Below, in pieces: positions 1 through 64,000 of a stretch of DNA of 64,000 bases. The notes under the pieces were generated by a model. That model searched no databases, was not told the origin of the DNA, and was given only the letters and a program-made list of their open reading frames with translations. Each line of letters starts with the position of its first letter. Position 1 is the first letter of the stretch. The stretch lies in contig NZ_JAJBZM010000003.1 in the NCBI RefSeq assembly GCF_020567375.1, positions 387,333 to 451,332 of the forward strand. Reading direction: 5' to 3'. This DNA comes from Janibacter melonis. GTDB taxonomy: Bacteria; Actinomycetota; Actinomycetes; Actinomycetales; Dermatophilaceae. The position numbers and the translations under genes are program-made.

Positions 1-75
1 GCCGCCCCCCGCCGCCTGCCCCCGCCCCCCCCGGCCGCGGGGCGCGCCCCCCCCTTTCAGGCCCCCCCCCCTCTC
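1..75. other. Homopolymeric C-rich window edge, no gene
   Basis: This stretch consists almost only of C runs broken by short G-containing pieces, with no codon structure on either strand. A poor 6-bp hairpin (85-90 with 98-103) follows, just beyond the stop codon of the M23 peptidase gene, and might be a weak terminator. The C runs look more like an error-prone sequencing or assembly edge than biology, but that is inference. Confidence 0.5.
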
Positions 76-105
76 TCATGCCCACGACCCCGTGGACGGG
101 TCGGA

Positions 106-1020
106 TCAGTAGGTCAGACCCTTGGCGGCCAGCCAGGAGCGCGGCGCGACGGGCTCGCCACCGCCCGGGTGGATCTCGAGGTGCAGGTGGGGCCCGGTCG
201 AGCGGCCCGAGTTGCCGGACAGGCCGACCTGCTCGCCCGCGGAGACCTTCTGGCCCACGGTGACCTGGAGGCTGCTCATGTGGCCGTAGCGCGAGATCGT
301 GCCGTCGCTGTAGCGGATGTCGACCATCGTGCCGTAGCCGCTCTGCTGCCCGGCGAAGACGACCTCGCCGTTGCTCATCGCGCGCAGCGGGGTGCCGATC
401 GGCACGCCGAAGTCGTCACCAGCGTGCATCCGACCCCAGCGGGGGCCGAAGCCGGAGGTGAAGACGGGGTTGGTCAGCGGCAGGACCCAGGCGCCGTCGG
501 CCACGGCGGGGGTGCCCGCGGCGTCGACCGTGACGTCCTCGGTGGAGACGCCGAGCTCCTTGGCCGCGGCCTTCTTCTCTGCGGCACGCTGCTTCGCGGC
601 CTCGCGCTTCTGCGCGGCCAGCTCCTTGCGCTTCTTGTCGCGGGCGACGCGCTGGCGCTCCTGCGCCCGCCCCTGGCCCTCGGCCACGGACTGGCTGCTC
701 TCCTGGCGTCGCTGCGCCAGGTCGGTGTAGCCGGCGACGGTCTGGGCGACCTCGCCCTTCGAGCGCTCGGCGAGCGCCGGGTCGGCGAGCGCCTCGCTGT
801 GCTGGGCAGCCGGGGCCGTGAAGGCGCTGACGGCCGTGCCCGAGGCGAGCGCGGTGCTCTGGGCTGCGGTCGCCCCGCCGGCGGTCACGACGAGCGTCGC
901 GGCAGCGGCGGTGGGCAGGGCGTATCCGGCACCGAAGGCCTTGGGGAGCCGACGACGGCCGGTGGTGGCGCGTCGCTCGGCGCGGGTGGGCGTGCGGTGG
1001 CGCCCGGAATAGCTTGACAT
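106..1020 (-). CDS. M23 family metallopeptidase (secreted or membrane-anchored murein endopeptidase)
   Basis: 304 aa. A basic, twin-arginine-containing N-terminus is followed by one hydrophobic segment (about 33-55), then an Ala/Lys/Arg/Gln-rich coiled coil (about 84-155) and a C-terminal LytM/M23 domain (about 178-300). The zinc site is intact: H199 and D203 in HAGDD, H247, and H278/H280 in the PHLHLEIH motif. Family members are zinc endopeptidases that cut peptide cross-links in peptidoglycan, or act as LytM activators when metal ligands are lost; the ligands here are kept, so an active enzyme is likely. The start has a GAGGA ribosome-binding site 8 nt upstream, and a promoter lies at 1061-1088. 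The coiled coil resembles EnvC/NlpC-type envelope enzymes acting at division, but the precise role is unknown. Confidence 0.9.
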   Translation of the reverse strand: MSSYSGRHRTPTRAERRATTGRRRLPKAFGAGYALPTAAAATLVVTAGGATAAQSTALASGTAVSAFTAPAAQHSEALADPALAERSKGEVAQTVAGYTDLAQRRQESSQSVAEGQGRAQERQRVARDKKRKELAAQKREAAKQRAAEKKAAAKELGVSTEDVTVDAAGTPAVADGAWVLPLTNPVFTSGFGPRWGRMHAGDDFGVPIGTPLRAMSNGEVVFAGQQSGYGTMVDIRYSDGTISRYGHMSSLQVTVGQKVSAGEQVGLSGNSGRSTGPHLHLEIHPGGGEPVAPRSWLAAKGLTY

Positions 1021-1060
1021 CGAGAAAGTCCTCGCAGGGGGTCGCGGACAAATCTCGGCG

Positions 1061-1088
1061 AGCCTAGCGTGACCACTTCGTTACACAA
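1061..1088 (-). promoter_or_regulatory. Promoter of the M23 peptidase gene
   Basis: On the minus strand TTGTGT (1088-1083) and TAGGCT (1066-1061) are separated by 16 bp, fitting a housekeeping sigma promoter. The predicted transcript starts about 35 nt before the ATG at 1020. The short leader leaves no room for the c-di-AMP riboswitch often found before actinobacterial cell-wall hydrolase genes. Confidence 0.55.
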
Positions 1089-1163
1089 AACTCGGGCTGT
1101 GGACAGCGGCTCGCCCGAGTCCGCGAGGGCCCGTGCGAGTGGCGATATGCGGTTGTCGAGGCG

Positions 1164-2075
1164 CTAGGCCGGGGTGATCGAGGTCACTGACGCGGTGGGC
1201 GCTCCGTCGTTGTCGAGCTGGGTCAGGGTCGTGGAGATCCGGTGGGCCACGCTGGGCAGGATCGGCAGGGACAGGTGGCCGACGCCGGTGAGGGGGACGT
1301 CGGTCACCGCGAGGTCGGGGTGTCGCAGCTGGGCGTGGTGGGCCGGGAGCACGGCCTCGTCGGTGTCAGACCAGAAGCACACGAAGCGCGTCGTGCACCC
1401 CGGGACCGGTCGGTCGAGCTCCTCGAAGAGGGGGCTGCCCGGCCGCAGCTGGCGGGCGATCCGCAGCGGGAGCAGGCGGGCCATGTGCGTGCCCTGGTGG
1501 GGGGAGCCGAGGGTGACGACCGTGTGCACTCGGTCGTCACCACCGAGACGGGTCACGTAGTAGCGCGCGATCAGCCCACCGAGGCTGTGCGCGACGACGT
1601 GGATCCGCTCGTACCCGGTCTCCTCGCAGATCTGCTCGATCTCCGCGGCCAGCTGTGCCGCGGCGGTGCGCACGTCGGACGTGCGCACCGAGTAGTTCAT
1701 CGAGTAGACCCGGCTGAAGCCGCGCCGCTGCAGACCCCGTCGCAGCAGCGCGAAGATCGAGTGGTTGTCGACCATCCCGTGGATGAGGAGGATCGGCGTG
1801 CCGCTCTCGGCCACACCGGAGACGACCATGCCGCGCTGGAGCGGGGTGAGGTGCTCCATGCGGTAGCGATGACCGGCTCCGCCCCGCCGCGGCGCGAGCG
1901 CCCCGAGCGGGTAGACCGCGAGATGGCTCAGCCCCCACATCGCCTCGACCATCGACCCCAGGACGGCGTGCGGGCTGGCCAGGGCGCGGGCACGCTCGAC
2001 GACGTACGGCCCGAGATCCCCGGATGTCGGCGGGGTGCTCGGCTCGTGCGTGACGAGGCGTGGCTGCGGCTCCAT
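1164..2075 (-). CDS. Alpha/beta-hydrolase fold lipase/esterase
   Basis: 303 aa from ATG 2075; the frame stays open further upstream but that part reads as promoter and non-coding sequence. Residues 94-275 form an alpha/beta-hydrolase core: oxyanion loop near HGM (99-101), nucleophile S164 in the AHSLGG elbow, a probable acid at D237 or D239 in SDTDE, and H267 in GVGHL. The VVAHSLGGLIARYY elbow and LGSPHQG segment are typical of triacylglycerol lipase/LipA-like and PGAP1-like esterases. No signal peptide is evident, so it is probably cytoplasmic or loosely membrane-associated. A TACTGT -10 box (2091-2086) lies 10 nt before the ATG, giving a nearly leaderless transcript. The substrate cannot be read from sequence. 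Confidence 0.85.
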   Translation of the reverse strand: MEPQPRLVTHEPSTPPTSGDLGPYVVERARALASPHAVLGSMVEAMWGLSHLAVYPLGALAPRRGGAGHRYRMEHLTPLQRGMVVSGVAESGTPILLIHGMVDNHSIFALLRRGLQRRGFSRVYSMNYSVRTSDVRTAAAQLAAEIEQICEETGYERIHVVAHSLGGLIARYYVTRLGGDDRVHTVVTLGSPHQGTHMARLLPLRIARQLRPGSPLFEELDRPVPGCTTRFVCFWSDTDEAVLPAHHAQLRHPDLAVTDVPLTGVGHLSLPILPSVAHRISTTLTQLDNDGAPTASVTSITPA

Positions 2076-2316
2076 GACGAGATCGACAGTAACCGTCTGA
2101 CCTGCCCCGATGGCCTTGTGTGTCGAGGGTTTTCGTGCGTCCTCGTGCGGTCGGGCCGACGACGGGGGTGGGCGCCCCCTTCGCCGGGGCCTGCGTCCCA
2201 CCCGCAGGACCGGGCGTGCCCGGGTGACGGCGGGAGGTCTAGGCTCCGGGACTACACCCGTGGGGCATGTGCGACAGCCATGCCCCTGTGCCCGAGAAAG
2301 AGGACGGATAACGCTC

Positions 2317-3498
2317 GTGGATCTCTTCGAGTACCAAGCACGTGACGTGTTCGAGAAGCACGGTGTCCCGGTCCTGGCCGGCGCCGTGGCCACCACCCCG
2401 GCGGAGGCCCTGGCCGCGGCCGAGCAGATCGGCGCCCGCAGCGGCGGCGTCACCGTGGTCAAGGCCCAGGTCAAGACCGGTGGCCGAGGCAAGGCCGGTG
2501 GCGTCAAGGTCGCCAAGACCGCGCAGGAGGCCGAGGTCCACGCGCAGGCGATCCTCGGGATGGACATCAAGGGCCACACCGTGAAGAAGGTGATGATCGC
2601 CCAGGGCGCGAAGATCGCCGAGGAGTACTACTTCTCGATCCTGCTCGACCGCGCGAACCGCCGCTACCTCGCCATGTGCTCTGTCGAGGGCGGCATGGAG
2701 ATCGAGCAGCTCGCCGAGGAGCGCCCCGAGGCGCTGGCGAAGATCGCCGTCGACCCCAACGTCGGCATCGACGACGCGAAGGCCACCGAGATCGTGCAGG
2801 CCGCCGGCTTCGACGCCGAGACGGCCCCCAAGGTCGCCGAGGTCCTCAAGTCGCTGTGGACCGTCTACCGCGAGGAGGACGCGACCCTCGTCGAGGTCAA
2901 CCCCCTCGTCAAGGACGAGGACGGCAACATCGTCGCCCTCGACGGCAAGGTGACCCTCGACGGCAACGCCGACTTCCGCCAGCCCGGCCACGCCGAGCTC
3001 GAGGACAAGGACGCCGCCGACCCGCTCGAGGCCAAGGCCGCGGCGATGGGTCTCAACTACGTCAAGCTCGACGGCAACGTCGGCATCATCGGCAACGGCG
3101 CGGGCCTGGTCATGTCGACCCTCGACGTCGTCGCCTACGCCGGGGAGGACCACACCGGCGGCGCGAGCAAGCCGGCCAACTTCCTCGACATCGGCGGCGG
3201 CGCCTCCGCGGAGGTCATGGCCAACGGCCTCGACGTCATCCTCGGCGACGAGCAGGTCAAGTCCGTCTTCGTCAACGTCTTCGGCGGCATCACCGCGTGC
3301 GACGCGGTCGCCAACGGCATCGTCGGCGCGCTGAAGACCCTCGGCGACTCGGCGACCAAGCCGCTCGTCGTGCGTCTGGACGGCAACAACGTCGTCGAGG
3401 GTCGGCAGATCCTCGCCGACTTCGACCACCCCCTCGTGACCATCGAAGAGACCATGGACGGCGCGGCCCGCAAGGCCGCCGAGCTGGCCGCCAAGTAA
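2317..3498 (+). CDS. sucC: Succinyl-CoA synthetase (ADP-forming) beta subunit
   Basis: 393 aa. GTG 2317 is chosen because the protein then begins [16 protein letters not shown], the conserved SucC N-terminus, with an AGAGGA-like ribosome-binding site 2299-2304; upstream codons in the same frame are not conserved-looking. The N-terminal ATP-grasp domain (about 1-235) carries [15 protein letters not shown], and the C-terminal CoA-ligase domain carries [11 protein letters not shown] and GGGAS. Together with SucD it converts succinyl-CoA to succinate with substrate-level phosphorylation in the TCA cycle. sucD follows after 16 bp, so the two are co-transcribed; a possible -10 (TAGGCT, about 2237) lies 80 nt upstream. 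Confidence 0.97.
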
Positions 3499-3514
3499 GG
3501 ACGAAGAGACTCAA

Positions 3515-4405
3515 ATGGCAATCTTCCTCACCGCTGACTCCAAGGTCGTCGTCCAGGGCATGACCGGCTCCGAGGGCATGAAGCACACGACGCGCATGCT
3601 CGCCTCCGGCACGAACGTCGTCGGCGGCGTCAACCCGCGCAAGGCCGGCCAGACCGTCGACTTCCCCGAGGGCAAGCAGGTCCCCGTCTTCGGCTCCGTC
3701 GCCGAGGCGATGGAGGCCACCGGCGCCGACGTCACCGTCGTCTTCGTGCCCCCGGCCTTCGCCAAGTCCGCCGTCGTCGAGGCGATCGACGCCGGCATCG
3801 GCCTGGCCGTCGTCATCACCGAGGGCATCGCGGTCAAGGACTCCGCGGAGTTCTACAACTACAGCCTCGGCAAGGGCACCCGGATCATCGGCCCGAACTG
3901 CCCCGGCCTGATCAGCCCCGGTCAGTCCAACGCCGGCATCATCCCGGCCGACATCGCCGGCCCGGGCCGCATCGGCCTGGTCTCGAAGTCGGGCACGCTG
4001 ACCTACCAGATGATGTACGAGCTCAAGGAGTTCGGCTTCTCCTCGGCGGTCGGCATCGGCGGCGACCCGGTCATCGGGACGACGCACATCGACTGCCTCG
4101 AGGCCTTCGAGGCCGACCCCGACACCGACGCGATCGTCATGATCGGCGAGATCGGCGGCGACGCCGAGGAGCGTGCCGCGGCCTACATCGCCGAGCACGT
4201 CACCAAGCCGGTCGTCGGCTACGTCGCGGGCTTCACCGCTCCCGAGGGCAAGACGATGGGCCACGCCGGCGCCATCGTCTCGGGCTCCTCGGGCACGGCC
4301 GCCGCGAAGAAGGAGGCCCTCGAGGCCGCCGGGGTCAAGGTCGGCAAGACGCCGTCCGAGACCGCGGCCCTCATGCGCGAGATCATGGCCCAGATCAGCG
4401 CCTGA
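3515..4405 (+). CDS. sucD: Succinyl-CoA synthetase alpha subunit
   Basis: 296 aa, full length. Rossmann CoA-binding domain at the N-terminus ([17 protein letters not shown]) and a ligase domain carrying the phosphohistidine loop; the catalytic histidine is H250 in [10 protein letters not shown]. It forms the alpha half of the ADP/GDP-dependent succinate-CoA ligase with SucC. The gene starts at ATG 3515 with a GGACGAAGAG region upstream, directly follows sucC, and is closed by a strong hairpin terminator at 4426-4459, which defines a two-gene operon. Confidence 0.97.
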
Positions 4406-4425
4406 CCTCCCGCACCACCTCTGCC

Positions 4426-4459
4426 GAAGGGGGACCGCCCGCCAGGGCGGTCCCCCTTC
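4426..4459 (+). terminator. Terminator of sucCD
   Basis: A perfect 15-bp inverted repeat (4426-4440 and 4445-4459) with a 4-nt loop lies 21 nt after the sucD stop. It has no U tract, as usual for very GC-rich actinobacteria. Its outer arms are GAAGGGGG/CCCCCTTC, the same motif found in the terminator at 45004-45052. Confidence 0.85.
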
Positions 4460-4470
4460 GTCGTGCGCGC

Positions 4471-4795
4471 GGGCACCTCGACCAGCGAAGGGGGGCCTTT
4501 GGTGGTCGAGGTGCGAAGGCCGCCAGGCCTGAGCCTCGAGGCCACGTGCGGTGGTCTCGAGGCTCCTGCGTCGCACCTCGACCGGCGAAGGGGTGGTCTC
4601 GACGCTCCTTCGTCGCACCTTGACCGACGAGGGGGGCTTTGGTGGTCGAGGTGCGAAGGCCGCCAGGCCTGAGCCTCGAGGCCACGAGGGGTGGTCTCGA
4701 GGCTCCTTCGTCGCACCTCGACCAGCGACGGGCTCCTGCGTCGCACCTCGACCAGCGACGGGCTCCCTGCGTCGCACCTCGACCAGCAACGGGGG
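4471..4795. repeat. Cluster of dispersed palindromic intergenic repeats
   Basis: Two exact 49-bp copies occur at 4498-4546 and 4638-4686 (beginning TTTGGTGGTCGAGGTGCG and ending GAGGCCACG). They alternate with five or six partly degenerate units built around CGTCGCACCTCGACC (for example near 4569, 4612, 4709, 4738, 4769). The two unit types carry complementary cores (GGTCGAGGTGCG and CGCACCTCGACC), so the array can fold into nested hairpins. One more diverged copy lies at 39043-39093. There is no conserved spacer, no cas gene and no credible ORF. It looks like a REP/BIME-type element of the genome. Confidence 0.8.
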
Positions 4796-4880
4796 CCGCT
4801 CGTCGGATGGGGTCGAGCAGGGTGATCCATCTTTCAACGGCAGATTTCGCGTCTGCGTGGCGCGAGCGGGCGAGAGGCCC

Positions 4881-4939
4881 TAGTGTTGCTCTCACCAGCG
4901 CCGACCCGGTCGACACCCCCCTGCTCCCGGGTCGGCGCT
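4881..4939 (+). promoter_or_regulatory. Putative promoter and leader hairpin before the DUF6350 gene
   Basis: A -10-like TAGTGT (4881-4886) in the context GCCCTAGTGTTGC is followed at 4897-4909 and 4927-4939 by a perfect 13-bp inverted repeat with a 17-nt loop. A start about 7 nt after the -10 would place the hairpin at the very 5' end of a roughly 150-nt leader. The same GCCCTAGTGT(T/G)GC string occurs at 20396-20408 before the sugar-transferase gene. The hairpin could be an mRNA stabiliser or attenuator; no known riboswitch consensus fits. 4796-4880 and 4940-5043 show no other feature. Confidence 0.45.
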
Positions 4940-5043
4940 GCCTCATGTCCGGGCCGGGTCTCGTGCCGCCCGGCGAGAAACCTTCGCCGTGTTTCGCCGC
5001 GCCCGGCGTTGCCTCCACGGTGCGACGCGCGCCGTGACCGACG

Positions 5044-6255
5044 ATGTGGGCGATGACCGTCATCGACCGCATCCGCTCGGCCACCGCCGACGAGACGGGC
5101 GACCAGCGCCCCGAGCTCGCCGCGCTCGGTCGTGGTGCCCTGACGGCCGCCGCGACCTGGGTCGTCGTCACCGCTCTCGTCCTCACGGCGGTGCTGCTCT
5201 CGGGCGGCGGCGCTCCCGTCGGCAGCACCATCGGTGCCGGCTCCGCCGTGTGGCTCGCCCTCGGCGGCGCCCGCCTCGGCCTGGGCACCGCGACGATCGC
5301 CCTCGTGCCCCTCCTCGCGCTCGCCCTGCTCGTCTGGGCCGCCCGGGCCGGAGCCCGCCGGGCGCTGCGGGAGGTGGAGGGGTCCCCCTTCGCCCCCGAG
5401 CTCACCTGGCGCGAGCGGGTCGTGCAGCCCCGGACGCGCGTGGCCGTCGCCTGGCTGGCCGGCTACGCCCTCGCCGCGCTCGCGGCGTGGGGCGCGAGCC
5501 TGGCCGGCCCCTTCGACGTGCGACTGCTCTCGCTGCTCCTGCCCGTCCTGCTCGTGCCGCTCCTCGGTCTCGTCCTCGGCGACGACGAGGTCGGCGCGGG
5601 GCTGCTCGGGGTGCTCCCGGTCGCGCTGCGCCGCGCCGTCGTGCCCGGTCTGCACACGGCCGGCGCGCTCGTGCTCGCCGGTTCTCTCCTCGTCGTCGTC
5701 ATGGTCGTCGTGCACCTCAGCCGGGTGCTCCACGTGCACTCCGAGCTCGACGCCGGGGTGGCCGGGGGAGCGCTCCTCGCCGCCCTCCAGGTCCTCGCGC
5801 TGCCGAACATCGGTCTGTGGGGGCTCGGCTGGCTCGCCGGACCCGGCTTCTCCGTCTCGCTCGGCGCTGAGACGACGTGGGCCGAGTCGCAGACCGCGCT
5901 GCTGCCGATGGTGCCGGTCCTCGCCGCTCACCCCGAGCCCGGCGCACTGCCGTGGGTCGCGCGGCTCTCGGTGCTCGTCCCCGTCCTCCTCGGCGCCTGG
6001 CTCGCCCGTCAGTCGCTCGCCCGGATCTCCCGGCTGTCGCGGACCGTGGACAAGGCCGCCGTCGTCGGCTGCGCCGTCGTCGTCGCGGCCGTCGCGGTCG
6101 CGCTGCTCGACGCCGTCGCCGGTGGCTCGCTCGGCTCCGAGCGCCTCGCCCGCATCGGGGTGCCGGCGCCGCGCCTGGCCCTGGCGCTCGTCGTCGACCT
6201 CGGCATCGGGGCGGCGCTCGTCCTCGCCCACGACTGGTGGCGGCTGCGCCGCTGA
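5044..6255 (+). CDS. DUF6350 family polytopic membrane protein
   Basis: 403 aa with about 9-10 hydrophobic segments and short loops, ending in a basic WWRLRR tail. The conserved block GPGFSVSLGAETTWAESQTALLPMVPVLAAHP (about 262-293) is typical of the actinobacterial DUF6350 family, which usually sits between sucCD and purN/purH as it does here. Function is not established; mycobacterial membrane proteins in this neighbourhood have been linked to cell division, which is only a hint. Two in-frame ATGs compete (5044 and 5053) and neither has a good ribosome-binding site. A 25-bp tandem duplication spans its stop codon (6239-6288). Confidence 0.85.
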   Translation: MWAMTVIDRIRSATADETGDQRPELAALGRGALTAAATWVVVTALVLTAVLLSGGGAPVGSTIGAGSAVWLALGGARLGLGTATIALVPLLALALLVWAARAGARRALREVEGSPFAPELTWRERVVQPRTRVAVAWLAGYALAALAAWGASLAGPFDVRLLSLLLPVLLVPLLGLVLGDDEVGAGLLGVLPVALRRAVVPGLHTAGALVLAGSLLVVVMVVVHLSRVLHVHSELDAGVAGGALLAALQVLALPNIGLWGLGWLAGPGFSVSLGAETTWAESQTALLPMVPVLAAHPEPGALPWVARLSVLVPVLLGAWLARQSLARISRLSRTVDKAAVVGCAVVVAAVAVALLDAVAGGSLGSERLARIGVPAPRLALALVVDLGIGAALVLAHDWWRLRR

Positions 6256-6288
6256 GACGGCACGGCGGCTGCGCCGCTGAGACGGCGT
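6239..6288 (+). repeat. 25-bp tandem duplication across the DUF6350 stop codon
   Basis: Unit 6239-6263 is repeated at 6264-6288 with only the last two bases changed (AC to GT). The first copy encodes the C-terminal RLRR and TGA; the second is non-coding and lies just upstream of the purN promoter. It looks like a recent slippage duplication with little effect on either gene. Confidence 0.85.
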
Positions 6289-6312
6289 GAAGGGCGCGCA
6301 TGCCGGCCCCGC

Positions 6313-6318
6313 TAGGTT
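6313..6318 (+). promoter_or_regulatory. Leaderless promoter (-10) of purN
   Basis: TAGGTT lies 6 nt before GTG 6325, so transcription should start at or within a base of the start codon. No Shine-Dalgarno sequence is present. This is one of many such arrangements in the window. Confidence 0.6.
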
Positions 6319-6324
6319 GGTCAG

Positions 6325-6930
6325 GTGCGTCTCGTCGTCCTCGTCTCCGGCTCCGGCACCACCCTGCAGGCCCTCCTCGACGCCTGCGCCGACCCCGCCT
6401 ACGGCGCGCAGGTCGTCGCCGTCGGGTCCGACCGCCCCGACGTCGAGGGGCTGCGCCGCGCCGAGCGCGCGGGCGTGCCCACCTTCGTGCTGAGGGTCGG
6501 TGACCACGCCGACCGGGGGGAGTGGGACCGCGCCCTCACCCAGGCCGTGCAGGAGCACGACCCCGACCTCGTCGTCACCGCGGGCTTCATGAAGATCCTC
6601 GGCCCGACCTTCGTCGAGCACTTCGCCCACCGGGTCGTCAACACCCACCCCGCGCTGCTGCCGAGCTACCCGGGTGCCCACGGCGTCCGTGACGCCCTGG
6701 CGGGCGGTGCGCGCGTCACCGGCGCGACCTGCCACCTCGTCGACGGCGGCGTGGACACCGGTCCGATCCTCGAGCAGGTCGCCGTGCGGGTCGAGGAGGG
6801 CGACGACGAGGCCTCGCTGCACGAGCGGATCAAGCTCGTCGAGCGCGAGATGCTCGTCGCGACGCTCGCCCGCGCCATCACCGAGGGCTACGTCGTCGAC
6901 GGCCGCTCGGTTCGGTGGGGCGCGCGCTGA
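6325..6930 (+). CDS. purN: Phosphoribosylglycinamide formyltransferase
   Basis: 201 aa, the normal length of GART. It transfers a formyl group from 10-formyl-THF to GAR in step 3 of de novo purine synthesis, in the cytoplasm. The GSGTTLQ phosphate loop (9-15) and all three catalytic residues are present: N106 and H108 in NTHPALLPSYPG, and D144 in GGVDTGP. The start is GTG 6325 with a TAGGTT box 6 nt before it, consistent with a leaderless message. purH, a later enzyme of the same pathway, lies 140 bp downstream behind its own promoter and riboswitch. Confidence 0.97.
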   Translation: MRLVVLVSGSGTTLQALLDACADPAYGAQVVAVGSDRPDVEGLRRAERAGVPTFVLRVGDHADRGEWDRALTQAVQEHDPDLVVTAGFMKILGPTFVEHFAHRVVNTHPALLPSYPGAHGVRDALAGGARVTGATCHLVDGGVDTGPILEQVAVRVEEGDDEASLHERIKLVEREMLVATLARAITEGYVVDGRSVRWGAR

Positions 6931-6934
6931 GCGA

Positions 6935-7012
6935 TACCCTGGCCGGACACGACTGGCGCAGGTGGGTCACCACCGGGGAGTGACGTCGGGGTGCATCGCC
7001 CGCCTGGGTGCG
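6935..7012 (+). promoter_or_regulatory. Promoter and ZTP (pfl) riboswitch of purH
   Basis: A -10 box TACCCT (6935-6940) is followed, from about 6947, by the conserved halves of the ZTP/ZMP riboswitch. The first half contains CGACTGGCG, a GGTGGGTCACCACC stem and GGGGAG (about 6950-6980). The second contains the hallmark GCCCGCCTGGGTGC (about 6998-7011). The aptamer therefore begins at the transcript 5' end and lies 59 nt before the purH ATG. ZTP riboswitches sense ZTP/ZMP, the purH substrate that accumulates under folate stress, and raise expression of purine and one-carbon genes. The expression platform is not obvious; control of ribosome access (GAGGAG 7059-7064) or of termination are both possible. 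Confidence 0.85.
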
Positions 7013-7070
7013 CCTCCTGCTGACAGGGACACCTGACAGGACCACCGACGTCGACCGCGAGGAGCACGCC

Positions 7071-8726
7071 ATGCCCGAGTCCACCACCGCCACGCCCGAG
7101 GTCCCCTTCGACCAGGCCGCGCAGGACCGCCGCCCGGTCCGCCGCGCCCTCGTCTCCGTCTACGACAAGGACGGCCTCGAAGAGCTCGTCGCCGGTCTCG
7201 TGGCCGCGGGTGTCGAGCTCGTCTCCACCGGCGGCTCCGCCGCGACCATCGAGCGCCTCGGGCTGCCCGTGACGCAGGTCGAGGCGCTCACCGGCTTCCC
7301 GGAGTGCCTCGACGGCCGCGTGAAGACCCTGCACCCGCGGGTGCACGCCGGCATCCTCGCCGACACCCGCCTGCCGGAGCACCAGGCCCAGCTCGAGGAG
7401 CTGGACATCGCCCCCTTCGACCTCGTCGTCGTCAACCTCTACCCCTTCGCCGACACCGTCGCGTCCGGGGCCGGCGTCCAGGACTGCATCGAGAAGATCG
7501 ACATCGGCGGGCCGACGATGGTGCGCGCCGCCGCGAAGAACCACGCGAGCGTCGCCGTCGTCACCGACCCGACGAGCTATGCCGAGGTCCTGCGCACGGT
7601 CGCCGAGGGCGGCTTCACCCTCGAGCAGCGTCAGCGGCTGGCCGCTGACGCCTTCGTCCACACGGCGACCTACGACGTCGCCGTCGCGTCGTGGATGGGC
7701 TCGGTCGTCACCGACAGCAGCGAGGGCACCGGCTTCCCGTCGTGGCTCGGCGCGACGTGGCGCCGCTCCGACGTCCTGCGCTACGGCGAGAACCCGCACC
7801 AGGCCGCCGCGATCTACCGCATCGAAGGGGGAGCGGCCCCGGCGCTCGCCCAGGCCGAGCAGCTCCACGGCAAGGCGATGTCGTACAACAACTTCGTCGA
7901 CGCGGACGCGGCCGTGCGCGCCGCCTACGACCACGGCGACCAGCCGACGGTCGCCGTCATCAAGCACGCGAACCCCTGCGGCATCGCCGTCGGCGAGGAC
8001 ATCGCCGACGCCCACCGCAAGGCCCACGAGTGCGACCCCGTGAGCGCCTTCGGCGGCATCATCGCGACGAACCGTCCGGTGAGCGCCGAGATGGCCCGCA
8101 CCGTCGCCGACATCTTCACCGAGGTCGTCCTCGCCCCGGCCTTCGAGGACGAGGCGCTCGAGATCCTCACGGCGAAGAAGAACATCCGCCTGCTCACCTG
8201 CCCGCCGCCGCGCACCGGCGGCGTCGAGGTGCGCCCGATCGGCGGCGGCCTGCTCGTGCAGCAGCGCGACGCGATTGACGCGGTGCTCGAGCCGGCCGAG
8301 GGCGACCGTCCGACCCAGGGCCACGGCGACGACCCCTCGCGGTGGACCCTCGTGTCCGGCGAGCCCGCCGACGACGCCACCCTGGCCGACCTGCACTTCG
8401 CGTGGCGCTCCGTGCGCGCGGTGAAGTCCAACGCGATCCTCCTCGCCCGCGGCGGCGCGTCCGTCGGTATCGGGATGGGCCAGGTCAACCGTGTCGACTC
8501 CTGCCACCTCGCCGTGGACCGCGCGGGCGAGCAGCGCGCCTCCGGCGCTGTCGCCGCCTCCGACGCCTTCTTCCCCTTCGCCGACGGGCTCCAGGTCCTC
8601 CTCGACGCCGGCGTGCGGGCTGTCGTCGCCCCCGGCGGGTCGATGCGCGACCCCGAGGTCGTCGAGGCCGCCCAGGCCGCCGGCGTGACGATGTACTTCA
8701 CCGGGACCCGGCACTTTGCCCACTGA
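7071..8726 (+). CDS. purH: Bifunctional AICAR formyltransferase / IMP cyclohydrolase
   Basis: 551 aa from ATG 7071, preferred over upstream in-frame codons because GAGGAG sits 6 nt before it and the upstream codons lie inside the riboswitch. The N-terminal MGS-like IMP cyclohydrolase domain spans about 23-165; the AICAR transformylase domain carries the KHANPCG motif with catalytic K298 and H299. It performs the last two steps of IMP synthesis. Regulation by the ZTP riboswitch at 6947-7012 fits, because its substrate AICAR (ZMP) is the ligand. Confidence 0.97.
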
Positions 8727-9693
8727 GGAGGGCGGGCGCCAGCACGCGCTCGCCCTCGTCCTCGCCTGCCTCGGCGGCCTGCTGACGACCCTGCAGGCCC
8801 GGATGAACGGCGAGATCTCCGCGACGATCGGGGCGCCGGTGCAGGCGGCGCTGTGGAGCTTCGGATCCGGGCTGGCCCTCCTGCTCCTCCTCGCCCTCCT
8901 GCCCGCCGTCCGCTCGGGCATCGGCCGGATCGCCGCGGCCCTGCGCGCCGGCCGGCTGCGCTGGTGGCAGTGCATCGGCGGGACCCTCGGCGCGGTCTTC
9001 GTCGCCGTGCAGACGTACGCAGTGCCGCTCGTCGGCGTCGCGATCTTCACGGTCGCGACCGTCGCCGGGCAGACGAGCAACGCCCTGGCCGTCGACCGGC
9101 TCGGTGTCGGTCCCGGCGGCCGTCGTCCGGTCCAGCCGGTCCGGGTGCTCGCAGCCCTCCTCGCCGTCGTCGGCGTGGCCGTGACGGTGAGCGGGTCCTT
9201 CGGCGACGGCGGCATCTCGGTGCTCGCCGTGGTGCTCGCGCTTCTCGCCGGCGGGGGAGTTGCCTTCCAGCAGGGCGTCAACGCCCGGGTCAACCTCGAG
9301 AGCCGTCATGTGCTCGCGACGACCGGTCAGAACTTCGTCGCCGGCACGACCCTGCTCCTGCTCCTCGCCCTCGTCCAGTACTCGCGGGGCAGCTACCGGC
9401 CCACGAGCTTCGAGGGCGTGCCGTGGTGGGCGTGGTTCGGCGGTCTGGCCGGCATCGCCTTCATCGCCATCGCCGCGTGGGCTGTCGCCCACGTCGGCGT
9501 CCTGCTCTTCGGGCTCGCCCTGCTCACCGGCCAGCTCGGCTCCGCCGTGCTCATCGACGTCGTCTGGCCCAGCGCCGGTCACGAGGTGAGCGCCGTGATG
9601 ATCCTCGGCGTGCTCATCACCTTCGGCGCCGCGGCGCTCGCCGGCTGGGCGGCACGTCCGCGCCGGCGCACCCGGGTGGTGGCCGCTCGATGA
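8716..9693 (+). CDS. DMT superfamily transporter, YdcZ/DUF606 type
   Basis: 325 aa, ten predicted membrane helices arranged as two similar halves of about 150 aa, each with the DUF606 feature of short loops and an N/Q-containing helix ([34 protein letters not shown]). The best start is TTG 8716, overlapping the purH stop by 11 nt; no ATG or GTG lies between this and the first helix. Substrate unknown. It is not part of the usual purH-folD neighbourhood, so translational coupling to purH may be incidental. Confidence 0.8.
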
Positions 9694-9736
9694 CGCCCCG
9701 CCCCGACCTCACCCCTGCGATGGAAGGATGCTCCCC

Positions 9737-10594
9737 GTGACCGCCACTCTCCTCGACGGCAAGGCCGTGCTCGCCGACATCAAGCGCGAGCTCACCGGAC
9801 GGGTCGCCGCCCTGCGCGAGCGCGGCGTCGTCCCCGGCCTGGGCACCGTGCTCGTCGGCGATGACCCCGGCAGCCAGTGGTACGTCGGCGCCAAGCACAA
9901 GGACTGCGCCGAGATCGGCGTGACGAGCATCCGGCGCGACCTGCCGGCGAGCTCGACGCTCGACGAGGTCCTCGCCGTCGTCCGCGAGCTCAACGAGGAC
10001 CCCGCGTGCACCGGCTTCATCGTCCAGCAGCCCACCGGGCTCGACGAGAACGCCATCCTCTCCGCCGTCGACCCGACGAAGGACGTCGACGGGCTGCACC
10101 CGACGAACCTCGGCTGGCTGGTCCTCGGTCACGAGGCACCGCTGCCGTGCACGCCCGTCGGCTGCGTCGAGCTGCTGCGGCGCCACGACGTGCCGATCGC
10201 CGGCGCGAAGGTCGTCGTCGTCGGCCGCGGCATCACCGTCGGCCGCCCCCTCGGCCTCATCCTCACCCGGCGCTCCGAGAACGCGACGGTGACGCTGTGC
10301 CACACCGGCACCCGTGACCTCGCCGCAGAGGTCCGCCAGGCCGACGTCGTCGTCGCCGCCGCGGGCGTGCCGGGCATCATCACCGCCGACATGGTCAAGC
10401 CGGGTGCCGCGGTGCTCGACGTCGGCGTGAGCCGCGTCGTCGCCGAGGACGGCCGCTCGAAGGTCGCCGGAGACGTCGCGGACGACGTCGCCGAGGTGGC
10501 CGGGTGGGTCAGCCCCAACCCCGGGGGCGTCGGCCCGATGACCCGCGCGATGCTGCTGTCGAACGTCGTCGCCGCCGCCGAGCGCCAGCTCTGA
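9737..10594 (+). CDS. folD: Methylenetetrahydrofolate dehydrogenase / methenyltetrahydrofolate cyclohydrolase
   Basis: 285 aa. Interconverts 5,10-methylene-THF and 10-formyl-THF (NADP-dependent), feeding PurN and PurH just upstream. The YxxxK catalytic signature is Y49-K53, the NADP loop is [15 protein letters not shown], and the C-terminal [12 protein letters not shown] block is intact. Instead of the usual VQLPLP the sequence reads VQQPTG. GTG 9737 is preferred because GGAAGGA (9722-9728) sits 8 nt upstream; an ATG at 9728 overlaps that ribosome-binding site. Confidence 0.95.
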
Positions 10595-10604
10595 CCGGCC
10601 CGTC

Positions 10605-10950
10605 GTGAGCGAGGAGCCCCGCGAGATCGAGGTCGAGACCCAGCCTCGTGTCGTCGCCCCCGAGCAGCGGCCCCCGGCGACCCCGCGCCTGTCCGCGTGG
10701 TGGCTCGTCGTGGCCGTCGGGGCGGTCGCGCTCGTCGTCCTCGCCCTCGGTCAGCTGCGCTGGGCGGTCATCCTCGTCGCCTCCGGCCTGTGGCTCGGCG
10801 CGGCGATCCGCGCCGTCGTGCCCGAGACGGTCGCCGGCGGGCTCGTCGTGCGCTCCCGCGGTTTCGACGTCCTCGTGCTCGTCGCGCTCGGCGCTGCCGT
10901 CCTCGTCGTCGGCCTGGCGCTGCGTCGCACCCGCCCCCCCGCCCCGGCGG
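10605..10950 (+). CDS. DUF3017 family small membrane protein, 3' end unresolved
   Basis: GTG 10605 starts 11 bp after folD, the usual place for DUF3017 proteins. About 115 residues are credible: an acidic N-terminus, then three hydrophobic segments (about 27-45, 46-65, 85-103) and an LRRTRPP end. Past about 10930 the frame enters runs of 9 G, 10 C and 7 G and continues 1 kb without a stop, antisense to mdh. That continuation is not a protein; either the real stop is lost through a homopolymer length error or the gene has lost its stop. Function unknown. Confidence 0.7.
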
Positions 10951-10985
10951 GGGGGGGCCCCCCCCCCGGGGGGGCACCCCCCTTC
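10930..10985. other. G/C homopolymer tract between the DUF3017 gene and mdh
   Basis: G9 (10949-10957), C10 (10958-10967), G7 (10968-10974) and C6 (10977-10982) form a mass of self-complementary sequence ending in CCCCCCTTCGTC, the tail seen on other terminators here. A convergent terminator is likely, but the run lengths are suspect and the reading frame of the DUF3017 gene is lost in it. Confidence 0.6.
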
Positions 10986-11002
10986 GTCATGGGGAGGGGC
11001 GG

Positions 11003-11998
11003 TCAGCCCTGGATGAGACCCAGGCCCTTGACCGCCTCGCGCTCCTCCTCGAGCTCGGCGACGGACGCGTCGATCCGGCCGCGCGAGAAGTCGTCGATCT
11101 CCAGGCCCTGGACGATGCTCCAGTCGCCACCGGAGACGGTGACGGGGAAGGAGGAGATGAGGCCCTCCGGCACGCCGTACGAGCCGTCGGACGCGACCGA
11201 CATCGAGACCCAGTCGCCCTCGGGCGTGCCGAGCGCCCAGTCGCGGGCGTGGTCGACGGTGGCGCTCGCCGCGGACGCCGCGGAGGACGCGCCGCGCGCC
11301 TCGATGATCGCCGCGCCGCGCTTGGCGACGGTGGGGATGAAGGTCGACTCCAGCCACTCCTGGTCGCCGACGGCCTCGGCGGCGTTGCGGCCGCCGACCT
11401 CGGCGTGGAAGAGGTCGGGGTACTGGGTCGCCGAGTGGTTGCCCCAGATCGTCATCTTGCGGATCTCGGTGACGGGGACCGACAGCTTCGCCGCGAGCTG
11501 GCTGATCGCGCGGTTGTGGTCGAGACGGGTCAGCGCCGCGAAGCGCTCGCGCGGGATGTCGGGGGCGTTGCTCATCGCGATGAGCGCGTTGGTGTTCGCC
11601 GGGTTGCCGGTGACCGTGACGCGCACGTCGTCGGCCGCGACCTTGTTGAGCGCCTGGCCCTGCGGGGCGAAGATGCCGCCGTTGGCCTCGAGGAGGTCGC
11701 CGCGCTCCATGCCCGGGCCGCGGGGACGCGCGCCGACGAGCAGGGCGTGGTTGACGCCGTCGAAGACGACCTCGGGGTCGTCGCCGATCTCGACGCCGGC
11801 CAGGGTCGGGAAGGCGCAGTCGTCGAGCTCCATGACGACGCCCTCGAGGGCCTTGAGGGCAGGGGTGATCTCGAGCAGGCGCAGCTCGACCGGGGTGTCC
11901 GGGCCGAAGAGGGAGCCGCTCGCGATGCGGAAGAGGAGGCTGTAGCCGATCTGACCGGCGGCGCCGGTGACGGCGACCTTGACGGGCGTGGTGCTCAC
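11003..11998 (-). CDS. mdh: Malate dehydrogenase
   Basis: 331 aa, the long MDH type 2 family (NAD-dependent, TCA cycle, cytoplasmic). The nucleotide loop GAAGQIG is at 12-18, the substrate-binding arginines lie in the 91-100 [10 protein letters not shown] mobile loop, D160/R163 in LTRLDHNRA, and the proton acceptor is H188 in [12 protein letters not shown]. The start ATG 11998 is followed by the conserved [17 protein letters not shown]. It is convergent with folD/DUF3017, and sucCD of the same cycle lies 7 kb away. Confidence 0.97.
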
Positions 11999-12208
11999 TG
12001 GGACTTCTACCCCTTCGTCGTGGGTGTCGGATGTCCCTCGACTCTAGCCCGCTCGCGCGGCCGGACGGGCAGCCGGGTCACGCTGCGAGGACCGGGGGAG
12101 CCCGGATGTGGTGAGATCTGGTGGTGCCGTCAGGCACCTGCGCGGCGACCCGCCGCGCCCGACTCGAAGGGGGAGCGCCGTGGCTCCAGCGGTGGCCGGA
12201 GGCCGGTC

Positions 12209-13096
12209 ATGACCCAGCGCCGGCTCGGCGTGCTCGCCCTCGTCGTCATGCTCCTCGCCGACGCCGTGCTCCTCGCCTGGGTCTTCGGGCTGCTGCCCGG
12301 CAGCGGGGCGGACGCGGCGGTGCCCGAGCCCGCGGCTGCGCCGACCGCGACGTCGGCCTCGCCCTCTGCCTCGCCGAGCGCGACCTCGAAGCCCGCGGCC
12401 CCGGCGGCGCGGTACGTCGCGACCTCCGTCGGCGACACCCTGTGGCGGGCCTCGGTCGCCCGGTGCACCGGTGACGCGGCGGTCGTCGAGCGCTCGCAGG
12501 ACGGCGGCGCGAGCTGGGAGCGCACCCGCTACGACGGGCAGGTCGTCTACCGCCTGCGCCTCACCGAGCCCTCGGTGGGCTTCGCCGTCGGTGCCGACCG
12601 CGGGTGCCCCGAGACGGTCGTCAAGAGCACCGGCGACGGCGGTCAGACCTGGCAGGAGACGTCGGCGGGCCAGACCTGGGCCCCTCTGCGTGACGGGAAT
12701 GTCCTCGTCCCCGGTGGCGAGGAGGTCGACGCGTGCGGGTCGGCGCGGGCCGTCGGACTCGCGCCCGTCGACGAGACGAGCGCGTGGGCGGCCTGCTCGG
12801 ACGGCACCCTGCGGCGCACCACCGACACCGGGGCCAGCTGGGAGGGCGTCGGCCGGGCGAAGGGGGTGACCTCGCTCGCCGTGAGCGGCGAGCGGCTCCT
12901 CGTGGGCTCGGTCGTCACCGGGTGCGACGGGCTCTCCGTGGCGTCCGGCACCACCTCGCAGGCCGACCTCGAGGACGCGACGTGCGTCTCGGGCGCCCGC
13001 ACCGCCGCCGTCGTCCTGGGCGAGCAGGGTGGGTGGCTCGTCGGCACGAGCTCGTGGAGCAGCGCCGACCTCTCCTCGTGGGAGCCGGTCGCCTAG
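12209..13096 (+). CDS. Secreted or membrane-anchored Asp-box (BNR-like) repeat protein
   Basis: 295 aa from ATG 12209 (GGAGG 12198-12202). An N-terminal membrane segment (about 8-30) is followed by an Ala/Pro/Ser/Thr linker (about 35-65) and an extracellular domain with Asp-box motifs: SQDGGASWERT, STGDGGQTWQET and TTDTGASWEGV. Such motifs mark beta-propeller folds (sialidase, Vps10, YCF48-like), but sialidase catalytic residues are not evident, so no enzyme activity is proposed. The stop codon (13094-13096) overlaps the stop codon of the convergent rskA by 2 bp. The frame is open far upstream, but that part is antisense to mdh. Confidence 0.75.
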   Translation: MTQRRLGVLALVVMLLADAVLLAWVFGLLPGSGADAAVPEPAAAPTATSASPSASPSATSKPAAPAARYVATSVGDTLWRASVARCTGDAAVVERSQDGGASWERTRYDGQVVYRLRLTEPSVGFAVGADRGCPETVVKSTGDGGQTWQETSAGQTWAPLRDGNVLVPGGEEVDACGSARAVGLAPVDETSAWAACSDGTLRRTTDTGASWEGVGRAKGVTSLAVSGERLLVGSVVTGCDGLSVASGTTSQADLEDATCVSGARTAAVVLGEQGGWLVGTSSWSSADLSSWEPVA

Positions 13097-13866
13097 AGCG
13101 CGACGACGGCGATCGGGTCGCTCGTCGGCTGCTTCGAGCCGCTGCTCGGCTCGATCGTCAGACCGACGCCGGTGGCGCCGGACGCGTCGCCGGTGAGCAG
13201 GACCGGGGCAGAGCCCGACGCGAAGACCGTCGAGGCGTGCATCGTGCCGGAGTCGTCTGCGAGCCAGGCCTGGTAGCGCTTGTCGGCGTCCGTCTCGGGC
13301 AGGTCCGTGGGCACGAGGACTGCGGCGTCCATCGACGCGCTGCGCACGACCTCGACGGTGCCCCCGCCCGTGACCTGCGCCCGGGCGGTCCGCGCGTCGG
13401 GCGCGTCCATGACGAGCTGGGCCATGTCGGTCTGGCTGCTCTGCTCGGTCTGGGTGACCTGCCAGGCGACGGTGCCCCCGACGGCGAGCGCGGCCGCGGC
13501 GGCCAGGACGCTCACGCGGCGGCCCCACCGACGCGTCGTGGTGATCGGCACGACGTCGGCGTGCCGGCCCTGCTGCGGGTCGACGCCCTCGGAGGTGCTC
13601 TCGGCGCCGGCGTGACCGTCCTGGTCTCCGACGAGCGGCGGCAGCTGACGGGTCTGGGTGATGCCGGCGAGGACCGAGGCGCGCATGCTCGGCGGCGGGG
13701 AGACGGCCTCGTCGGAGGCGAGCAGCGGGCCGAGCTCGGCGAAGGAGGCGACCTCTTCGCGGCAGGCCGCGCACTCGCGCATGTGCTCCTCGAAGGCGGA
13801 CCGCTCGGCGTCGTCGAGTGCGTCCAGGGCGTAGGCCCCGGTCAGCGTGTGCAGCTCGGCGTTCAT
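13093..13866 (-). CDS. rskA: Anti-sigma-K factor, RskA family
   Basis: 257 aa. The N-terminal zinc anti-sigma domain has the HxxxCxxC signature in HMRECAACREE (about 28-38); a single helix follows a WGRR stretch (about 115-135), and the C-terminal extracytoplasmic RskA domain ends in the WLADDSGTMHAS...EPSSGS segment. Members of the family hold SigK at the membrane until regulated proteolysis releases it. ATG 13866 overlaps the sigK stop (ATGA), indicating translational coupling. The order oxidoreductase-fasciclin-sigK-rskA makes it the last gene of its operon. Confidence 0.9.
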   Translation of the reverse strand: MNAELHTLTGAYALDALDDAERSAFEEHMRECAACREEVASFAELGPLLASDEAVSPPPSMRASVLAGITQTRQLPPLVGDQDGHAGAESTSEGVDPQQGRHADVVPITTTRRWGRRVSVLAAAAALAVGGTVAWQVTQTEQSSQTDMAQLVMDAPDARTARAQVTGGGTVEVVRSASMDAAVLVPTDLPETDADKRYQAWLADDSGTMHASTVFASGSAPVLLTGDASGATGVGLTIEPSSGSKQPTSDPIAVVAL

Positions 13867-14483
13867 GCGGTCACCCCCAGCGAGTCTCGTAGTCGTATCA
13901 GGCCGTCTCGGATGCGTGTCTTCGCGGTGCCGAGCGGCAGGTCCAGCAGCGCGGCCACCTCGGTGTGCGTGTACCCCCCGAGGTAGGCCAGTGTGACGGC
14001 CTCGCGCTGGACCTCGGTGAGGTCCCCCAGCGCGCGGTGCACCCGGGCCGCCTCGAGGCGGGCCGCGGCGACCTCGGCGGTCGAGTCGTAGGCCGGGCTG
14101 TGCGTCTCGACCTCGTAGCGGTGGTCGCGGTGGTCGGCCGCCTCGCTGGCCCGGACCCGGTCGACGGCGCGGCGGTGGGCGATGGTGAGCATCCACCCGA
14201 GCGCGCTGCCCCGGGCGGGGTCGAAGCGGCTCGCGGTGCGCCAGATGTCGAGGAAGACCTCCTGGGCGACCTCCTCGGACTGCGCCGGGTTGCGCAGGAC
14301 GCGCACGACGAGACCGTAGACCCGTGAGGCCGTCGCGTCGTAGAGCGCGGCGAAGGCTGACTCGTCCCCGGTCGCAGAGCGACGCAGGAGGGCGGCGAGG
14401 TCGGGGACCACAGGTGCGCGGGCGTCGTCGACCGGTGACTCATCATCGCTCGACAACGCCCGCATGCACCCATGATCACTCAT
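13863..14483 (-). CDS. sigK: ECF RNA polymerase sigma factor, SigK type
   Basis: 206 aa. Region 2 (about 40-110) contains the RVYGLVVRVLRNPAQSEEVAQEVFLDIWR helices and region 4 (about 140-198) ends in a helix-turn-helix with GGYTHTEVAALLDLPLGTAKTRIRDG. Pairing with an RskA anti-sigma and a neighbouring fasciclin lipoprotein matches mycobacterial SigK, whose known targets include the MPT70/MPT83 fasciclin antigens. Candidate SigK-type promoters lie at 16786-16813, 15209-15235 and 59303-59329. ATG 14483 is the longest sensible start; ATG 14465 is an alternative. Confidence 0.92.
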   Translation of the reverse strand: MSDHGCMRALSSDDESPVDDARAPVVPDLAALLRRSATGDESAFAALYDATASRVYGLVVRVLRNPAQSEEVAQEVFLDIWRTASRFDPARGSALGWMLTIAHRRAVDRVRASEAADHRDHRYEVETHSPAYDSTAEVAAARLEAARVHRALGDLTEVQREAVTLAYLGGYTHTEVAALLDLPLGTAKTRIRDGLIRLRDSLGVTA

Positions 14484-14505
14484 CCCCCGCCGTGGTCGTG
14501 CTTTC

Positions 14506-15168
14506 TTACTTCTTCATCTCGGGCATGAGGACGCCGTCGATGATGTAGACGGTGGCGTTGGAGGTCTGGACGTTGCCGCAGACGACCTTCGCGTCGCCGA
14601 CGGTGAAGTCCTCGCCGGAGCCCTCGACGGTGATCTCGTCACCGGCGAGCGTCTTGTGCGTGCCCGCGAGGTCCTCGGGCGTGAGCTTGCCCTTGACGAC
14701 GTGGTGCGTGAGGACGGTGGTGAGCAGACCCTTCGGGTCGGCCATCGCCGAGTCGAGAGTCTTCTTGTCGACCGCGGAGAAGGCGTCGTTCGTCGGGGCG
14801 AAGACGGTGATGTCCTCGGAGCTGTTGAGCGTGTCGACCAGGCCGGCCTCCTTGACCGCGCCGACGAGCGTCTTGAGGTCGGGGTTGTTGCTCGCGGCGG
14901 TCGCGACCGGGTCCTTGGCCATGCCGGCGAAGGAGCCCGCGCCGTCGGCCGGGACCGACTCGCAGCCGGGGCCGAAGGGCTCGTCGCCCATGGCCATGTC
15001 GTCGCTCGAGCTGGAGCTGGACTCCATGGGGGAGGAGGACGAGGAGCTCATGCCGGAGCTGGTGCTCGAGCCGCTGGCGGTGTCGGTGTCGCCGCCACCG
15101 CACGCGGTGAGCGCGAGGGGGAGGGCGGCGAGGGTGGCCAGGGCGGTGGTGCGGGTGATGCGTCGCAT
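14506..15168 (-). CDS. Fasciclin (FAS1) domain lipoprotein
   Basis: 220 aa. Lipoprotein signal with lipobox LTAC (cysteine about residue 23), then a Ser/Met-rich linker (about 30-62), then one FAS1 domain (about 85-218) with the conserved ITVFAPTNDAF and HHVVKGKL blocks. Equivalent to the MPT83/MPT70 family of surface antigens; FAS1 domains mediate adhesion or ligand binding and no enzyme function is known. It lies 22 bp before sigK in the same operon and carries its own SigK-like promoter 40 nt upstream of ATG 15168, so the lipoprotein can be made in excess over the sigma factor. Confidence 0.9.
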   Translation of the reverse strand: MRRITRTTALATLAALPLALTACGGGDTDTASGSSTSSGMSSSSSSPMESSSSSSDDMAMGDEPFGPGCESVPADGAGSFAGMAKDPVATAASNNPDLKTLVGAVKEAGLVDTLNSSEDITVFAPTNDAFSAVDKKTLDSAMADPKGLLTTVLTHHVVKGKLTPEDLAGTHKTLAGDEITVEGSGEDFTVGDAKVVCGNVQTSNATVYIIDGVLMPEMKK

Positions 15169-15208
15169 GGGAGCGGTCCTCTCTGAGGGGATCAAGCTGA
15201 CACCTGGT

Positions 15209-15235
15209 CTTCGTCGCTGCGCGCAGATCGGATGG
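15209..15235 (-). promoter_or_regulatory. Candidate SigK promoter of the fasciclin gene
   Basis: Minus-strand CCATCC (15235-15230), 15 bp, then ACGAAG (15214-15209). The hexamers resemble the -35 CCATCC / -10 CCGAAT type I recall for mycobacterial SigK promoters. A near-identical CCCATCCGA context occurs before the CHRD-like gene at 59244. Confidence 0.55.
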
Positions 15236-15266
15236 GTCTGCGGCGCAACCTTTTTCGGACGAGCCC

Positions 15267-16778
15267 TCAGGTGACGACGACGGCGATCGTGTGCAGGCCG
15301 GTGGCCCCCTTCGGGAAGGGCGTGGCCCGCTCGGTGGTCTGGGTGTAGCCGGTCTCGTCGGTCGCGCGGACCGAGATGTCGTGACGGCCGGGGGTGGCCC
15401 GCCACGGCAGGTACCACTGACGCCAGTAGTCGATGCCTGCATCGGGACCCAGGGTGGCGCGCTGCCACTCGCCGTCGTCGATCCTCACCTCGACGCGCTC
15501 GATGCCGCGCTGCTGGGCCCAGGCGACACCGCCGATGACGGTGCTCCCGGCCGGGATGGGGTCGAGCGGCTTGGGGGTGTCGATGCGCGACTGCGTGAGC
15601 ACCGGGGCGTCGGTCGCCCAGTCACGGTCGGTCCAGTAGGCGCTCTGGGCGGCGTAGGTCGTCAGGGTCATCTTCGTCAGCCACTTCGTCGCGCCGACGA
15701 ATCCGTAGAGCCCGGGCGTGACGAGGCGCACGGGGAAGCCGTGCTCGCGGGGCAGCGGCGCGCCGTCCATGCCGACGACGACGAGCGCGTCGCGGTCGTC
15801 CAGGAGCGCCTGGACCGGGGTCGAGATCGTCATACCCTCGACGCTCGTGCTGAGCACCTGGTCGGCGCCGGGGCGCACGCCGACGCGCTCGAGCAGGGTG
15901 CGGGTGGGCACCCCGAGCCAGCGGGCGGAGCCGACGTAGCCGCCGCCGACCTCGTTGCTCACGCAGGTCATCGTGATGTCCTTCTCGATCATCGGCAGCT
16001 CGAGCAGCTCGTCGAAGGAGAGGGTGAGGGGCCGCTCGACGTCGCCGTCGATGACGAGCTGCCAGTCCTTCGGGTCCACACGCGGCACGGTGAGGGCGGT
16101 GTCGACCCGGTAGAAGGCGTCCCGCGGGGTGACGAAGGGGGAGACCCCCTCGTGCGTGCCCTCGATGCCGGCGGGGAGCGGCCGGGGAGAGGTCGTGGGC
16201 TCCGGCAGCGCGATCTCGGGGACGCGGCGGCGAGCGGTGATGACCTGACCGCCGCCGCCGAGCGCCGCGGCGGCGACGCCCGCGCCACCGGCGGCGAGGA
16301 CCCCGCGGCGGGCTGGCTGGCCGGGGGCCGCCCAGGTGTCGGCCTCACGACGGCCGGCGAGCCAGGCGAGGGTGGCGCAGCCGAGGACTCCGGCGACGAC
16401 CGACGGGAGCACGGCGGCGGGGCCGGCAGCGGGCCGGCTGAGCGCAGCAGCACCCGCGAGCGCGGTGAGCGCGGCGAGCAGCCCGAGGCCCAGCACCGGC
16501 CGGGTGCGGTGCAGGACGCCGGCCAGGGCGGCCAGCAGCAGGGTGACGACGGCGACGGATCCGACGAGGATCGGTTTGTCGGCGGTGCCGAAGGTCGAGA
16601 CCGCCCACTCCTTGACGGGGGTGGGGGTGGCGTCGATGACCGTGGACCCGACGGCGAGGACCGGCGAGGCGGCGGGGTCGACGAGCGCGGCGACGAGGTG
16701 CGCCGCGCCGGTGCCCAGGGCGGCTGCGAGCAGCCCGTGCAGGGCGCCCACCCGGTCGGGGGTCTGAGATCTCTCCAT
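15267..16778 (-). CDS. Membrane-anchored molybdopterin-dependent oxidoreductase (sulfite oxidase family)
   Basis: 503 aa. About four hydrophobic helices (10-130) precede a twin-arginine-like ARRGVLAAGGAG segment, a molybdopterin-binding domain (about 215-400) and a C-terminal Mo-co dimerisation domain (to 503). The molybdenum-ligating cysteine is in ITMTCVSNEVGG. Electron acceptor and substrate are unknown. ATG 16778 is chosen over GTG 16826 because a CCATCC-N16-CCGAAC promoter ends exactly 7 nt before it, which would put GTG 16826 upstream of transcription. GTG 16826 overlaps the idh stop (GTGA), so a coupled longer form (+16 aa) remains possible. First gene of the sigK-rskA operon. Confidence 0.88.
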   Translation of the reverse strand: MERSQTPDRVGALHGLLAAALGTGAAHLVAALVDPAASPVLAVGSTVIDATPTPVKEWAVSTFGTADKPILVGSVAVVTLLLAALAGVLHRTRPVLGLGLLAALTALAGAAALSRPAAGPAAVLPSVVAGVLGCATLAWLAGRREADTWAAPGQPARRGVLAAGGAGVAAAALGGGGQVITARRRVPEIALPEPTTSPRPLPAGIEGTHEGVSPFVTPRDAFYRVDTALTVPRVDPKDWQLVIDGDVERPLTLSFDELLELPMIEKDITMTCVSNEVGGGYVGSARWLGVPTRTLLERVGVRPGADQVLSTSVEGMTISTPVQALLDDRDALVVVGMDGAPLPREHGFPVRLVTPGLYGFVGATKWLTKMTLTTYAAQSAYWTDRDWATDAPVLTQSRIDTPKPLDPIPAGSTVIGGVAWAQQRGIERVEVRIDDGEWQRATLGPDAGIDYWRQWYLPWRATPGRHDISVRATDETGYTQTTERATPFPKGATGLHTIAVVVT

Positions 16779-16785
16779 GGTGGAG

Positions 16786-16813
16786 GTTCGGCGCAGACCC
16801 GCCGTCCGGATGG
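16786..16813 (-). promoter_or_regulatory. Candidate SigK promoter of the molybdopterin oxidoreductase operon
   Basis: Minus-strand CCATCC (16813-16808), 16 bp, then CCGAAC (16791-16786), 7 nt before ATG 16778. This is the best match in the window to the SigK-type pattern, and suggests a leaderless, autoregulated operon that includes sigK and rskA. Confidence 0.6.
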
Positions 16814-16822
16814 GCGTGCGGG

Positions 16823-19042
<2,220 letters not shown>

Positions 19043-19214
19043 GTGACTCCTCCGTCGGGGTCGTGATGGGTGGCTCGTCCCGATCTTCCCACGGACCCCT
19101 CGCGGGCCGCCGGGGCGTTCGGCTCTGTCGCGGCGGCGGCCCGGGCCGACCCGTCCGCCCGGGCCTGGACAGGTCGTGGGAGGAGCCGCGCGGGGTGCCC
19201 CATACTGACGGGCG

Positions 19215-20288
19215 ATGTCGAGCACCTACCCCACGGGACCCCCCGCCAGCCTGCGACGCGACCGCACCGTCGACATCGCGCGCGGCATCTCCATCGTCCT
19301 CATCGTCCTCTCGCACGTCATCGTCGGCGTGTGGCAGTCCGACGCCATCGAGACGGGGGCGAAGGGGCCGCTCATGCCGGCGCTCTACCTCGTGCACATC
19401 GTCGTCTTCGCCGTCCTCGCCGGTCTCTTCGTCGAGCGGGGGGTGAGCCGTCGGGGCGCGGCGCGCTACCTCGCCGAGCGGGGCGCGCTCTTCGTCTGGC
19501 TCTACCTGCTGTGGACCCTGCTGCAGCGCGGGTCGAGGGTGCTCGGCGGCCCCTTCGCGAGCACGGCCGCCTCGCCGGTCGAGCTGCTGCGCCTGTGGCG
19601 GCCCGAGGGGCAGCTGTGGTTCCTCCCGTGGCTGCTCGCGGCCACGGTGCTCGTCGCGCTCGTCCACCCCTGGCGCTCGCGGCGACGCGGGCTCGCCCTG
19701 CTCGGGGCCACCGCAGCCCTCGCGCTCGTCGTGTGGGGCTGGGAGCCCAACGCCGTGGTCGTCCAGGGGCTCGCGCTCACGCCCTTCTTCGTCGCGGGGG
19801 TGCTCGTCCGGGGCGATCGTGTCGTCGACCTCGTCAGCGGGTCGACGGTCCTGCGGCTGGGCGTCGTGGCGCTGGCGGCCGGCGTGGTGTACCTCGGCGT
19901 CGTCGCCGTCGGGAACTTCGCCATGCCGACCGCGGCGAGCCCGGACCGCTCGGCGATCCCGCTCGTCTGGGGCGTCCTGGGCTCGACGAGCGGCCTCGTG
20001 CTCGTGCTCGCGGTGAGCGCGCTGCTCGCCCGGCTGCCCGGTCTGGGCTGGCTGGCCTTCGTCGGGCAGCGCAGCATGGAGATCTACCTCGCGCACATCC
20101 TCGTCGGGGTGCTCGTGCGGGCCGTCCTCGTCGACGAGGGCGTGCAGACCGACGGTGCCCACCTCGTCGTCGGCACGGCCGTCGGGGTGCTCGCGCCGCT
20201 GGGGATCTGGTGGCTGGCGGGCCGGGCGCGGATGGGCTGGCTCTTCGCCCTCCCCGCCCCGCTGCAGCGGCGGATGCGGGCGGTCTGA
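19215..20288 (+). CDS. Acyltransferase 3-like multi-spanning membrane protein
   Basis: 357 aa, about ten transmembrane helices. The N-terminus [22 protein letters not shown] matches the R-x10-H pattern of the OafA/WecH acyltransferase family (acylation of cell-surface sugars), and [20 protein letters not shown] matches its last helices. A CATACT box (19201-19206) lies 8 nt before ATG 19215, so the message is probably leaderless. The adjacent priming sugar transferase fits a role in modifying a cell-surface glycan, but no other polysaccharide genes are near. Confidence 0.8.
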
Positions 20289-20493
20289 TCACCCGGCTGC
20301 ACCCCGAGGGGGGCTTGCGGTAACAGATCCTTGACCGCTACGGGGGATGACGTTGACCAAATTCTTGCAAAGACCGGCGCGGGTCTGCTCGCCCGCCCTA
20401 GTGTGGCGAGCACGGCGCTGATCGCGCCAGCACAGAGGTCGTCATTCATGGTCAGGGGGGTCTGACCAGGCGACTTGGGGTGGGGAGACCTGG
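20289..20493 (+). promoter_or_regulatory. Leader region of the sugar transferase gene
   Basis: A TAGTGT -10 (20399-20404) in a GCCCTAGTGTGGC context is followed by two small hairpins: GGCGC/GCGCC near 20414-20428, and GGTCAG/CTGACC at about 20450-20467 around a GGGGGT loop. A GGGGAG-containing ribosome-binding region precedes ATG 20494. The transcript leader would be about 80 nt. No known riboswitch fits; the region upstream of 20350 shows nothing more. Confidence 0.35.
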
Positions 20494-22014
20494 ATGAGCC
20501 ATACCTTGGACCAGGGCGGATCAGACGTCCTGGGTGTCCTCGGGCGCACGAGCGCCCCGGCGGGCACAGCGAGCACGACCGTCCCACGGGCGGGCACCAA
20601 CGCCTTCGTCAAGACGCGCGCGGCGATGATCGCCGCCGACACCGTGATGATCAGCATCGCCGCCCTGGCCGCTCTCGTGCTGCGCTCGCAGACGCAGTGG
20701 CTGGCGTCGATCGGCGTCACCGAGCAGCTCGGTGACTTTCCCCGAGAGGTGGCGCCCCAGCTCAGCCTGCTGTGGCTGCTCGCCCTGTGGGCCTTCGGTG
20801 CGCAGTCGCCACGACGCACCGGGGTCGGCTCGTGGGAGTACCAGCGGGTGCTCACCGCCTCGCTGGGGACCGCGGCCTTCGTCGGCATCGGTGCCTACAT
20901 GGTGCAGACCGAGCTCTCGCGCGGCTTCTTCGTCATCTTCTTCGGCATCGGCACGACGCTGCTGCTCGTCGGCCGGCTCGCGCTGCGCCGGGCGATCCAG
21001 CGGGCCCACGTGCGCGGTCACTTCCGCAGCCGGGTCCTCGTCGCCGGCACGGACCGGCACATCGACGACGTCGCCCGGGTCCTGCGCCGCGAGTCGTGGC
21101 TCGGCTACGAGGTCGTCGGCGCTCTGTCGCCGACGCCCCCGCCGAGCGGGGAGACCCTCGGCGGCGTCGAGGTCGTCGGCGACCCGTCCGCTGTCTCGGC
21201 GGTCCTCGAGCGCACCGACGTCGACGCCATCGTCTTCGCCGACGGCGCCCTGCCGTGCGCCGACGACTTCCGGCGCACCGCGTGGGACCTCGAGTCCCGC
21301 AACGTGCAGATGATCGTCGTGCCCTCGCTGTCGGACATCTCGCGTCAGCGGCTCGACGTGCGACCGGTCGCCGGTCTGCCCTTCGTGCACGTCGAGCGGC
21401 CGCAGCGCGACCTGCCGATGCGGGTGTGCAAGCGCATCTTCGACGTCGTCGGCTCGGGCCTGCTGCTCCTGCTCCTGTCGCCGGTGACGCTGATCGTCGC
21501 CCTCGCGATCGTCCTCGACGACCGCGGCCCGGTGCTCTTCCGGCAGCGCAGGGTGGGCATCGCCGGGCAGCACTTCGACTGCTTCAAGTTCCGCTCGATG
21601 TGCCAGGACGCGGACGCCGTGCTCCAGCGGCTCACCGAGAGCAACGAGGGCAGCGGGGTCCTCTTCAAGATGAAGGCCGACCCGCGGATCACCCGCGTCG
21701 GTCGGGTGCTGCGTCGCTACTCGCTCGACGAGCTGCCCCAGCTGCTCAACGTCTTCGCCGGGCACATGAGCCTCGTCGGCCCCCGGCCCCCGCTGCCGCG
21801 GGAGGTCGACGCCTACGAGGGAGACATCGTCCAGCGGCTGCGCGTGCGCCCGGGGATGACGGGCCTGTGGCAGGTCTCCGGCCGCTCCGACCTGTCGTGG
21901 GAGGACACCGTGCGGCTCGACCTGTACTACGCCGACAACTGGTCCATCACCCAGGACGCGATGATCTTGCTGCGCACCGTCAAGGCCGTCGTCGGCGGCC
22001 GAGGGGCGTACTAG
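20494..22014 (+). CDS. Polyprenyl glycosylphosphotransferase (priming sugar transferase, WbaP/EPS type)
   Basis: 506 aa. Four or five N-terminal helices (about 45-165), a CoA-binding-like Rossmann domain (about 175-300), then one re-entrant membrane helix (KRIFDVVGSG, about 313-340) and the C-terminal bacterial sugar transferase domain. The latter carries RQRRVGIAGQHFDCFKFRSM, RRYSLDELPQLLNV, MSLVGPRPPLP and RPGMTGLWQVSGRSD. It transfers a sugar-1-phosphate from a nucleotide sugar to undecaprenyl phosphate, the first step of exopolysaccharide or capsule synthesis. It is an orphan here: no flippase, polymerase or other glycosyltransferase follows, and galK lies on the other strand. Confidence 0.92.
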   Translation: MSHTLDQGGSDVLGVLGRTSAPAGTASTTVPRAGTNAFVKTRAAMIAADTVMISIAALAALVLRSQTQWLASIGVTEQLGDFPREVAPQLSLLWLLALWAFGAQSPRRTGVGSWEYQRVLTASLGTAAFVGIGAYMVQTELSRGFFVIFFGIGTTLLLVGRLALRRAIQRAHVRGHFRSRVLVAGTDRHIDDVARVLRRESWLGYEVVGALSPTPPPSGETLGGVEVVGDPSAVSAVLERTDVDAIVFADGALPCADDFRRTAWDLESRNVQMIVVPSLSDISRQRLDVRPVAGLPFVHVERPQRDLPMRVCKRIFDVVGSGLLLLLLSPVTLIVALAIVLDDRGPVLFRQRRVGIAGQHFDCFKFRSMCQDADAVLQRLTESNEGSGVLFKMKADPRITRVGRVLRRYSLDELPQLLNVFAGHMSLVGPRPPLPREVDAYEGDIVQRLRVRPGMTGLWQVSGRSDLSWEDTVRLDLYYADNWSITQDAMILLRTVKAVVGGRGAY

Positions 22015-22053
22015 GACCCCGGGGGAAGGGGAGAGCAGGGGGACCGGGGGGAG

Positions 22054-23199
<1,146 letters not shown>

Positions 23200-23266
23200 G
23201 CGCTGACGCTACCCACCCGGCGGGAGCCGCGGCGGTGCGCGGGGGGCGGCCTGACATGATGAGCGC

Positions 23267-24286
23267 ATGCCGGACGCCACTCCCGCCACCCCGCCGCGCT
23301 CCCTGTCAGGGATGCAGCCGACGAGCGACTCGCTCCACCTCGGCAACTACCTCGGGGCGCTCGTCAACTGGGTCGAGCTGCAGGAGCGCACCGACGCCTT
23401 CTACTTCGTCGCGGACCTCCACGCGCAGACCGTGCCGACCGACCCCGAGGTCATCCGTCGCCGCACCCGGGTGACGGCTGCCCAGTTCATCGCCGGAGGG
23501 GTCGACCCCGAGCGCTCGGCGCTCTTCTGCCAGAGCCACGTGCGCGAGCACACAGAGGTCGCCTGGATCCTCGCCTGCCAGACCGGTTTCGGCGAGATGA
23601 GCCGGATGACGCAGTTCAAGGACAAGACGACGAAGGGGCAGAACGCCAACGTCGGGCTCTTCACCTACCCGGTCCTCATGGCGAGCGACATCCTGCTCTA
23701 CCGGCCCGACTTCGTGCCGGTGGGCGACGACCAGCGCCAGCACCTCGAGATCACCCGCGATCTCGCGACCCGCTTCAACTCCCGCTTCGGTCAGACCTTC
23801 ACCGTGCCCGAGCCGTACATCCTCAAGGAGTCGGCGCGGATCATGGACCTCCAGGAGCCGCAGAACAAGATGTCGGGGTCGACCTCGCCGGACAAGGGCC
23901 TGCTCCTGCTGAGCGACGAGCCGGCCCGGCTGGCCAAGAAGGTGCGCTCGGCCGTCACCGACACCGACGGCGAGATCCGCTTCGACCCCGAGACCAAGGC
24001 CGGGGTCTCGAACCTGCTGACGATCCACTCGGCGATGTCGCGCCGGCCGGTCGCCGAGCTCGTCGCCGAGTACGCCGGGCGCGGCTACGGCGACCTCAAG
24101 AAGGCCGTTGCCGAGGCGGTCGTCGCCGCGGTCGAGCCCTTCCAGGCCCGGATGAGCGAGCTCATGGACGACCCGGCCGAGCTCGACCGGATCCTCGCGA
24201 AGGGGGCCGCGCGGGCCACCGAGATCGCCCGTCCGACCCGCGACGCCGTGTACGACGCGGTCGGCGTCCTCCCGGCGCAGCGCTGA
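23267..24286 (+). CDS. trpS: Tryptophanyl-tRNA synthetase
   Basis: 339 aa, class Ic aminoacyl-tRNA synthetase, normal length. The HIGH-type motif reads HLGN (24-27) and the KMSKS-type loop reads KMSGS (201-205); [19 protein letters not shown] is the typical tryptophan-pocket block. ATG 23267 lies 6 nt after CATGAT, with no ribosome-binding site, suggesting a leaderless message. The downstream 2'-5' RNA ligase-like gene starts 9 bp after its stop and is probably co-transcribed. Confidence 0.97.
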
Positions 24287-24295
24287 GGCCGGCCG

Positions 24296-24811
24296 GTGGC
24301 GACCTACGGCGTCTCGATCTCGATCCCCCCGCCCTGGGGAGACGAGCTGCAGTCGCGCCGTGAGGACTACGGCGACCCGCTCGCCTACGCGATCCCGCCG
24401 CACGTGACCCTGCTGCCCCCGACGCAGGTCGAGGACGAGGCCCTGCCGGCCTTCGAGGAGCACCTCCGGCTCGTCGGGGCGCGCTTCGCCCCCTTCGAGA
24501 TGCTGCTGCGCGGCACGGGGACCTTCCGCCCGATCAGCCCCGTCGTCTTCGTCCAGGTCGCGTCGGGCATCCCGTGGTGCGAGATGCTCGAGCAGGCCGT
24601 GCGCTCCGGGCCCGTCGAGCGCGAGCTCGACTTCCCCTACCACCCGCACGTCACCGTCGCCCACGCCGTCGCCGAGCACCACCTCGACGAGGCCTTCGAC
24701 GGGCTTGCGCACTTCGAGGCCCGTTTCGAGGTCGCCGACTTCCACCTCTACCGGCACGGCGAGGACTCGGTGTGGCGCCCGGTCGCCGACTTCGCGCTCA
24801 CCGGGACCTGA
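24296..24811 (+). CDS. 2'-5' RNA ligase / 2H phosphoesterase family protein
   Basis: 171 aa. Both HxT catalytic motifs of the 2H superfamily are present: H36-T38 in PHVTLL and H118-T120 in PHVTVA. Members are cyclic phosphodiesterases or 2'-5' RNA ligases acting on RNA ends or nucleotides; the natural substrate in actinobacteria is unclear. It starts with GTG 9 bp after trpS, a linkage common in this phylum. Its last 14 bp overlap the end of the convergent glycosyltransferase gene. Confidence 0.88.
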   Translation: MATYGVSISIPPPWGDELQSRREDYGDPLAYAIPPHVTLLPPTQVEDEALPAFEEHLRLVGARFAPFEMLLRGTGTFRPISPVVFVQVASGIPWCEMLEQAVRSGPVERELDFPYHPHVTVAHAVAEHHLDEAFDGLAHFEARFEVADFHLYRHGEDSVWRPVADFALTGT

Positions 24812-25970
24812 CCGACTCCTCTGCGCCGGCGAGCACGCGCTCGTAGTGACCGACGAGCTGGCCGGTGAGGGCCGACCACGACCGGTCCGCGACGTGCTCG
24901 GCGCCGGCCCGTCCCATCCGGGACCGCAGCGAGGCGTCCCCGACGATCGGCGCGGCGGCTGCCCGGAGGGAACCCGGCACCGCCGGGTCGTACAGGGCAC
25001 CGCTCACCCCGTCGGCGACGAGGTCCAGCGGGCCGCCCGCGGCCGGGGCGACGACCGGCAGACCGGTCGCCGCCGCCTCCTGCAGGGTCTGGCCGAAGGT
25101 CTCCTTCGTCCCCGTGTGCACGAAGACGTCGAGCGCCGCGTAGGCCCGGGCGAGGGCGTCGCCGGTGCGCGGTCCGAGGAAGGCGGGCGGCAGGTTGGGG
25201 CGACGCCCGCTGCTCGCGACCGCCTCGCTGAGCCGCGCCCCGAGCTCGTTACGGCTCGGCCCCTCGCCGACGAGGACGAGACGGGTGCCGGGCAGGTGCG
25301 CCAGCTCGACGAGCCGGTGCAGCTCCTTCTCCGGGGCGAGCCGACCGACGTAGCCGAGGAGCACCTCGCCGCCGGGGGCCAGCGCCTGGCGCAGCGCGAG
25401 CGTGCCCTCCTCCTCGCGCCACCTCGGGGCGAAGAGCCGGGTGTCGACGCCGCGACCCCACAGGGCGGTGCGCGGGATCCCGTGCGCGCGCAGGTCCTCA
25501 AGGGTGGGGCGGGAGGGGGCGAGGGTGAGGTCGACCTGGTCGTGGAGGCGCCGCAGCCACCGCCAGACGAGGGAGCCGGCCCCGCGGCCGATCGCGCCCG
25601 GGCCGTGCTGCTCGACGTACGAGGGCATGTCGGTCTGGTAGATCGCGACGGTCGGCACCTGCGTCAGCGCGGCGTCGCGCACCCCGCGGGCACCGACGAG
25701 GAAGGGCGAGGCGAGGTGGAGCACGTCCGGCTCGAAGTCGTCGAGGGCTCGTCGCACCGCCGTCGTCGGCACCCCGGCCCGGAAGCCGCGGACGGTGACA
25801 CCGGGCAGCCGGTGCACGGGCCGCCCCGCGTAGGTCGCCGGGCCCGGGCCGGGCGCGATGACGAGGGTCTCGTGGCCCTGGGCGGCGAGCTCCTCGCTCA
25901 CCCGGCACACGCTCGTCGTCACGCCGTTGAGGCTCGGCAGGAAGGACTCGGTCGCGATCGCCACTCTCAC
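24798..25970 (-). CDS. GT4 family glycosyltransferase (MgtA-like alpha-mannosyltransferase)
   Basis: 390 aa, GT-B fold. The start GTG 25970 gives MRVAIATESFLPSLNGVTTSV, the conserved N-terminus of the mycobacterial and corynebacterial MgtA/PimB' group; upstream codons in the same frame are not coding. The C-terminal nucleotide-sugar domain carries GYVGRLAPEKELHRL and the EX7E motif in FVHTGTKETFGQTLQEAAATGLPVVA. Family members add mannose from GDP-mannose to lipid acceptors (glycolipids, lipomannan). The divergent neighbour makes GDP-mannose, which supports that reading. Confidence 0.88.
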   Translation of the reverse strand: MRVAIATESFLPSLNGVTTSVCRVSEELAAQGHETLVIAPGPGPATYAGRPVHRLPGVTVRGFRAGVPTTAVRRALDDFEPDVLHLASPFLVGARGVRDAALTQVPTVAIYQTDMPSYVEQHGPGAIGRGAGSLVWRWLRRLHDQVDLTLAPSRPTLEDLRAHGIPRTALWGRGVDTRLFAPRWREEEGTLALRQALAPGGEVLLGYVGRLAPEKELHRLVELAHLPGTRLVLVGEGPSRNELGARLSEAVASSGRRPNLPPAFLGPRTGDALARAYAALDVFVHTGTKETFGQTLQEAAATGLPVVAPAAGGPLDLVADGVSGALYDPAVPGSLRAAAAPIVGDASLRSRMGRAGAEHVADRSWSALTGQLVGHYERVLAGAEESVRSR

Positions 25971-26090
25971 GCCGACCACGGTCCTCGGCGTGCGCGCCCA
26001 GGGGGTGACGTCGGGGGAGGTGTCGGGTGACGGGCGGGTGACGTGTCGGCGCCGCCGGGGGGCGAAGGGGGAGCCGGTACCGTCGCGGCC

Positions 26091-27218
26091 ATGACCGAGG
26101 AGACCGGCGCCACGCCGGACGCGCAGCCGCAGACCGCCACCGGACCGATCCCGGGCTTCTGGGCCGTCGTCCCCGCGGGCGGTGCCGGCACCCGGCTGTG
26201 GCCGGTCTCGAGGGCCGGCTCGCCGAAGTTCCTCCACGACCTCACCGGCAGCGGGCGCACCCTCCTCCAGGCCACGGTCGACCGGCTGCGTCCCCTCGCC
26301 GGCCAGCGGGTCGTCGTCGTCACCGGCGCCGCCCACACCGCGGCGGTGTCGGCGCAGCTGCCCGACCTCGCGCCGGACCAGCTCCTCGCCGAGCCCAGCC
26401 CGCGCGACTCCATGGCGGCCATCGCCTGGGCGGCCGCGGTCCTCGAGGCGCGCGACCCCGAGGCCGTGCTCGGGTCCTTCGCCGCCGACCACGTCATCAC
26501 CGGGGAGGGCGCCTTCGCCGGTGCCGTCGCCGAGGCGGTCGACGTCGCGCGCGAAGGCTACGTCGTGACGATCGGCATCGACCCCACCTACCCCGCGACG
26601 GGCTTCGGGTACATCCAGACCGGACGCCCGCTGCGCGGCTTCAGCACCGCCTGCCGGGTGCGCCAGTTCGTCGAGAAGCCCGACGCCGAGCGTGCGGCCC
26701 GCTACCTCGCCACCGGTGAGTTCCGGTGGAACGCCGGCATGTTCGTCGTGCGGGCGGGCACCCTGCTCGACCTGCTCGGCCGCTGGCACCCCGAGCTCGC
26801 CGCGGGCGCCCGTGCGCTCGCCGCCGACCCGGCGCGGCTCGACGAGCTCTGGCCGGACCTGGAGAAGATCGCCATCGACCACGCCGTGGCCGAGCCGGCC
26901 GCCGACGAGGGCCTCGTCGCCGTCGTGCCCGGCACCTTCGGGTGGGACGACATCGGTGACTTCGGGTCGTTGTCGGGGATCCTGCCCGGCGCGCACGACG
27001 GGACGACGGTCGTCGGCGACCCGGGGCAGGTGCAGTCCGTCGACTCCAGCGGCATCGTCGTCAGCGAGTCGGGGCGGATGGTCGCGCTCGTCGGGGTGCA
27101 CGACATCGTCGTCGTCGAGACCGACGACGCCCTCCTCGTGACGACCCGGGCCCGCGCGCAGGACGTCAAGCGCGTCGTCGAGTCGCTCAAGGCCGCCGGC
27201 CGCGACGAGCTCGTGTGA
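26091..27218 (+). CDS. manC: Mannose-1-phosphate guanylyltransferase
   Basis: 375 aa. The nucleotidyltransferase signature PAGGAGTRLWPVSRAGSPK lies near residues 30-48, followed by SPRDSMAAIAWAA, FGYIQTG and FVEKP motifs characteristic of GDP-mannose pyrophosphorylases. No C-terminal isomerase domain is fused. It makes GDP-mannose from GTP and mannose-1-phosphate, donor for the divergent MgtA-like transferase. TACCGT (26078-26083) lies 7 nt before ATG 26091, so transcription is probably leaderless. Confidence 0.93.
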   Translation: MTEETGATPDAQPQTATGPIPGFWAVVPAGGAGTRLWPVSRAGSPKFLHDLTGSGRTLLQATVDRLRPLAGQRVVVVTGAAHTAAVSAQLPDLAPDQLLAEPSPRDSMAAIAWAAAVLEARDPEAVLGSFAADHVITGEGAFAGAVAEAVDVAREGYVVTIGIDPTYPATGFGYIQTGRPLRGFSTACRVRQFVEKPDAERAARYLATGEFRWNAGMFVVRAGTLLDLLGRWHPELAAGARALAADPARLDELWPDLEKIAIDHAVAEPAADEGLVAVVPGTFGWDDIGDFGSLSGILPGAHDGTTVVGDPGQVQSVDSSGIVVSESGRMVALVGVHDIVVVETDDALLVTTRARAQDVKRVVESLKAAGRDELV

Positions 27219-27286
27219 CAGGGGTGTCCACGGCGGGCGGGGTCGCCGAGGCGTCGCGCACACCCCGAGTAGGGTGGTGAGCCGAC

Positions 27287-28486
27287 ATGACCGCACCTCT
27301 CGCCCCGACGCTGCTGCGTGTCGTCGACGACCTCGTCCCCGAGCTCCTCACCTTCCGGCGAGACCTCCACGCCCACCCCGAGCTGGGCTTCGCCGAGCAC
27401 CGCACGACGCAGCGCCTGCGCGAGCGGCTGGCCGCGAGCGGGCTCGTGCCCCAGGACGTCGGCCCGACCGGTGTCGTCGTCGACCTCGGGGACCCGGACC
27501 CGGCACGACGGGTCGCCCTGCGCGGTGACATCGACGCCCTGCCGATCCGCGAGCGGACCGGTCTGGACTGGGCCTCGACCGTCGACGGGGTGTGCCACGC
27601 CTGCGGCCACGACGTCCACACGACGGTTCTGCTCGGCGCCGGCCTGGCCCTGGCGAGCGTCGCCGACGAGCTGGCCGAGCGCCGCGTCGGGGTCCGGCTC
27701 GTCTTCCAGCCCGCGGAGGAGGCGATGCCCGGCGGTGCCGAGCGCTTCGTCGAGCTCGGCGTCATGGAGGGTGTCGACATCGCCTACGCGGTGCACTGCG
27801 ACCCCTCGATCGACGTCGGCGAGGTCGGGCTCAAGGAGGGGCCGCTCACGGCGGCCGCCGACAAGGTGCGGATCACGCTCGGCGGTCGCGGCGGGCACAC
27901 CTCGCGCCCCCACCTCACCGAGGACCTCACCTTCGCCCTGGCCAAGGTCGTCACCGAGGTGCCGGCGATCCTCTCGCGCCGGATGGACCCGCGCTCGGGC
28001 GTCGCGCTCGTGTGGGGCCAGCTCCACGCAGGCGGCGCCGCCAACGTCATCCCCTCGACCGGTCACGCGGAGGGCACCCTGCGGATGCTCGACGTCGCGG
28101 TGTGGGACGACATGGAGGAGCTGCTCACGCAGGTCGTCCACGAGGTCGTCGACCCGTACGGCGTGCGCGCCCGTGTCGACTACGTCCGCGGCGTGCCCCC
28201 GGTCGTCAACGACCCCCGCGCCGTCGCCTCGCTCGGACGGGCGGCGATGACCGCGGGGTTGCGCCCGGTGCCGACCCCGCAGTCGCTCGGCGGCGAGGAC
28301 TTCGGCTGGCTCATCCACGCGAGCAGCGGCGCGATGGCGCGCCTGGGCACCCGCACCCCGGGCGGCACGACGTACGACCTGCACCAGGGCGACCTCGTCG
28401 TCGACGAGGCCGCGGTGCGCGCCGGGACGGCGCTGCTCGCGCTCTCCGCGGCAGGGGAGTGGACCCGGGTCGAGGACCCGGACTGA
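27287..28486 (+). CDS. M20 family metal-dependent amidohydrolase
   Basis: 399 aa. Metal ligands of the M20D group are visible: C106 and H108 in CHACGHDVHTT and E144/E145 in QPAEEAMPGG, plus HCDPSIDVG and the late GGEDFGW block. Such enzymes hydrolyse N-acyl amino acids, indole-amino acid conjugates or p-aminobenzoyl-glutamate; the substrate is unknown. M. tuberculosis carries two similar genes (amiA1/amiB1) next to deoD-pmmB, matching the neighbourhood here. TAGGGT (27270-27275) lies 11 nt before ATG 27287. Confidence 0.9.
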   Translation: MTAPLAPTLLRVVDDLVPELLTFRRDLHAHPELGFAEHRTTQRLRERLAASGLVPQDVGPTGVVVDLGDPDPARRVALRGDIDALPIRERTGLDWASTVDGVCHACGHDVHTTVLLGAGLALASVADELAERRVGVRLVFQPAEEAMPGGAERFVELGVMEGVDIAYAVHCDPSIDVGEVGLKEGPLTAAADKVRITLGGRGGHTSRPHLTEDLTFALAKVVTEVPAILSRRMDPRSGVALVWGQLHAGGAANVIPSTGHAEGTLRMLDVAVWDDMEELLTQVVHEVVDPYGVRARVDYVRGVPPVVNDPRAVASLGRAAMTAGLRPVPTPQSLGGEDFGWLIHASSGAMARLGTRTPGGTTYDLHQGDLVVDEAAVRAGTALLALSAAGEWTRVEDPD

Positions 28487-28638
28487 GGACACCCGCGGGT
28501 CACGCCTGCGTCGCGACTCGGTAACAACCTCCGCCGGTTTCGACGGATCGGTCGGGCTCGTCAGGTTCCGCACCTAGCATGGCGCCGATGACCGCCCCCT
28601 GTCGGTCAGTGCACGAGTTTCGACGAAGGAGAGCAACT

Positions 28639-29682
28639 GTGCGCCACTCCCTGATCAAGGCTGCCGCGGTCTCGTCGGTCGCCGCCCTGTCCCTCGCCGC
28701 CTGTGGCGGCTCCGACTCCACCGGGGACTCGACCTCGGCCGAGGGCGGCAGCGGTTCCGACGTCAAGGCCTGCCTGGCCTACGACGTGGGCGGCCGCGGC
28801 GACCAGTCCTTCAACGACTCGGCCGCCAAGGGCCTGGACAAGGCCAAGGACGAGCTCAAGGTCGAGACCGCCGAGGTCGAGGCCTCCCAGGGCGAGAACG
28901 ACGCCGCCCGCGAGGACCGCCTCAACCAGCTCATCGAGAGCGGCTGCACCGACATCATCGCGGTCGGCTACATCTACGCGAAGGCCGTCGGCGGCGCCGC
29001 CAAGGAGAACTCCGACATCCAGTTCGCGATCATCGACGACGCGTCGGAGGACTCCGCGGGCGAGAACGTCGCGCAGCTGACCTTCGCGGAGGAGCAGGGC
29101 TCCTACCTCGTCGGCGCCGCCGCGGCGCTGAAGTCCAAGAGCAACAAGGTCGGCTTCATCGGCGGTGTCGACGTGCCGCTCATCAACAAGTTCCAGGCGG
29201 GCTTCGAGGCCGGCGCCAAGGCCGTCAACCCCGACATCGAGGTGAGCACGAAGTACCTCGCCGAGGACGGCTCCGGCTTCGCCGACCCGGCCAAGGGCCA
29301 GACCGCTGCCGAGGGCATGTACGACAACGGCGCCGACGTGGTCTACCACGCCGCCGGCGGCTCGGGCTCCGGCGTCTTCAAGGCCGCCAAGGCCGCCAAG
29401 AAGATGGCGATCGGCGTCGACTCCGACCAGGCGCTCACCGCCGAGGAGGACGTCCGCGACGTCATCCTCACCTCGATGGTCAAGAACGTCGACGTCGCGG
29501 TCTTCGACCACATCAAGGCCGTGACCGAGGGCGACATGCAGTCCGGCAACATCATCTTCGACCTCAAGGCCGGCGGCGTCGACTACTCGACGACCGGTGG
29601 CAAGGTCGACGACATCAAGGACAAGCTCGACGGCTACAAGCAGGAGATCGTCGACGGCAAGGTCACGGTCCCGACCAAGTGA
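28639..29682 (+). CDS. BMP family nucleoside ABC transporter substrate-binding lipoprotein
   Basis: 347 aa from GTG 28639, chosen because GAAGGAG lies about 7 nt upstream and the product begins with a clean lipoprotein signal (lipobox LAAC). The mature part is the BMP/PnrA/Med fold that binds purine nucleosides; SFNDSAAKG near the N-terminus and YHAAGGSGSGVF are typical. It feeds the ABC transporter encoded immediately downstream. A TAGCAT box (28575-28580) gives a leader of about 50 nt. A 14-bp terminator-like hairpin (29713-29746) separates it from the ATPase gene and would allow excess binding protein. Confidence 0.93.
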   Translation: MRHSLIKAAAVSSVAALSLAACGGSDSTGDSTSAEGGSGSDVKACLAYDVGGRGDQSFNDSAAKGLDKAKDELKVETAEVEASQGENDAAREDRLNQLIESGCTDIIAVGYIYAKAVGGAAKENSDIQFAIIDDASEDSAGENVAQLTFAEEQGSYLVGAAAALKSKSNKVGFIGGVDVPLINKFQAGFEAGAKAVNPDIEVSTKYLAEDGSGFADPAKGQTAAEGMYDNGADVVYHAAGGSGSGVFKAAKAAKKMAIGVDSDQALTAEEDVRDVILTSMVKNVDVAVFDHIKAVTEGDMQSGNIIFDLKAGGVDYSTTGGKVDDIKDKLDGYKQEIVDGKVTVPTK

Positions 29683-29712
29683 TCACCGTCGGGCGACCCG
29701 CCTGACGCACCC

Positions 29713-29746
29713 GGCCCGCCCCTCGCGCACCAGCGAGGGGCGGGCC
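29713..29746 (+). terminator. Partial terminator between binding protein and ABC ATPase
   Basis: Perfect 14-bp stem (29713-29726 with 29733-29746) and a 6-nt loop, 31 nt after the lipoprotein stop. Because transporter genes follow in the same direction it probably acts as a leaky terminator or 3' stabiliser. A second promoter (TACTCT 29768-29773) follows. Confidence 0.75.
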
Positions 29747-29767
29747 GTCCGCTCACCACGCAGCGGC

Positions 29768-29773
29768 TACTCT
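29768..29773 (+). promoter_or_regulatory. Putative internal promoter (-10) of the nucleoside transporter genes
   Basis: TACTCT after the hairpin at 29713-29746 would start a transcript near 29780. This matters for the ATPase start: the in-frame TTG at 29773 would then lie upstream of the transcript. Confidence 0.4.
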
Positions 29774-29796
29774 TGCTCCGCCCACGACCACCCCAC

Positions 29797-31385
<1,589 letters not shown>

Positions 31386-31389
<4 letters not shown>

Positions 31390-32489
31390 GTCTCAACCCG
31401 CGTCGTCTGGCGCTCACCCTGGCCGCACCGGCGCTCGCCGTCGTCGTCGCCTTCGTCATCACCAGCCTCGTGCTGCTCGCCGTGGGCGACCCCGTCGGCC
31501 AGGTGTGGTCGACGCTGCTCAAGGAGCCGCGTCCGCGCACGACGGTCAACATCATCAACAGCGCGACGACGTACTACATCGCCGCGGTCGCCGTCGCCAT
31601 CGGCTTCAAGATGAACCTCTTCAACATCGGCGTCGACGGGCAGTACCGGATCGCCTCCTTCGCCGCCGCGATCTTCGCCGGCTACGGGTGGCTCCCGAGC
31701 TGGCTCAACATCATCGTGGCGATGCTCGTCGCGATGGTGACCGGTGGCATCTGGGCGGGCATCGCCGGCTGGCTCAAGATCACCCGCGGGGTGTCCGAGG
31801 TCATCTCGACGATCATGCTCAACACGATCTCCGCCGGTCTCGTCGGCTGGGGGCTGCGCAGCTGGGGCCAGCGCGCCGAGGGCAGCAACGCCCGCTCGAC
31901 GACGCCGATCCCCGAGTCCAACCAGCTCGACGGCTTCGCCCTCGTGCCCGGCGCGGCGAACACGGTCTACACCCTCGTCGCCCTCGCCGTGGTCGTCGGC
32001 GTCCTGTACTGGTTCGTCATCAACAAGACCCGCTTCGGCTTCGACCTGCGGGCGACGGGGCAGTCCGAGTCGGCGGCCGTCGCCTCGGGCGTCAAGGTCA
32101 AGCGGATGGTCCTCATCTCCATCGTCCTGTCCGGTGCCGTCGCCGGTCTCGTCGGGATGCCGGCCTTCTTCGGCGCCGACCACGCCTACGGCAGCAGCTT
32201 CCAGGACGGCGTCGGCTTCGTCGGCATCGGCGTCGCGCTCCTCGGGCGCAACCACCCGGTCGGCATCGCCTTCGCCGCGCTGCTGTGGTCCTGGCTCGAG
32301 AAGGCCTCCGACGGCCTGCAGCTCGAGGCCCAGGTCTCGCCGGCCCTCGTCTACATCATCCAGGGCTCGATCCTCCTGGCCGTCGTCATCGCCTACGAGG
32401 TCGTCCACCGCGTCGAGCGGCGGATGGAGCAGCGCCAGGTGGCGCGCGACCTCGACGCATCCTCCGTCCCCGAAGGAGCCGCAGCGTGA
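31386..32489 (+). CDS. Nucleoside ABC transporter permease 1
   Basis: 367 aa, BPD_transp_2 family (YufP/NupB-like) with about nine helices and the conserved NLFNIGVDGQYRIA motif after helix 2. ATG 31386 overlaps the ATPase stop; the frame is open upstream but only as a shadow of the ATPase gene. Heterodimeric partner of the next permease. The C-terminus is hydrophilic and charged, EVVHRVERRMEQRQVARDL. Confidence 0.92.
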
Positions 32490-33751
32490 GCAGCGACCTC
32501 AGCGTCGGCACCGAGGTCGTCCCGGAGGCGACCCCGAAGCGCCGTCTGCCCCTGTGGGCCTGGGGCGCGATGGCCCTCGCCCTCGTCCTCGCCCTGTCCG
32601 TCGTGCGCGTCGTCACCGGCCGCAACGACATCGCCTCCTCGGGCACCCTGAGCGCCGCGCTGGCGCTCGCCATGCCCATCGCCTTCGCCGGTCTCGGCGG
32701 CCTGTGGTCCGAGCGGGCCGGCGTCGTCAACATCGGTCTCGAGGGGATGATGGTCCTCGGCACGTGGGGCGGGGCCTTCGGCTCCCTCCACGGCGGCCCG
32801 TGGATGGGCATCGTCGGCGCCGCCCTGTGCGGCGCGGTCGGGGGCCTCATCCACGCCCTGGCGACGGTGACCTTCGGCGTCGACCACATCGTCTCCGGTG
32901 TCGCCCTCAACATCGTCTCCGTCGGCGCCGCCAGCTATCTGGCCGCCCGCTTCTTCGGCGAGCTCGAGGGCGGCAGCGACGTCCAGTCCCCGCCCCTGCC
33001 ACAGCTGCCGAAGATCGGCATCCCGGGCGCCGGCGACGCGTTGTCGGCGGTCGAGACGAAGGGGTGGTTCTTCGTCTCCGAGGTCGCGGCGATCCTCAAG
33101 GCGCTGACGACCGGTCTGTCGGTCCTCACGGTCATCGGCCTGGCCCTCTTCGTCATCACCTTCTACGTGCTGTGGCGCACCCCCTTCGGCCTGCGCGTGC
33201 GCAGCTGTGGTGAGTCGCCGGTGGCCGCGGAGACGCTCGGCGTCAACGTCTACCTCCACAAGTACGTCGCCGTCGTCATCTCCGGCGCCCTCGCCGGTCT
33301 CGGCGGTGGCTTCCTGTCGATGGTCGCGACGAACATCTACCGCGAGTCGCAGGTCGACGGGCGTGGCTACATCGGTCTCGCCGCGATGATCTTCGGCAAC
33401 TGGCGGCCCGGCGGCCTGCTCGCCGGCTCAGGTCTCTTCGGCTTCATGGACGCGCTGCAGCTGCGCGGCGGCGGCACCGCCCTGCACGGGCTGCTGCTCC
33501 TCATCACGATGCTGCTGCTCGCCATCGGCCTGTGGCAGGTCCTGCGCAACGGCCGGATGATCCAGGGCGGCATCGCGGTCGTCGTCGCCGTCGTCGTCTT
33601 CGTGCTGTGGTTCGTCACCGACTCGGTGCCGTCCGACATCACCCCCTTCGCCCCGCACCTCACGACGCTGCTCGTCCTCGCCTTCGCCAGCCAGCGGCTG
33701 CGGATGCCCAAGGCGGACGGCATGATCTACCGCCGCGGCGAGGGGCACTAG
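32486..33751 (+). CDS. Nucleoside ABC transporter permease 2
   Basis: 421 aa from GTG 32486, overlapping the previous stop (GTGA). Same family as permease 1 (YufQ/NupC-like): ERAGVVNIGLEGMMVLGTWG is the counterpart of its motif, and GRGYIGLAAMIFGNWRPGG the conserved late segment. About ten helices. The stop shares one base with the cdd start (TAGTG), tying transport to salvage translation. Confidence 0.92.
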   Translation: MSSDLSVGTEVVPEATPKRRLPLWAWGAMALALVLALSVVRVVTGRNDIASSGTLSAALALAMPIAFAGLGGLWSERAGVVNIGLEGMMVLGTWGGAFGSLHGGPWMGIVGAALCGAVGGLIHALATVTFGVDHIVSGVALNIVSVGAASYLAARFFGELEGGSDVQSPPLPQLPKIGIPGAGDALSAVETKGWFFVSEVAAILKALTTGLSVLTVIGLALFVITFYVLWRTPFGLRVRSCGESPVAAETLGVNVYLHKYVAVVISGALAGLGGGFLSMVATNIYRESQVDGRGYIGLAAMIFGNWRPGGLLAGSGLFGFMDALQLRGGGTALHGLLLLITMLLLAIGLWQVLRNGRMIQGGIAVVVAVVVFVLWFVTDSVPSDITPFAPHLTTLLVLAFASQRLRMPKADGMIYRRGEGH

Positions 33752-34164
33752 TGGCCCTCGAGGTCGACTGGGGGCGCCTGCACGAGGAGGCCGTCGCCGC
33801 GATGCGTCGTGCCTACGCGCCGTACAGCGGCTTCGCCGTCGGCGTCGCCGGGCTCGTCGACGACGGGCGCGTCGTCTCCGGGTGCAACGTCGAGAACGCG
33901 TCCTACGGCGTCGGCCTGTGCGCCGAGTGCGGCATGGTCGGCGACCTCGTGCGCGGCGGCGGCGGCCGGCTGGTCGCCGTGTGGTGCGTCGGCGGCGACG
34001 AGTCCACGCTCATGCCCTGCGGCCGCTGCCGGCAGCTGCTGTGGGAGCACGGCGGCGAGCAGTGCGTCCTGCGCACCCCCGAGGGCGACCTGACGATGGC
34101 CCAGGTGCTGCCGCAGGCCTTCGGCGTCGCCGACCTCGAGGCCGCCGCGCAGCGCGCGACCTGA
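33751..34164 (+). CDS. cdd: Cytidine deaminase
   Basis: 137 aa, the homotetrameric type. Zinc-site residues C57 (in the CAE motif), C90 and C93 (PCGRC), and the catalytic E59 are all present; NVENASYG is the ribose-binding block. Converts cytidine and deoxycytidine to uridine and deoxyuridine. GTG 33751 overlaps the permease stop by one base, so nucleoside import and deamination are translated as a unit. Confidence 0.96.
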   Translation: MALEVDWGRLHEEAVAAMRRAYAPYSGFAVGVAGLVDDGRVVSGCNVENASYGVGLCAECGMVGDLVRGGGGRLVAVWCVGGDESTLMPCGRCRQLLWEHGGEQCVLRTPEGDLTMAQVLPQAFGVADLEAAAQRAT

Positions 34165-34250
34165 CCACACCTGCATCGCACGACAGGGCGCCCGCGGGGT
34201 GCCGAGGACCAGCGCACCGCCCGCACGGGCCGGGACGCGAAGGGAGAGCC

Positions 34251-35558
34251 ATGACCGAGCAGCACGACGTCGTCGACGTCATCCGGGCCAAGCGGGACCG
34301 CGCCGAGCTCAGCGACGCGCAGATCGACTGGGTCGTCGACGCCTACACACGCGGGGTCGTCGCCGACGAGCAGATGAGCGCCCTCGCGATGGCGATCCTG
34401 CTCAACGGCATGGACCGCCGCGAGATCAGCCGCTGGACCGGCGCGATGATCGCCTCGGGCGAGCGGATGGACTTCGCCGGGCTCTCCCGCCCGACGGCCG
34501 ACAAGCACTCGACCGGGGGAGTCGGCGACAAGATCACCCTCCCGCTCGCCCCGCTCGTCGCCGTCTTCGGCGTCGCCGTGCCCCAGCTCTCCGGGCGCGG
34601 CCTGGGCCACACCGGGGGCACGCTCGACAAGCTCGAGTCGATCCCCGGCTGGCGCGCCGACCTCACCAACGAGGCGATGATGCGTCAGCTCGAGGAGGTC
34701 GGCGCGGTGATCTGCGCGGCCGGGTCCGGGCTGGCCCCCGCGGACAAGAAGCTCTACGCGCTGCGTGACGTCACCGGCACCGTCGAGGCGATCCCGCTCA
34801 TCGCCAGCTCGATCATGAGCAAGAAGATCGCCGAGGGCACCGGGGCGCTCGTCCTCGACGTCAAGGTCGGCAGCGGCGCCTTCATGAAGACCGAAGGGGA
34901 CGCCCGCGAGCTCGCCGAGACCATGGTCGCGCTCGGCACGGACGCCGGGGTGCGCACCGTCGCGCTGCTCACCGACATGTCGACCCCGCTCGGCCTCACG
35001 GCCGGCAACGCGCTCGAGGTACGAGAGTCCGTCGAGGTGCTCGCCGGCGGCGGTCCCGCCGACGTCGTCGACCTCACCGTCGCCCTCGCCGTCGAGATGC
35101 TCGCCGGGGCGGGGCGCCCGCAGGACGAGGCCGAGGTCCGTGGTGCGCTCTCCGACGGACGCGCCATGGACGTGTGGCGCGCGATGATCTCCGCCCAGGG
35201 CGGCGACCCGCAGGCCGAGCTGCCGCGGGCCCGCGAGACCGAGCAGGTCGTCGCCGACCGCGACGGCGTCCTCGAGTCGCTCGACGCGCTGGCCGTCGGC
35301 GTGGCCGCCTGGCGCCTCGGTGCCGGTCGCGCACGCAAGGAGGACCCGGTGCAGGCCGGCGCCGGCGTCGAGCTGCACGCCCGGCCCGGTGACCAGGTGC
35401 GTGCGGGGCAGCCGCTGCTCACCCTGCACACCGACACCCCCGAGCGCTTCGCGCGTGCCCAGGAGGCCCTCGCGGGTGCCTGGCGGGTCGGTGACACCGC
35501 GGCGTCGAGCGGGTCCGTCGTCCTCGACCGCGTCGACGCGGACGGGGTGACCCGATGA
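34251..35558 (+). CDS. deoA: Thymidine/pyrimidine-nucleoside phosphorylase
   Basis: 435 aa, start ATG 34251 with AAGGGAGAG upstream. The family signature [10 protein letters not shown] is at 85-94, followed by [20 protein letters not shown] and the phosphate-binding KVGSGAFMK. Cleaves thymidine, deoxyuridine or uridine with phosphate to base and (deoxy)ribose-1-phosphate. It follows cdd by 86 bp and overlaps the cupin gene start (ATGA). Confidence 0.96.
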
Positions 35559-35920
35559 GCGAGGTCGTCGTCACGACGCACCCGGCCGTCATCGACGTGC
35601 CCGGCGGCAAGGTCATCGCCGAGCACGTCGGCCGGGTCACCACCGGGGACGAGGGCATGTCCGTCGCCCACATGAAGGCGCCGGCGGGCTGGGAGGAGCC
35701 CGCGCAGACGCCGGACTTCGACGAGGTCACCCTCGTCGTCGCCGGGACCGTCGTCGTCGAGCACGACGGCGGCCGGGTGGAGGTGCACGCCGGGCAGTCG
35801 GTCCGCACGCCGGCCGGACGCCGCGTGCGCTACTCCGTGGGTCCCGAGGGCGCCGAGTACGTCGCCATCTGCACCCCGGCCTTCGGCCCGGGCTCGGTGC
35901 ACCGCGAGGACGAGGCGTGA
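35555..35920 (+). CDS. Cupin domain protein embedded in the nucleoside salvage operon
   Basis: 121 aa, a single Cupin_2 beta-barrel (about 35-110) with [22 protein letters not shown] as motif 1 and [28 protein letters not shown] as motif 2. The usual metal-binding histidines are mostly replaced (Q/D/E in motif 1, no H in motif 2), so it may bind a ligand rather than catalyse. Start and stop both overlap neighbours (ATGA with deoA, GTGA with add), showing tight translational coupling. The role is unknown; a nucleoside or sugar-phosphate sensor or pentose isomerase are possible guesses. Confidence 0.82.
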
Positions 35921-37071
35921 GCGCGTCGCTGACCCGTGAGGTCATCCACGGGCTGCCCAAGGTGCTCCTGCACGACCACCTCGACGGGGGCGTGCGCCCC
36001 GCCACCGTCCTCGAGCTGGCCGCGGAGATCGGCCACGAGCTGCCGGTCACCGACGGCACCGTCGAGGGTCTGGCCGAGTGGTTCCGCGCGAGCGCCGACT
36101 CCGGCTCGCTCGTGCGCTACCTCGAGACCTTCGAGCACACCGTCGCCGTCATGCAGACCCGGGAGCACCTCTTCCGGGTCGCCAAGGAGTGCGTGCTCGA
36201 CCTGGCCGCCGACGGCGTCGTCTACGCCGAGTCCCGCTACGCCCCCGAGCAGCACCTCGAGCGCGGGCTGACCCTCGAGGAGGTCGTCGAGGCCGTCAAC
36301 GCCGGGCTGCGCGCCGGTGAGATCGAGGCCGCCGCCGCCGGGCGGCCGGTCGTCGTCCGCTCGCTGCTCACCGCGATGCGCCACGCCGCCCGCTCGCTGG
36401 AGATCGCCGAGCTCGCCGTGCGCTACCGCGACGAGGGCGTGGCCGGCTTCGACATCGCCGGTGCAGAGGCCGGCTTCCCGCCGAGCCGCCACCTCGCCGC
36501 CTTCGAGCACCTCAAGGCCCACAACGCCCACTTCACGATCCACGCGGGCGAGGCCTTCGGGCTGCCCTCGATCTGGGAGGCGCTGCAGGTCTGCGGCGCG
36601 GACCGTCTGGGTCACGGCGTGCGCGTCGTCGACGACATCGCGCTCGGCGACGGGACGGTCACCGACGACCCGGAGGCGGCCAACCGCGCTGCCGTCGAGG
36701 ACCCCTCCTCGTTGCGTCTCGGCCGGCTCGCCGCGTACGTGCGCGACACCCGTGTGCCGCTCGAGATGTGCCCCCACAGCAACGTGCAGACGGGGGCCGC
36801 GCCGAGCATCGCCGCCCACCCGATCACCGCGCTCGCCCGCCTGCGCTACCGCGTCACCCTCAACACCGACAACCGGCTCATGTCGGACACGTCGATGACC
36901 AAGGAGATGACCGCGCTCGTCGAGCAGGCCGGCTGGGGCCTGGACGACCTGCGCTGGGTGACGACCAACGCGATGAAGTCCGCCTTCCTCCCCTTCGACG
37001 AGCGTCTCGAGCTCATCGAGGGCACGATCAAGCCGGCCTACGCCCGCGCCGCCGAGGGATTCCACCCCTAA
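35917..37071 (+). CDS. add: Adenosine deaminase
   Basis: 384 aa from GTG 35917. Zinc ligands H19 and H21 (LHDHLDGG), the catalytic HAGEAFG loop, GHGVRV and the NTDNRLMS aspartate motif are all present. Deaminates adenosine and deoxyadenosine to inosine and deoxyinosine, which PunA on the other strand can then cleave. Last gene of the import/salvage operon beginning with the BMP lipoprotein. Confidence 0.96.
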
Positions 37072-37170
37072 GGGCGCCCAGCTCGGGGCGGCCCGGCCCG
37101 GCTGCCCGCTCCTACGGTGACGAAGGAACCCGATCGCACGGTCGGGGCCCCCGAAGTCACTGGAGAGACC

Positions 37171-38391
37171 ATGGCGTTCAACCCGTTGGCCGAGAAGGGC
37201 ATCACGCCCGAGGACTCGATCCGCAGCTGGCAAGAGCTCAACGTCGAGCCCTTCGACCCCGACACCGTCCACCCGTACACGCGCTGCCGCGTCATCGTCA
37301 TGAACGGCATCGAGGTCGAGGCCCTGAGCTTCAGCCACCAGATGACCCGGCACACGAACGACAAGGAGCTGCAGCGCCAGCTCGCCCTGTCGCGCTACGT
37401 CGACCACCAGCAGCAGAAGGTCGTCAACTGGCTGCTGCCGGGGTGGTCCTCGGTGCTCGAGACGACGATCGCCTACGAGCAGGTCGCGACCGACCTCACG
37501 TCGTGGGTCGCGCGCAACGAGCCCGACGCGTACCTGCGCCAGGCCTACGAGTTCGGCGTCCTCGAGGACTTCGACCACCTCTACCGGTACGCGAACCTCT
37601 ACGAGATGATCGAGCACCGCAAGGCCGAGAAGCTCGTCGACGAGCTCACCGAGGTCATGCCGGGGCGGCCGACGCGGGCGCACCACCGTCACCCCTTCGA
37701 CAACGTCCGCGAGAACATGGACGGCCAGACCGCCGCCGCGTTGTCGAAGCTGCACCAGCTGACGATCCTCTCGGCCGAGCAGCAGACGCTGAACTTCTAC
37801 GCCAACGTCGGCCCGCAGTACATGGAGCCGATCGCCCGCCAGCTCTACCAGGAGATCGGGATGGTCGAGGAGGAGCACGTCACGCACTACGAGTCGCTCG
37901 GGGACGGCAGCCTCAGCTGGTTCGAGCAGCTGCTCCTGCACGAGTACAACGAGTGCTACCTCTACCACTCGTTCTTCGAGCAGGAGGTCGACCCGAAGAT
38001 CAAGGCGATCTGGGAGCTGCACCTGCAGATGGAGATCGGCCAGCTGCACGCCGCGTGCGACCTCGTGCGCACCCACGAGGACCGCGACCCCGAGGCGCTG
38101 CTGCCGACGGAGCTGCCGGACGTGCTGACCTTCGAGCCGAACAAGGAGTACCTGCGCCACCTGCTCGACACGCAGATGGATCTCACGACGCTCGGCACGG
38201 GGTACGTCGGAGACCAGCACGAGCGCTTCGTGAAGATGCAGGAGACGCTGCACAGCGGCACGACGCCCGCCTCCGACCTCGTCGTCGAGCGGCACCGCGA
38301 GATGTTCGGCGGCGAGGACTACCGGTCGACGCAGGCCGGTCCGTACCCGCAGGACGCCGCGCAGCGGGCCGAGCGCCTCGGCGGTCTGTGA
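37171..38391 (+). CDS. Uncharacterised ferritin-like (di-iron) protein
   Basis: 406 aa from ATG 37171 (GGAGAG 37162-37167). Not matched to a named family from memory. Mostly helical, with repeated carboxylate/histidine patterns suggesting two four-helix bundles. First set: E97/E103 (ETTIAYE), E127, E132-D135-H136 (EDFDH). Second set: E203 (SAEQQ), E233/E235-H236 (EEEH), E258/E261 (HEYNE), E288 and H293 (MEIGQLH). No signal peptide or membrane segment. Its stop overlaps the start of a hemerythrin-domain gene (TGATG), so the two iron proteins are made together; roles in O2, peroxide or iron handling are plausible but unproven. Confidence 0.75.
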   Translation: MAFNPLAEKGITPEDSIRSWQELNVEPFDPDTVHPYTRCRVIVMNGIEVEALSFSHQMTRHTNDKELQRQLALSRYVDHQQQKVVNWLLPGWSSVLETTIAYEQVATDLTSWVARNEPDAYLRQAYEFGVLEDFDHLYRYANLYEMIEHRKAEKLVDELTEVMPGRPTRAHHRHPFDNVRENMDGQTAAALSKLHQLTILSAEQQTLNFYANVGPQYMEPIARQLYQEIGMVEEEHVTHYESLGDGSLSWFEQLLLHEYNECYLYHSFFEQEVDPKIKAIWELHLQMEIGQLHAACDLVRTHEDRDPEALLPTELPDVLTFEPNKEYLRHLLDTQMDLTTLGTGYVGDQHERFVKMQETLHSGTTPASDLVVERHREMFGGEDYRSTQAGPYPQDAAQRAERLGGL

Positions 38392-38984
38392 TGTCGCCCC
38401 AGCAGCACGCCGACGGGCACGTCGCCATGCCCTTCGGGGTCATGCCGAAGCCCGACGTCGTCGACCGGCTCGTCGCGCAGCACATGCAGGTCCGTGACCT
38501 CATGCACGAGGTGATGACGAGCACCGGAGAGGCCAAGCGCGACGCCTTCGAGACGGTGGTGCGGATGCTCTCCGTGCACGAGACCGTCGAGGAGGAGGTG
38601 CTCCACCCGGTCGCTCGCCGGATCGCCGGTGAGCACGGGGTCGTCGAGGACCGCCTCGACGAGGAGAACGCCGCGAAGCAGGTGCTCGGGGAGCTCGACG
38701 GGATGGATGTCGACGACCCGCGCTTCGACCCGCTCTTCGCGCTGCTGCGCACCGCGGTGATCACCCACGCGCTCGCCGAGCAGCGCTACGAGTTCAACCG
38801 GGTGCGCCAGTACTGCTCCGAGAGCGAGCGCCGGGGCATGCTCACGCTCGTGCAGGCGGCCGAGCTGGCCGCGCCCACCCACCCGCACGCCGGGGTGGAG
38901 TCGGCGACGGCCAACCTCGCGCTCGGTCCCGCCGTCGCGCTCGTGGACCGCGCCCGCGACGCCATCCGCGCCGCCCGTCGCTGA
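38391..38984 (+). CDS. Hemerythrin HHE domain protein
   Basis: 197 aa. The HHE-type four-helix bundle has H31 and H39 (AQHMQVRDLMHE), the central HExxE H63-E67 followed by H72 (SVHETVEEEVLHP), and H126 with E130/E134 on the fourth helix in place of the classic HxxxxD. Di-iron hemerythrin-like proteins sense or handle O2, NO, peroxide or iron. ATG 38391 shares one base with the preceding stop, giving obligatory coupling with the ferritin-like protein. A perfect terminator follows at 38992-39029. Confidence 0.88.
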   Translation: MSPQQHADGHVAMPFGVMPKPDVVDRLVAQHMQVRDLMHEVMTSTGEAKRDAFETVVRMLSVHETVEEEVLHPVARRIAGEHGVVEDRLDEENAAKQVLGELDGMDVDDPRFDPLFALLRTAVITHALAEQRYEFNRVRQYCSESERRGMLTLVQAAELAAPTHPHAGVESATANLALGPAVALVDRARDAIRAARR

Positions 38985-38991
38985 GCGCGGG

Positions 38992-39029
38992 CACGGTCAC
39001 CGCGCCTCGAGGGGAGCGCGGTGACCGTG
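38992..39029 (+). terminator. Terminator after the hemerythrin gene
   Basis: Perfect 14-bp stem (38992-39005 with 39016-39029) and a 10-nt loop, 8 nt after the stop codon. It is the first half of a convergent intergenic region shared with deoC and may act in both directions. Confidence 0.8.
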
Positions 39030-39042
39030 GTCGCTCGGTCGA

Positions 39043-39093
39043 CGGTCTCGAGGCTCACGCCCTGGCGGGCGCTCGCACCTCGACCAGCGACGG
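39043..39093. repeat. Single diverged copy of the dispersed intergenic repeat
   Basis: Contains GGTCTCGAGGCTC and CGCACCTCGACCAGCGACGG, the cores of the array at 4471-4795, separated by a GCCCTGGCGGGCGC hairpin. It sits in the gap between convergent genes, as REP-like elements usually do. Confidence 0.7.
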
Positions 39094-39867
39094 TCAGTAC
39101 CCGGTGACGGCGGGGACGGCGCAGTCCTGGCCCGGGTGGGGCACGACGAGGTCGCCGGAGGCGGCGTAGCGCTCGGCCTCGGCGAGCAAGGTCTGCGTGC
39201 TCGACGTGCCGATCCGGGTGACGCCCTCGGCGAGCATCGCGAGCAGGGTCGGGATGTCGCGGACACCCCCGGACGCCTTGACCTCCATGCCCTCGGGGGT
39301 GTGCTCGCGCATGAGGCGCACGTCGGCGAGGGTCGCCCCTCCGCCGGCGAAGCCGGTCGAGGTCTTCGTGAAGTCCGCGCCGGCATCGGCGCTCGCGCGG
39401 CAGGCGTCGATCTTCGCCCGCTCGTCGAGCAGCGCGGTCTCGAAGATCACCTTGACGAGCACGCCGGCGGCATGGCCCACCTCGACGACCGCGGCGATGT
39501 CGTCGCGCACGGCCTGGACGTCCCCGCCGCGCAGGCGGCCGATGTTGAGGACCATGTCGAGCTCGGTGGCGCCGTCGGCGAGGGCCTGCTGCGACTCGGC
39601 GACCTTCGTCGCCGTGGTCGTCGTGCCGTGGGGGAAGCCGATGACCGTGCACACCCGCGTGGGGGAGCCCTCGACGGCGGCGATCGTCCGCGCGGCGAGC
39701 GCGACGTCGCTCGGGCGCACGCAGACGCTCCAGATGCGCTGGGCGGCGAGCTCGGAGACGGCCGCGGAGACCTCCTGCGGCGTCAGCTCGGGCTTGAGCA
39801 GGGCGTGGTCGACGAGATCGGCGACGTCCTGGACGGTGAGGGTGTCGCCGGGGGAGTAGGCCTTCAT
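39094..39867 (-). CDS. deoC: Deoxyribose-phosphate aldolase
   Basis: 257 aa, class I aldolase TIM barrel. D104 (ELDMVLNIG), the Schiff-base lysine K168 (DFTKTSTGF) and K197 (EVKASGG) are present. Cleaves deoxyribose-5-phosphate to glyceraldehyde-3-phosphate and acetaldehyde, the exit of deoxynucleoside catabolism. ATG 39867 is preferred over GTG 39873 because TACCCT (39880-39875) lies 7 nt before it, the usual leaderless spacing. Convergent with the hemerythrin gene. Confidence 0.95.
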   Translation of the reverse strand: MKAYSPGDTLTVQDVADLVDHALLKPELTPQEVSAAVSELAAQRIWSVCVRPSDVALAARTIAAVEGSPTRVCTVIGFPHGTTTTATKVAESQQALADGATELDMVLNIGRLRGGDVQAVRDDIAAVVEVGHAAGVLVKVIFETALLDERAKIDACRASADAGADFTKTSTGFAGGGATLADVRLMREHTPEGMEVKASGGVRDIPTLLAMLAEGVTRIGTSSTQTLLAEAERYAASGDLVVPHPGQDCAVPAVTGY

Positions 39868-39898
39868 GCGCACCAGGGTACGGCGCGCGCGGGCAGGC

Positions 39899-40555
39899 TC
39901 AGCGCGACCGCTGCGCGGTCGACACGAGGAGCCGCTCGACGGTGCGGGGGCTGGCCGCCCGGGCGCCGGCGGCGACGTGCCCGGCGACGACCGCCGGCTC
40001 CTCGCGCAGCAGCACGAGCCCGCGACGCACGAGCGTGAGCGGCGGCTTGCGCCGCTCGGCGAGATCGCGCACGAGCCGCAGCGCGAAGGTCACGAGTCGT
40101 CGGTGCCGCACGCACCACGCCGAGTGGAGCAGGCCGCGGGCGCGCAGCTCGGGGATGATCTCGGCGGCGAAGATCCCCTCGGTGACCACGAGGTCGCCCG
40201 GGCGGCTGCGCAGCTCGTGACGCCCGACGACCGACGAGGTCGAGATGTCGTAGACCGGCGCCTCGGCGTAGCCCTCGCGCAGCAGCCGGTCGATGCACTC
40301 CGCCGCGGCCTCGCCGTCCCACGACCGCGGGTCGTCCCAGTCGGCGATGCCGAGCTCGGCGCTGCGGGGCAGGTCCGGGTGGTCCTCGGGCAGGTAGAAG
40401 TCGTCGAGCCGGACGACGGGCCAGCCGAAGCGCTCGGCGAGCCGGTCGGCCAGGCGCGACTTGCCGCTGCCCGAGGGGCCGGCGAGCACGACGACGCGGC
40501 CGCGCCGCACGGGCTCGTCGTAGCGGCGCGGTGGGTGGTGGGCCCGGCCCGTCAC
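39899..40555 (-). CDS. udk: Uridine kinase family P-loop kinase
   Basis: 218 aa. Walker A GPSGSGKSRLAD near residues 27-38, then LDDFYLPEDHPDLP and WDDPRSWD, and a lid region with RHRRLVTFALRLVRDLAERRK. The layout fits uridine kinase/phosphoribulokinase-like enzymes of actinobacteria that phosphorylate uridine or cytidine. GTG 40555 overlaps the stop of the upstream phosphomutase gene (GTGA), so it is the third gene of punA-mutase-udk. Substrate specificity is inferred from family and context. Confidence 0.82.
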   Translation of the reverse strand: MTGRAHHPPRRYDEPVRRGRVVVLAGPSGSGKSRLADRLAERFGWPVVRLDDFYLPEDHPDLPRSAELGIADWDDPRSWDGEAAAECIDRLLREGYAEAPVYDISTSSVVGRHELRSRPGDLVVTEGIFAAEIIPELRARGLLHSAWCVRHRRLVTFALRLVRDLAERRKPPLTLVRRGLVLLREEPAVVAGHVAAGARAASPRTVERLLVSTAQRSR

Positions 40556-42306
40556 AGCGCCGTGAGAGCGGTGAGGTCCGCGCGCAGGGCGGCGAGCCGC
40601 TCGTCCGCGACCGACCGCGCGCCGACGAGGTCGTCGCCCCCAACCTGCTCGACCGCCTCGAGGTAGACCTTGAGCTTGGGCTCGGTGCCCGACGGGCGCA
40701 CGATGACCCGCGAGCCGTCGGCGAGGTACCAGCGCAGCGCGTCCGTCGGGGGGAGGCCGTCGACGCCGGTCGCGAGGTCGTCGCACCGGGTCACCTCGAC
40801 CCCCGCGACCACGGTCGGGGGTGCCGAGCGCAGCCGCTGCATGATCGGGGCGACCTGCTCGACCCGCTCGACCCGCACGGAGAAGCTGTCGGTCGCGTGC
40901 ACGCCGTACTCCCGGTGCAGGTCGTCGAGGACGTCGAGCAGGGTGCGCCCGTGCGACTTGAGGATCGCGACGTGCTCGGCGACGAGCAGCGCGGCGCTCA
41001 CGCCGTCCTTGTCCTTGACCCACTGCGGTGCGACGCAGTAGCCGAGGGCCTCCTCGTATCCGTAGGCGAGCCGGTCGACCTTGCTGATCCACTTGAAGCC
41101 GGTGAGCGTCTCCTCGTGGCGCACGCCCACCCCTGCGCACATCGCGGCGAGCAGGCGGGAGCTGACGATCGAGCACGCGAAGGCGTGCCCCTGCGGCACC
41201 CCGCGCATGATGAGGTGGCTGCCGAGCAGCGCGCCGAGCTCGTCGCCGCGCAGCAGCCGCCAGCCGCCCTCGACGTCGGGGCTCGGCACGGCCACCGCGC
41301 ACCGGTCGGCGTCGGGGTCGTTGGCGATGAGCACGTCGGCGTCGGCACCCCGGGCAGCGGCGAGCGCGAGGTCGAGCGCGCCGTCCTCCTCGGGGTTGGG
41401 GAAGGCGACGGTGGGGAAGTCGGGGTCGGGCTCGGCCTGCTCGGCGACGAGGACCGGCTCGGGGAAGCCGGCCCGGTCGAGCGCCGCGGTGACCGTCTCC
41501 GTGCCCACGCCGTGCAGCGCGGTGTGGACGATGCGCACGTCGCGCGGCGAGCCGGCGGGCACGAGCGAGGTGATCGCGTCGAGGTAGGCGTCGACGACCC
41601 CCTCGTCGAGGGTCACCCACCCGTCCTCCGCGAGCGGCACGTCGGCGGTGCGGCGGATCGCGGCGATGTGCCCGGCGATCTCGGCGTCGACGGGGGGCAC
41701 GATCTGGCTGCCGTCGTGGAGGTAGACCTTGTAGCCGTTGTCCTGCGGCGGGTTGTGGCTCGCGGTGACCATGACGCCGGCGTCGGCCCCGGTCCACGGC
41801 GTCGCGAAGGCGAGCACGGGCGTGGGCAGGGTGCGCGGCAGCACCATCGCGCGCCCGCCGGCGGCGGTGACGACGGCGGCCGTGTCGCGCGCGAAGACGT
41901 CGGAGCCGTGGCGGGCGTCGTAGCCGATGACGACGACGGGCACGTCCGCCGGGGCGAAGGGGGAGCCCCCCTCCTCGGCGCCCGCGCGGGCCGCCTGGTC
42001 GGCGGCGATCGTCGCGGTGAGGCCGGCGGCCGCACGGATGACGACCGAGCGGTTCATCCGGCTGGGCCCTGCGCCGATGGCGCCGCGCAGCCCGGCGGTG
42101 CCGAACTCGAGCATCCCGCTGAAGCGGTCGGCGAGGTCGGCCAGGGCAGCCTCCGCGCCGGGGCCGCCGGCCGCGGCGACGTCGACGACGTCGAGCAGCT
42201 CGGCGCGGGTCTGGGGGTCGGGGTCGTCGGCGGCCCAGTCGCGGGCCGCGTCGAGCAGGTCGGAGTCCGCGGACGCGGCGTCGGAGTGTCGCCCGGTGTA
42301 GCTCAT
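40552..42306 (-). CDS. pmmB: Phosphopentomutase/phosphoglucomutase-like phosphohexomutase (PGM2/PmmB type)
   Basis: 584 aa, four-domain alpha-D-phosphohexomutase. Catalytic phosphoserine S183 in TASHNPPQDNGYKVY; metal loop NDPDADRCA; sugar loop GFKWISKVDR; phosphate loop RPSGTEPKLKVY. The QDNGYKVY variant and length fit the PGM2-like group, several of which act as phosphopentomutases. Sitting 11 bp after punA and before udk, it most likely converts (deoxy)ribose-1-phosphate to the 5-phosphate, replacing DeoB, although M. tuberculosis PmmB was named a phosphomannomutase. Confidence 0.9.
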   Translation of the reverse strand: MSYTGRHSDAASADSDLLDAARDWAADDPDPQTRAELLDVVDVAAAGGPGAEAALADLADRFSGMLEFGTAGLRGAIGAGPSRMNRSVVIRAAAGLTATIAADQAARAGAEEGGSPFAPADVPVVVIGYDARHGSDVFARDTAAVVTAAGGRAMVLPRTLPTPVLAFATPWTGADAGVMVTASHNPPQDNGYKVYLHDGSQIVPPVDAEIAGHIAAIRRTADVPLAEDGWVTLDEGVVDAYLDAITSLVPAGSPRDVRIVHTALHGVGTETVTAALDRAGFPEPVLVAEQAEPDPDFPTVAFPNPEEDGALDLALAAARGADADVLIANDPDADRCAVAVPSPDVEGGWRLLRGDELGALLGSHLIMRGVPQGHAFACSIVSSRLLAAMCAGVGVRHEETLTGFKWISKVDRLAYGYEEALGYCVAPQWVKDKDGVSAALLVAEHVAILKSHGRTLLDVLDDLHREYGVHATDSFSVRVERVEQVAPIMQRLRSAPPTVVAGVEVTRCDDLATGVDGLPPTDALRWYLADGSRVIVRPSGTEPKLKVYLEAVEQVGGDDLVGARSVADERLAALRADLTALTAL

Positions 42307-42317
42307 GGCGGGCCCGG

Positions 42318-43157
42318 TCAGATCCGGCCGACGATGTCGGCGAGCAGCCGGCCGCAGCGCTGCGCGGCGGCCTGCCCGGCGGCGACGACCTCGTCGTGCG
42401 AGAGCGGCTGGTCGCTCACGCCGGCGGCGTGGTTGGTGACGAGTGAGATGCCGAGGACCTCGAGACCGGCCTGGCGGGCGGCGATCGCCTCGAGCGAGGT
42501 CGACATGCCGACGAGGTCGCCGCCCAGGGTGCCGGCCATCCGCACCTCGGCCGGGGTCTCGTAGTGCGGACCGCGGAACTGGACGTAGACCCCTTCGTCC
42601 AGACCCGGGTCGACCTCGCGAGCCACGGCGCGCAGCCGGCTCGAGTACAGGTCGGTGAGGTCGACGAAGGTCGCGCCCTCGATCGGCGAGGTCGCCGTGA
42701 GGTTGATGTGGTCGCTGATGAGGACCGGGGTGCCCGGGCCCCACTCGGGGCGCAGCCCGCCGCAGCCGTTGGTGAGCACGACGGTCGAGCACCCGGCGGC
42801 GGCCGCGGTGCGGATCGCGTGCACGACGGCCCGGACGCCGCGACCCTCGTAGTAGTGCGTGCGGGTGCCGTAGACGAGGGCGCGACGCCCCGTCTCGCCG
42901 ATGGCGACCGAGCGCATGACGCCCGAGTGCCCCGCGACGCTGGCCCGGGCGAAGCCCGGCACCTCGTCCTGCTCGATGCTCGCGAGGGTCTCGCCGACGA
43001 GGTCGCCGGCCTGGCCCCACCCCGAGCCGAGGACGAGGGCGACGTCGTGACGCGGCGCCCCGGTGCGCTCCGCGATCACCGCTGCTGCGGCACGGGCCAC
43101 GTCCACCGGGTCGGTCGCGGGGTCGTCGAGGTCGAGGGCGGCGGGGTCGTCATGCAC
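42318..43157 (-). CDS. punA: Purine-nucleoside phosphorylase
   Basis: 279 aa, trimeric PNP family. Phosphate-binding VLGSGWGQ and GHSGVMRS, the YEGRG segment, the Glu/Met base and ribose pocket GPHYETPAEVRM and VTNHAAG are all present. Cleaves inosine and guanosine (and deoxy forms) to base and pentose-1-phosphate. GTG 43157 lies 7 nt after TAGCCT (43170-43165), so the operon punA-pmmB-udk starts with a leaderless message. Confidence 0.95.
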   Translation of the reverse strand: MHDDPAALDLDDPATDPVDVARAAAAVIAERTGAPRHDVALVLGSGWGQAGDLVGETLASIEQDEVPGFARASVAGHSGVMRSVAIGETGRRALVYGTRTHYYEGRGVRAVVHAIRTAAAAGCSTVVLTNGCGGLRPEWGPGTPVLISDHINLTATSPIEGATFVDLTDLYSSRLRAVAREVDPGLDEGVYVQFRGPHYETPAEVRMAGTLGGDLVGMSTSLEAIAARQAGLEVLGISLVTNHAAGVSDQPLSHDEVVAAGQAAAQRCGRLLADIVGRI

Positions 43158-43224
43158 GGGGGGCAGGCTATCGCGGGCTGAGCGGCCACCGCCGCGCCCC
43201 GGCCGGGGTGGTTGGATGGGGGCC

Positions 43225-44628
43225 GTGACGACGCGCGACAGCTCTGTGGTGATCATCGGCGGCGGCCCCGGCGGGTACGAGGCGGCCCTCGTCGCCGCGC
43301 ACCTCGGTGCGCGGGTGACCATCGTCGACCGCGACGGCATCGGCGGCGCGGCGGTGCTCACCGACTGCGTGCCGAGCAAGACCCTCATCGCCACCGCCGA
43401 CTACATGTCGGCCTTCGAGACCGCGGCTGACCTCGGCGTCCACCTCGAGGACGGCGAGGGCGACGCCGTCACCGACACGGTCGCCGCCCTGGGCGAGGTC
43501 AACCGCCGCGTGCTCGACCTCGCCGCCCACCAGTCCAGCGACATCTCGGCCCGTCTCGACGAGGTCGGGGTGCGGGTCGTCTCCGGCACGGGCCGTCTCG
43601 AGTCGCCCGGTGTCGTCGTCGCGACGACCGACGAGGGGGACGAGCGGCTCGAGGCCGACGTCGTGCTCGTCTCGACCGGTGCCACCCCGCGCGTGCTGCC
43701 CACGGCGCAGCCCGACGGCGAGCGCATCCTCACGTGGCAGCAGATCTACGGGCTCACCGAGCTGCCCGAGCACCTCGTCGTCGTCGGCTCGGGCGTCACC
43801 GGTGCCGAGCTCGCGCAGGGCTTCCTCGGCCTGGGCGCCCGCGTCACCCTCGTCTCCTCGCGCGACCTCGTCCTGCCCGGGGAGGACCAGGACGCCGCGG
43901 CCGTCATCGAGGACGTCTTCCGCAGGCGCGGGATGACTGTGCTCAACCGGTCGCGGATGGCCTCCGCCGAGCGCCGCGGGGACGGCGTCGTCGTCACCCT
44001 CACCGACGGCCGCGAGGTCGAGGGCAGCCACGTGCTCATCGCCGTCGGTGCCGTGCCGCAGACCTCGGGCCTCGGGCTCGAGGAGGCCGGGGTCGAGCTC
44101 AGCGAGTCCGGGCACGTCGCCGTCGACCGCGTCTCGCGCACGTCGGTGCGCGGCGTCTACGCCGCCGGCGACTGCACCGGCGTCTTCGCACTCGCCTCCG
44201 TCGCGGCCATGCAGGGCCGGATCGCCATGTCCCACGCGCTCGGCGACGCGGTGGCGCCCCTTCGTCTCGGCGCCGTGAGCGCCAACGTCTTCACCGACCC
44301 CGAGATCGCCACGGTCGGCATGACCGCGGCGCAGGCCGAGGCCAGCGAGGAGGTCGAGGCCGTGACGATGCCGCTCGCGCGCAACCCGCGGGCGAAGATG
44401 CTCGGCATCTCGGAGGGCTTCGTCAAGATGTTCTCGATGCGCGGCGCGGGCACCGTGCTCGGGGGCGTCGTCGTCGCCCCGCGCGCCTCGGAGCTGATCT
44501 TCCCGCTCTCCCTCGCGGTCCAGAACAGGCTGAGCGTCGACCAGGTCGCCGCCACCTTCACCGTCTACCCCTCGCTGAGCGGCACGCTCGCCGAGGCGGC
44601 CCGGCGCCTGCACCCCACCGAGGCCTGA
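43225..44628 (+). CDS. lpdA: NAD(P)H-quinone reductase-like flavoprotein (LpdA, Rv3303c type)
   Basis: 467 aa, pyridine nucleotide-disulfide reductase fold: FAD loop GGGPGGYEAA, NAD(P) loop VVGSGVTGAELAQ, AAGDC flavin motif and C-terminal dimer domain. The redox disulfide is absent: only C48 of the CxxxxC pair remains, the other position is A43. The C-terminal active-site histidine of true lipoamide dehydrogenases is replaced (VYPSLSGTLAE). Both losses match M. tuberculosis LpdA, a quinone reductase. GTG 43225 is preferred because TTGGAT (43212-43217) lies 7 nt upstream; ATG 43216 overlaps that box. Confidence 0.92.
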   Translation: MTTRDSSVVIIGGGPGGYEAALVAAHLGARVTIVDRDGIGGAAVLTDCVPSKTLIATADYMSAFETAADLGVHLEDGEGDAVTDTVAALGEVNRRVLDLAAHQSSDISARLDEVGVRVVSGTGRLESPGVVVATTDEGDERLEADVVLVSTGATPRVLPTAQPDGERILTWQQIYGLTELPEHLVVVGSGVTGAELAQGFLGLGARVTLVSSRDLVLPGEDQDAAAVIEDVFRRRGMTVLNRSRMASAERRGDGVVVTLTDGREVEGSHVLIAVGAVPQTSGLGLEEAGVELSESGHVAVDRVSRTSVRGVYAAGDCTGVFALASVAAMQGRIAMSHALGDAVAPLRLGAVSANVFTDPEIATVGMTAAQAEASEEVEAVTMPLARNPRAKMLGISEGFVKMFSMRGAGTVLGGVVVAPRASELIFPLSLAVQNRLSVDQVAATFTVYPSLSGTLAEAARRLHPTEA

Positions 44629-44651
44629 TCGCGGCGTAGCGTCGGGAGCGG

Positions 44652-44672
44652 CCCGGCGGAGCGTCCGCCGGG
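44652..44672 (+). promoter_or_regulatory. 5'-leader hairpin of the proline-rich gene
   Basis: Perfect 9-bp stem with a GCG loop, about 10 nt after a possible -10 TAGCGT (44637-44642) and before GAGGAGG. It could end lpdA transcripts or protect the 5' end of the small gene's message. Confidence 0.45.
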
Positions 44673-44690
44673 ACCGATGAGGAGGCCCGG

Positions 44691-44969
44691 ATGAGCGACC
44701 AGCAGATCCCCGCACCCAACCCCGTCCCGCCCGCGCAGGGCGATGCCCAGCCCGGCGACCCGAACGCCCCCGCGGTGCCCGGCGAGACCCCGGGCGGCGA
44801 GCCGAGCCCGCTGCCCGGTGTCACCCCCGAGCCCCAGCCGGGCGGCACGCCGACCCCGGGGCCGCCGCCGCAGAGCGACCCCGACCCGCTGCCGGGCACC
44901 CAGCCTGAGTTCGACCCCCAGACGCAGACCGACGGCACCCCGCCCGGTGGCGAGGAGCTGCGCGGCTGA
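44691..44969 (+). CDS. Small Pro/Gly-rich disordered protein of unknown function
   Basis: 92 aa with a strong GAGGAGG ribosome-binding site (44681-44687) 9 nt before ATG 44691. About a third of the residues are proline, with Gly, Gln, Asp, Glu and Thr making up most of the rest, as loosely repeated PxPxPG units. There is no hydrophobic segment, no cysteine and a net negative charge, so it should be soluble and disordered. I do not recognise a family. The strong ribosome-binding site and the 23-bp terminator 35 bp after the stop argue that it is a real gene. Confidence 0.6.
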   Translation: MSDQQIPAPNPVPPAQGDAQPGDPNAPAVPGETPGGEPSPLPGVTPEPQPGGTPTPGPPPQSDPDPLPGTQPEFDPQTQTDGTPPGGEELRG

Positions 44970-45003
44970 GCGGGCGGCGCGCGAGCGCCCGTCGCACCAC
45001 CGC

Positions 45004-45052
45004 ACGACGAAGGGGGGCGGTCACCGATCCGGTGACCGCCCCCCTTCGTCGT
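45004..45052. terminator. Bidirectional terminator between convergent genes
   Basis: Perfect 23-bp inverted repeat (45004-45026 with 45030-45052) and a 3-nt loop, between the proline-rich gene (+) and the biotin carboxylase gene (-). Outer arms ACGACGAAGGGGGG / CCCCCCTTCGTCGT resemble the sucCD terminator. Confidence 0.92.
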
Positions 45053-45064
45053 CCGCGCGGAGGG

Positions 45065-46846
45065 TCAGGCGCCGTCGGCATCCTTGATCTCGGCGAGGAC
45101 GGCGCCGTTGCTCACGGTGGCCCCGACCTCGGCGGCGAGGCCGGTGATGGTGCCGGCCTTGTGCGCGGTGATCGGCTGCTCCATCTTCATCGCCTCGAGC
45201 ACGAGGACGAGCTCGCCCTCGGCGACGCTCTGCCCCTCCTCGACGGCGACCTTGACGATCGTGCCCTGCATGGGTGCGGTGAGGGAGTCGCCGGAGGCGG
45301 CGGCGCCGCCGCTCTTGCCGCCGCTGCGGCGGGGGGCCTTCTTCTTGGCGGTGGCACCGCCACCGCCGCCGAGCGCGAGCCCGGCGGGCAGGACGACCTC
45401 GAGGCGCTTGCCGCCGACCTCGACGGTGACGCGCTGGCGCTCACCGGTCTCCTCGCCCTCGGCGACCTCTCCGCCGTAGGGGGCGATGTCGTTGACCATC
45501 TCCTCCTCGATCCAGCGCGTGTGCACGGAGAAGGCCTCCTGCGGGTCCGCGGGGGCGAAGGCGGGGTCGGAGACGACCTTGCGGTGGAAGGGCAGGACGG
45601 TCGGCATGCCCTCGACCTGCAGCTCGTCGAGCGCACGGCGGGAGCGCGCGAGGGCCTGCTCACGGGTGCTGCCGGTGACGACGAGCTTGGCGATCATCGA
45701 GTCGAAGGCGCCGGCGACGGTGTCGCCGGCGACGATGCCGGCGTCCCAGCGCACGCCCGGGCCCTGCGGGATCGTCATCGCCGAGACGGTGCCCGGGGCG
45801 GGGATGAAGCCGCGGCCGGCGTCCTCGCCGTTGATCCGGAACTCGAAGGAGTGGGCGCGCGGGGCGGGGTCGTCGAAGCCGAGCTCCTCGCCGTCGGCGA
45901 TGCGGAACTGCTCGCGCACGAGGTCTATGCCGGTGACCTCCTCGGTCACCGGGTGCTCGACCTGGAGGCGGGTGTTGACCTCGAGGAAGCTGATCGTGCC
46001 GTCCTGGGCGACGAGGTACTCGCAGGTCCCGGCGCCGACGTAGCCGGCCTCGCGCAGGATGGCCTTCGAGGCGCGGACGAGCTCGGCGTTCTGCTCGTCG
46101 GTGAGGAAGGGCGCGGGCGCCTCCTCGACGAGCTTCTGGTTGCGGCGCTGCAGCGAGCAGTCGCGGGTCGAGACGACGACGACGTTGCCGTGCTGGTCGG
46201 CCAGGCACTGGGTCTCGACGTGGCGCGGGCGGTCGAGGAACTTCTCGACGAGGCACTCGCCGCGGCCGAAGGCGGTGACCGCCTCGCGCACCGCGGACTC
46301 GTAGAGCTCGGGGATCTCCTCGAGGGTGCGGGCGACCTTGAGGCCGCGCCCGCCACCGCCGTAGACCGCCTTGATGGCGACCGGCAGCCCGAACTCCTGG
46401 GCGAGCGCGACGACCTCGTCGGCGTCCTTGACCGGGTCCTTCGTGCCGGGCGCGAGAGGCGCCTGCGCCTTGACGGCGATGTGCTTGGCCTTGGCCTTGT
46501 CGCCGAGCGCGTCGATGGCCTCGGGGGAGGGGCCGATCCAGGTCAGTCCGGCGTCGATGACGGCCTGGGCGAACTCGGCGTTCTCGGCGAGGAAGCCGTA
46601 GCCGGGGTGGACCGCGTCCGCGCCGGCCTGCCGGGCGACCTCGATCAGCTTGTCCTGCAGCAGGTAGGAGTCGCCGGGCGTCGTGCCGCCGAGGGCGTAG
46701 GCCTCATCGGCCACCGTGACGTGCAGCGACTCGCGGTCGGGGTCTGCGTAGACGGCGACCGAGCCGATGCCGTGGTCCTTGCACGCGCGGGCGATACGGA
46801 CTGCGATCTCGCCACGGTTGGCGATGAGGACTTTGCTGATGGCCAT
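45065..46846 (-). CDS. Acyl-CoA carboxylase alpha subunit (biotin carboxylase + BCCP)
   Basis: 593 aa. Biotin carboxylase domains (about 1-450) show the ATP-grasp glycine loop [13 protein letters not shown] and the [10 protein letters not shown] catalytic block. A Gly/Ala/Lys linker leads to a C-terminal biotinyl domain with K554 in EAMKME. Length and architecture match actinobacterial AccA3/AccBC, which supply carboxybiotin to several AccD carboxyltransferases making malonyl- and methylmalonyl-CoA. TACAGT (46859-46854) lies 7 nt before ATG 46846, a leaderless start. It may serve the AccD-like subunit at 61995-63569, which lacks an adjacent alpha gene. Confidence 0.95.
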
Positions 46847-46957
46847 GAGGGGGACTGTAGCGGGGTCGTGCGGGCGCCGGTCGTGAGGTGACTATGACCT
46901 GGACAACGGCCCGCGCGAGGGGGCCGGGCCGGGGCTGCAGCGCCTAGGGTCGAGGAC

Positions 46958-47809
46958 ATGGCTGATGTGAAGAACGTGCACCTCGACCCCTCCTCCGGCG
47001 GCGTCGACATCCCCCAGCTCGGCTTCGGCGTCTTCCAGGTCGACGACGACCAGGTCGAGGCGCCGGTCGCGGCTGCGCTCGGTGCCGGCTACCGGCACAT
47101 CGACACCGCGCGGATCTACGGCAACGAGGCCGGCGTGGGCCGCGCGCTCGAGCACGCGCCGTACCCGCGCGAGGACATCTTCGTCACGACGAAGCTCTGG
47201 AACGACGACCAGGGCGACGTCGACACCGTGCGCACCGCGCTGCGCGGCTCGCTCGAGCGCCTCGGCCTCGCACAGGTCGACCTCTACCTCATGCACTGGC
47301 CCGTCCCGGCGGCCGACCGCTACGCGCAGGCGTGGCGCTCGCTGCTCGCGGTCCGCGAGGAGGGACTGACCCGGGCCGTCGGCGTGTGCAACTTCGAGCC
47401 CGAGCACCTCCAGCGCGCCAGCGACCTCACCGGCATCATGCCGGCGATCAACCAGGTCGAGCTGCACCCGTACTTCCAGCAGCGCGAGCTGCGCGACTTC
47501 CACCGCTCGCACGCGGTCGTCACGCAGGCGTGGAGCCCGCTCGGCCAGGGCGGCGAGCTGCTCCAGGACGAGGTGATCCTCGACCTCGCCCGCAAGCACG
47601 ACGCGACCCCGGCGCAGGTCGTCATCGCCTGGCACCTCGCGCTCGACCACGTCGTCATCCCCAAGTCGGTCACCCCTTCGCGCATCGCGGAGAACTTCGC
47701 GGCGACCGAGGTGACCCTCGACGACGACGACCTCAAGGCCATCGAGGGCCTCGACCGCGCGGACGGGCGCATCGGCCCGGACCCGACGACCTTCGGCAAG
47801 GACGCCTGA
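46958..47809 (+). CDS. Aldo/keto reductase
   Basis: 283 aa, (alpha/beta)8 barrel of the AKR5-like group (2,5-diketo-gluconate reductase-like). Catalytic tetrad D49, Y54, K79 and H113 complete (DTARIYGNE, TTKLW, LMHWP); NADPH site IPKSVTPSRI near the C-terminus. Reduces aldehydes or ketones with NADPH; the physiological substrate is unknown. TAGGGT (46945-46950) lies exactly 7 nt before ATG 46958. A hairpin terminator follows. Confidence 0.92.
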   Translation: MADVKNVHLDPSSGGVDIPQLGFGVFQVDDDQVEAPVAAALGAGYRHIDTARIYGNEAGVGRALEHAPYPREDIFVTTKLWNDDQGDVDTVRTALRGSLERLGLAQVDLYLMHWPVPAADRYAQAWRSLLAVREEGLTRAVGVCNFEPEHLQRASDLTGIMPAINQVELHPYFQQRELRDFHRSHAVVTQAWSPLGQGGELLQDEVILDLARKHDATPAQVVIAWHLALDHVVIPKSVTPSRIAENFAATEVTLDDDDLKAIEGLDRADGRIGPDPTTFGKDA

Positions 47810-47825
47810 GCGACGGCTCGACGGC

Positions 47826-47855
47826 GAAGGACCCGACCAGGTGGTCGGGTCCTTC
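47826..47855. terminator. Terminator between aldo/keto reductase and tmsB
   Basis: Perfect 14-bp stem (47826-47839 with 47842-47855) and a 2-base loop, 16 nt after the reductase stop and 17 nt from the convergent tmsB stop. It probably serves both. Confidence 0.85.
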
Positions 47856-47872
47856 GTCGCGGGGGGGCCGGG

Positions 47873-49180
47873 CTAGCCGCCCCACCACGGGCGAAGGGGG
47901 ACCGGTGCGGGCCGACGCGGTGCCAGCGGCCGCTGGGCGAGGACGTGGAAGAGCTCGGTGACATCGGTCTCGAAGCCGTACTGGCAGGCGCCCATGTACA
48001 GGCCCCACAGCCGGGCCTTCGGCTCGCCGACCTCGGCGACGCACTCCTCCCAGTGCTCGACGAGGTTCGCGCACCAGCCCGCGAGGGTGCGTGCGTAGTG
48101 CTGGCGCAGGTTCTCGGCGTGGTGCACCTCGAGGCCGGCGTCCTGGATCGCCGCGAGGACCGTGCCCCCGGCGCTCAGCTCGCCGTCGGGGAAGACGTAG
48201 CGGTCGATGAAGCGGCCGGCGCGGGCCGGCCCCACGGTGACCGGCCGGGTGATGCAGTGGTTGAGGAAGAGCCCGCCGGGGCGCAGCAGCTCGCGGACCT
48301 CGCCGAAGTACTCGCCGTAGTGGTCGCGCCCGATGTGCTCGGTCATCCCGATCGAGCTCACGGCGTCGAAGTCCCGCTCGGGCACGTCGCGGTAGTCCTG
48401 CAGGCGCACCTCGGCGAGATCGCCCAGACCCTCGCGCTCGATCTCGCGCTGCGCCCACGCGGCCTGCTCGGCGCTGAGGGTGACGCCGAGCGCGCGCACC
48501 CCACGACGGGCGGCATGGCGCACCATGCCGCCCCACCCGCAGCCGAGGTCGAGGAGCCGGTCGCCCGGGGCGAGCGCGAGCTTGTCGTGCACGAGGCGGT
48601 ACTTGTGCTCCTGCGACTGCTCGAGGGTCGCCCCCTCGTCGGGGTAGACGGCGCACGTGTACGTCATCGACGGCCCGAGGACGAGCTCGTAGAAGCGGTT
48701 CGACACGTCGTAGTGGGAGGAGACGACCTCGAGGTCGCGGGCCCGGGTGTGCCGGCGCAGCCCGTGCAGGGCCCGCTGCCAGCCGGGCGGTGCCTCGAGG
48801 TCCGGGACCGGTGGGCGTCGCACGGCGGACGGCCCGAGCGAGCGGGCCACCCGGGCCAGGGTGCGGGCGTCGGGCCGGCGGGCGACCTCCTTGCGCAGGT
48901 GCTCGAGGACGGCGAAGAGGTCGTGCGGGGCTCCGGGGTGCACGCCCCCGAGCCGCAGCTCGCCGGAGAGGTAGGCCCGGGCCAGCCCGAGGTCGCCCGG
49001 CGCGGTGACGACGTGCTGCACCGCGCGCGGGGAGAGGACCTCGATCTCGAGGCGGGCGTCCGCGGAGCCGAAGACCGAGCCGTCGTAGGCGCACACCCGC
49101 AGCGGCGCGTCGACGGGCAAGAAGGCCTGGAGGATCTCGGCGACGCTCATCCGGTCGCGGGTCGTCGTCTGCGTCGTCAT
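47873..49180 (-). CDS. tmsB: Fatty acid C10 methyltransferase, cyclopropane synthase family (TmsB/BfaB type)
   Basis: 435 aa. The N-terminal lipid-binding part (about 1-150) precedes a SAM methyltransferase: SSHYDVSNRFYELVLG (about 153-168), SAM loop LLDLGCGWGGM (about 208-218), SSIGMTEHIG, and a C-terminal QYGFETDVTELFHVL. Because it overlaps an FAD-binding oxidoreductase (ATGA) it fits the bfaB/bfaA (tmsB/tmsA) pair, which makes 10-methylene and then 10-methyl (tuberculostearic) fatty acids on phospholipid oleoyl chains, rather than a plain cyclopropane synthase. The assignment rests on context and family. Confidence 0.88.
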   Translation of the reverse strand: MTTQTTTRDRMSVAEILQAFLPVDAPLRVCAYDGSVFGSADARLEIEVLSPRAVQHVVTAPGDLGLARAYLSGELRLGGVHPGAPHDLFAVLEHLRKEVARRPDARTLARVARSLGPSAVRRPPVPDLEAPPGWQRALHGLRRHTRARDLEVVSSHYDVSNRFYELVLGPSMTYTCAVYPDEGATLEQSQEHKYRLVHDKLALAPGDRLLDLGCGWGGMVRHAARRGVRALGVTLSAEQAAWAQREIEREGLGDLAEVRLQDYRDVPERDFDAVSSIGMTEHIGRDHYGEYFGEVRELLRPGGLFLNHCITRPVTVGPARAGRFIDRYVFPDGELSAGGTVLAAIQDAGLEVHHAENLRQHYARTLAGWCANLVEHWEECVAEVGEPKARLWGLYMGACQYGFETDVTELFHVLAQRPLAPRRPAPVPLRPWWGG

Positions 49181-50640
49181 CGTCGTCGGACCGCCTTGTC
49201 GTAGAGGGTCGGGAAGCGGGACCCGGGGTCGAAGCGGGTCTTGAGGCGGTGCGCGTGATCACCGCCGTAGAGGGCGGCGAAGGTCGCCTCGTCGTAGAAG
49301 GCCTCCGAGTAGAGGGACTTGTGCCCGCCCATGCGCCCCACGGCCTGCTCGACGGCGCGGTTGCAGGCGCTGGGGTCCCCGGGGGTGGCGGGCACCGTCG
49401 ACCAGAAGCCGATGTTGACGTAGGTGCGCCCGGGACGAAGGGGGTAGAGCGGCCACGGGCGGTCGGCGCCGGGGGCGTCGGAGCTCTCGAGCAGCCGCAG
49501 CGGGCACAGCCACACCGGCTCGACCGGCACCTCGGCGAGGAACCACCGCAGGAAGTCCGCGGTGCGACCGACCTCGACCTCGACGTCCTGGACCACGCGC
49601 TCGCGGGGCGGGCGGCCGGCACGGCGCTCCAGCCGGTCGGCGACCGCGAACCGGCGGTCGAGGGCCACGAGACGCCAGTAGACGCTGCTGCGCAGCCATC
49701 GTCTCGGCCACAGCCGCCGCACGCGTGGGTCCTGGGCGCCGAAGGCGCGCGAGCACCAGAACCAGTCGGTGTCCCAGCGCCACACGTAGTCACGGATCGT
49801 GAGGCGGTCGTGGGTCGTGCCGCTCGGGTGCTGGAGCGAGCGGTAGTAGACGTGCCGACCCGTGTAGTCGCTCGTCGGCCCCGGCTCGTCGCTCCACCGG
49901 GCGAGGACGACGTAGCACTCGTCCGCGGCGAAGACGACGGCGTCGACCGCGTCCACCCGCTCGCCGTCGTGCGCGCCGGTCTCGGCCACCCGGGCGAGGG
50001 TGTCCTGCACGGCGTCGAGGTCGTCCAGGCGCAGCGAGCGCAGGGCGACGAAGGGGGGCACCTCCTCGAGCTCGATGCGCAGCCGCACCGCGTAGCCGAG
50101 GCTGCCGTAGGAGTTGGGTAGGCCGCGCCACAGGGCCTGCTCGTCGGCGGTCCCGTCGGGCGAGGCGGTGACGACCTCGCCCGTGCCGGTGAGCACGTCC
50201 ATCGACAGCACCGACTCGTGCGGCAGGCCGTGACGGAAGGAGGTCGACTCGATGCCGAGGCCGGTGACGGCACCGCCGAGGGTGATCGTCTTCAGCTGCG
50301 GGACGACGAGCGGCAGGAGCCCGTGCGCGAGGGTCGCGTCGACGAGCGTCTCGTAGGTGCACATCCCCTGGACCTCGGCGGTGCGGGTCGCCGGGTCGAC
50401 CTCGACGACCCCGGTGAGACCGCTCGTGTCCAGGCCGGGCCCGCGTGCGCGCGAGCGCTCGCGGAAGAGGTTCGAGGTGCTCTTGGCCAGCCGCACCTGC
50501 TGCTCGGCGGGGACCGCTGCGAAGGAGGCGAGGAGACGGTCGACCCCCTCCGCGTGCGCGGACCACCCCACGCACGCGGAGGCGTGCGTGGGGCGCACGA
50601 GGCGGCTCAGGGTCGCCAGTGACGAGGTCGCTGGACGCAT
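49177..50640 (-). CDS. tmsA: FAD-binding oxidoreductase, 10-methylene fatty acid reductase (TmsA/BfaA type)
   Basis: 487 aa. FAD_binding_4 domain: SNLFRER, GLTGVVEVDPATRTAEVQG, LPLVVPQLKTITLGGAVTGLGIESTSF and YGSLGYAVRL, a PCMH fold related to DHCR24. A cap domain with WYWRLVALDRR-like Arg/Trp-rich elements suggests membrane association. Predicted to reduce the 10-methylene group made by TmsB. ATG 50640 lies 7 nt after TAGCCT (50653-50648), giving a leaderless tmsA-tmsB operon; upstream codons in the same frame would lie before the promoter. Confidence 0.87.
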   Translation of the reverse strand: MRPATSSLATLSRLVRPTHASACVGWSAHAEGVDRLLASFAAVPAEQQVRLAKSTSNLFRERSRARGPGLDTSGLTGVVEVDPATRTAEVQGMCTYETLVDATLAHGLLPLVVPQLKTITLGGAVTGLGIESTSFRHGLPHESVLSMDVLTGTGEVVTASPDGTADEQALWRGLPNSYGSLGYAVRLRIELEEVPPFVALRSLRLDDLDAVQDTLARVAETGAHDGERVDAVDAVVFAADECYVVLARWSDEPGPTSDYTGRHVYYRSLQHPSGTTHDRLTIRDYVWRWDTDWFWCSRAFGAQDPRVRRLWPRRWLRSSVYWRLVALDRRFAVADRLERRAGRPPRERVVQDVEVEVGRTADFLRWFLAEVPVEPVWLCPLRLLESSDAPGADRPWPLYPLRPGRTYVNIGFWSTVPATPGDPSACNRAVEQAVGRMGGHKSLYSEAFYDEATFAALYGGDHAHRLKTRFDPGSRFPTLYDKAVRRR

Positions 50641-50680
50641 CGGCGTCAGGCTACGCCCGACGTGCGACGGCCGTGGGGGA

Positions 50681-53242
50681 CTAGGACCAGCGGGGTCCGG
50701 ACGGGCAGGTCGCGGCGGCCGGGTCACCGACGTAGACGCGGGCGATCTCCTGGGCGCGGTGCCGCGAGAGGTTCCACGCCGGCACCCCCTCGTCCGGGTC
50801 GGACCACCGAGCCAGCGCGCAGGCCTTGACGTCTCGGGGCAGCGAGCTCGCGTGGATCGTCGGCGCGGCGTCCGCGCTCATCGACGTGAGGTACTCGGTG
50901 TCGATCCGCCCCGTCGCCTCGTAGCGCGCGATGTTGCGCCCGGCGACGAAGGCGGAGACGTCGCCGACCGTGAGGACGAGCATGGTCGCCGCACCGGTGA
51001 GGACGACGAAGCGGCCCGACCACCGCCGCCAGGGCACGTAGAGCGAGACGAGGACGCCGAGGAGCACGACGCCGAACCAGATCTCGAGCAGGTCCGCGGC
51101 CACCCGCGTGACGGTCCACCCGTAGGCCTCCTGGTAGAGCGCCATGCGGCGCAGGGCCGAGCCGACGACGAGCAGGGCGAGCACGCACAGGGCGGTGCAG
51201 AGCCCGGTGCGCAGGCGCCGGTCGGCCGCGCGCTCCGCGCGACCCCACGTGCGCACGAGGCTGACGAGCCCGATCGTCAGCGCGGTGACGAGGGCGAGCT
51301 GGGCGAACCCCTCGCGGGCGGACTCGGCGTAGGTGACTCCGGTCGTGCGCAGCACGTACTCGTGGCCGCCGACGAGCGAGGCGGCCTGGGCCGCGAGCCA
51401 GGCGACGAAGGCGGCGATGACGACGACGAGCGGCACCTGCCACTCCCGCGGTGGCACCCGGTAGCCGACGGCCGCGCTGGGCTCGACCGCGTCGACGGCC
51501 GGCGGGTTGATCGCGACGTAGAGACCGCACAGCGTGACGCCGGCGAAGAAGACGAAGGTGAAGACCCGGAAGACGGCGTCGTCCCCGATCTCCGGCAGCG
51601 CGGCGTCGACCCAGGAGCCGAGCACGGCGTCGGAGCTGGCGAGCAGCCCGCCGAAGACGAGGAGCAGCACGAGCGAGATCGCGGCCACCCGCACCGTCGA
51701 CCACACCTGTCCCCGGCGTGCGCTCGCCCGCAGGGTCCGGTCGAGCAGGGGCAGGCCGCGCAGCGCGGCGGCCGGCCAGGCGAGGACACCCGCGGCGACA
51801 CCCGGCAGGGAGCGGGCGCCGGTGCACGCGAGCATCGCGAGCACCGCGGCGGTGAGCAGGGCGAGGACGACGAGCCCGAAGTCGGCCCGCAGCACCGTCG
51901 TCAGGGCGAGCGGCACCGCGAGCGCGGCGACGACGAAGGAGAGCGGGCGCGACCGGCGCGGCGAGGCGACCCACAGGCTCACTCCGCCCGCCACGAGGAC
52001 GAGGAGCAGCCCGAGGCCGGGGTCGTGCCCGGGGAGCACGACGGCGGCGAGCGCGCCGACGGCCAGCGCCACCCCGACGGCCCGCGTCTGCGGGCGCTCG
52101 TCGCGCTCCGGCCACCACCGGCGGACCCAGCCGCGGGGCTGGTCGAGCACGTCGGGCAGCGGTGCGACGGTCGGCACCGTCGGTGCGGGCAGGGCGGGGT
52201 CGGGTGTGCTCATCACGGGCTCCTGGAGTCGGGCGGAGGGGTCGAGGGGCAGGGTCATGCGCAACCGGGCGCCGGGGGAGGAGCCCTCTCGGGGCGGGAG
52301 GGCCTCGACCCGGCCGCCGTGCATCGCCGCGACCCAGCCGACGATGGCCAGGCCGAGCCCGGTGCCGCCGGCCGCGTCGCCACCGCTGCCGAAGCGGTCG
52401 AAGAGACGCTCCGCGCGGTCGGGCGCGAGGCCGGGCCCCTCGTCCTCCACGGTGAGCGACCAGTGGTCGGGTCCGGCCAGCGCCGCACGAAGGGTGACCG
52501 TGCCCGCCTCGGGGGAGTGGCGCAGGGCGTTGTCGACGAGGTTGGCGAGCACCTGCTGCAGGCGACCGCGGTCGGCGGTGACGACGAGGTCCTCGGGGTC
52601 GACGCGCGCGACGAGCTCGACCGAGCGGCTCTGGAGCGCGGCCTCGCCGACGGCGCGGTCGAGGAGCTCGCGCACGGGGACGCGCTGCGGGGTCATCGGC
52701 GCGCCGCGCCCGTCGTCGCGGGAGAGGTCGAGCAGGTCGGCGACGAGCGCCCCGAGCCGCTCGGACTGGTGCAGCGCCTGCTGCAGCGCGGCGTCGTCGG
52801 GTGCCGTGACGCCGTCGACGAGGTTCTCCAGGAGGGCCTGCTGCGCCGCGAGGGGGGTCCGCAGCTCGTGGGCGACGGTCGCGACGAGACGACGCCGGTG
52901 CTCGTCCGCGGCGCCGAGGTCGCGGGCCATCGACGACAGCGCCCGCGACAGGGCGCCGATCTCGGCGGTGCCCGAGTCTGTGACCCGTACGTCGTAGTGG
53001 CCGTCCGCGACCCGGCTCGCCGCCGCCGTCATCTCGCGCAGCGGGGTCGTCATCCCCGTGGCGAGCCAGCGCGTCACGACGAGGGCAAGGGCGATGGTCA
53101 CCGGCAGCGAGATCCACAGCGGCACGCCGACGTCGGTGCCCAGCGCACCGACGAGCGCGGCGACGACGACGCTCGCGCCGACGAGCACGGCGAGCCGGGT
53201 CCGGATGGAGGTGACACCCGCGAGGGGCTCGTGACGGTCCAT
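50681..53242 (-). CDS. Sensor histidine kinase fused to a DUF4153/DUF4173 polytopic membrane domain
   Basis: 853 aa in one uninterrupted frame. Part 1 (1-343) is a compact sensor kinase: two helices (16-35, 43-62), HAMP, H-box with H125 in VAHELRTP, N-box NLVDNALRHSP and G-boxes DEGPGLAP and GGTGLGLAI. Part 2 (344-853) is a multi-helix DUF4153/4173 domain with about 11-12 helices, ending in an extracytoplasmic WNLSRHRAQEIARVY segment. The parts meet at ATG 52213 (M344), preceded by AGGAG 6 nt upstream, so the second part could also be made alone (510 aa). ATG 53242 overlaps the response regulator stop (TGATG). Function of the membrane part is unknown. Confidence 0.85.
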   Translation of the reverse strand: MDRHEPLAGVTSIRTRLAVLVGASVVVAALVGALGTDVGVPLWISLPVTIALALVVTRWLATGMTTPLREMTAAASRVADGHYDVRVTDSGTAEIGALSRALSSMARDLGAADEHRRRLVATVAHELRTPLAAQQALLENLVDGVTAPDDAALQQALHQSERLGALVADLLDLSRDDGRGAPMTPQRVPVRELLDRAVGEAALQSRSVELVARVDPEDLVVTADRGRLQQVLANLVDNALRHSPEAGTVTLRAALAGPDHWSLTVEDEGPGLAPDRAERLFDRFGSGGDAAGGTGLGLAIVGWVAAMHGGRVEALPPREGSSPGARLRMTLPLDPSARLQEPVMSTPDPALPAPTVPTVAPLPDVLDQPRGWVRRWWPERDERPQTRAVGVALAVGALAAVVLPGHDPGLGLLLVLVAGGVSLWVASPRRSRPLSFVVAALAVPLALTTVLRADFGLVVLALLTAAVLAMLACTGARSLPGVAAGVLAWPAAALRGLPLLDRTLRASARRGQVWSTVRVAAISLVLLLVFGGLLASSDAVLGSWVDAALPEIGDDAVFRVFTFVFFAGVTLCGLYVAINPPAVDAVEPSAAVGYRVPPREWQVPLVVVIAAFVAWLAAQAASLVGGHEYVLRTTGVTYAESAREGFAQLALVTALTIGLVSLVRTWGRAERAADRRLRTGLCTALCVLALLVVGSALRRMALYQEAYGWTVTRVAADLLEIWFGVVLLGVLVSLYVPWRRWSGRFVVLTGAATMLVLTVGDVSAFVAGRNIARYEATGRIDTEYLTSMSADAAPTIHASSLPRDVKACALARWSDPDEGVPAWNLSRHRAQEIARVYVGDPAAATCPSGPRWS

Positions 53243-53949
53243 CACGGCGTCTCGTCGGCCAGGGCGTACCCGACTCCGTGGACGGTGCGCAGACGGTGCG
53301 CGCCCACCTTCGCCCGGACCGCCTTGACGTGGCTGTCGAGGGTGCGGCTGCCCAGGCTCTCGTCCCAGCCCCACAGCTCGGCGACGATCCGCTCGCGCCG
53401 CACGACGGTGCCGGGGTCGGCGCAGAGCAGCGCGAGCAGGTCGAACTCCGTGGGCGTGAGGTGCACCTCCGTGCCCTCGACGGTGCAGCGACGGGTCCGC
53501 GGGTCGAGCTCCAGGCCGTCGTGCCGCAGCACCGGCGTACCCGGGTCGGCGAGCTCGCGGGCGCGGTCGACCCGGCGCAGCAGGGCGTGCACGCGGGCGA
53601 GCACCTCGCGCATCCGGAAGGGCTTGGTGAGGTAGTCGTCCGCACCGAGCCCGAGACCGAGGACGACGTCGGCCTCCTCGTCGCGGGCGGTGAGCACGAG
53701 CACCGGCACGGGGCGCAGCGGCTGGATCCGGCGCATCACCTCGAGGCCGTCGAAGCCGGGGAGCATGAGGTCGAGGACGACGACGTCGGGCGCGGTGCGC
53801 TCGAAGGTGTCGACCGCGCCCGGTCCGTCGACCGCCCGCTCGACGGCGAAGCCCTCCGCGGCGAAGCGGTCGCACAGGGCCTGGTTGATCGTCGGGTCGT
53901 CCTCGACGACGAGGACGCGACGTGGCGCGGGGACGGGATCGAGCGGCAT
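53242..53949 (-). CDS. OmpR/PhoB family response regulator
   Basis: 235 aa. Receiver domain with acidic pair D17/D18, phosphoacceptor D60 (VVLDLMLPG) and K109 (TKPF); C-terminal winged helix (about 140-232) with EFDLLALLCADPGTVVRRERIVAELWG and RTVHGVGYAL. Cognate partner of the fused kinase that follows by a 1-base overlap. TAGCCT (53961-53956) lies 6 nt before ATG 53949, so the operon message is leaderless. Target genes unknown. Confidence 0.93.
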   Translation of the reverse strand: MPLDPVPAPRRVLVVEDDPTINQALCDRFAAEGFAVERAVDGPGAVDTFERTAPDVVVLDLMLPGFDGLEVMRRIQPLRPVPVLVLTARDEEADVVLGLGLGADDYLTKPFRMREVLARVHALLRRVDRARELADPGTPVLRHDGLELDPRTRRCTVEGTEVHLTPTEFDLLALLCADPGTVVRRERIVAELWGWDESLGSRTLDSHVKAVRAKVGAHRLRTVHGVGYALADETP

Positions 53950-54020
53950 GAGCCCAGGCTAGGGAGCCCCACCTGCAGGCCTTCGGAGGTCGATCTGGAG
54001 ATCTCGTGGAGATCCTGCCC

Positions 54021-54118
54021 CCTCCGACAAAACCCTGCTGGCTGGGTCTTGACGTGCCAGGACCCCTTCGACAGGGTCCCGCCACGTCGAAAGGCTGCTG
54101 GCAGGGTTTTGTCGGAGG
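54021..54118. repeat. 98-bp nested palindrome between the two-component genes and the vWA gene
   Basis: A perfect 18-bp outer inverted repeat (54021-54038 with 54101-54118, including AAAACCC/GGGTTTT) encloses a second imperfect repeat (54051-54065 with 54074-54088, 13 of 15 paired) around CTTCGACA. The whole can form one long interrupted hairpin. It may terminate the minus-strand vWA operon, or be a small palindromic mobile element; no target duplication is evident. Confidence 0.7.
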
Positions 54119-54139
54119 CCGGGCGAGGGGGGCGGGCGA

Positions 54140-54204
54140 CGGGGGAGGCCGGGGCGAAGGGGGAGGGGTCGGCGAAGGGGGAGGCGTCGGCGACGGGGGA
54201 GGGG
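54140..54204. repeat. G-rich imperfect tandem repeat after the vWA stop
   Basis: Three or four units of about 18 bp built on GGCGAAGGGGGAGG with CGTCGGCGACGGGGG variants, just outside the vWA stop codon at 54209. Likely slippage-prone; no coding potential. Confidence 0.6.
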
Positions 54205-54208
54205 CGGG

Positions 54209-55720
54209 TCAGACCGGGAGGGCGCGGGCGACGAACTGGCGCAGCTGGTCGAGGTTGCGGACCTCGTGCATGTCGACGACCTGCCCGTAGCGGCCGGCGA
54301 CGGAGTCCCCGCTGTCCCACTGGGCCCGCGGCTCGGGGTTGAGCCACACGACGTGGCGGGCCTGCGCGGCGATGGTGCGCAGCGCCTCGACGTGCGGCTC
54401 GGTGCCGTTGGTCCGGGCGTCGCCGAGGACGAGCACCGTGCTGCGGGGGCCGACGGCGTCGAGCCAGCGGTCGACGAAGTCGGTGAGCGCGCTGCCGTAG
54501 TCGCTGCTGCCGTGCCAGCGCGACATGCTCGCGCGTTGCGCGACCTCGGTGCGGATGTCCTCGCCGACCCGCGCGCTCGTGACGATCTCGGTGATGTCGT
54601 CGCAGATGTTGACGAAGCCGAAGAAGCGCACCCGCCGGAACTGCGTCGACAGCGCCTGCAGCAGCAGCATCGTGAAGCGCGAGAAGCCCGACACCGAGCC
54701 GGACATGTCGCACACGAGCACGACGTCCGCGCGCGAGTGGTGGCGGTGCTTGTAGGCCGGGCGCACCGGCACCCCTCCGGTCGACATCGCCCGCCGCAGG
54801 GTGCGCCGGATGTCGACCGACCCCCGCGACGCGCGGCGCTGCCGGGCCGCGAGCCGGGCAGCGATCTTGCGGGCGAGCGGTCGGATCGCCGCCTGCAGCT
54901 CGCCCGCCTCGGTCGTCCCGGTGAGCAGGAAGTCCTTGCGCGCCAGCGGGTCTCGTACGCCGTAGCGGCTGATCCGCTCCGCCCCGCGGACCTCGGCGTT
55001 GCGCCGGGTCGCCTCGCGCTCCACCCGTCGGCGGAAGCCCGCGACCCGCCCGCGGATCTCGTCGCGGTCGAAGCGGTCGGTCAGCGACTCCACCTGCTCG
55101 CCCGCGCCAGACCCGCCACCTGACCCGCCGCCCTGCGTGCCGCCGCTGCCGGAGCCGCCGCCCCCGCCCCCTTCGCCCGAGCCCGAGACGACCCGGCCGG
55201 CGTCGCGGGCACGCTGGAGGGCGGCCGCGATCGCGGTCTGGGGGGCGAGCCGCTCGAGCGCCTGGGCCGCGGAGTAGCTGCCGGTCGTCGCCTCGTTGGC
55301 GAGGGCGCCGAGCTCGGCGACCGCGCGGGCGGCGAGCCGGTCAAGGGCGGCCGTGTCGTCGGCGGCCAGCGCGTCGGCGAGCTCGTCGCGCAGGCGGGCG
55401 GCCGCCTCGCGCGCGCTCGCGGGGTCGCGGGCCGCCTCGACCTCGCCGACCTCGGTCCGGTCACCGACGGCCGCCGGGAAGTAGATGTCGAAGAGCTGGT
55501 CGAAGACCGCCCGGTCGCCCTCGCGCCGCATCATCGCGGCGGCCACCCCGGCGCGGAGGCGCTCGCGGTCGGTGACGCCGAGGGCGGCGCACGCGGCGGC
55601 CGCGTCGACGCTCTCGGACGGGCCCACGGCGACGCCGTGCTGACGCAGCGCCCGGGCGAGGTCGACGACCCGCCGGGTCAGCGGGTCGCTCGTCGTCGCG
55701 TCGAGGTCAGGCGAGGGCAC
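54209..55720 (-). CDS. vWA (CoxE-like) domain protein, partner of MoxR
   Basis: 503 aa. An alpha-helical N-terminal region (about 15-180), a Gly/Ser-rich linker (about 183-212), then a basic region and a C-terminal vWA/CoxE domain with MIDAS D338-x-S-x-S (DMSGSVS) and the later GDARTNG. MoxR AAA ATPases with such vWA proteins act as chaperones that insert metals or assemble complexes, for example CoxE in CO dehydrogenase maturation; no Cox genes are nearby, so the client is unknown. GTG 55720 overlaps the moxR end by 14 bp. Confidence 0.9.
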   Translation of the reverse strand: MPSPDLDATTSDPLTRRVVDLARALRQHGVAVGPSESVDAAAACAALGVTDRERLRAGVAAAMMRREGDRAVFDQLFDIYFPAAVGDRTEVGEVEAARDPASAREAAARLRDELADALAADDTAALDRLAARAVAELGALANEATTGSYSAAQALERLAPQTAIAAALQRARDAGRVVSGSGEGGGGGGSGSGGTQGGGSGGGSGAGEQVESLTDRFDRDEIRGRVAGFRRRVEREATRRNAEVRGAERISRYGVRDPLARKDFLLTGTTEAGELQAAIRPLARKIAARLAARQRRASRGSVDIRRTLRRAMSTGGVPVRPAYKHRHHSRADVVLVCDMSGSVSGFSRFTMLLLQALSTQFRRVRFFGFVNICDDITEIVTSARVGEDIRTEVAQRASMSRWHGSSDYGSALTDFVDRWLDAVGPRSTVLVLGDARTNGTEPHVEALRTIAAQARHVVWLNPEPRAQWDSGDSVAGRYGQVVDMHEVRNLDQLRQFVARALPV

Positions 55721-56612
55721 GGGTGAGGTCCAGCCGCGCGGTCGCGGTGTCGATGTCCTCCTGGTGCTTGAGCAGGACGCCGAGGCTGGAGCGCACGAGC
55801 TCGGGGTCGAGGCTGTCGCCGCCGAGGGCGATGAGGGTGCGTGCCCAGTCGATGGTCTCGGCCACCGACGGCGACTTGCGCAGCCGCATCTCGCGCAGCG
55901 CCCCGACGAGACGGACGACCGACTCGGCGAGCGTCGCGTCGAGCTCGGGGACCTTGAGCGAGACGATGCGCTGCTCGAGCGCGGCCTCGGGGTAGTCGAT
56001 GTGCAGGTAGAGGCACCGGCGGCGCAGCGCCTCGGAGAGCTCGCGCGTCGCGTTCGAGGTGAGGACGACGAAGGGGGTGTGCCGTGCGGTGATCGTGCCG
56101 AGCTCGGGGACGGTCACGGCGAAGTCGGAGAGGATCTCCAGGAGCAGCCCCTCGATCTCGACGTCGGCCTTGTCGAGCTCGTCGACGAGGAGCACGCTCG
56201 GGTGCTCGGAGCGGACCGCCTTGAGCAGCGGGCGGTCGAGGAGGAACTCGTCGGTGAAGATGTCGTCACGCACGTGATGCCAGTCGGCCTCGTCCGCGCC
56301 GGTGGTGTCGTGGTGCGCGCCGGCGGCGGTGATGCGCAGCAGCTGCTTCGCGTGGTTCCACTCGTAGAGGGCGCGGGCCTCGTCGACCCCTTCGTAGCAC
56401 TGCAGCCGGATGAGCTCGGCGCCGGTCGCCGCGGCGACCGCCTTGCTCAGCTCGGTCTTGCCCACGCCCGCGGGCCCCTCGACGAGCAGCGGCTTGCCGA
56501 GGACGTCGGCGAGGTACACGGTCGTCGCGATGGCGTCCGAGGCGATGTACCCCGCCTCCGCGAGGGCGGCCGAGGTGTGCTCGACGGAGGTGAAGCGGCG
56601 CGCGGCGGTCAT
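55707..56612 (-). CDS. MoxR family AAA+ ATPase
   Basis: 301 aa. Walker A GPAGVGKT (46-53), Walker B LLVDELDKAD, sensor 1 TSNATRELS and the arginine-finger/sensor 2 region RRRCLYLHIDYP are intact. The pairing with the downstream vWA protein by overlapping genes is the standard MoxR-vWA arrangement. ATG 56612 lies 7 nt after CACACT (56625-56620), leaderless; the long open frame upstream is a shadow of the divergent PfkB gene. Confidence 0.92.
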   Translation of the reverse strand: MTAARRFTSVEHTSAALAEAGYIASDAIATTVYLADVLGKPLLVEGPAGVGKTELSKAVAAATGAELIRLQCYEGVDEARALYEWNHAKQLLRITAAGAHHDTTGADEADWHHVRDDIFTDEFLLDRPLLKAVRSEHPSVLLVDELDKADVEIEGLLLEILSDFAVTVPELGTITARHTPFVVLTSNATRELSEALRRRCLYLHIDYPEAALEQRIVSLKVPELDATLAESVVRLVGALREMRLRKSPSVAETIDWARTLIALGGDSLDPELVRSSLGVLLKHQEDIDTATARLDLTRALA

Positions 56613-56648
56613 GGCCGTCAGTGTGCCCGCTGCGCCTACGATCGCCGC
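56613..56648. promoter_or_regulatory. Compact divergent leaderless promoters (moxR / pfkB-type kinase)
   Basis: Only 36 bp separate the two start codons. Minus-strand CACACT (56625-56620) is 7 nt before the moxR ATG, and plus-strand TACGAT (56637-56642) is 6 nt before the kinase ATG. The -35 region of each overlaps the other promoter, so the two cannot both be occupied at once. Confidence 0.6.
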
Positions 56649-57626
56649 ATGCCACCCCGGGTGATCCACACCGCACAGGCCCTCGTCGACGCCGTGCTCG
56701 AGGTGCCCGCGCTGCCGCGCCGGGGCGCGAACTCCATGGCGTCGGGCTACGAGCGCTACGCCGGGGGAGCGGTCAACATCCTGCTCGCGGCCGCCCGCTC
56801 GGGCGCGACGTGCGTCCACGCCGGCGCGCACGGCGAGGGCCCCAACGGCGACCTCGTGCGCGAGGCGCTCGCCGCCGAGGGGGTGGGCGTGTCGGCGCCC
56901 GTCGTGCGCGGCGAGGACACCGGCATCTGCGTCGTCATGCTCGAGCCGAGCGGCGAGCGGACCTTCGTCACAACGCAGCTCGCCGAGCGCGAGATCACCG
57001 TCGAGTCCCTCCAGACCTCGCAGCCCGTCGCGGGGGACCTCGTGTGCGTCAGCGGCTACAGCCTCGTCGGGCGCACCCGCGACCCGCTGCTCGGCTGGCT
57101 GGAGAGCCTGCCCGCGCAGGTGCACGTCGTGCTCGACCCGGGGGCGATCTTCGCCGAGCTCGAGGAGCCGGTGCGGCGTCGTGCGCTGGCGCTCACCGAC
57201 GTGTGGACCTCGAACGCCGAGGAGGGCGAGGCGCTCACCGGCGAGGTCGAGATGACGATGGCCGCTCAGGCGGCTCTCGCGCACCTCGCGCCGGGAGCGG
57301 TGGCGGTCGTGCGTGACGGGGCGAAGGGGTGCGCCGTCGCCTCGGGCGATCTGCCGGCGACCCTCGTGGCGGGCTACCCGGAGCGGGCGGTGGACACCAA
57401 CGGCGCCGGCGACTGCCACACCGGTGTCCTCGTCGCGGAGCGCGCCCGGGGCACCGACTGGGTCGAGGCGTGCCGCCGGTCCAACGCCGCGGGTGCCATC
57501 AAGGTCACCCGCCGCGGACCGGCGACCGCCCCCACCGCGGCCGAGATCGACAGCTATCTCGACCGGTTGCCGGCTGAGCCCCCCCGCGGCTCAGTCCCCT
57601 CCGGCTCAGCCTCCCCCCGGGGCTGA
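56649..57626 (+). CDS. PfkB family sugar/nucleoside kinase
   Basis: 325 aa, ribokinase fold. N-terminal GGAVNILLAAARSGA sugar-binding motif and C-terminal anion-hole motif NGAGDCHTG with catalytic D255 are present; no lid insertion specific for ribose or fructose is recognisable. It phosphorylates a sugar or nucleoside, identity unknown. The last 16 residues (Pro/Arg/Gly/Ser) extend beyond the fold and run through GGCTGAG/CTCAGCC inverted repeats that probably serve as its terminator. Confidence 0.88.
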   Translation: MPPRVIHTAQALVDAVLEVPALPRRGANSMASGYERYAGGAVNILLAAARSGATCVHAGAHGEGPNGDLVREALAAEGVGVSAPVVRGEDTGICVVMLEPSGERTFVTTQLAEREITVESLQTSQPVAGDLVCVSGYSLVGRTRDPLLGWLESLPAQVHVVLDPGAIFAELEEPVRRRALALTDVWTSNAEEGEALTGEVEMTMAAQAALAHLAPGAVAVVRDGAKGCAVASGDLPATLVAGYPERAVDTNGAGDCHTGVLVAERARGTDWVEACRRSNAAGAIKVTRRGPATAPTAAEIDSYLDRLPAEPPRGSVPSGSASPRG

Positions 57627-57638
57627 GTCCCTGCGTCG

Positions 57639-58445
57639 TCAGCGCGAGCCGACGAGCTTCGCGTAGACGACGACGTTGTCGACGTGATGGCCGGTCTCGC
57701 CGTCGAAGAACCCGCCGCACGTGATGAGCCGCAGCGCGGCGTGGTCGACGGTGCCGTAGACGTCGTCGGTCGGGAAGTCGGACTTCGGGTACTGCCCGAC
57801 GTCCTCGACGGAGAAGATCGCCGTCGTGCCGTCCTTGCGGTCGACCTCGATCTTCTGGCCCTTCTTCATCGCCCCGAGGTCGAAGAAGACCGCGGGCTTC
57901 TTGTCCCACGTGACGTGGGCGGCGAGGACCGACGGGCCGAGCTCGCCCGGGGTGGGGCTGCCCGTGTACCACCCGGTGCTCGTGCCGTCCTGCGGCACCT
58001 CCATCCGCTTGTCCTGCTGCAGACCGAGCTCGCCGATCGTGCTCGAGACGTCGAGGGAGGGGATGCGGACCTTCGTCGGCTGGGAGCGCGCGAGGGTCTC
58101 GCCGCTGGGGCGGACGTAGCGTGCGGCCGGCTTCTGCGACGCGGTGGGGCTCGAGGAGCCCGACGAGCTGGACCCGCCCATGCCCATGTGACCGGCGTGG
58201 GGGTCAGCGGAGCCCGCGGAGCCGGACGAGGACCCAGAGGTGCTCGAGCCGCTCGGCTCGGCCGCCGAGGACGACATCCCATGACCCTCGTGCGACCCGC
58301 CGGACGAGGCGACCCAGGCGGGGTCACGCGTCTCCTGCTGGCTCAGACCGTAGGCGACCAGCCCCCCGCCACCGAGGGTGAGGGCCGCGACCGCAGCCGC
58401 CACGCCGGTGGCGCGGCGACTGCGGTCAGTGGCGTGCTTCGACAC
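57639..58445 (-). CDS. Class F-like sortase with His/Met-rich linker
   Basis: 268 aa from GTG 58445. One N-terminal membrane helix (about 13-36), a Ser/Gly/His/Met-rich linker (about 49-100, with SHEGHGM and DPHAGHMGMGG), then the sortase barrel (about 105-268). H177 (LAAHVTW) and C243 (LITCGG) are in place. The usual catalytic Arg about 12-13 residues after the cysteine is not seen (GETGHHVDNVVV instead). Sortases attach or cross-link surface proteins. It lies 7 bp after the secreted protein gene at 58453, its most obvious substrate candidate, but neither upstream protein shows a clear LPxTG motif. Confidence 0.85.
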   Translation of the reverse strand: MSKHATDRSRRATGVAAAVAALTLGGGGLVAYGLSQQETRDPAWVASSGGSHEGHGMSSSAAEPSGSSTSGSSSGSAGSADPHAGHMGMGGSSSSGSSSPTASQKPAARYVRPSGETLARSQPTKVRIPSLDVSSTIGELGLQQDKRMEVPQDGTSTGWYTGSPTPGELGPSVLAAHVTWDKKPAVFFDLGAMKKGQKIEVDRKDGTTAIFSVEDVGQYPKSDFPTDDVYGTVDHAALRLITCGGFFDGETGHHVDNVVVYAKLVGSR

Positions 58446-58452
58446 GGCTCGC

Positions 58453-59244
58453 TCAGCGCTCCGTGGCCGTACGACGACGCGTGGCGACGATCGCGCCCGC
58501 GGCGAGGATGGCGAAGGCACCGGCGCCGAGCGCCCCCTTCGACTCCACGCCGTCGGTCGTGCCGCCACCGGTGTCGACGCCACCGGTCGGGGCCGCGCCG
58601 ACCGCAGCGCCGCTCACGGTGCCGCAGGTGGCCGGGTTCGTGGCCTCCTCCGGGATGCCGTCGACGCCGAGCGACTTGGCGAAGCTGGACTCGCCGAGCG
58701 CCTCCATGTCGTACTTGTCGTTGCCGTTCGCGTCCAGGCCGTGCTGGACGACGTGGAGGTTCTTCAGCTTCGCGCCGGCACCGGCCGGCAGCGCGATGGT
58801 GCGCTCGTAGCTGAGGTTGCCGTCCGCGTCGGCGACCGGCATGCGGTCGACGGCCAGGCCGCTCTTGGCGCTCGTGTCGCCCTTCGTCGTCAGCGAGATC
58901 ATGACGTCGCCATAGCGGGGCAGACCCTCCTCGGTGTTGACCTGGCCGTCGCCGTCCGCGTCGTCCGCGGCGGTGGGGCAGGTGAAGTCCTTGTTGGCGT
59001 CGAAGGACCCGTGGAAGTGCTGGGCGTGGGGCGAGTTGGGGGTGAAGCCGCTGCCCTGGATCTTGATCGTCATCTCGTCACCGTCGACGGTGACCTCGGC
59101 GGTCGAGGACGACCCGCTGTTGTTGCCCATCGTGTCGAGCAGCTTCATCGAGTAGCGGTCCTCGGCGCTCGCGCCCGTGGCGCTGGCGAGCAGCATCGCA
59201 GCCGCTGCCGGGACGACCATGCTGGCCTTGGTCAGGGTACGCAT
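58453..59244 (-). CDS. Secreted CHRD-like protein with C-terminal membrane anchor, paralogue 1
   Basis: 263 aa. Signal peptide (cut near ASA-ED, about 27), a beta-rich CHRD-like domain with SPHAQHFHGSFDANKDFTCP, a calcium-loop-like DADGDGQVNTEEG, NLHVVQHGLDANGNDKYD (second such loop), a TCGT region, a GGVDTGGG linker and a C-terminal helix followed by RRR. The tail resembles a cell-wall sorting signal without a clear LPxTG. About two thirds identical to its neighbour at 59397-60188. A CCATCC-N15-CCGAAC promoter lies 58 nt upstream. Function unknown; CHRD domains occur in extracellular proteins. Confidence 0.82.
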   Translation of the reverse strand: MRTLTKASMVVPAAAAMLLASATGASAEDRYSMKLLDTMGNNSGSSSTAEVTVDGDEMTIKIQGSGFTPNSPHAQHFHGSFDANKDFTCPTAADDADGDGQVNTEEGLPRYGDVMISLTTKGDTSAKSGLAVDRMPVADADGNLSYERTIALPAGAGAKLKNLHVVQHGLDANGNDKYDMEALGESSFAKSLGVDGIPEEATNPATCGTVSGAAVGAAPTGGVDTGGGTTDGVESKGALGAGAFAILAAGAIVATRRRTATER

Positions 59245-59302
59245 TCGTGACTCCCTTGTCGTGGTGTCGACCGGCCCCTGGGGTCGGTCGGTCGTGACAG
59301 GG

Positions 59303-59329
59303 GTTCGGAGTCCTCACGAGGTCGGATGG
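59303..59329 (-). promoter_or_regulatory. Candidate SigK promoter of CHRD-like gene 1
   Basis: Minus-strand CCATCC (59329-59324), 15 bp, then CCGAAC (59308-59303). Both hexamers are identical to those before the molybdopterin oxidoreductase at 16786-16813. The leader to ATG 59244 is about 50 nt. Confidence 0.55.
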
Positions 59330-59396
59330 GACCGATTGCATCTTTTCTTGAGCACCCCGCAGCAACGGGACGCGAAGGGGGCCCGCCCGGGCCTGC

Positions 59397-60188
59397 TCAG
59401 CCCTCCCCGGTCAGGCGCCGGCGGCAGGCGACGAGCGCGCCGGCCGCGAGGATCGCGACGGCGCCCCCGCCCAGGGCCCCCTTCGCCTCGAGCCCGTCGC
59501 TCGACCCGCCGCCGGTGTCGACGCCACCGCTCGGGGCCGCCCCGACCGCGGCGCCGCTCACGGTGCCGCACGTCGCGGGGTTCGTCGCCTCCTCGGGGAT
59601 GCCCTTCACCCCGGCCGAGCGCGCGAAGGTCGACTCGCCGAGGGCCCCGAGGTCGTACTTCTCGTTGCCGTTGGCATCGAGGCCGTGCTGGACGACGTGG
59701 AGGTTGCGCAGCTTGCGACCCGAGCCGTTCGGCAGGGGGAAGGTGCGCTCGTAGGTGAGACGCCCCTTCGCGTCCGCGACGGGCATCCGGTCGACGGCCA
59801 GACCGCTCTTCGGGCTCGTGTCGCCCTCCGTCGTCAGCGAGATGATGATGTCGCCGTACGTCGGCAGGCCCTCCTCCGTCGTCACCTGGCCGTCGCCGTC
59901 CGCGTCGGCCGCGGGCGTCGGGCAGGTGAAGTCCTTGTTGACGTCGAAGGACCCGTGGAAGTGCTGGGCGTGCGGCGCGTTCGGCACGAAGCCCTTGCCG
60001 GTGATCTTCAGGGTCATCTCGTCGTCGTGGATGTCCATGATCACGGTGGCCGTGGCGCCGCTGCCGTTGCCCATCGTGTCGCGGAGCGTCATCGTGTAGC
60101 GGTCCTCGGCGCTCGCGCTCGTCCCCCCGAGGACGAGCAGCGTGGCCGCGGTCGGCACCGCGAGGGCAGCAGAGACTGCAGGACGCAT
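59397..60188 (-). CDS. Secreted CHRD-like protein with C-terminal membrane anchor, paralogue 2
   Basis: 263 aa, start ATG 60188 with GAAGGAGT upstream. Domain order is the same as the neighbouring paralogue: signal peptide (to about 27), NAPHAQHFHGSFDVNKDFTCP, DADGDGQVTTEEG, NLHVVQHGLDANGNEKYD, CGTVSGAAVGAAPSGGVDTGGG and a C-terminal helix then RRR. The pair looks like a tandem duplication; the core is most conserved, the signal peptide and tail less. A weaker promoter-like CCCACC-N15-TCGAAG (60229-60203) precedes it. Function unknown. Confidence 0.82.
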   Translation of the reverse strand: MRPAVSAALAVPTAATLLVLGGTSASAEDRYTMTLRDTMGNGSGATATVIMDIHDDEMTLKITGKGFVPNAPHAQHFHGSFDVNKDFTCPTPAADADGDGQVTTEEGLPTYGDIIISLTTEGDTSPKSGLAVDRMPVADAKGRLTYERTFPLPNGSGRKLRNLHVVQHGLDANGNEKYDLGALGESTFARSAGVKGIPEEATNPATCGTVSGAAVGAAPSGGVDTGGGSSDGLEAKGALGGGAVAILAAGALVACRRRLTGEG

Positions 60189-60301
60189 CGTGACTCCTTC
60201 GTCTTCGACGGCCGTCTCCCCCCGGTGGGTCCGGCCGTCGCGATGTCGTCGCACCCTACGCGCGCGAAGGGGGGCCTCGTGGGCCGTCGACGAAAGTCGG
60301 G

Positions 60302-60733
60302 TCAGCGGGCGAGGGACCCGAGGTCCTCGCGGCAGCGCCGCTCGAAGGTGTCGAGCTCGGCGAGGGCGTCCTCGATGTCGCGGCGGCGCTGCTCGAGGTC
60401 GTCGCGGCGCTCCTCGATCTGCCCCAGGACGTACTCGAGCTGGCTGGCCCGCCCGCGCGGCGCGTCGTAGAGGTCGATGATCTTGGCGATCTCGTCCAGC
60501 GGGAAGCCCAGGCGCCGCCCGCGCAGCACGAGCGCGAGCCGGGTGCGGTCACGGCGCCGGTAGACGCGGGTCGTGCCCACCCGCTCGGGGCTGATGAGGC
60601 CGAGCTCCTCGTAGTGGCGCACCGTGCGATGCGTGATGCCGAACTCCTCGGCGATCTCGCGGATCGTCCACGTCCGGGACCGCTCGTCGGGGTGCGACGA
60701 CGGGGGAGCGGGACGACTTGTCATGGCCCGCAT
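60302..60733 (-). CDS. MerR family transcriptional regulator (LiuR-like)
   Basis: 143 aa. N-terminal MerR winged helix (WTIREIAEEFGITHRTVRHYEELGLISPER, about 19-48; RVYRRRDRTRL wing) followed by a long antiparallel coiled coil (about 90-130) with no cysteine cluster, so not a metal sensor. Divergent from an acyl-CoA dehydrogenase/carboxyltransferase operon across a 26-bp palindrome, the arrangement of LiuR-type regulators of branched-chain acyl-CoA catabolism. ATG 60724 is an alternative start 9 nt inside. Confidence 0.88.
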   Translation of the reverse strand: MRAMTSRPAPPSSHPDERSRTWTIREIAEEFGITHRTVRHYEELGLISPERVGTTRVYRRRDRTRLALVLRGRRLGFPLDEIAKIIDLYDAPRGRASQLEYVLGQIEERRDDLEQRRRDIEDALAELDTFERRCREDLGSLAR

Positions 60734-60736
60734 CGT

Positions 60737-60762
60737 GCTTTACGTTGACGTCAACGTCAAGC
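60737..60762. promoter_or_regulatory. LiuR-like operator palindrome
   Basis: A 26-bp inverted repeat (arms 60737-60749 and 60750-60762, 12 of 13 matching) centred on TTGACGTCAA lies between the divergent merR and acyl-CoA dehydrogenase starts. Its core resembles the TTTACGTnnACGTAAA-like sites known for LiuR/AtuR-type MerR proteins. It probably controls both genes. Confidence 0.75.
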
Positions 60763-60795
60763 ACTGGCGACCCCAGAGAGAGCGTGAGGACGACG

Positions 60796-61998
60796 ATGTT
60801 CGAGCTGAGCCAGGACCACGAGGACTTCCGCGCCGCGGTGCGCGACTTCGCGCAGAGCGAGGTCGAGCCGTACGTCGCGCAGTGGGACCGTGACCACCAC
60901 TTCCCGACCGAGGTCGTGCCGCGGATGGGCGAGCTGGGGCTCTTCGGCCTCGTCGTGCCGACGGAGTACGGCGGCAGCGCCGACGAGCAGACGAGCGACG
61001 GCCGGGTCGTCGGGGACTTCACCGCCCTGTGCGTCGCCATCGAGGAGCTCGGCCGCGTCGACCAGTCGATCGGCATCACCCTCTCGGCGGGCGTGGGCCT
61101 GGGCATCAACCCGATCCTCACGTACGGCACCGACGAGCAGAAGCAGACCTGGCTGCCCGACCTCGTCGCCGGACGCGCCCTCGCCGGCTTCGGCCTCACC
61201 GAGCCCGACGCCGGCTCCGACGCCGGGGGCACCCGTACGCGCGCCGTGCGCGACGGCGAGGACTGGGTCATCGACGGGGCGAAGGCCTTCATCACCAACT
61301 CCGGCACCGACATCACCTCGGTCGTCACGGTCACCGCCCGCACCGGCACCGGTGAGGACGGCCGCCCCCAGATCAGCGCGATCCTCGTGCCGAGCGGTAC
61401 GCCGGGCTTCACCGTCGAGGCGCCCTACGACAAGCTCGGCTGGCACATCTCCGACACGCACGGCCTGACCTTCGCCGGCTGCCGGGTGCCCGAGGCGAAC
61501 CTCCTCGGCGAGGAGGGGCGCGGCTTCCGCCAGTTCCTCAAGACCCTCGACGACGGGCGCATCGCGATCTCCGCGCTCGCCTGCGGGCTCACCCAGCGCA
61601 TGCTCGAGCTGTCGACCGAGTACGCGAAGACCCGCACCGCCTTCGGCCGCCCCATCGGCGCCAACCAGGGCGTGAGCTTCCAGGTCGCCGATCTCGCCCT
61701 CATGGCCGAGACCTCACGCGTGCTCACCTACAAGGCCGCGTGGCTCAAGGACGAGCATGACCGCGGGCGCCGCTCGGCCACCGAGGTCGCCAAGGCCGCG
61801 AGCATCGCCAAGCTCTACACCTCCGAGGCCGCGGTGTCCGCGACCCGCATCGCCACCCAGGTCTTCGGCGGCAACGGCTTCATGGAGGAGTACCCGGTCG
61901 CCCGCTTCTACCGCGACGCGAAGATCCTCGAGATCGGCGAGGGCACCTCCGAGGTGCAGCGCATGGTCATCGCCCGCCACCTCGGGCTGCCGGCGTGA
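60796..61998 (+). CDS. Acyl-CoA dehydrogenase
   Basis: 400 aa. N-terminal helical, middle beta (GFGLTEPDAGSDAGG, FITNSGTD) and C-terminal helical domains of the FadE family; catalytic base E382 in IGEGTSEVQRM. FAD-dependent alpha,beta-desaturation of an acyl-CoA. ATG 60796 with GTGAGGA upstream; the frame is open earlier through the operator, but that part is not coding. Overlap with a carboxyltransferase (GTGA) suggests short-chain or branched acyl-CoA breakdown, as in fadE13-accD2 of mycobacteria; isovaleryl-CoA is one candidate substrate. Confidence 0.93.
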   Translation: MFELSQDHEDFRAAVRDFAQSEVEPYVAQWDRDHHFPTEVVPRMGELGLFGLVVPTEYGGSADEQTSDGRVVGDFTALCVAIEELGRVDQSIGITLSAGVGLGINPILTYGTDEQKQTWLPDLVAGRALAGFGLTEPDAGSDAGGTRTRAVRDGEDWVIDGAKAFITNSGTDITSVVTVTARTGTGEDGRPQISAILVPSGTPGFTVEAPYDKLGWHISDTHGLTFAGCRVPEANLLGEEGRGFRQFLKTLDDGRIAISALACGLTQRMLELSTEYAKTRTAFGRPIGANQGVSFQVADLALMAETSRVLTYKAAWLKDEHDRGRRSATEVAKAASIAKLYTSEAAVSATRIATQVFGGNGFMEEYPVARFYRDAKILEIGEGTSEVQRMVIARHLGLPA

Positions 61999-63569
61999 CG
62001 CCCCCTTCGCCCGGGTACCCCGCCGACCCGAAGGTCGCCGAGGTGCGGGAGCGGCTGCGTGCCGCGCACGCCGCCTCGGCCGCGCCGACCGAGCGGGCGA
62101 GGGCCAAGCTCGACGACCAGGGCAAGCTCTACGTCCGCGACCGGATCGACCTGCTCCTCGACGAGGGGACCTTCGTCGAGGACGGGCGCTACGCGAACGC
62201 CCTGGCGAGCGGGCTGCCCGCCGACGGCGTCGTCACCGGACGCGGCCTCGTCGACGGCCGACCCGTGATCGTCATCGCCAACGACCCCACGGTCAAGGCG
62301 GGGTCATGGGGCGCTCGCACGGTCGAGAAGATCGTGCGCGCCACCGAGACCGCGCTGCGCGAGGAGCTGCCCGTCTTCTGGTTCGTCGACTCCGCCGGTG
62401 CGCGGATCACCGACCAGGTCGAGATGTTCCCCGGTCGACGCGGTGCCGGACGGATCTTCCACAACCAGGTCGCGTTGTCGGGCAAGGTGCCGCAGATCTG
62501 CTGCCTCTTCGGGCCGAGCGCGGCCGGCGGCGCGTACATCCCGTCCTTCACCGATCTCGTCATCATGGTCGAGGGGAACGCCTCGATGTACCTCGGCAGC
62601 CCGCGTATGGCCGAGATGGTCGTGGGGGAGCGGGTCTCGCTCGAGGAGATGGGCGGGGCGCGCATGCACTGCACCGTCTCCGGCGTCGGCGACCTGCTCG
62701 TCCAGGACGACGCGGAGGCGATCGAGCTGGCCCGGCTCTGGTTCTCCTACCTGCCGCTCAGCTGGCGCTCCGACCTGCCGACCTACGAGCCGGAGGAGCC
62801 CGCGCGCCCGCTCACCGCGGCCGACATCCCCGAGCGCGAGAGCCAGCCCTTCGACATCCACGACGTCATCGACGGGCTCGTCGACGACGACTCCTTCTTC
62901 GAGGTCAAGCCCCTCTTCGCGCCCGAGCTCGTCGTGGGCATCGGTCGTGTCGCCGGCGAGAGCGTCGGCATCGTCGCGAACAACTCGATGGCGAAGGGGG
63001 GCGTCCTCTTCTCCGACAGCGCCGACAAGGCGGCCCGCTTCATCTGGCTGTGCGACGCGTACTCGATCCCGCTCGTCTACCTCGCCGACGTGCCGGGCTT
63101 CATGATCGGCTCCGAGGTCGAGGGCGCCGGCATCATCCGGCACGGCGCGAAGATGGTCTCCGCGGTCTCCTCTGCCACCGTGCCGCAGCTGTGCGTCGTC
63201 GTGCGCAAGGCGTACGGGGCGGGGCTGTACGCGATGGGCGGCCCGGGCTTCGGGCCTGACGCGACGATCGCGCTGCCGACCGCGCGGATCGCGGTCATGG
63301 GTCCCGAGGCGGCGATCAACGCGGTGTACGCGAACAAGATCGCCGAGATCGAGAGCAGCGAAGGGGTGGAGGCCCGCGACGCCTTCGTCGAGGCCCGTCG
63401 GGCGGAGTACCTGCAGGACGTCGACCTCGAGCGGCTGGCCGCCGACCTCGTCATCGACGACGTCGTGGAGCCCGAGCAGCTGCGCGCCGACATCGTCCGG
63501 CGGCTCGCGCACGCGCGCGGTCGGGACCGCCGCTTCTCCGAGCGGCGCCGGGGGATCCCCCCGGTCTGA
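61995..63569 (+). CDS. Acyl-CoA carboxylase beta (carboxyltransferase) subunit, AccD2/MccB-like
   Basis: 524 aa, two crotonase-fold carboxyltransferase domains: N-terminal with GPSAAGGAYIPSFTD and GSPRMAEMVVGE, C-terminal with NNSMAKGGVLFSDSADKAARF, VPGFMIGSEVEGAGIIRHGAKM and YGAGLYAMGG. Needs a biotin-carrying alpha subunit; none is adjacent, so the AccA-type protein at 45065-46846 or another outside the window must serve. With the acyl-CoA dehydrogenase it fits a methylcrotonyl-CoA- or AccD2-like step. GTG 61995 overlaps the dehydrogenase stop. Confidence 0.92.
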   Translation: MTPPSPGYPADPKVAEVRERLRAAHAASAAPTERARAKLDDQGKLYVRDRIDLLLDEGTFVEDGRYANALASGLPADGVVTGRGLVDGRPVIVIANDPTVKAGSWGARTVEKIVRATETALREELPVFWFVDSAGARITDQVEMFPGRRGAGRIFHNQVALSGKVPQICCLFGPSAAGGAYIPSFTDLVIMVEGNASMYLGSPRMAEMVVGERVSLEEMGGARMHCTVSGVGDLLVQDDAEAIELARLWFSYLPLSWRSDLPTYEPEEPARPLTAADIPERESQPFDIHDVIDGLVDDDSFFEVKPLFAPELVVGIGRVAGESVGIVANNSMAKGGVLFSDSADKAARFIWLCDAYSIPLVYLADVPGFMIGSEVEGAGIIRHGAKMVSAVSSATVPQLCVVVRKAYGAGLYAMGGPGFGPDATIALPTARIAVMGPEAAINAVYANKIAEIESSEGVEARDAFVEARRAEYLQDVDLERLAADLVIDDVVEPEQLRADIVRRLAHARGRDRRFSERRRGIPPV

Positions 63570-63576
63570 CCGGCAC

Positions 63577-63610
63577 CGACGGGGCGCGACCTGCAGGTCG
63601 AGCCCCGTCG
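63577..63610. terminator. Terminator between carboxyltransferase and winged-helix genes
   Basis: Nested stem: CGACGGGGC (63577-63585) pairs with GCCCCGTCG (63602-63610) and inside it CGACCTG/CAGGTCG pairs perfectly, with a single mismatch between. Located between convergent stops, so it probably works both ways. Confidence 0.8.
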
Positions 63611-63620
63611 TCGGTCCGTG

Positions 63621-63932
63621 TCAGGGCCGCCCGCCGGCGATCTCGCGCAGGGCGTCGAGGTGAGCGGTGAGCGCGCGTCGTCCGGCGGCGGTGAGCGAGA
63701 GCCAGGTGCGGGGACGCTTGCCGACGTAGCCCTTGCGGACCTTGACGTAGCCCGCGGCCTCGAGCGTGCTCACCTGGCGCGAGAGGACCGAGTCGCTCAC
63801 CTCGACGGTGTCGCGCACGGCGGAGAACTCGACCTCGTCGGACCCGGCGAGGGTCGTGACGATGCTGAAGCGCACCGGGGCGTGGATCGTCTCGTCGAGC
63901 CGGTGGCGGGCGTGCCGGCCGGGTGCGCTCAT
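63621..63932 (-). CDS. Small winged-helix transcriptional regulator
   Basis: 103 aa. One winged helix of the HTH_34/MarR-like type: HAPVRFSIVTTLAGSDEVEFSAV, recognition helix SVLSRQVSTLEAAGYV, and a wing KVRKGYVGKRPRTWLSLTAAGRRAL. Such single-domain proteins often form dimers and repress the adjacent membrane gene. ATG 63932 overlaps the stop of the upstream gene (ATGA), so the two are co-translated. Confidence 0.88.
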   Translation of the reverse strand: MSAPGRHARHRLDETIHAPVRFSIVTTLAGSDEVEFSAVRDTVEVSDSVLSRQVSTLEAAGYVKVRKGYVGKRPRTWLSLTAAGRRALTAHLDALREIAGGRP

Positions 63933-64000
63933 CGACGGGCGGCGCGGTAGATGCGGGCGGCCGCCAGGAGCATCGGGGCCGCGACGAGCAGGGCTGACAG
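63929..64000 (-). CDS. C-terminal fragment of a membrane protein (truncated by window end)
   Basis: 23 codons and a stop remain, encoding a hydrophobic LSALLVAAPMLLAAARIYRAARR tail. The overlap with the winged-helix gene start supports a real gene, probably a small membrane protein regulated by it. Nothing more can be said from this piece. Confidence 0.55.
   Translation of the reverse strand: MSALLVAAPMLLAAARIYRAARR

Follow-up and report, generated by a model that had tools for sequence, protein, structure and literature searches.

A predicted SigK promoter before a sortase-linked CHRD/SOD-fold surface protein gene in Janibacter melonis

Sequence comparison indicates that in Janibacter melonis the sigma factor SigK is very probably linked to a sortase. 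Within the 64,000-nucleotide stretch of DNA analyzed here (the window), it is highly likely that the site CCATCC-N15-CCGAAC at 59303..59329 (minus strand) is a SigK-dependent promoter, and that it serves a three-unit SigK regulon that includes a surface protein probably anchored by a sortase. The site lies about 59 nt 5' of the ATG of a gene for a CHRD-like protein (58453-59244), and it was kept before homologues in many related genomes, where the same gene often lies beside sigK.

Predicted SigK sites in the window

The window encodes an ECF sigma factor, sigK (13863..14483, minus strand), with a match to NF007228 of 272.8 bits (cut-off 226); it is the single SigK over this cut-off in the genome. 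An adjacent RskA-type anti-sigma factor, by which membership of SigK is judged, is encoded by rskA (13096..13866, minus strand), in which PF10099 (RskA_C) and PF22618 (RskA_N) are both over cut-off. The operon begins with a FAS1 (fasciclin) lipoprotein gene (14506..15168, minus strand; PF02469, 107.9 bits), and a molybdopterin oxidoreductase of the sulfite-oxidase type is encoded at 15267..16778 (minus strand; PF00174, 146 bits). The two conserved cysteines of region 4 are absent from this SigK, in which the sole cysteine is C6, and are kept in Micromonosporaceae SigK. Loss of cysteines is known in some functional SigK, for example in Nocardia (PMC7509140).

We built a promoter matrix from 22 distinct sites upstream of FAS1, the leading gene of the operon, in relatives within the family; no site from the window genome was included, and the threshold of 10 bits was our choice. 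Of 30 sigK loci in the family, 28 have such a site before FAS1. Across both strands of the window exactly three sites reach the threshold, all on the minus strand: CCATCC-N15-ACGAAG before FAS1-sigK-rskA (15209..15235, 15.2 bits), CCATCC-N16-CCGAAC before the oxidoreductase (16786..16813, 18.0 bits), and the site at 59303..59329, which has the highest score (25.6 bits). By this score the last matches sigK-operon promoters in its -35 and -10 elements and their spacing, the features expected of a SigK regulon promoter. A preliminary description of this DNA had reported CCATCC-N15-CCGAAC at 59329-59303, and it is present on the minus strand as described. The hexamers said to be shared with the oxidoreductase site are an identical pair, with a spacer there of 16 rather than 15, and the context said to be shared with the FAS1 site (15235-15209, minus strand, spacer 15) was recovered as CCCATCCGA in both. 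At window positions 16778-16791, the oxidoreductase -10 element ends 7 nt 5' of the start codon, which may make this transcript leaderless. Separately, a hairpin conserved in the 5' leader was considered and is unsupported, with just four pairs and -1.5 kcal/mol.

The exact hexamer pair with a spacer of 14-17 occurs twice in the window versus 0.05 times in shuffles. A pattern search of the 3.49-Mb, 73% GC genome found the bare pattern 9 times, where the expected number ranges from about 2.7 by scaled-up window shuffles to 7.9 by base composition, and the looser CCATCC-N15/16-nCGAA 11 times versus 10.8 expected from composition. The preliminary description had named a chance frequency genome-wide as evidence against its reading, and for the bare pattern this is what was found. 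With 9-11 copies genome-wide, near chance, the bare motif therefore proves little alone, and conservation and position carry the case.

Conservation of the site and linkage to sigK

Comparison in relatives, as proposed in the preliminary description, bears the reading out, both in the sites themselves and, as set out below, in the placing of sigK-rskA beside the pair of CHRD-like gene and sortase. Sites of at least 10 bits precede 46 of the 51 family CHRD-like homologues, versus 0.9% of shuffled windows and 1 of 51 on the opposite strand; these genomes are related, so that such counts are not independent, and Fisher values were computed without phylogeny. At 16 bits, 37 of the 51 genes are retained versus 0.2% of shuffles. 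A site was also found before 18 of 21 CHRD-like genes in a second batch, and the density of sites of at least 10 bits is 150 times higher upstream of regulon genes than in the rest of the same loci. The same matrix scan found no SigK-type site upstream of the sortase, MerR, and acyl-CoA dehydrogenase genes in relatives. The site at 59303..59329 itself is kept in orthologues from 12 other genomes, in which the spacers have diverged. Could the hexamers have arisen from base composition in a 73% GC genome, leaving the gene outside SigK control? The genome-wide counts of the bare pattern match that expectation, but position, spacing, and hexamers are kept before homologues across genera while the spacers have diverged, and the gene is recurrently linked to sigK, making such an origin very unlikely.

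A site is lacking before 5 of the 51 family homologues and before many outside the family; in some of these an upstream kinase gene carries it. In Paractinoplanes and Asanoa (L191:4457-5972 and L205:4296-5811), a gene for a Ser/Thr protein kinase stands before the CHRD-like gene and has a SigK-type site.

The CHRD-like gene and a class F sortase gene form a near-constant pair across loci. In 24 family loci, which were fetched because the genes had already been seen close together, sigK-rskA adjoins this pair in three gene orders (CHRD-sortase-sigK-rskA, sigK-rskA-CHRD-sortase, and convergent). Among 80 loci that came from a species-wide scan and were selected without regard to SigK, 25 have SigK within the fetched flanks, and eight of the 80 hold a six-gene cluster of CHRD, sortase, sigK, rskA, FAS1, and oxidoreductase genes. 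These clusters occur in Micromonospora, Actinoplanes, Asanoa, Paractinoplanes, and Brachybacterium, and SigK-type sites precede most of their separate units. The neighboring sigma factors belong to NF007228: seven of ten are over the cut-off, and the other three score 216-224 bits with trimmed sequence. Mapping the sortase-linked label onto a SigK tree requires 12 changes, of which at least six are forced on well-supported branches; the linkage has therefore been gained or lost repeatedly.

Among genomes of the family, SigK and a CHRD-like homologue occur together in 96; 6 have the homologue alone, 34 SigK alone, and 52 neither, where four genomes with only a distant ECF were counted as without SigK. 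In 26 named genomes the motif and an over-cut-off SigK go together, with Janibacter anophelis the one exception. Blastococcus and Modestobacter have the CHRD-sortase pair, no SigK over the cut-off, and no motif.

The main caveat is the motif in two genomes with no recognizable SigK, J. anophelis (G056) and the single-contig genome G186. J. anophelis lacks the sigK operon at its usual location. An assembly gap was considered and rejected: the flanks are present on two contigs, the operon is beside neither, and the next 5.6 kb of one contig is not the operon. Loss or relocation of sigK is likelier than such a gap, and a loss may be recent. A second ECF sigma factor, 34% identical to SigK, is encoded in the window genome beside another class-F-like sortase (G000:C2:82961-83488, L171), and similar ECF-sortase pairs were found in J. 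anophelis, G186, and genome G002.

These genomes raise the question of whether the promoter is real and used by another ECF sigma factor, alone or with SigK. In both J. anophelis and G186 the motif persists in the absence of SigK, alongside an ECF-sortase pair, which the window genome also has (at G000:C2:82961). ECF operons are commonly autoregulated, but the ECF-sortase loci scanned in J. anophelis and G186 gave no SigK-type score above 0.7, and the recurrent neighbor of the CHRD-sortase pair is SigK, not the second ECF. We consider use by another ECF improbable and favor SigK as the factor that would act at this site.

The predicted surface protein, the class F sortase, and the second paralogue

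The product of the gene at 58453..59244 (minus strand), CHRD/SOD-fold surface protein 1, has a signal peptide and a GVDTG sorting tail (NF058571, 31.8 bits, cut-off 29) that occurs in 38 of 40 homologues. No direct match to the Pfam CHRD domain (PF07452) was obtained for the window proteins; 23 of 40 family homologues have one (best 2.5e-9). The CHRD domain is related to SOD. The AlphaFold core of surface protein 1 has a pLDDT > 90, and its best 50 Foldseek matches to solved structures are all Cu,Zn SOD. Residues H73, H76, and H78 (HxxHxH) align with the copper-binding stretch of SOD and are invariant across homologues, as are H168 and the cysteines C89 and C207. The full set of copper and zinc ligands of a Cu,Zn superoxide dismutase was not found: those four are the only invariant histidines, and the bridging and zinc ligands appear to be missing because none lies between HxxHxH and H168. 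We set aside superoxide dismutase as the identity of the protein and call it SOD-fold, since the fold and HxxHxH match but the other metal ligands are not seen. The protein is probably metal-binding.

The class F sortase gene (57639..58445, minus strand; NF033748, 187.3 bits, cut-off 166) starts 7 nt after the CHRD-like gene on the same strand and is presumed to share its transcript. Alternatively, SigK might transcribe the CHRD-like gene only, with the sortase under its own control and the linkage reflecting the pairing of substrate and enzyme. The several hundred nucleotides that separate the two genes in some relatives would suit such an arrangement, but the 7-nt gap in the window and the lack of any SigK-type site upstream of the sortase in 48 loci argue against it, and we regard it as unlikely compared with a shared SigK-dependent transcript.

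A tandem paralogue, 73% identical, lies at 59397..60188 (minus strand; CHRD/SOD-fold surface protein 2, NF058571 29.7 bits). The preliminary description had placed a weaker site, CCCACC-N15-TCGAAG, before it. This sequence is present at 60203..60229 (minus strand), but it scores -4.6 in the matrix and stops 14 nt short of the ATG, abutting the ribosome-binding site, and was rejected as a SigK site; the paralogue has no credible one. Between the MerR gene and paralogue 2, at approximately 60249..60283 (minus strand), is a sequence, CCCACGAGGCCCCCCTTCGCGCGCGTAGG, that is likely a decayed ancestral promoter. In an alignment read by eye it resembles CCCATCCGGTCCCCCCTTCGCTCCGAACG, the intact site at the corresponding position in Janibacter, but has both hexamers broken. 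In Janibacter relatives the CHRD-like gene is single, and its intact site immediately follows the MerR gene. It seems that after a tandem duplication only paralogue 1 was left with the good promoter, the SigK promoter of paralogue 2 having probably been lost.

The proposed regulon and known systems

From the computed sites, their conservation, gene neighborhoods, and protein families, we infer the following course. RskA would release SigK, and RNA polymerase with SigK would bind and transcribe the oxidoreductase as one unit, FAS1-sigK-rskA as a second (autoregulation), and the CHRD/SOD-fold protein, cotranscribed with its class F sortase, as a third. The CHRD/SOD-fold protein would then be exported, and the sortase would cut it at the GVDTG tail and fix it to the cell surface, where it might serve envelope redox or copper chemistry. 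The surface program advanced in the preliminary description survives in its oxidoreductase, FAS1 lipoprotein, first CHRD-like protein, and sortase, each of which the comparison supports as a candidate member; the second CHRD-like protein drops out.

Other SigK-type sites were identified outside these units. In 19 sortase-linked sigK genes from the genus of Ornithinimicrobium sediminis and its kin (L076-L090, L108-L111, L128), CAATCC-N16-ACGAA falls within the coding sequence of sigK, about 280 nt upstream of rskA, and reads in frame as CAA TCC ... TAC GAA. Its CAA and GAA, both invariant, are the only ones of 66 conserved degenerate codons with A/T at the end. This site is likely an internal promoter for rskA, which would provide negative feedback. 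No CAATCC variant was found in the window's own genome. A site of 15.7 bits at G000:C1:22034-22008 (L001) in the window genome precedes an alpha/beta hydrolase gene, a possible fourth unit of the regulon.

Like CHRD proteins and Cu,Zn SOD, the surface protein family has a CHRD match (23 of 40 members), the SOD fold, and HxxHxH, and it differs from Cu,Zn SOD in the apparent loss of bridging and zinc ligands. The GVDTG sorting domain model NF058571 describes the tail shared by 38 of 40 homologues; it names the tail only and holds nothing on SigK control. Physiological roles of class F sortases have been called unknown (PMC13251363). In that study of five sortases of Actinoplanes missouriensis, the enzymes are of the same class and unknown proteins, possibly their substrates, are encoded beside srtF1 and srtF4; unlike for the window, no regulator and no sorting motif is given (PMC13251363). 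The preliminary description knew of no SigK-sortase link, and in the literature searched, with subscription papers mostly outside the search, we likewise found none joining SigK or RskA with a sortase, CHRD, or class F sortase.

The closest known system is SigK-RskA of Mycobacterium tuberculosis, with its mpt83-sigK-rskA cassette (PMC7509140). Both systems have the SigK and RskA families, a FAS1 lipoprotein in the sigK operon, and autoregulation via an upstream promoter, which in the window is predicted. SigK orthologues of different species recognize the M. tuberculosis mpt70 promoter, and SigK binding sites have been described as highly conserved among Actinobacteria (PMC7509140). The window SigK departs from this account in missing the two cysteines that it discusses, and the described M. 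tuberculosis regulon, unlike the window, has no sortase and no CHRD/SOD-fold protein (PMC7509140). In the tuberculosis complex, SigK controls antigens that are strongly expressed, and its signal is described as unknown (PMC7509140). A link between SigK, a sortase, and its likely substrate would point to envelope redox or metal stress as what SigK responds to, and a conserved SigK-controlled class F sortase with a likely substrate would give both the SigK signal and the class F role a simple test in harmless soil actinobacteria. More speculatively, and with the odds against it, SigK-RskA may in most actinobacteria be the switch of an envelope redox or copper program (molybdopterin oxidoreductase, FAS1 lipoprotein, and SOD-fold metal protein with a dedicated class F sortase), of which the mycobacterial MPT70/MPT83 regulon would be a reduced branch.
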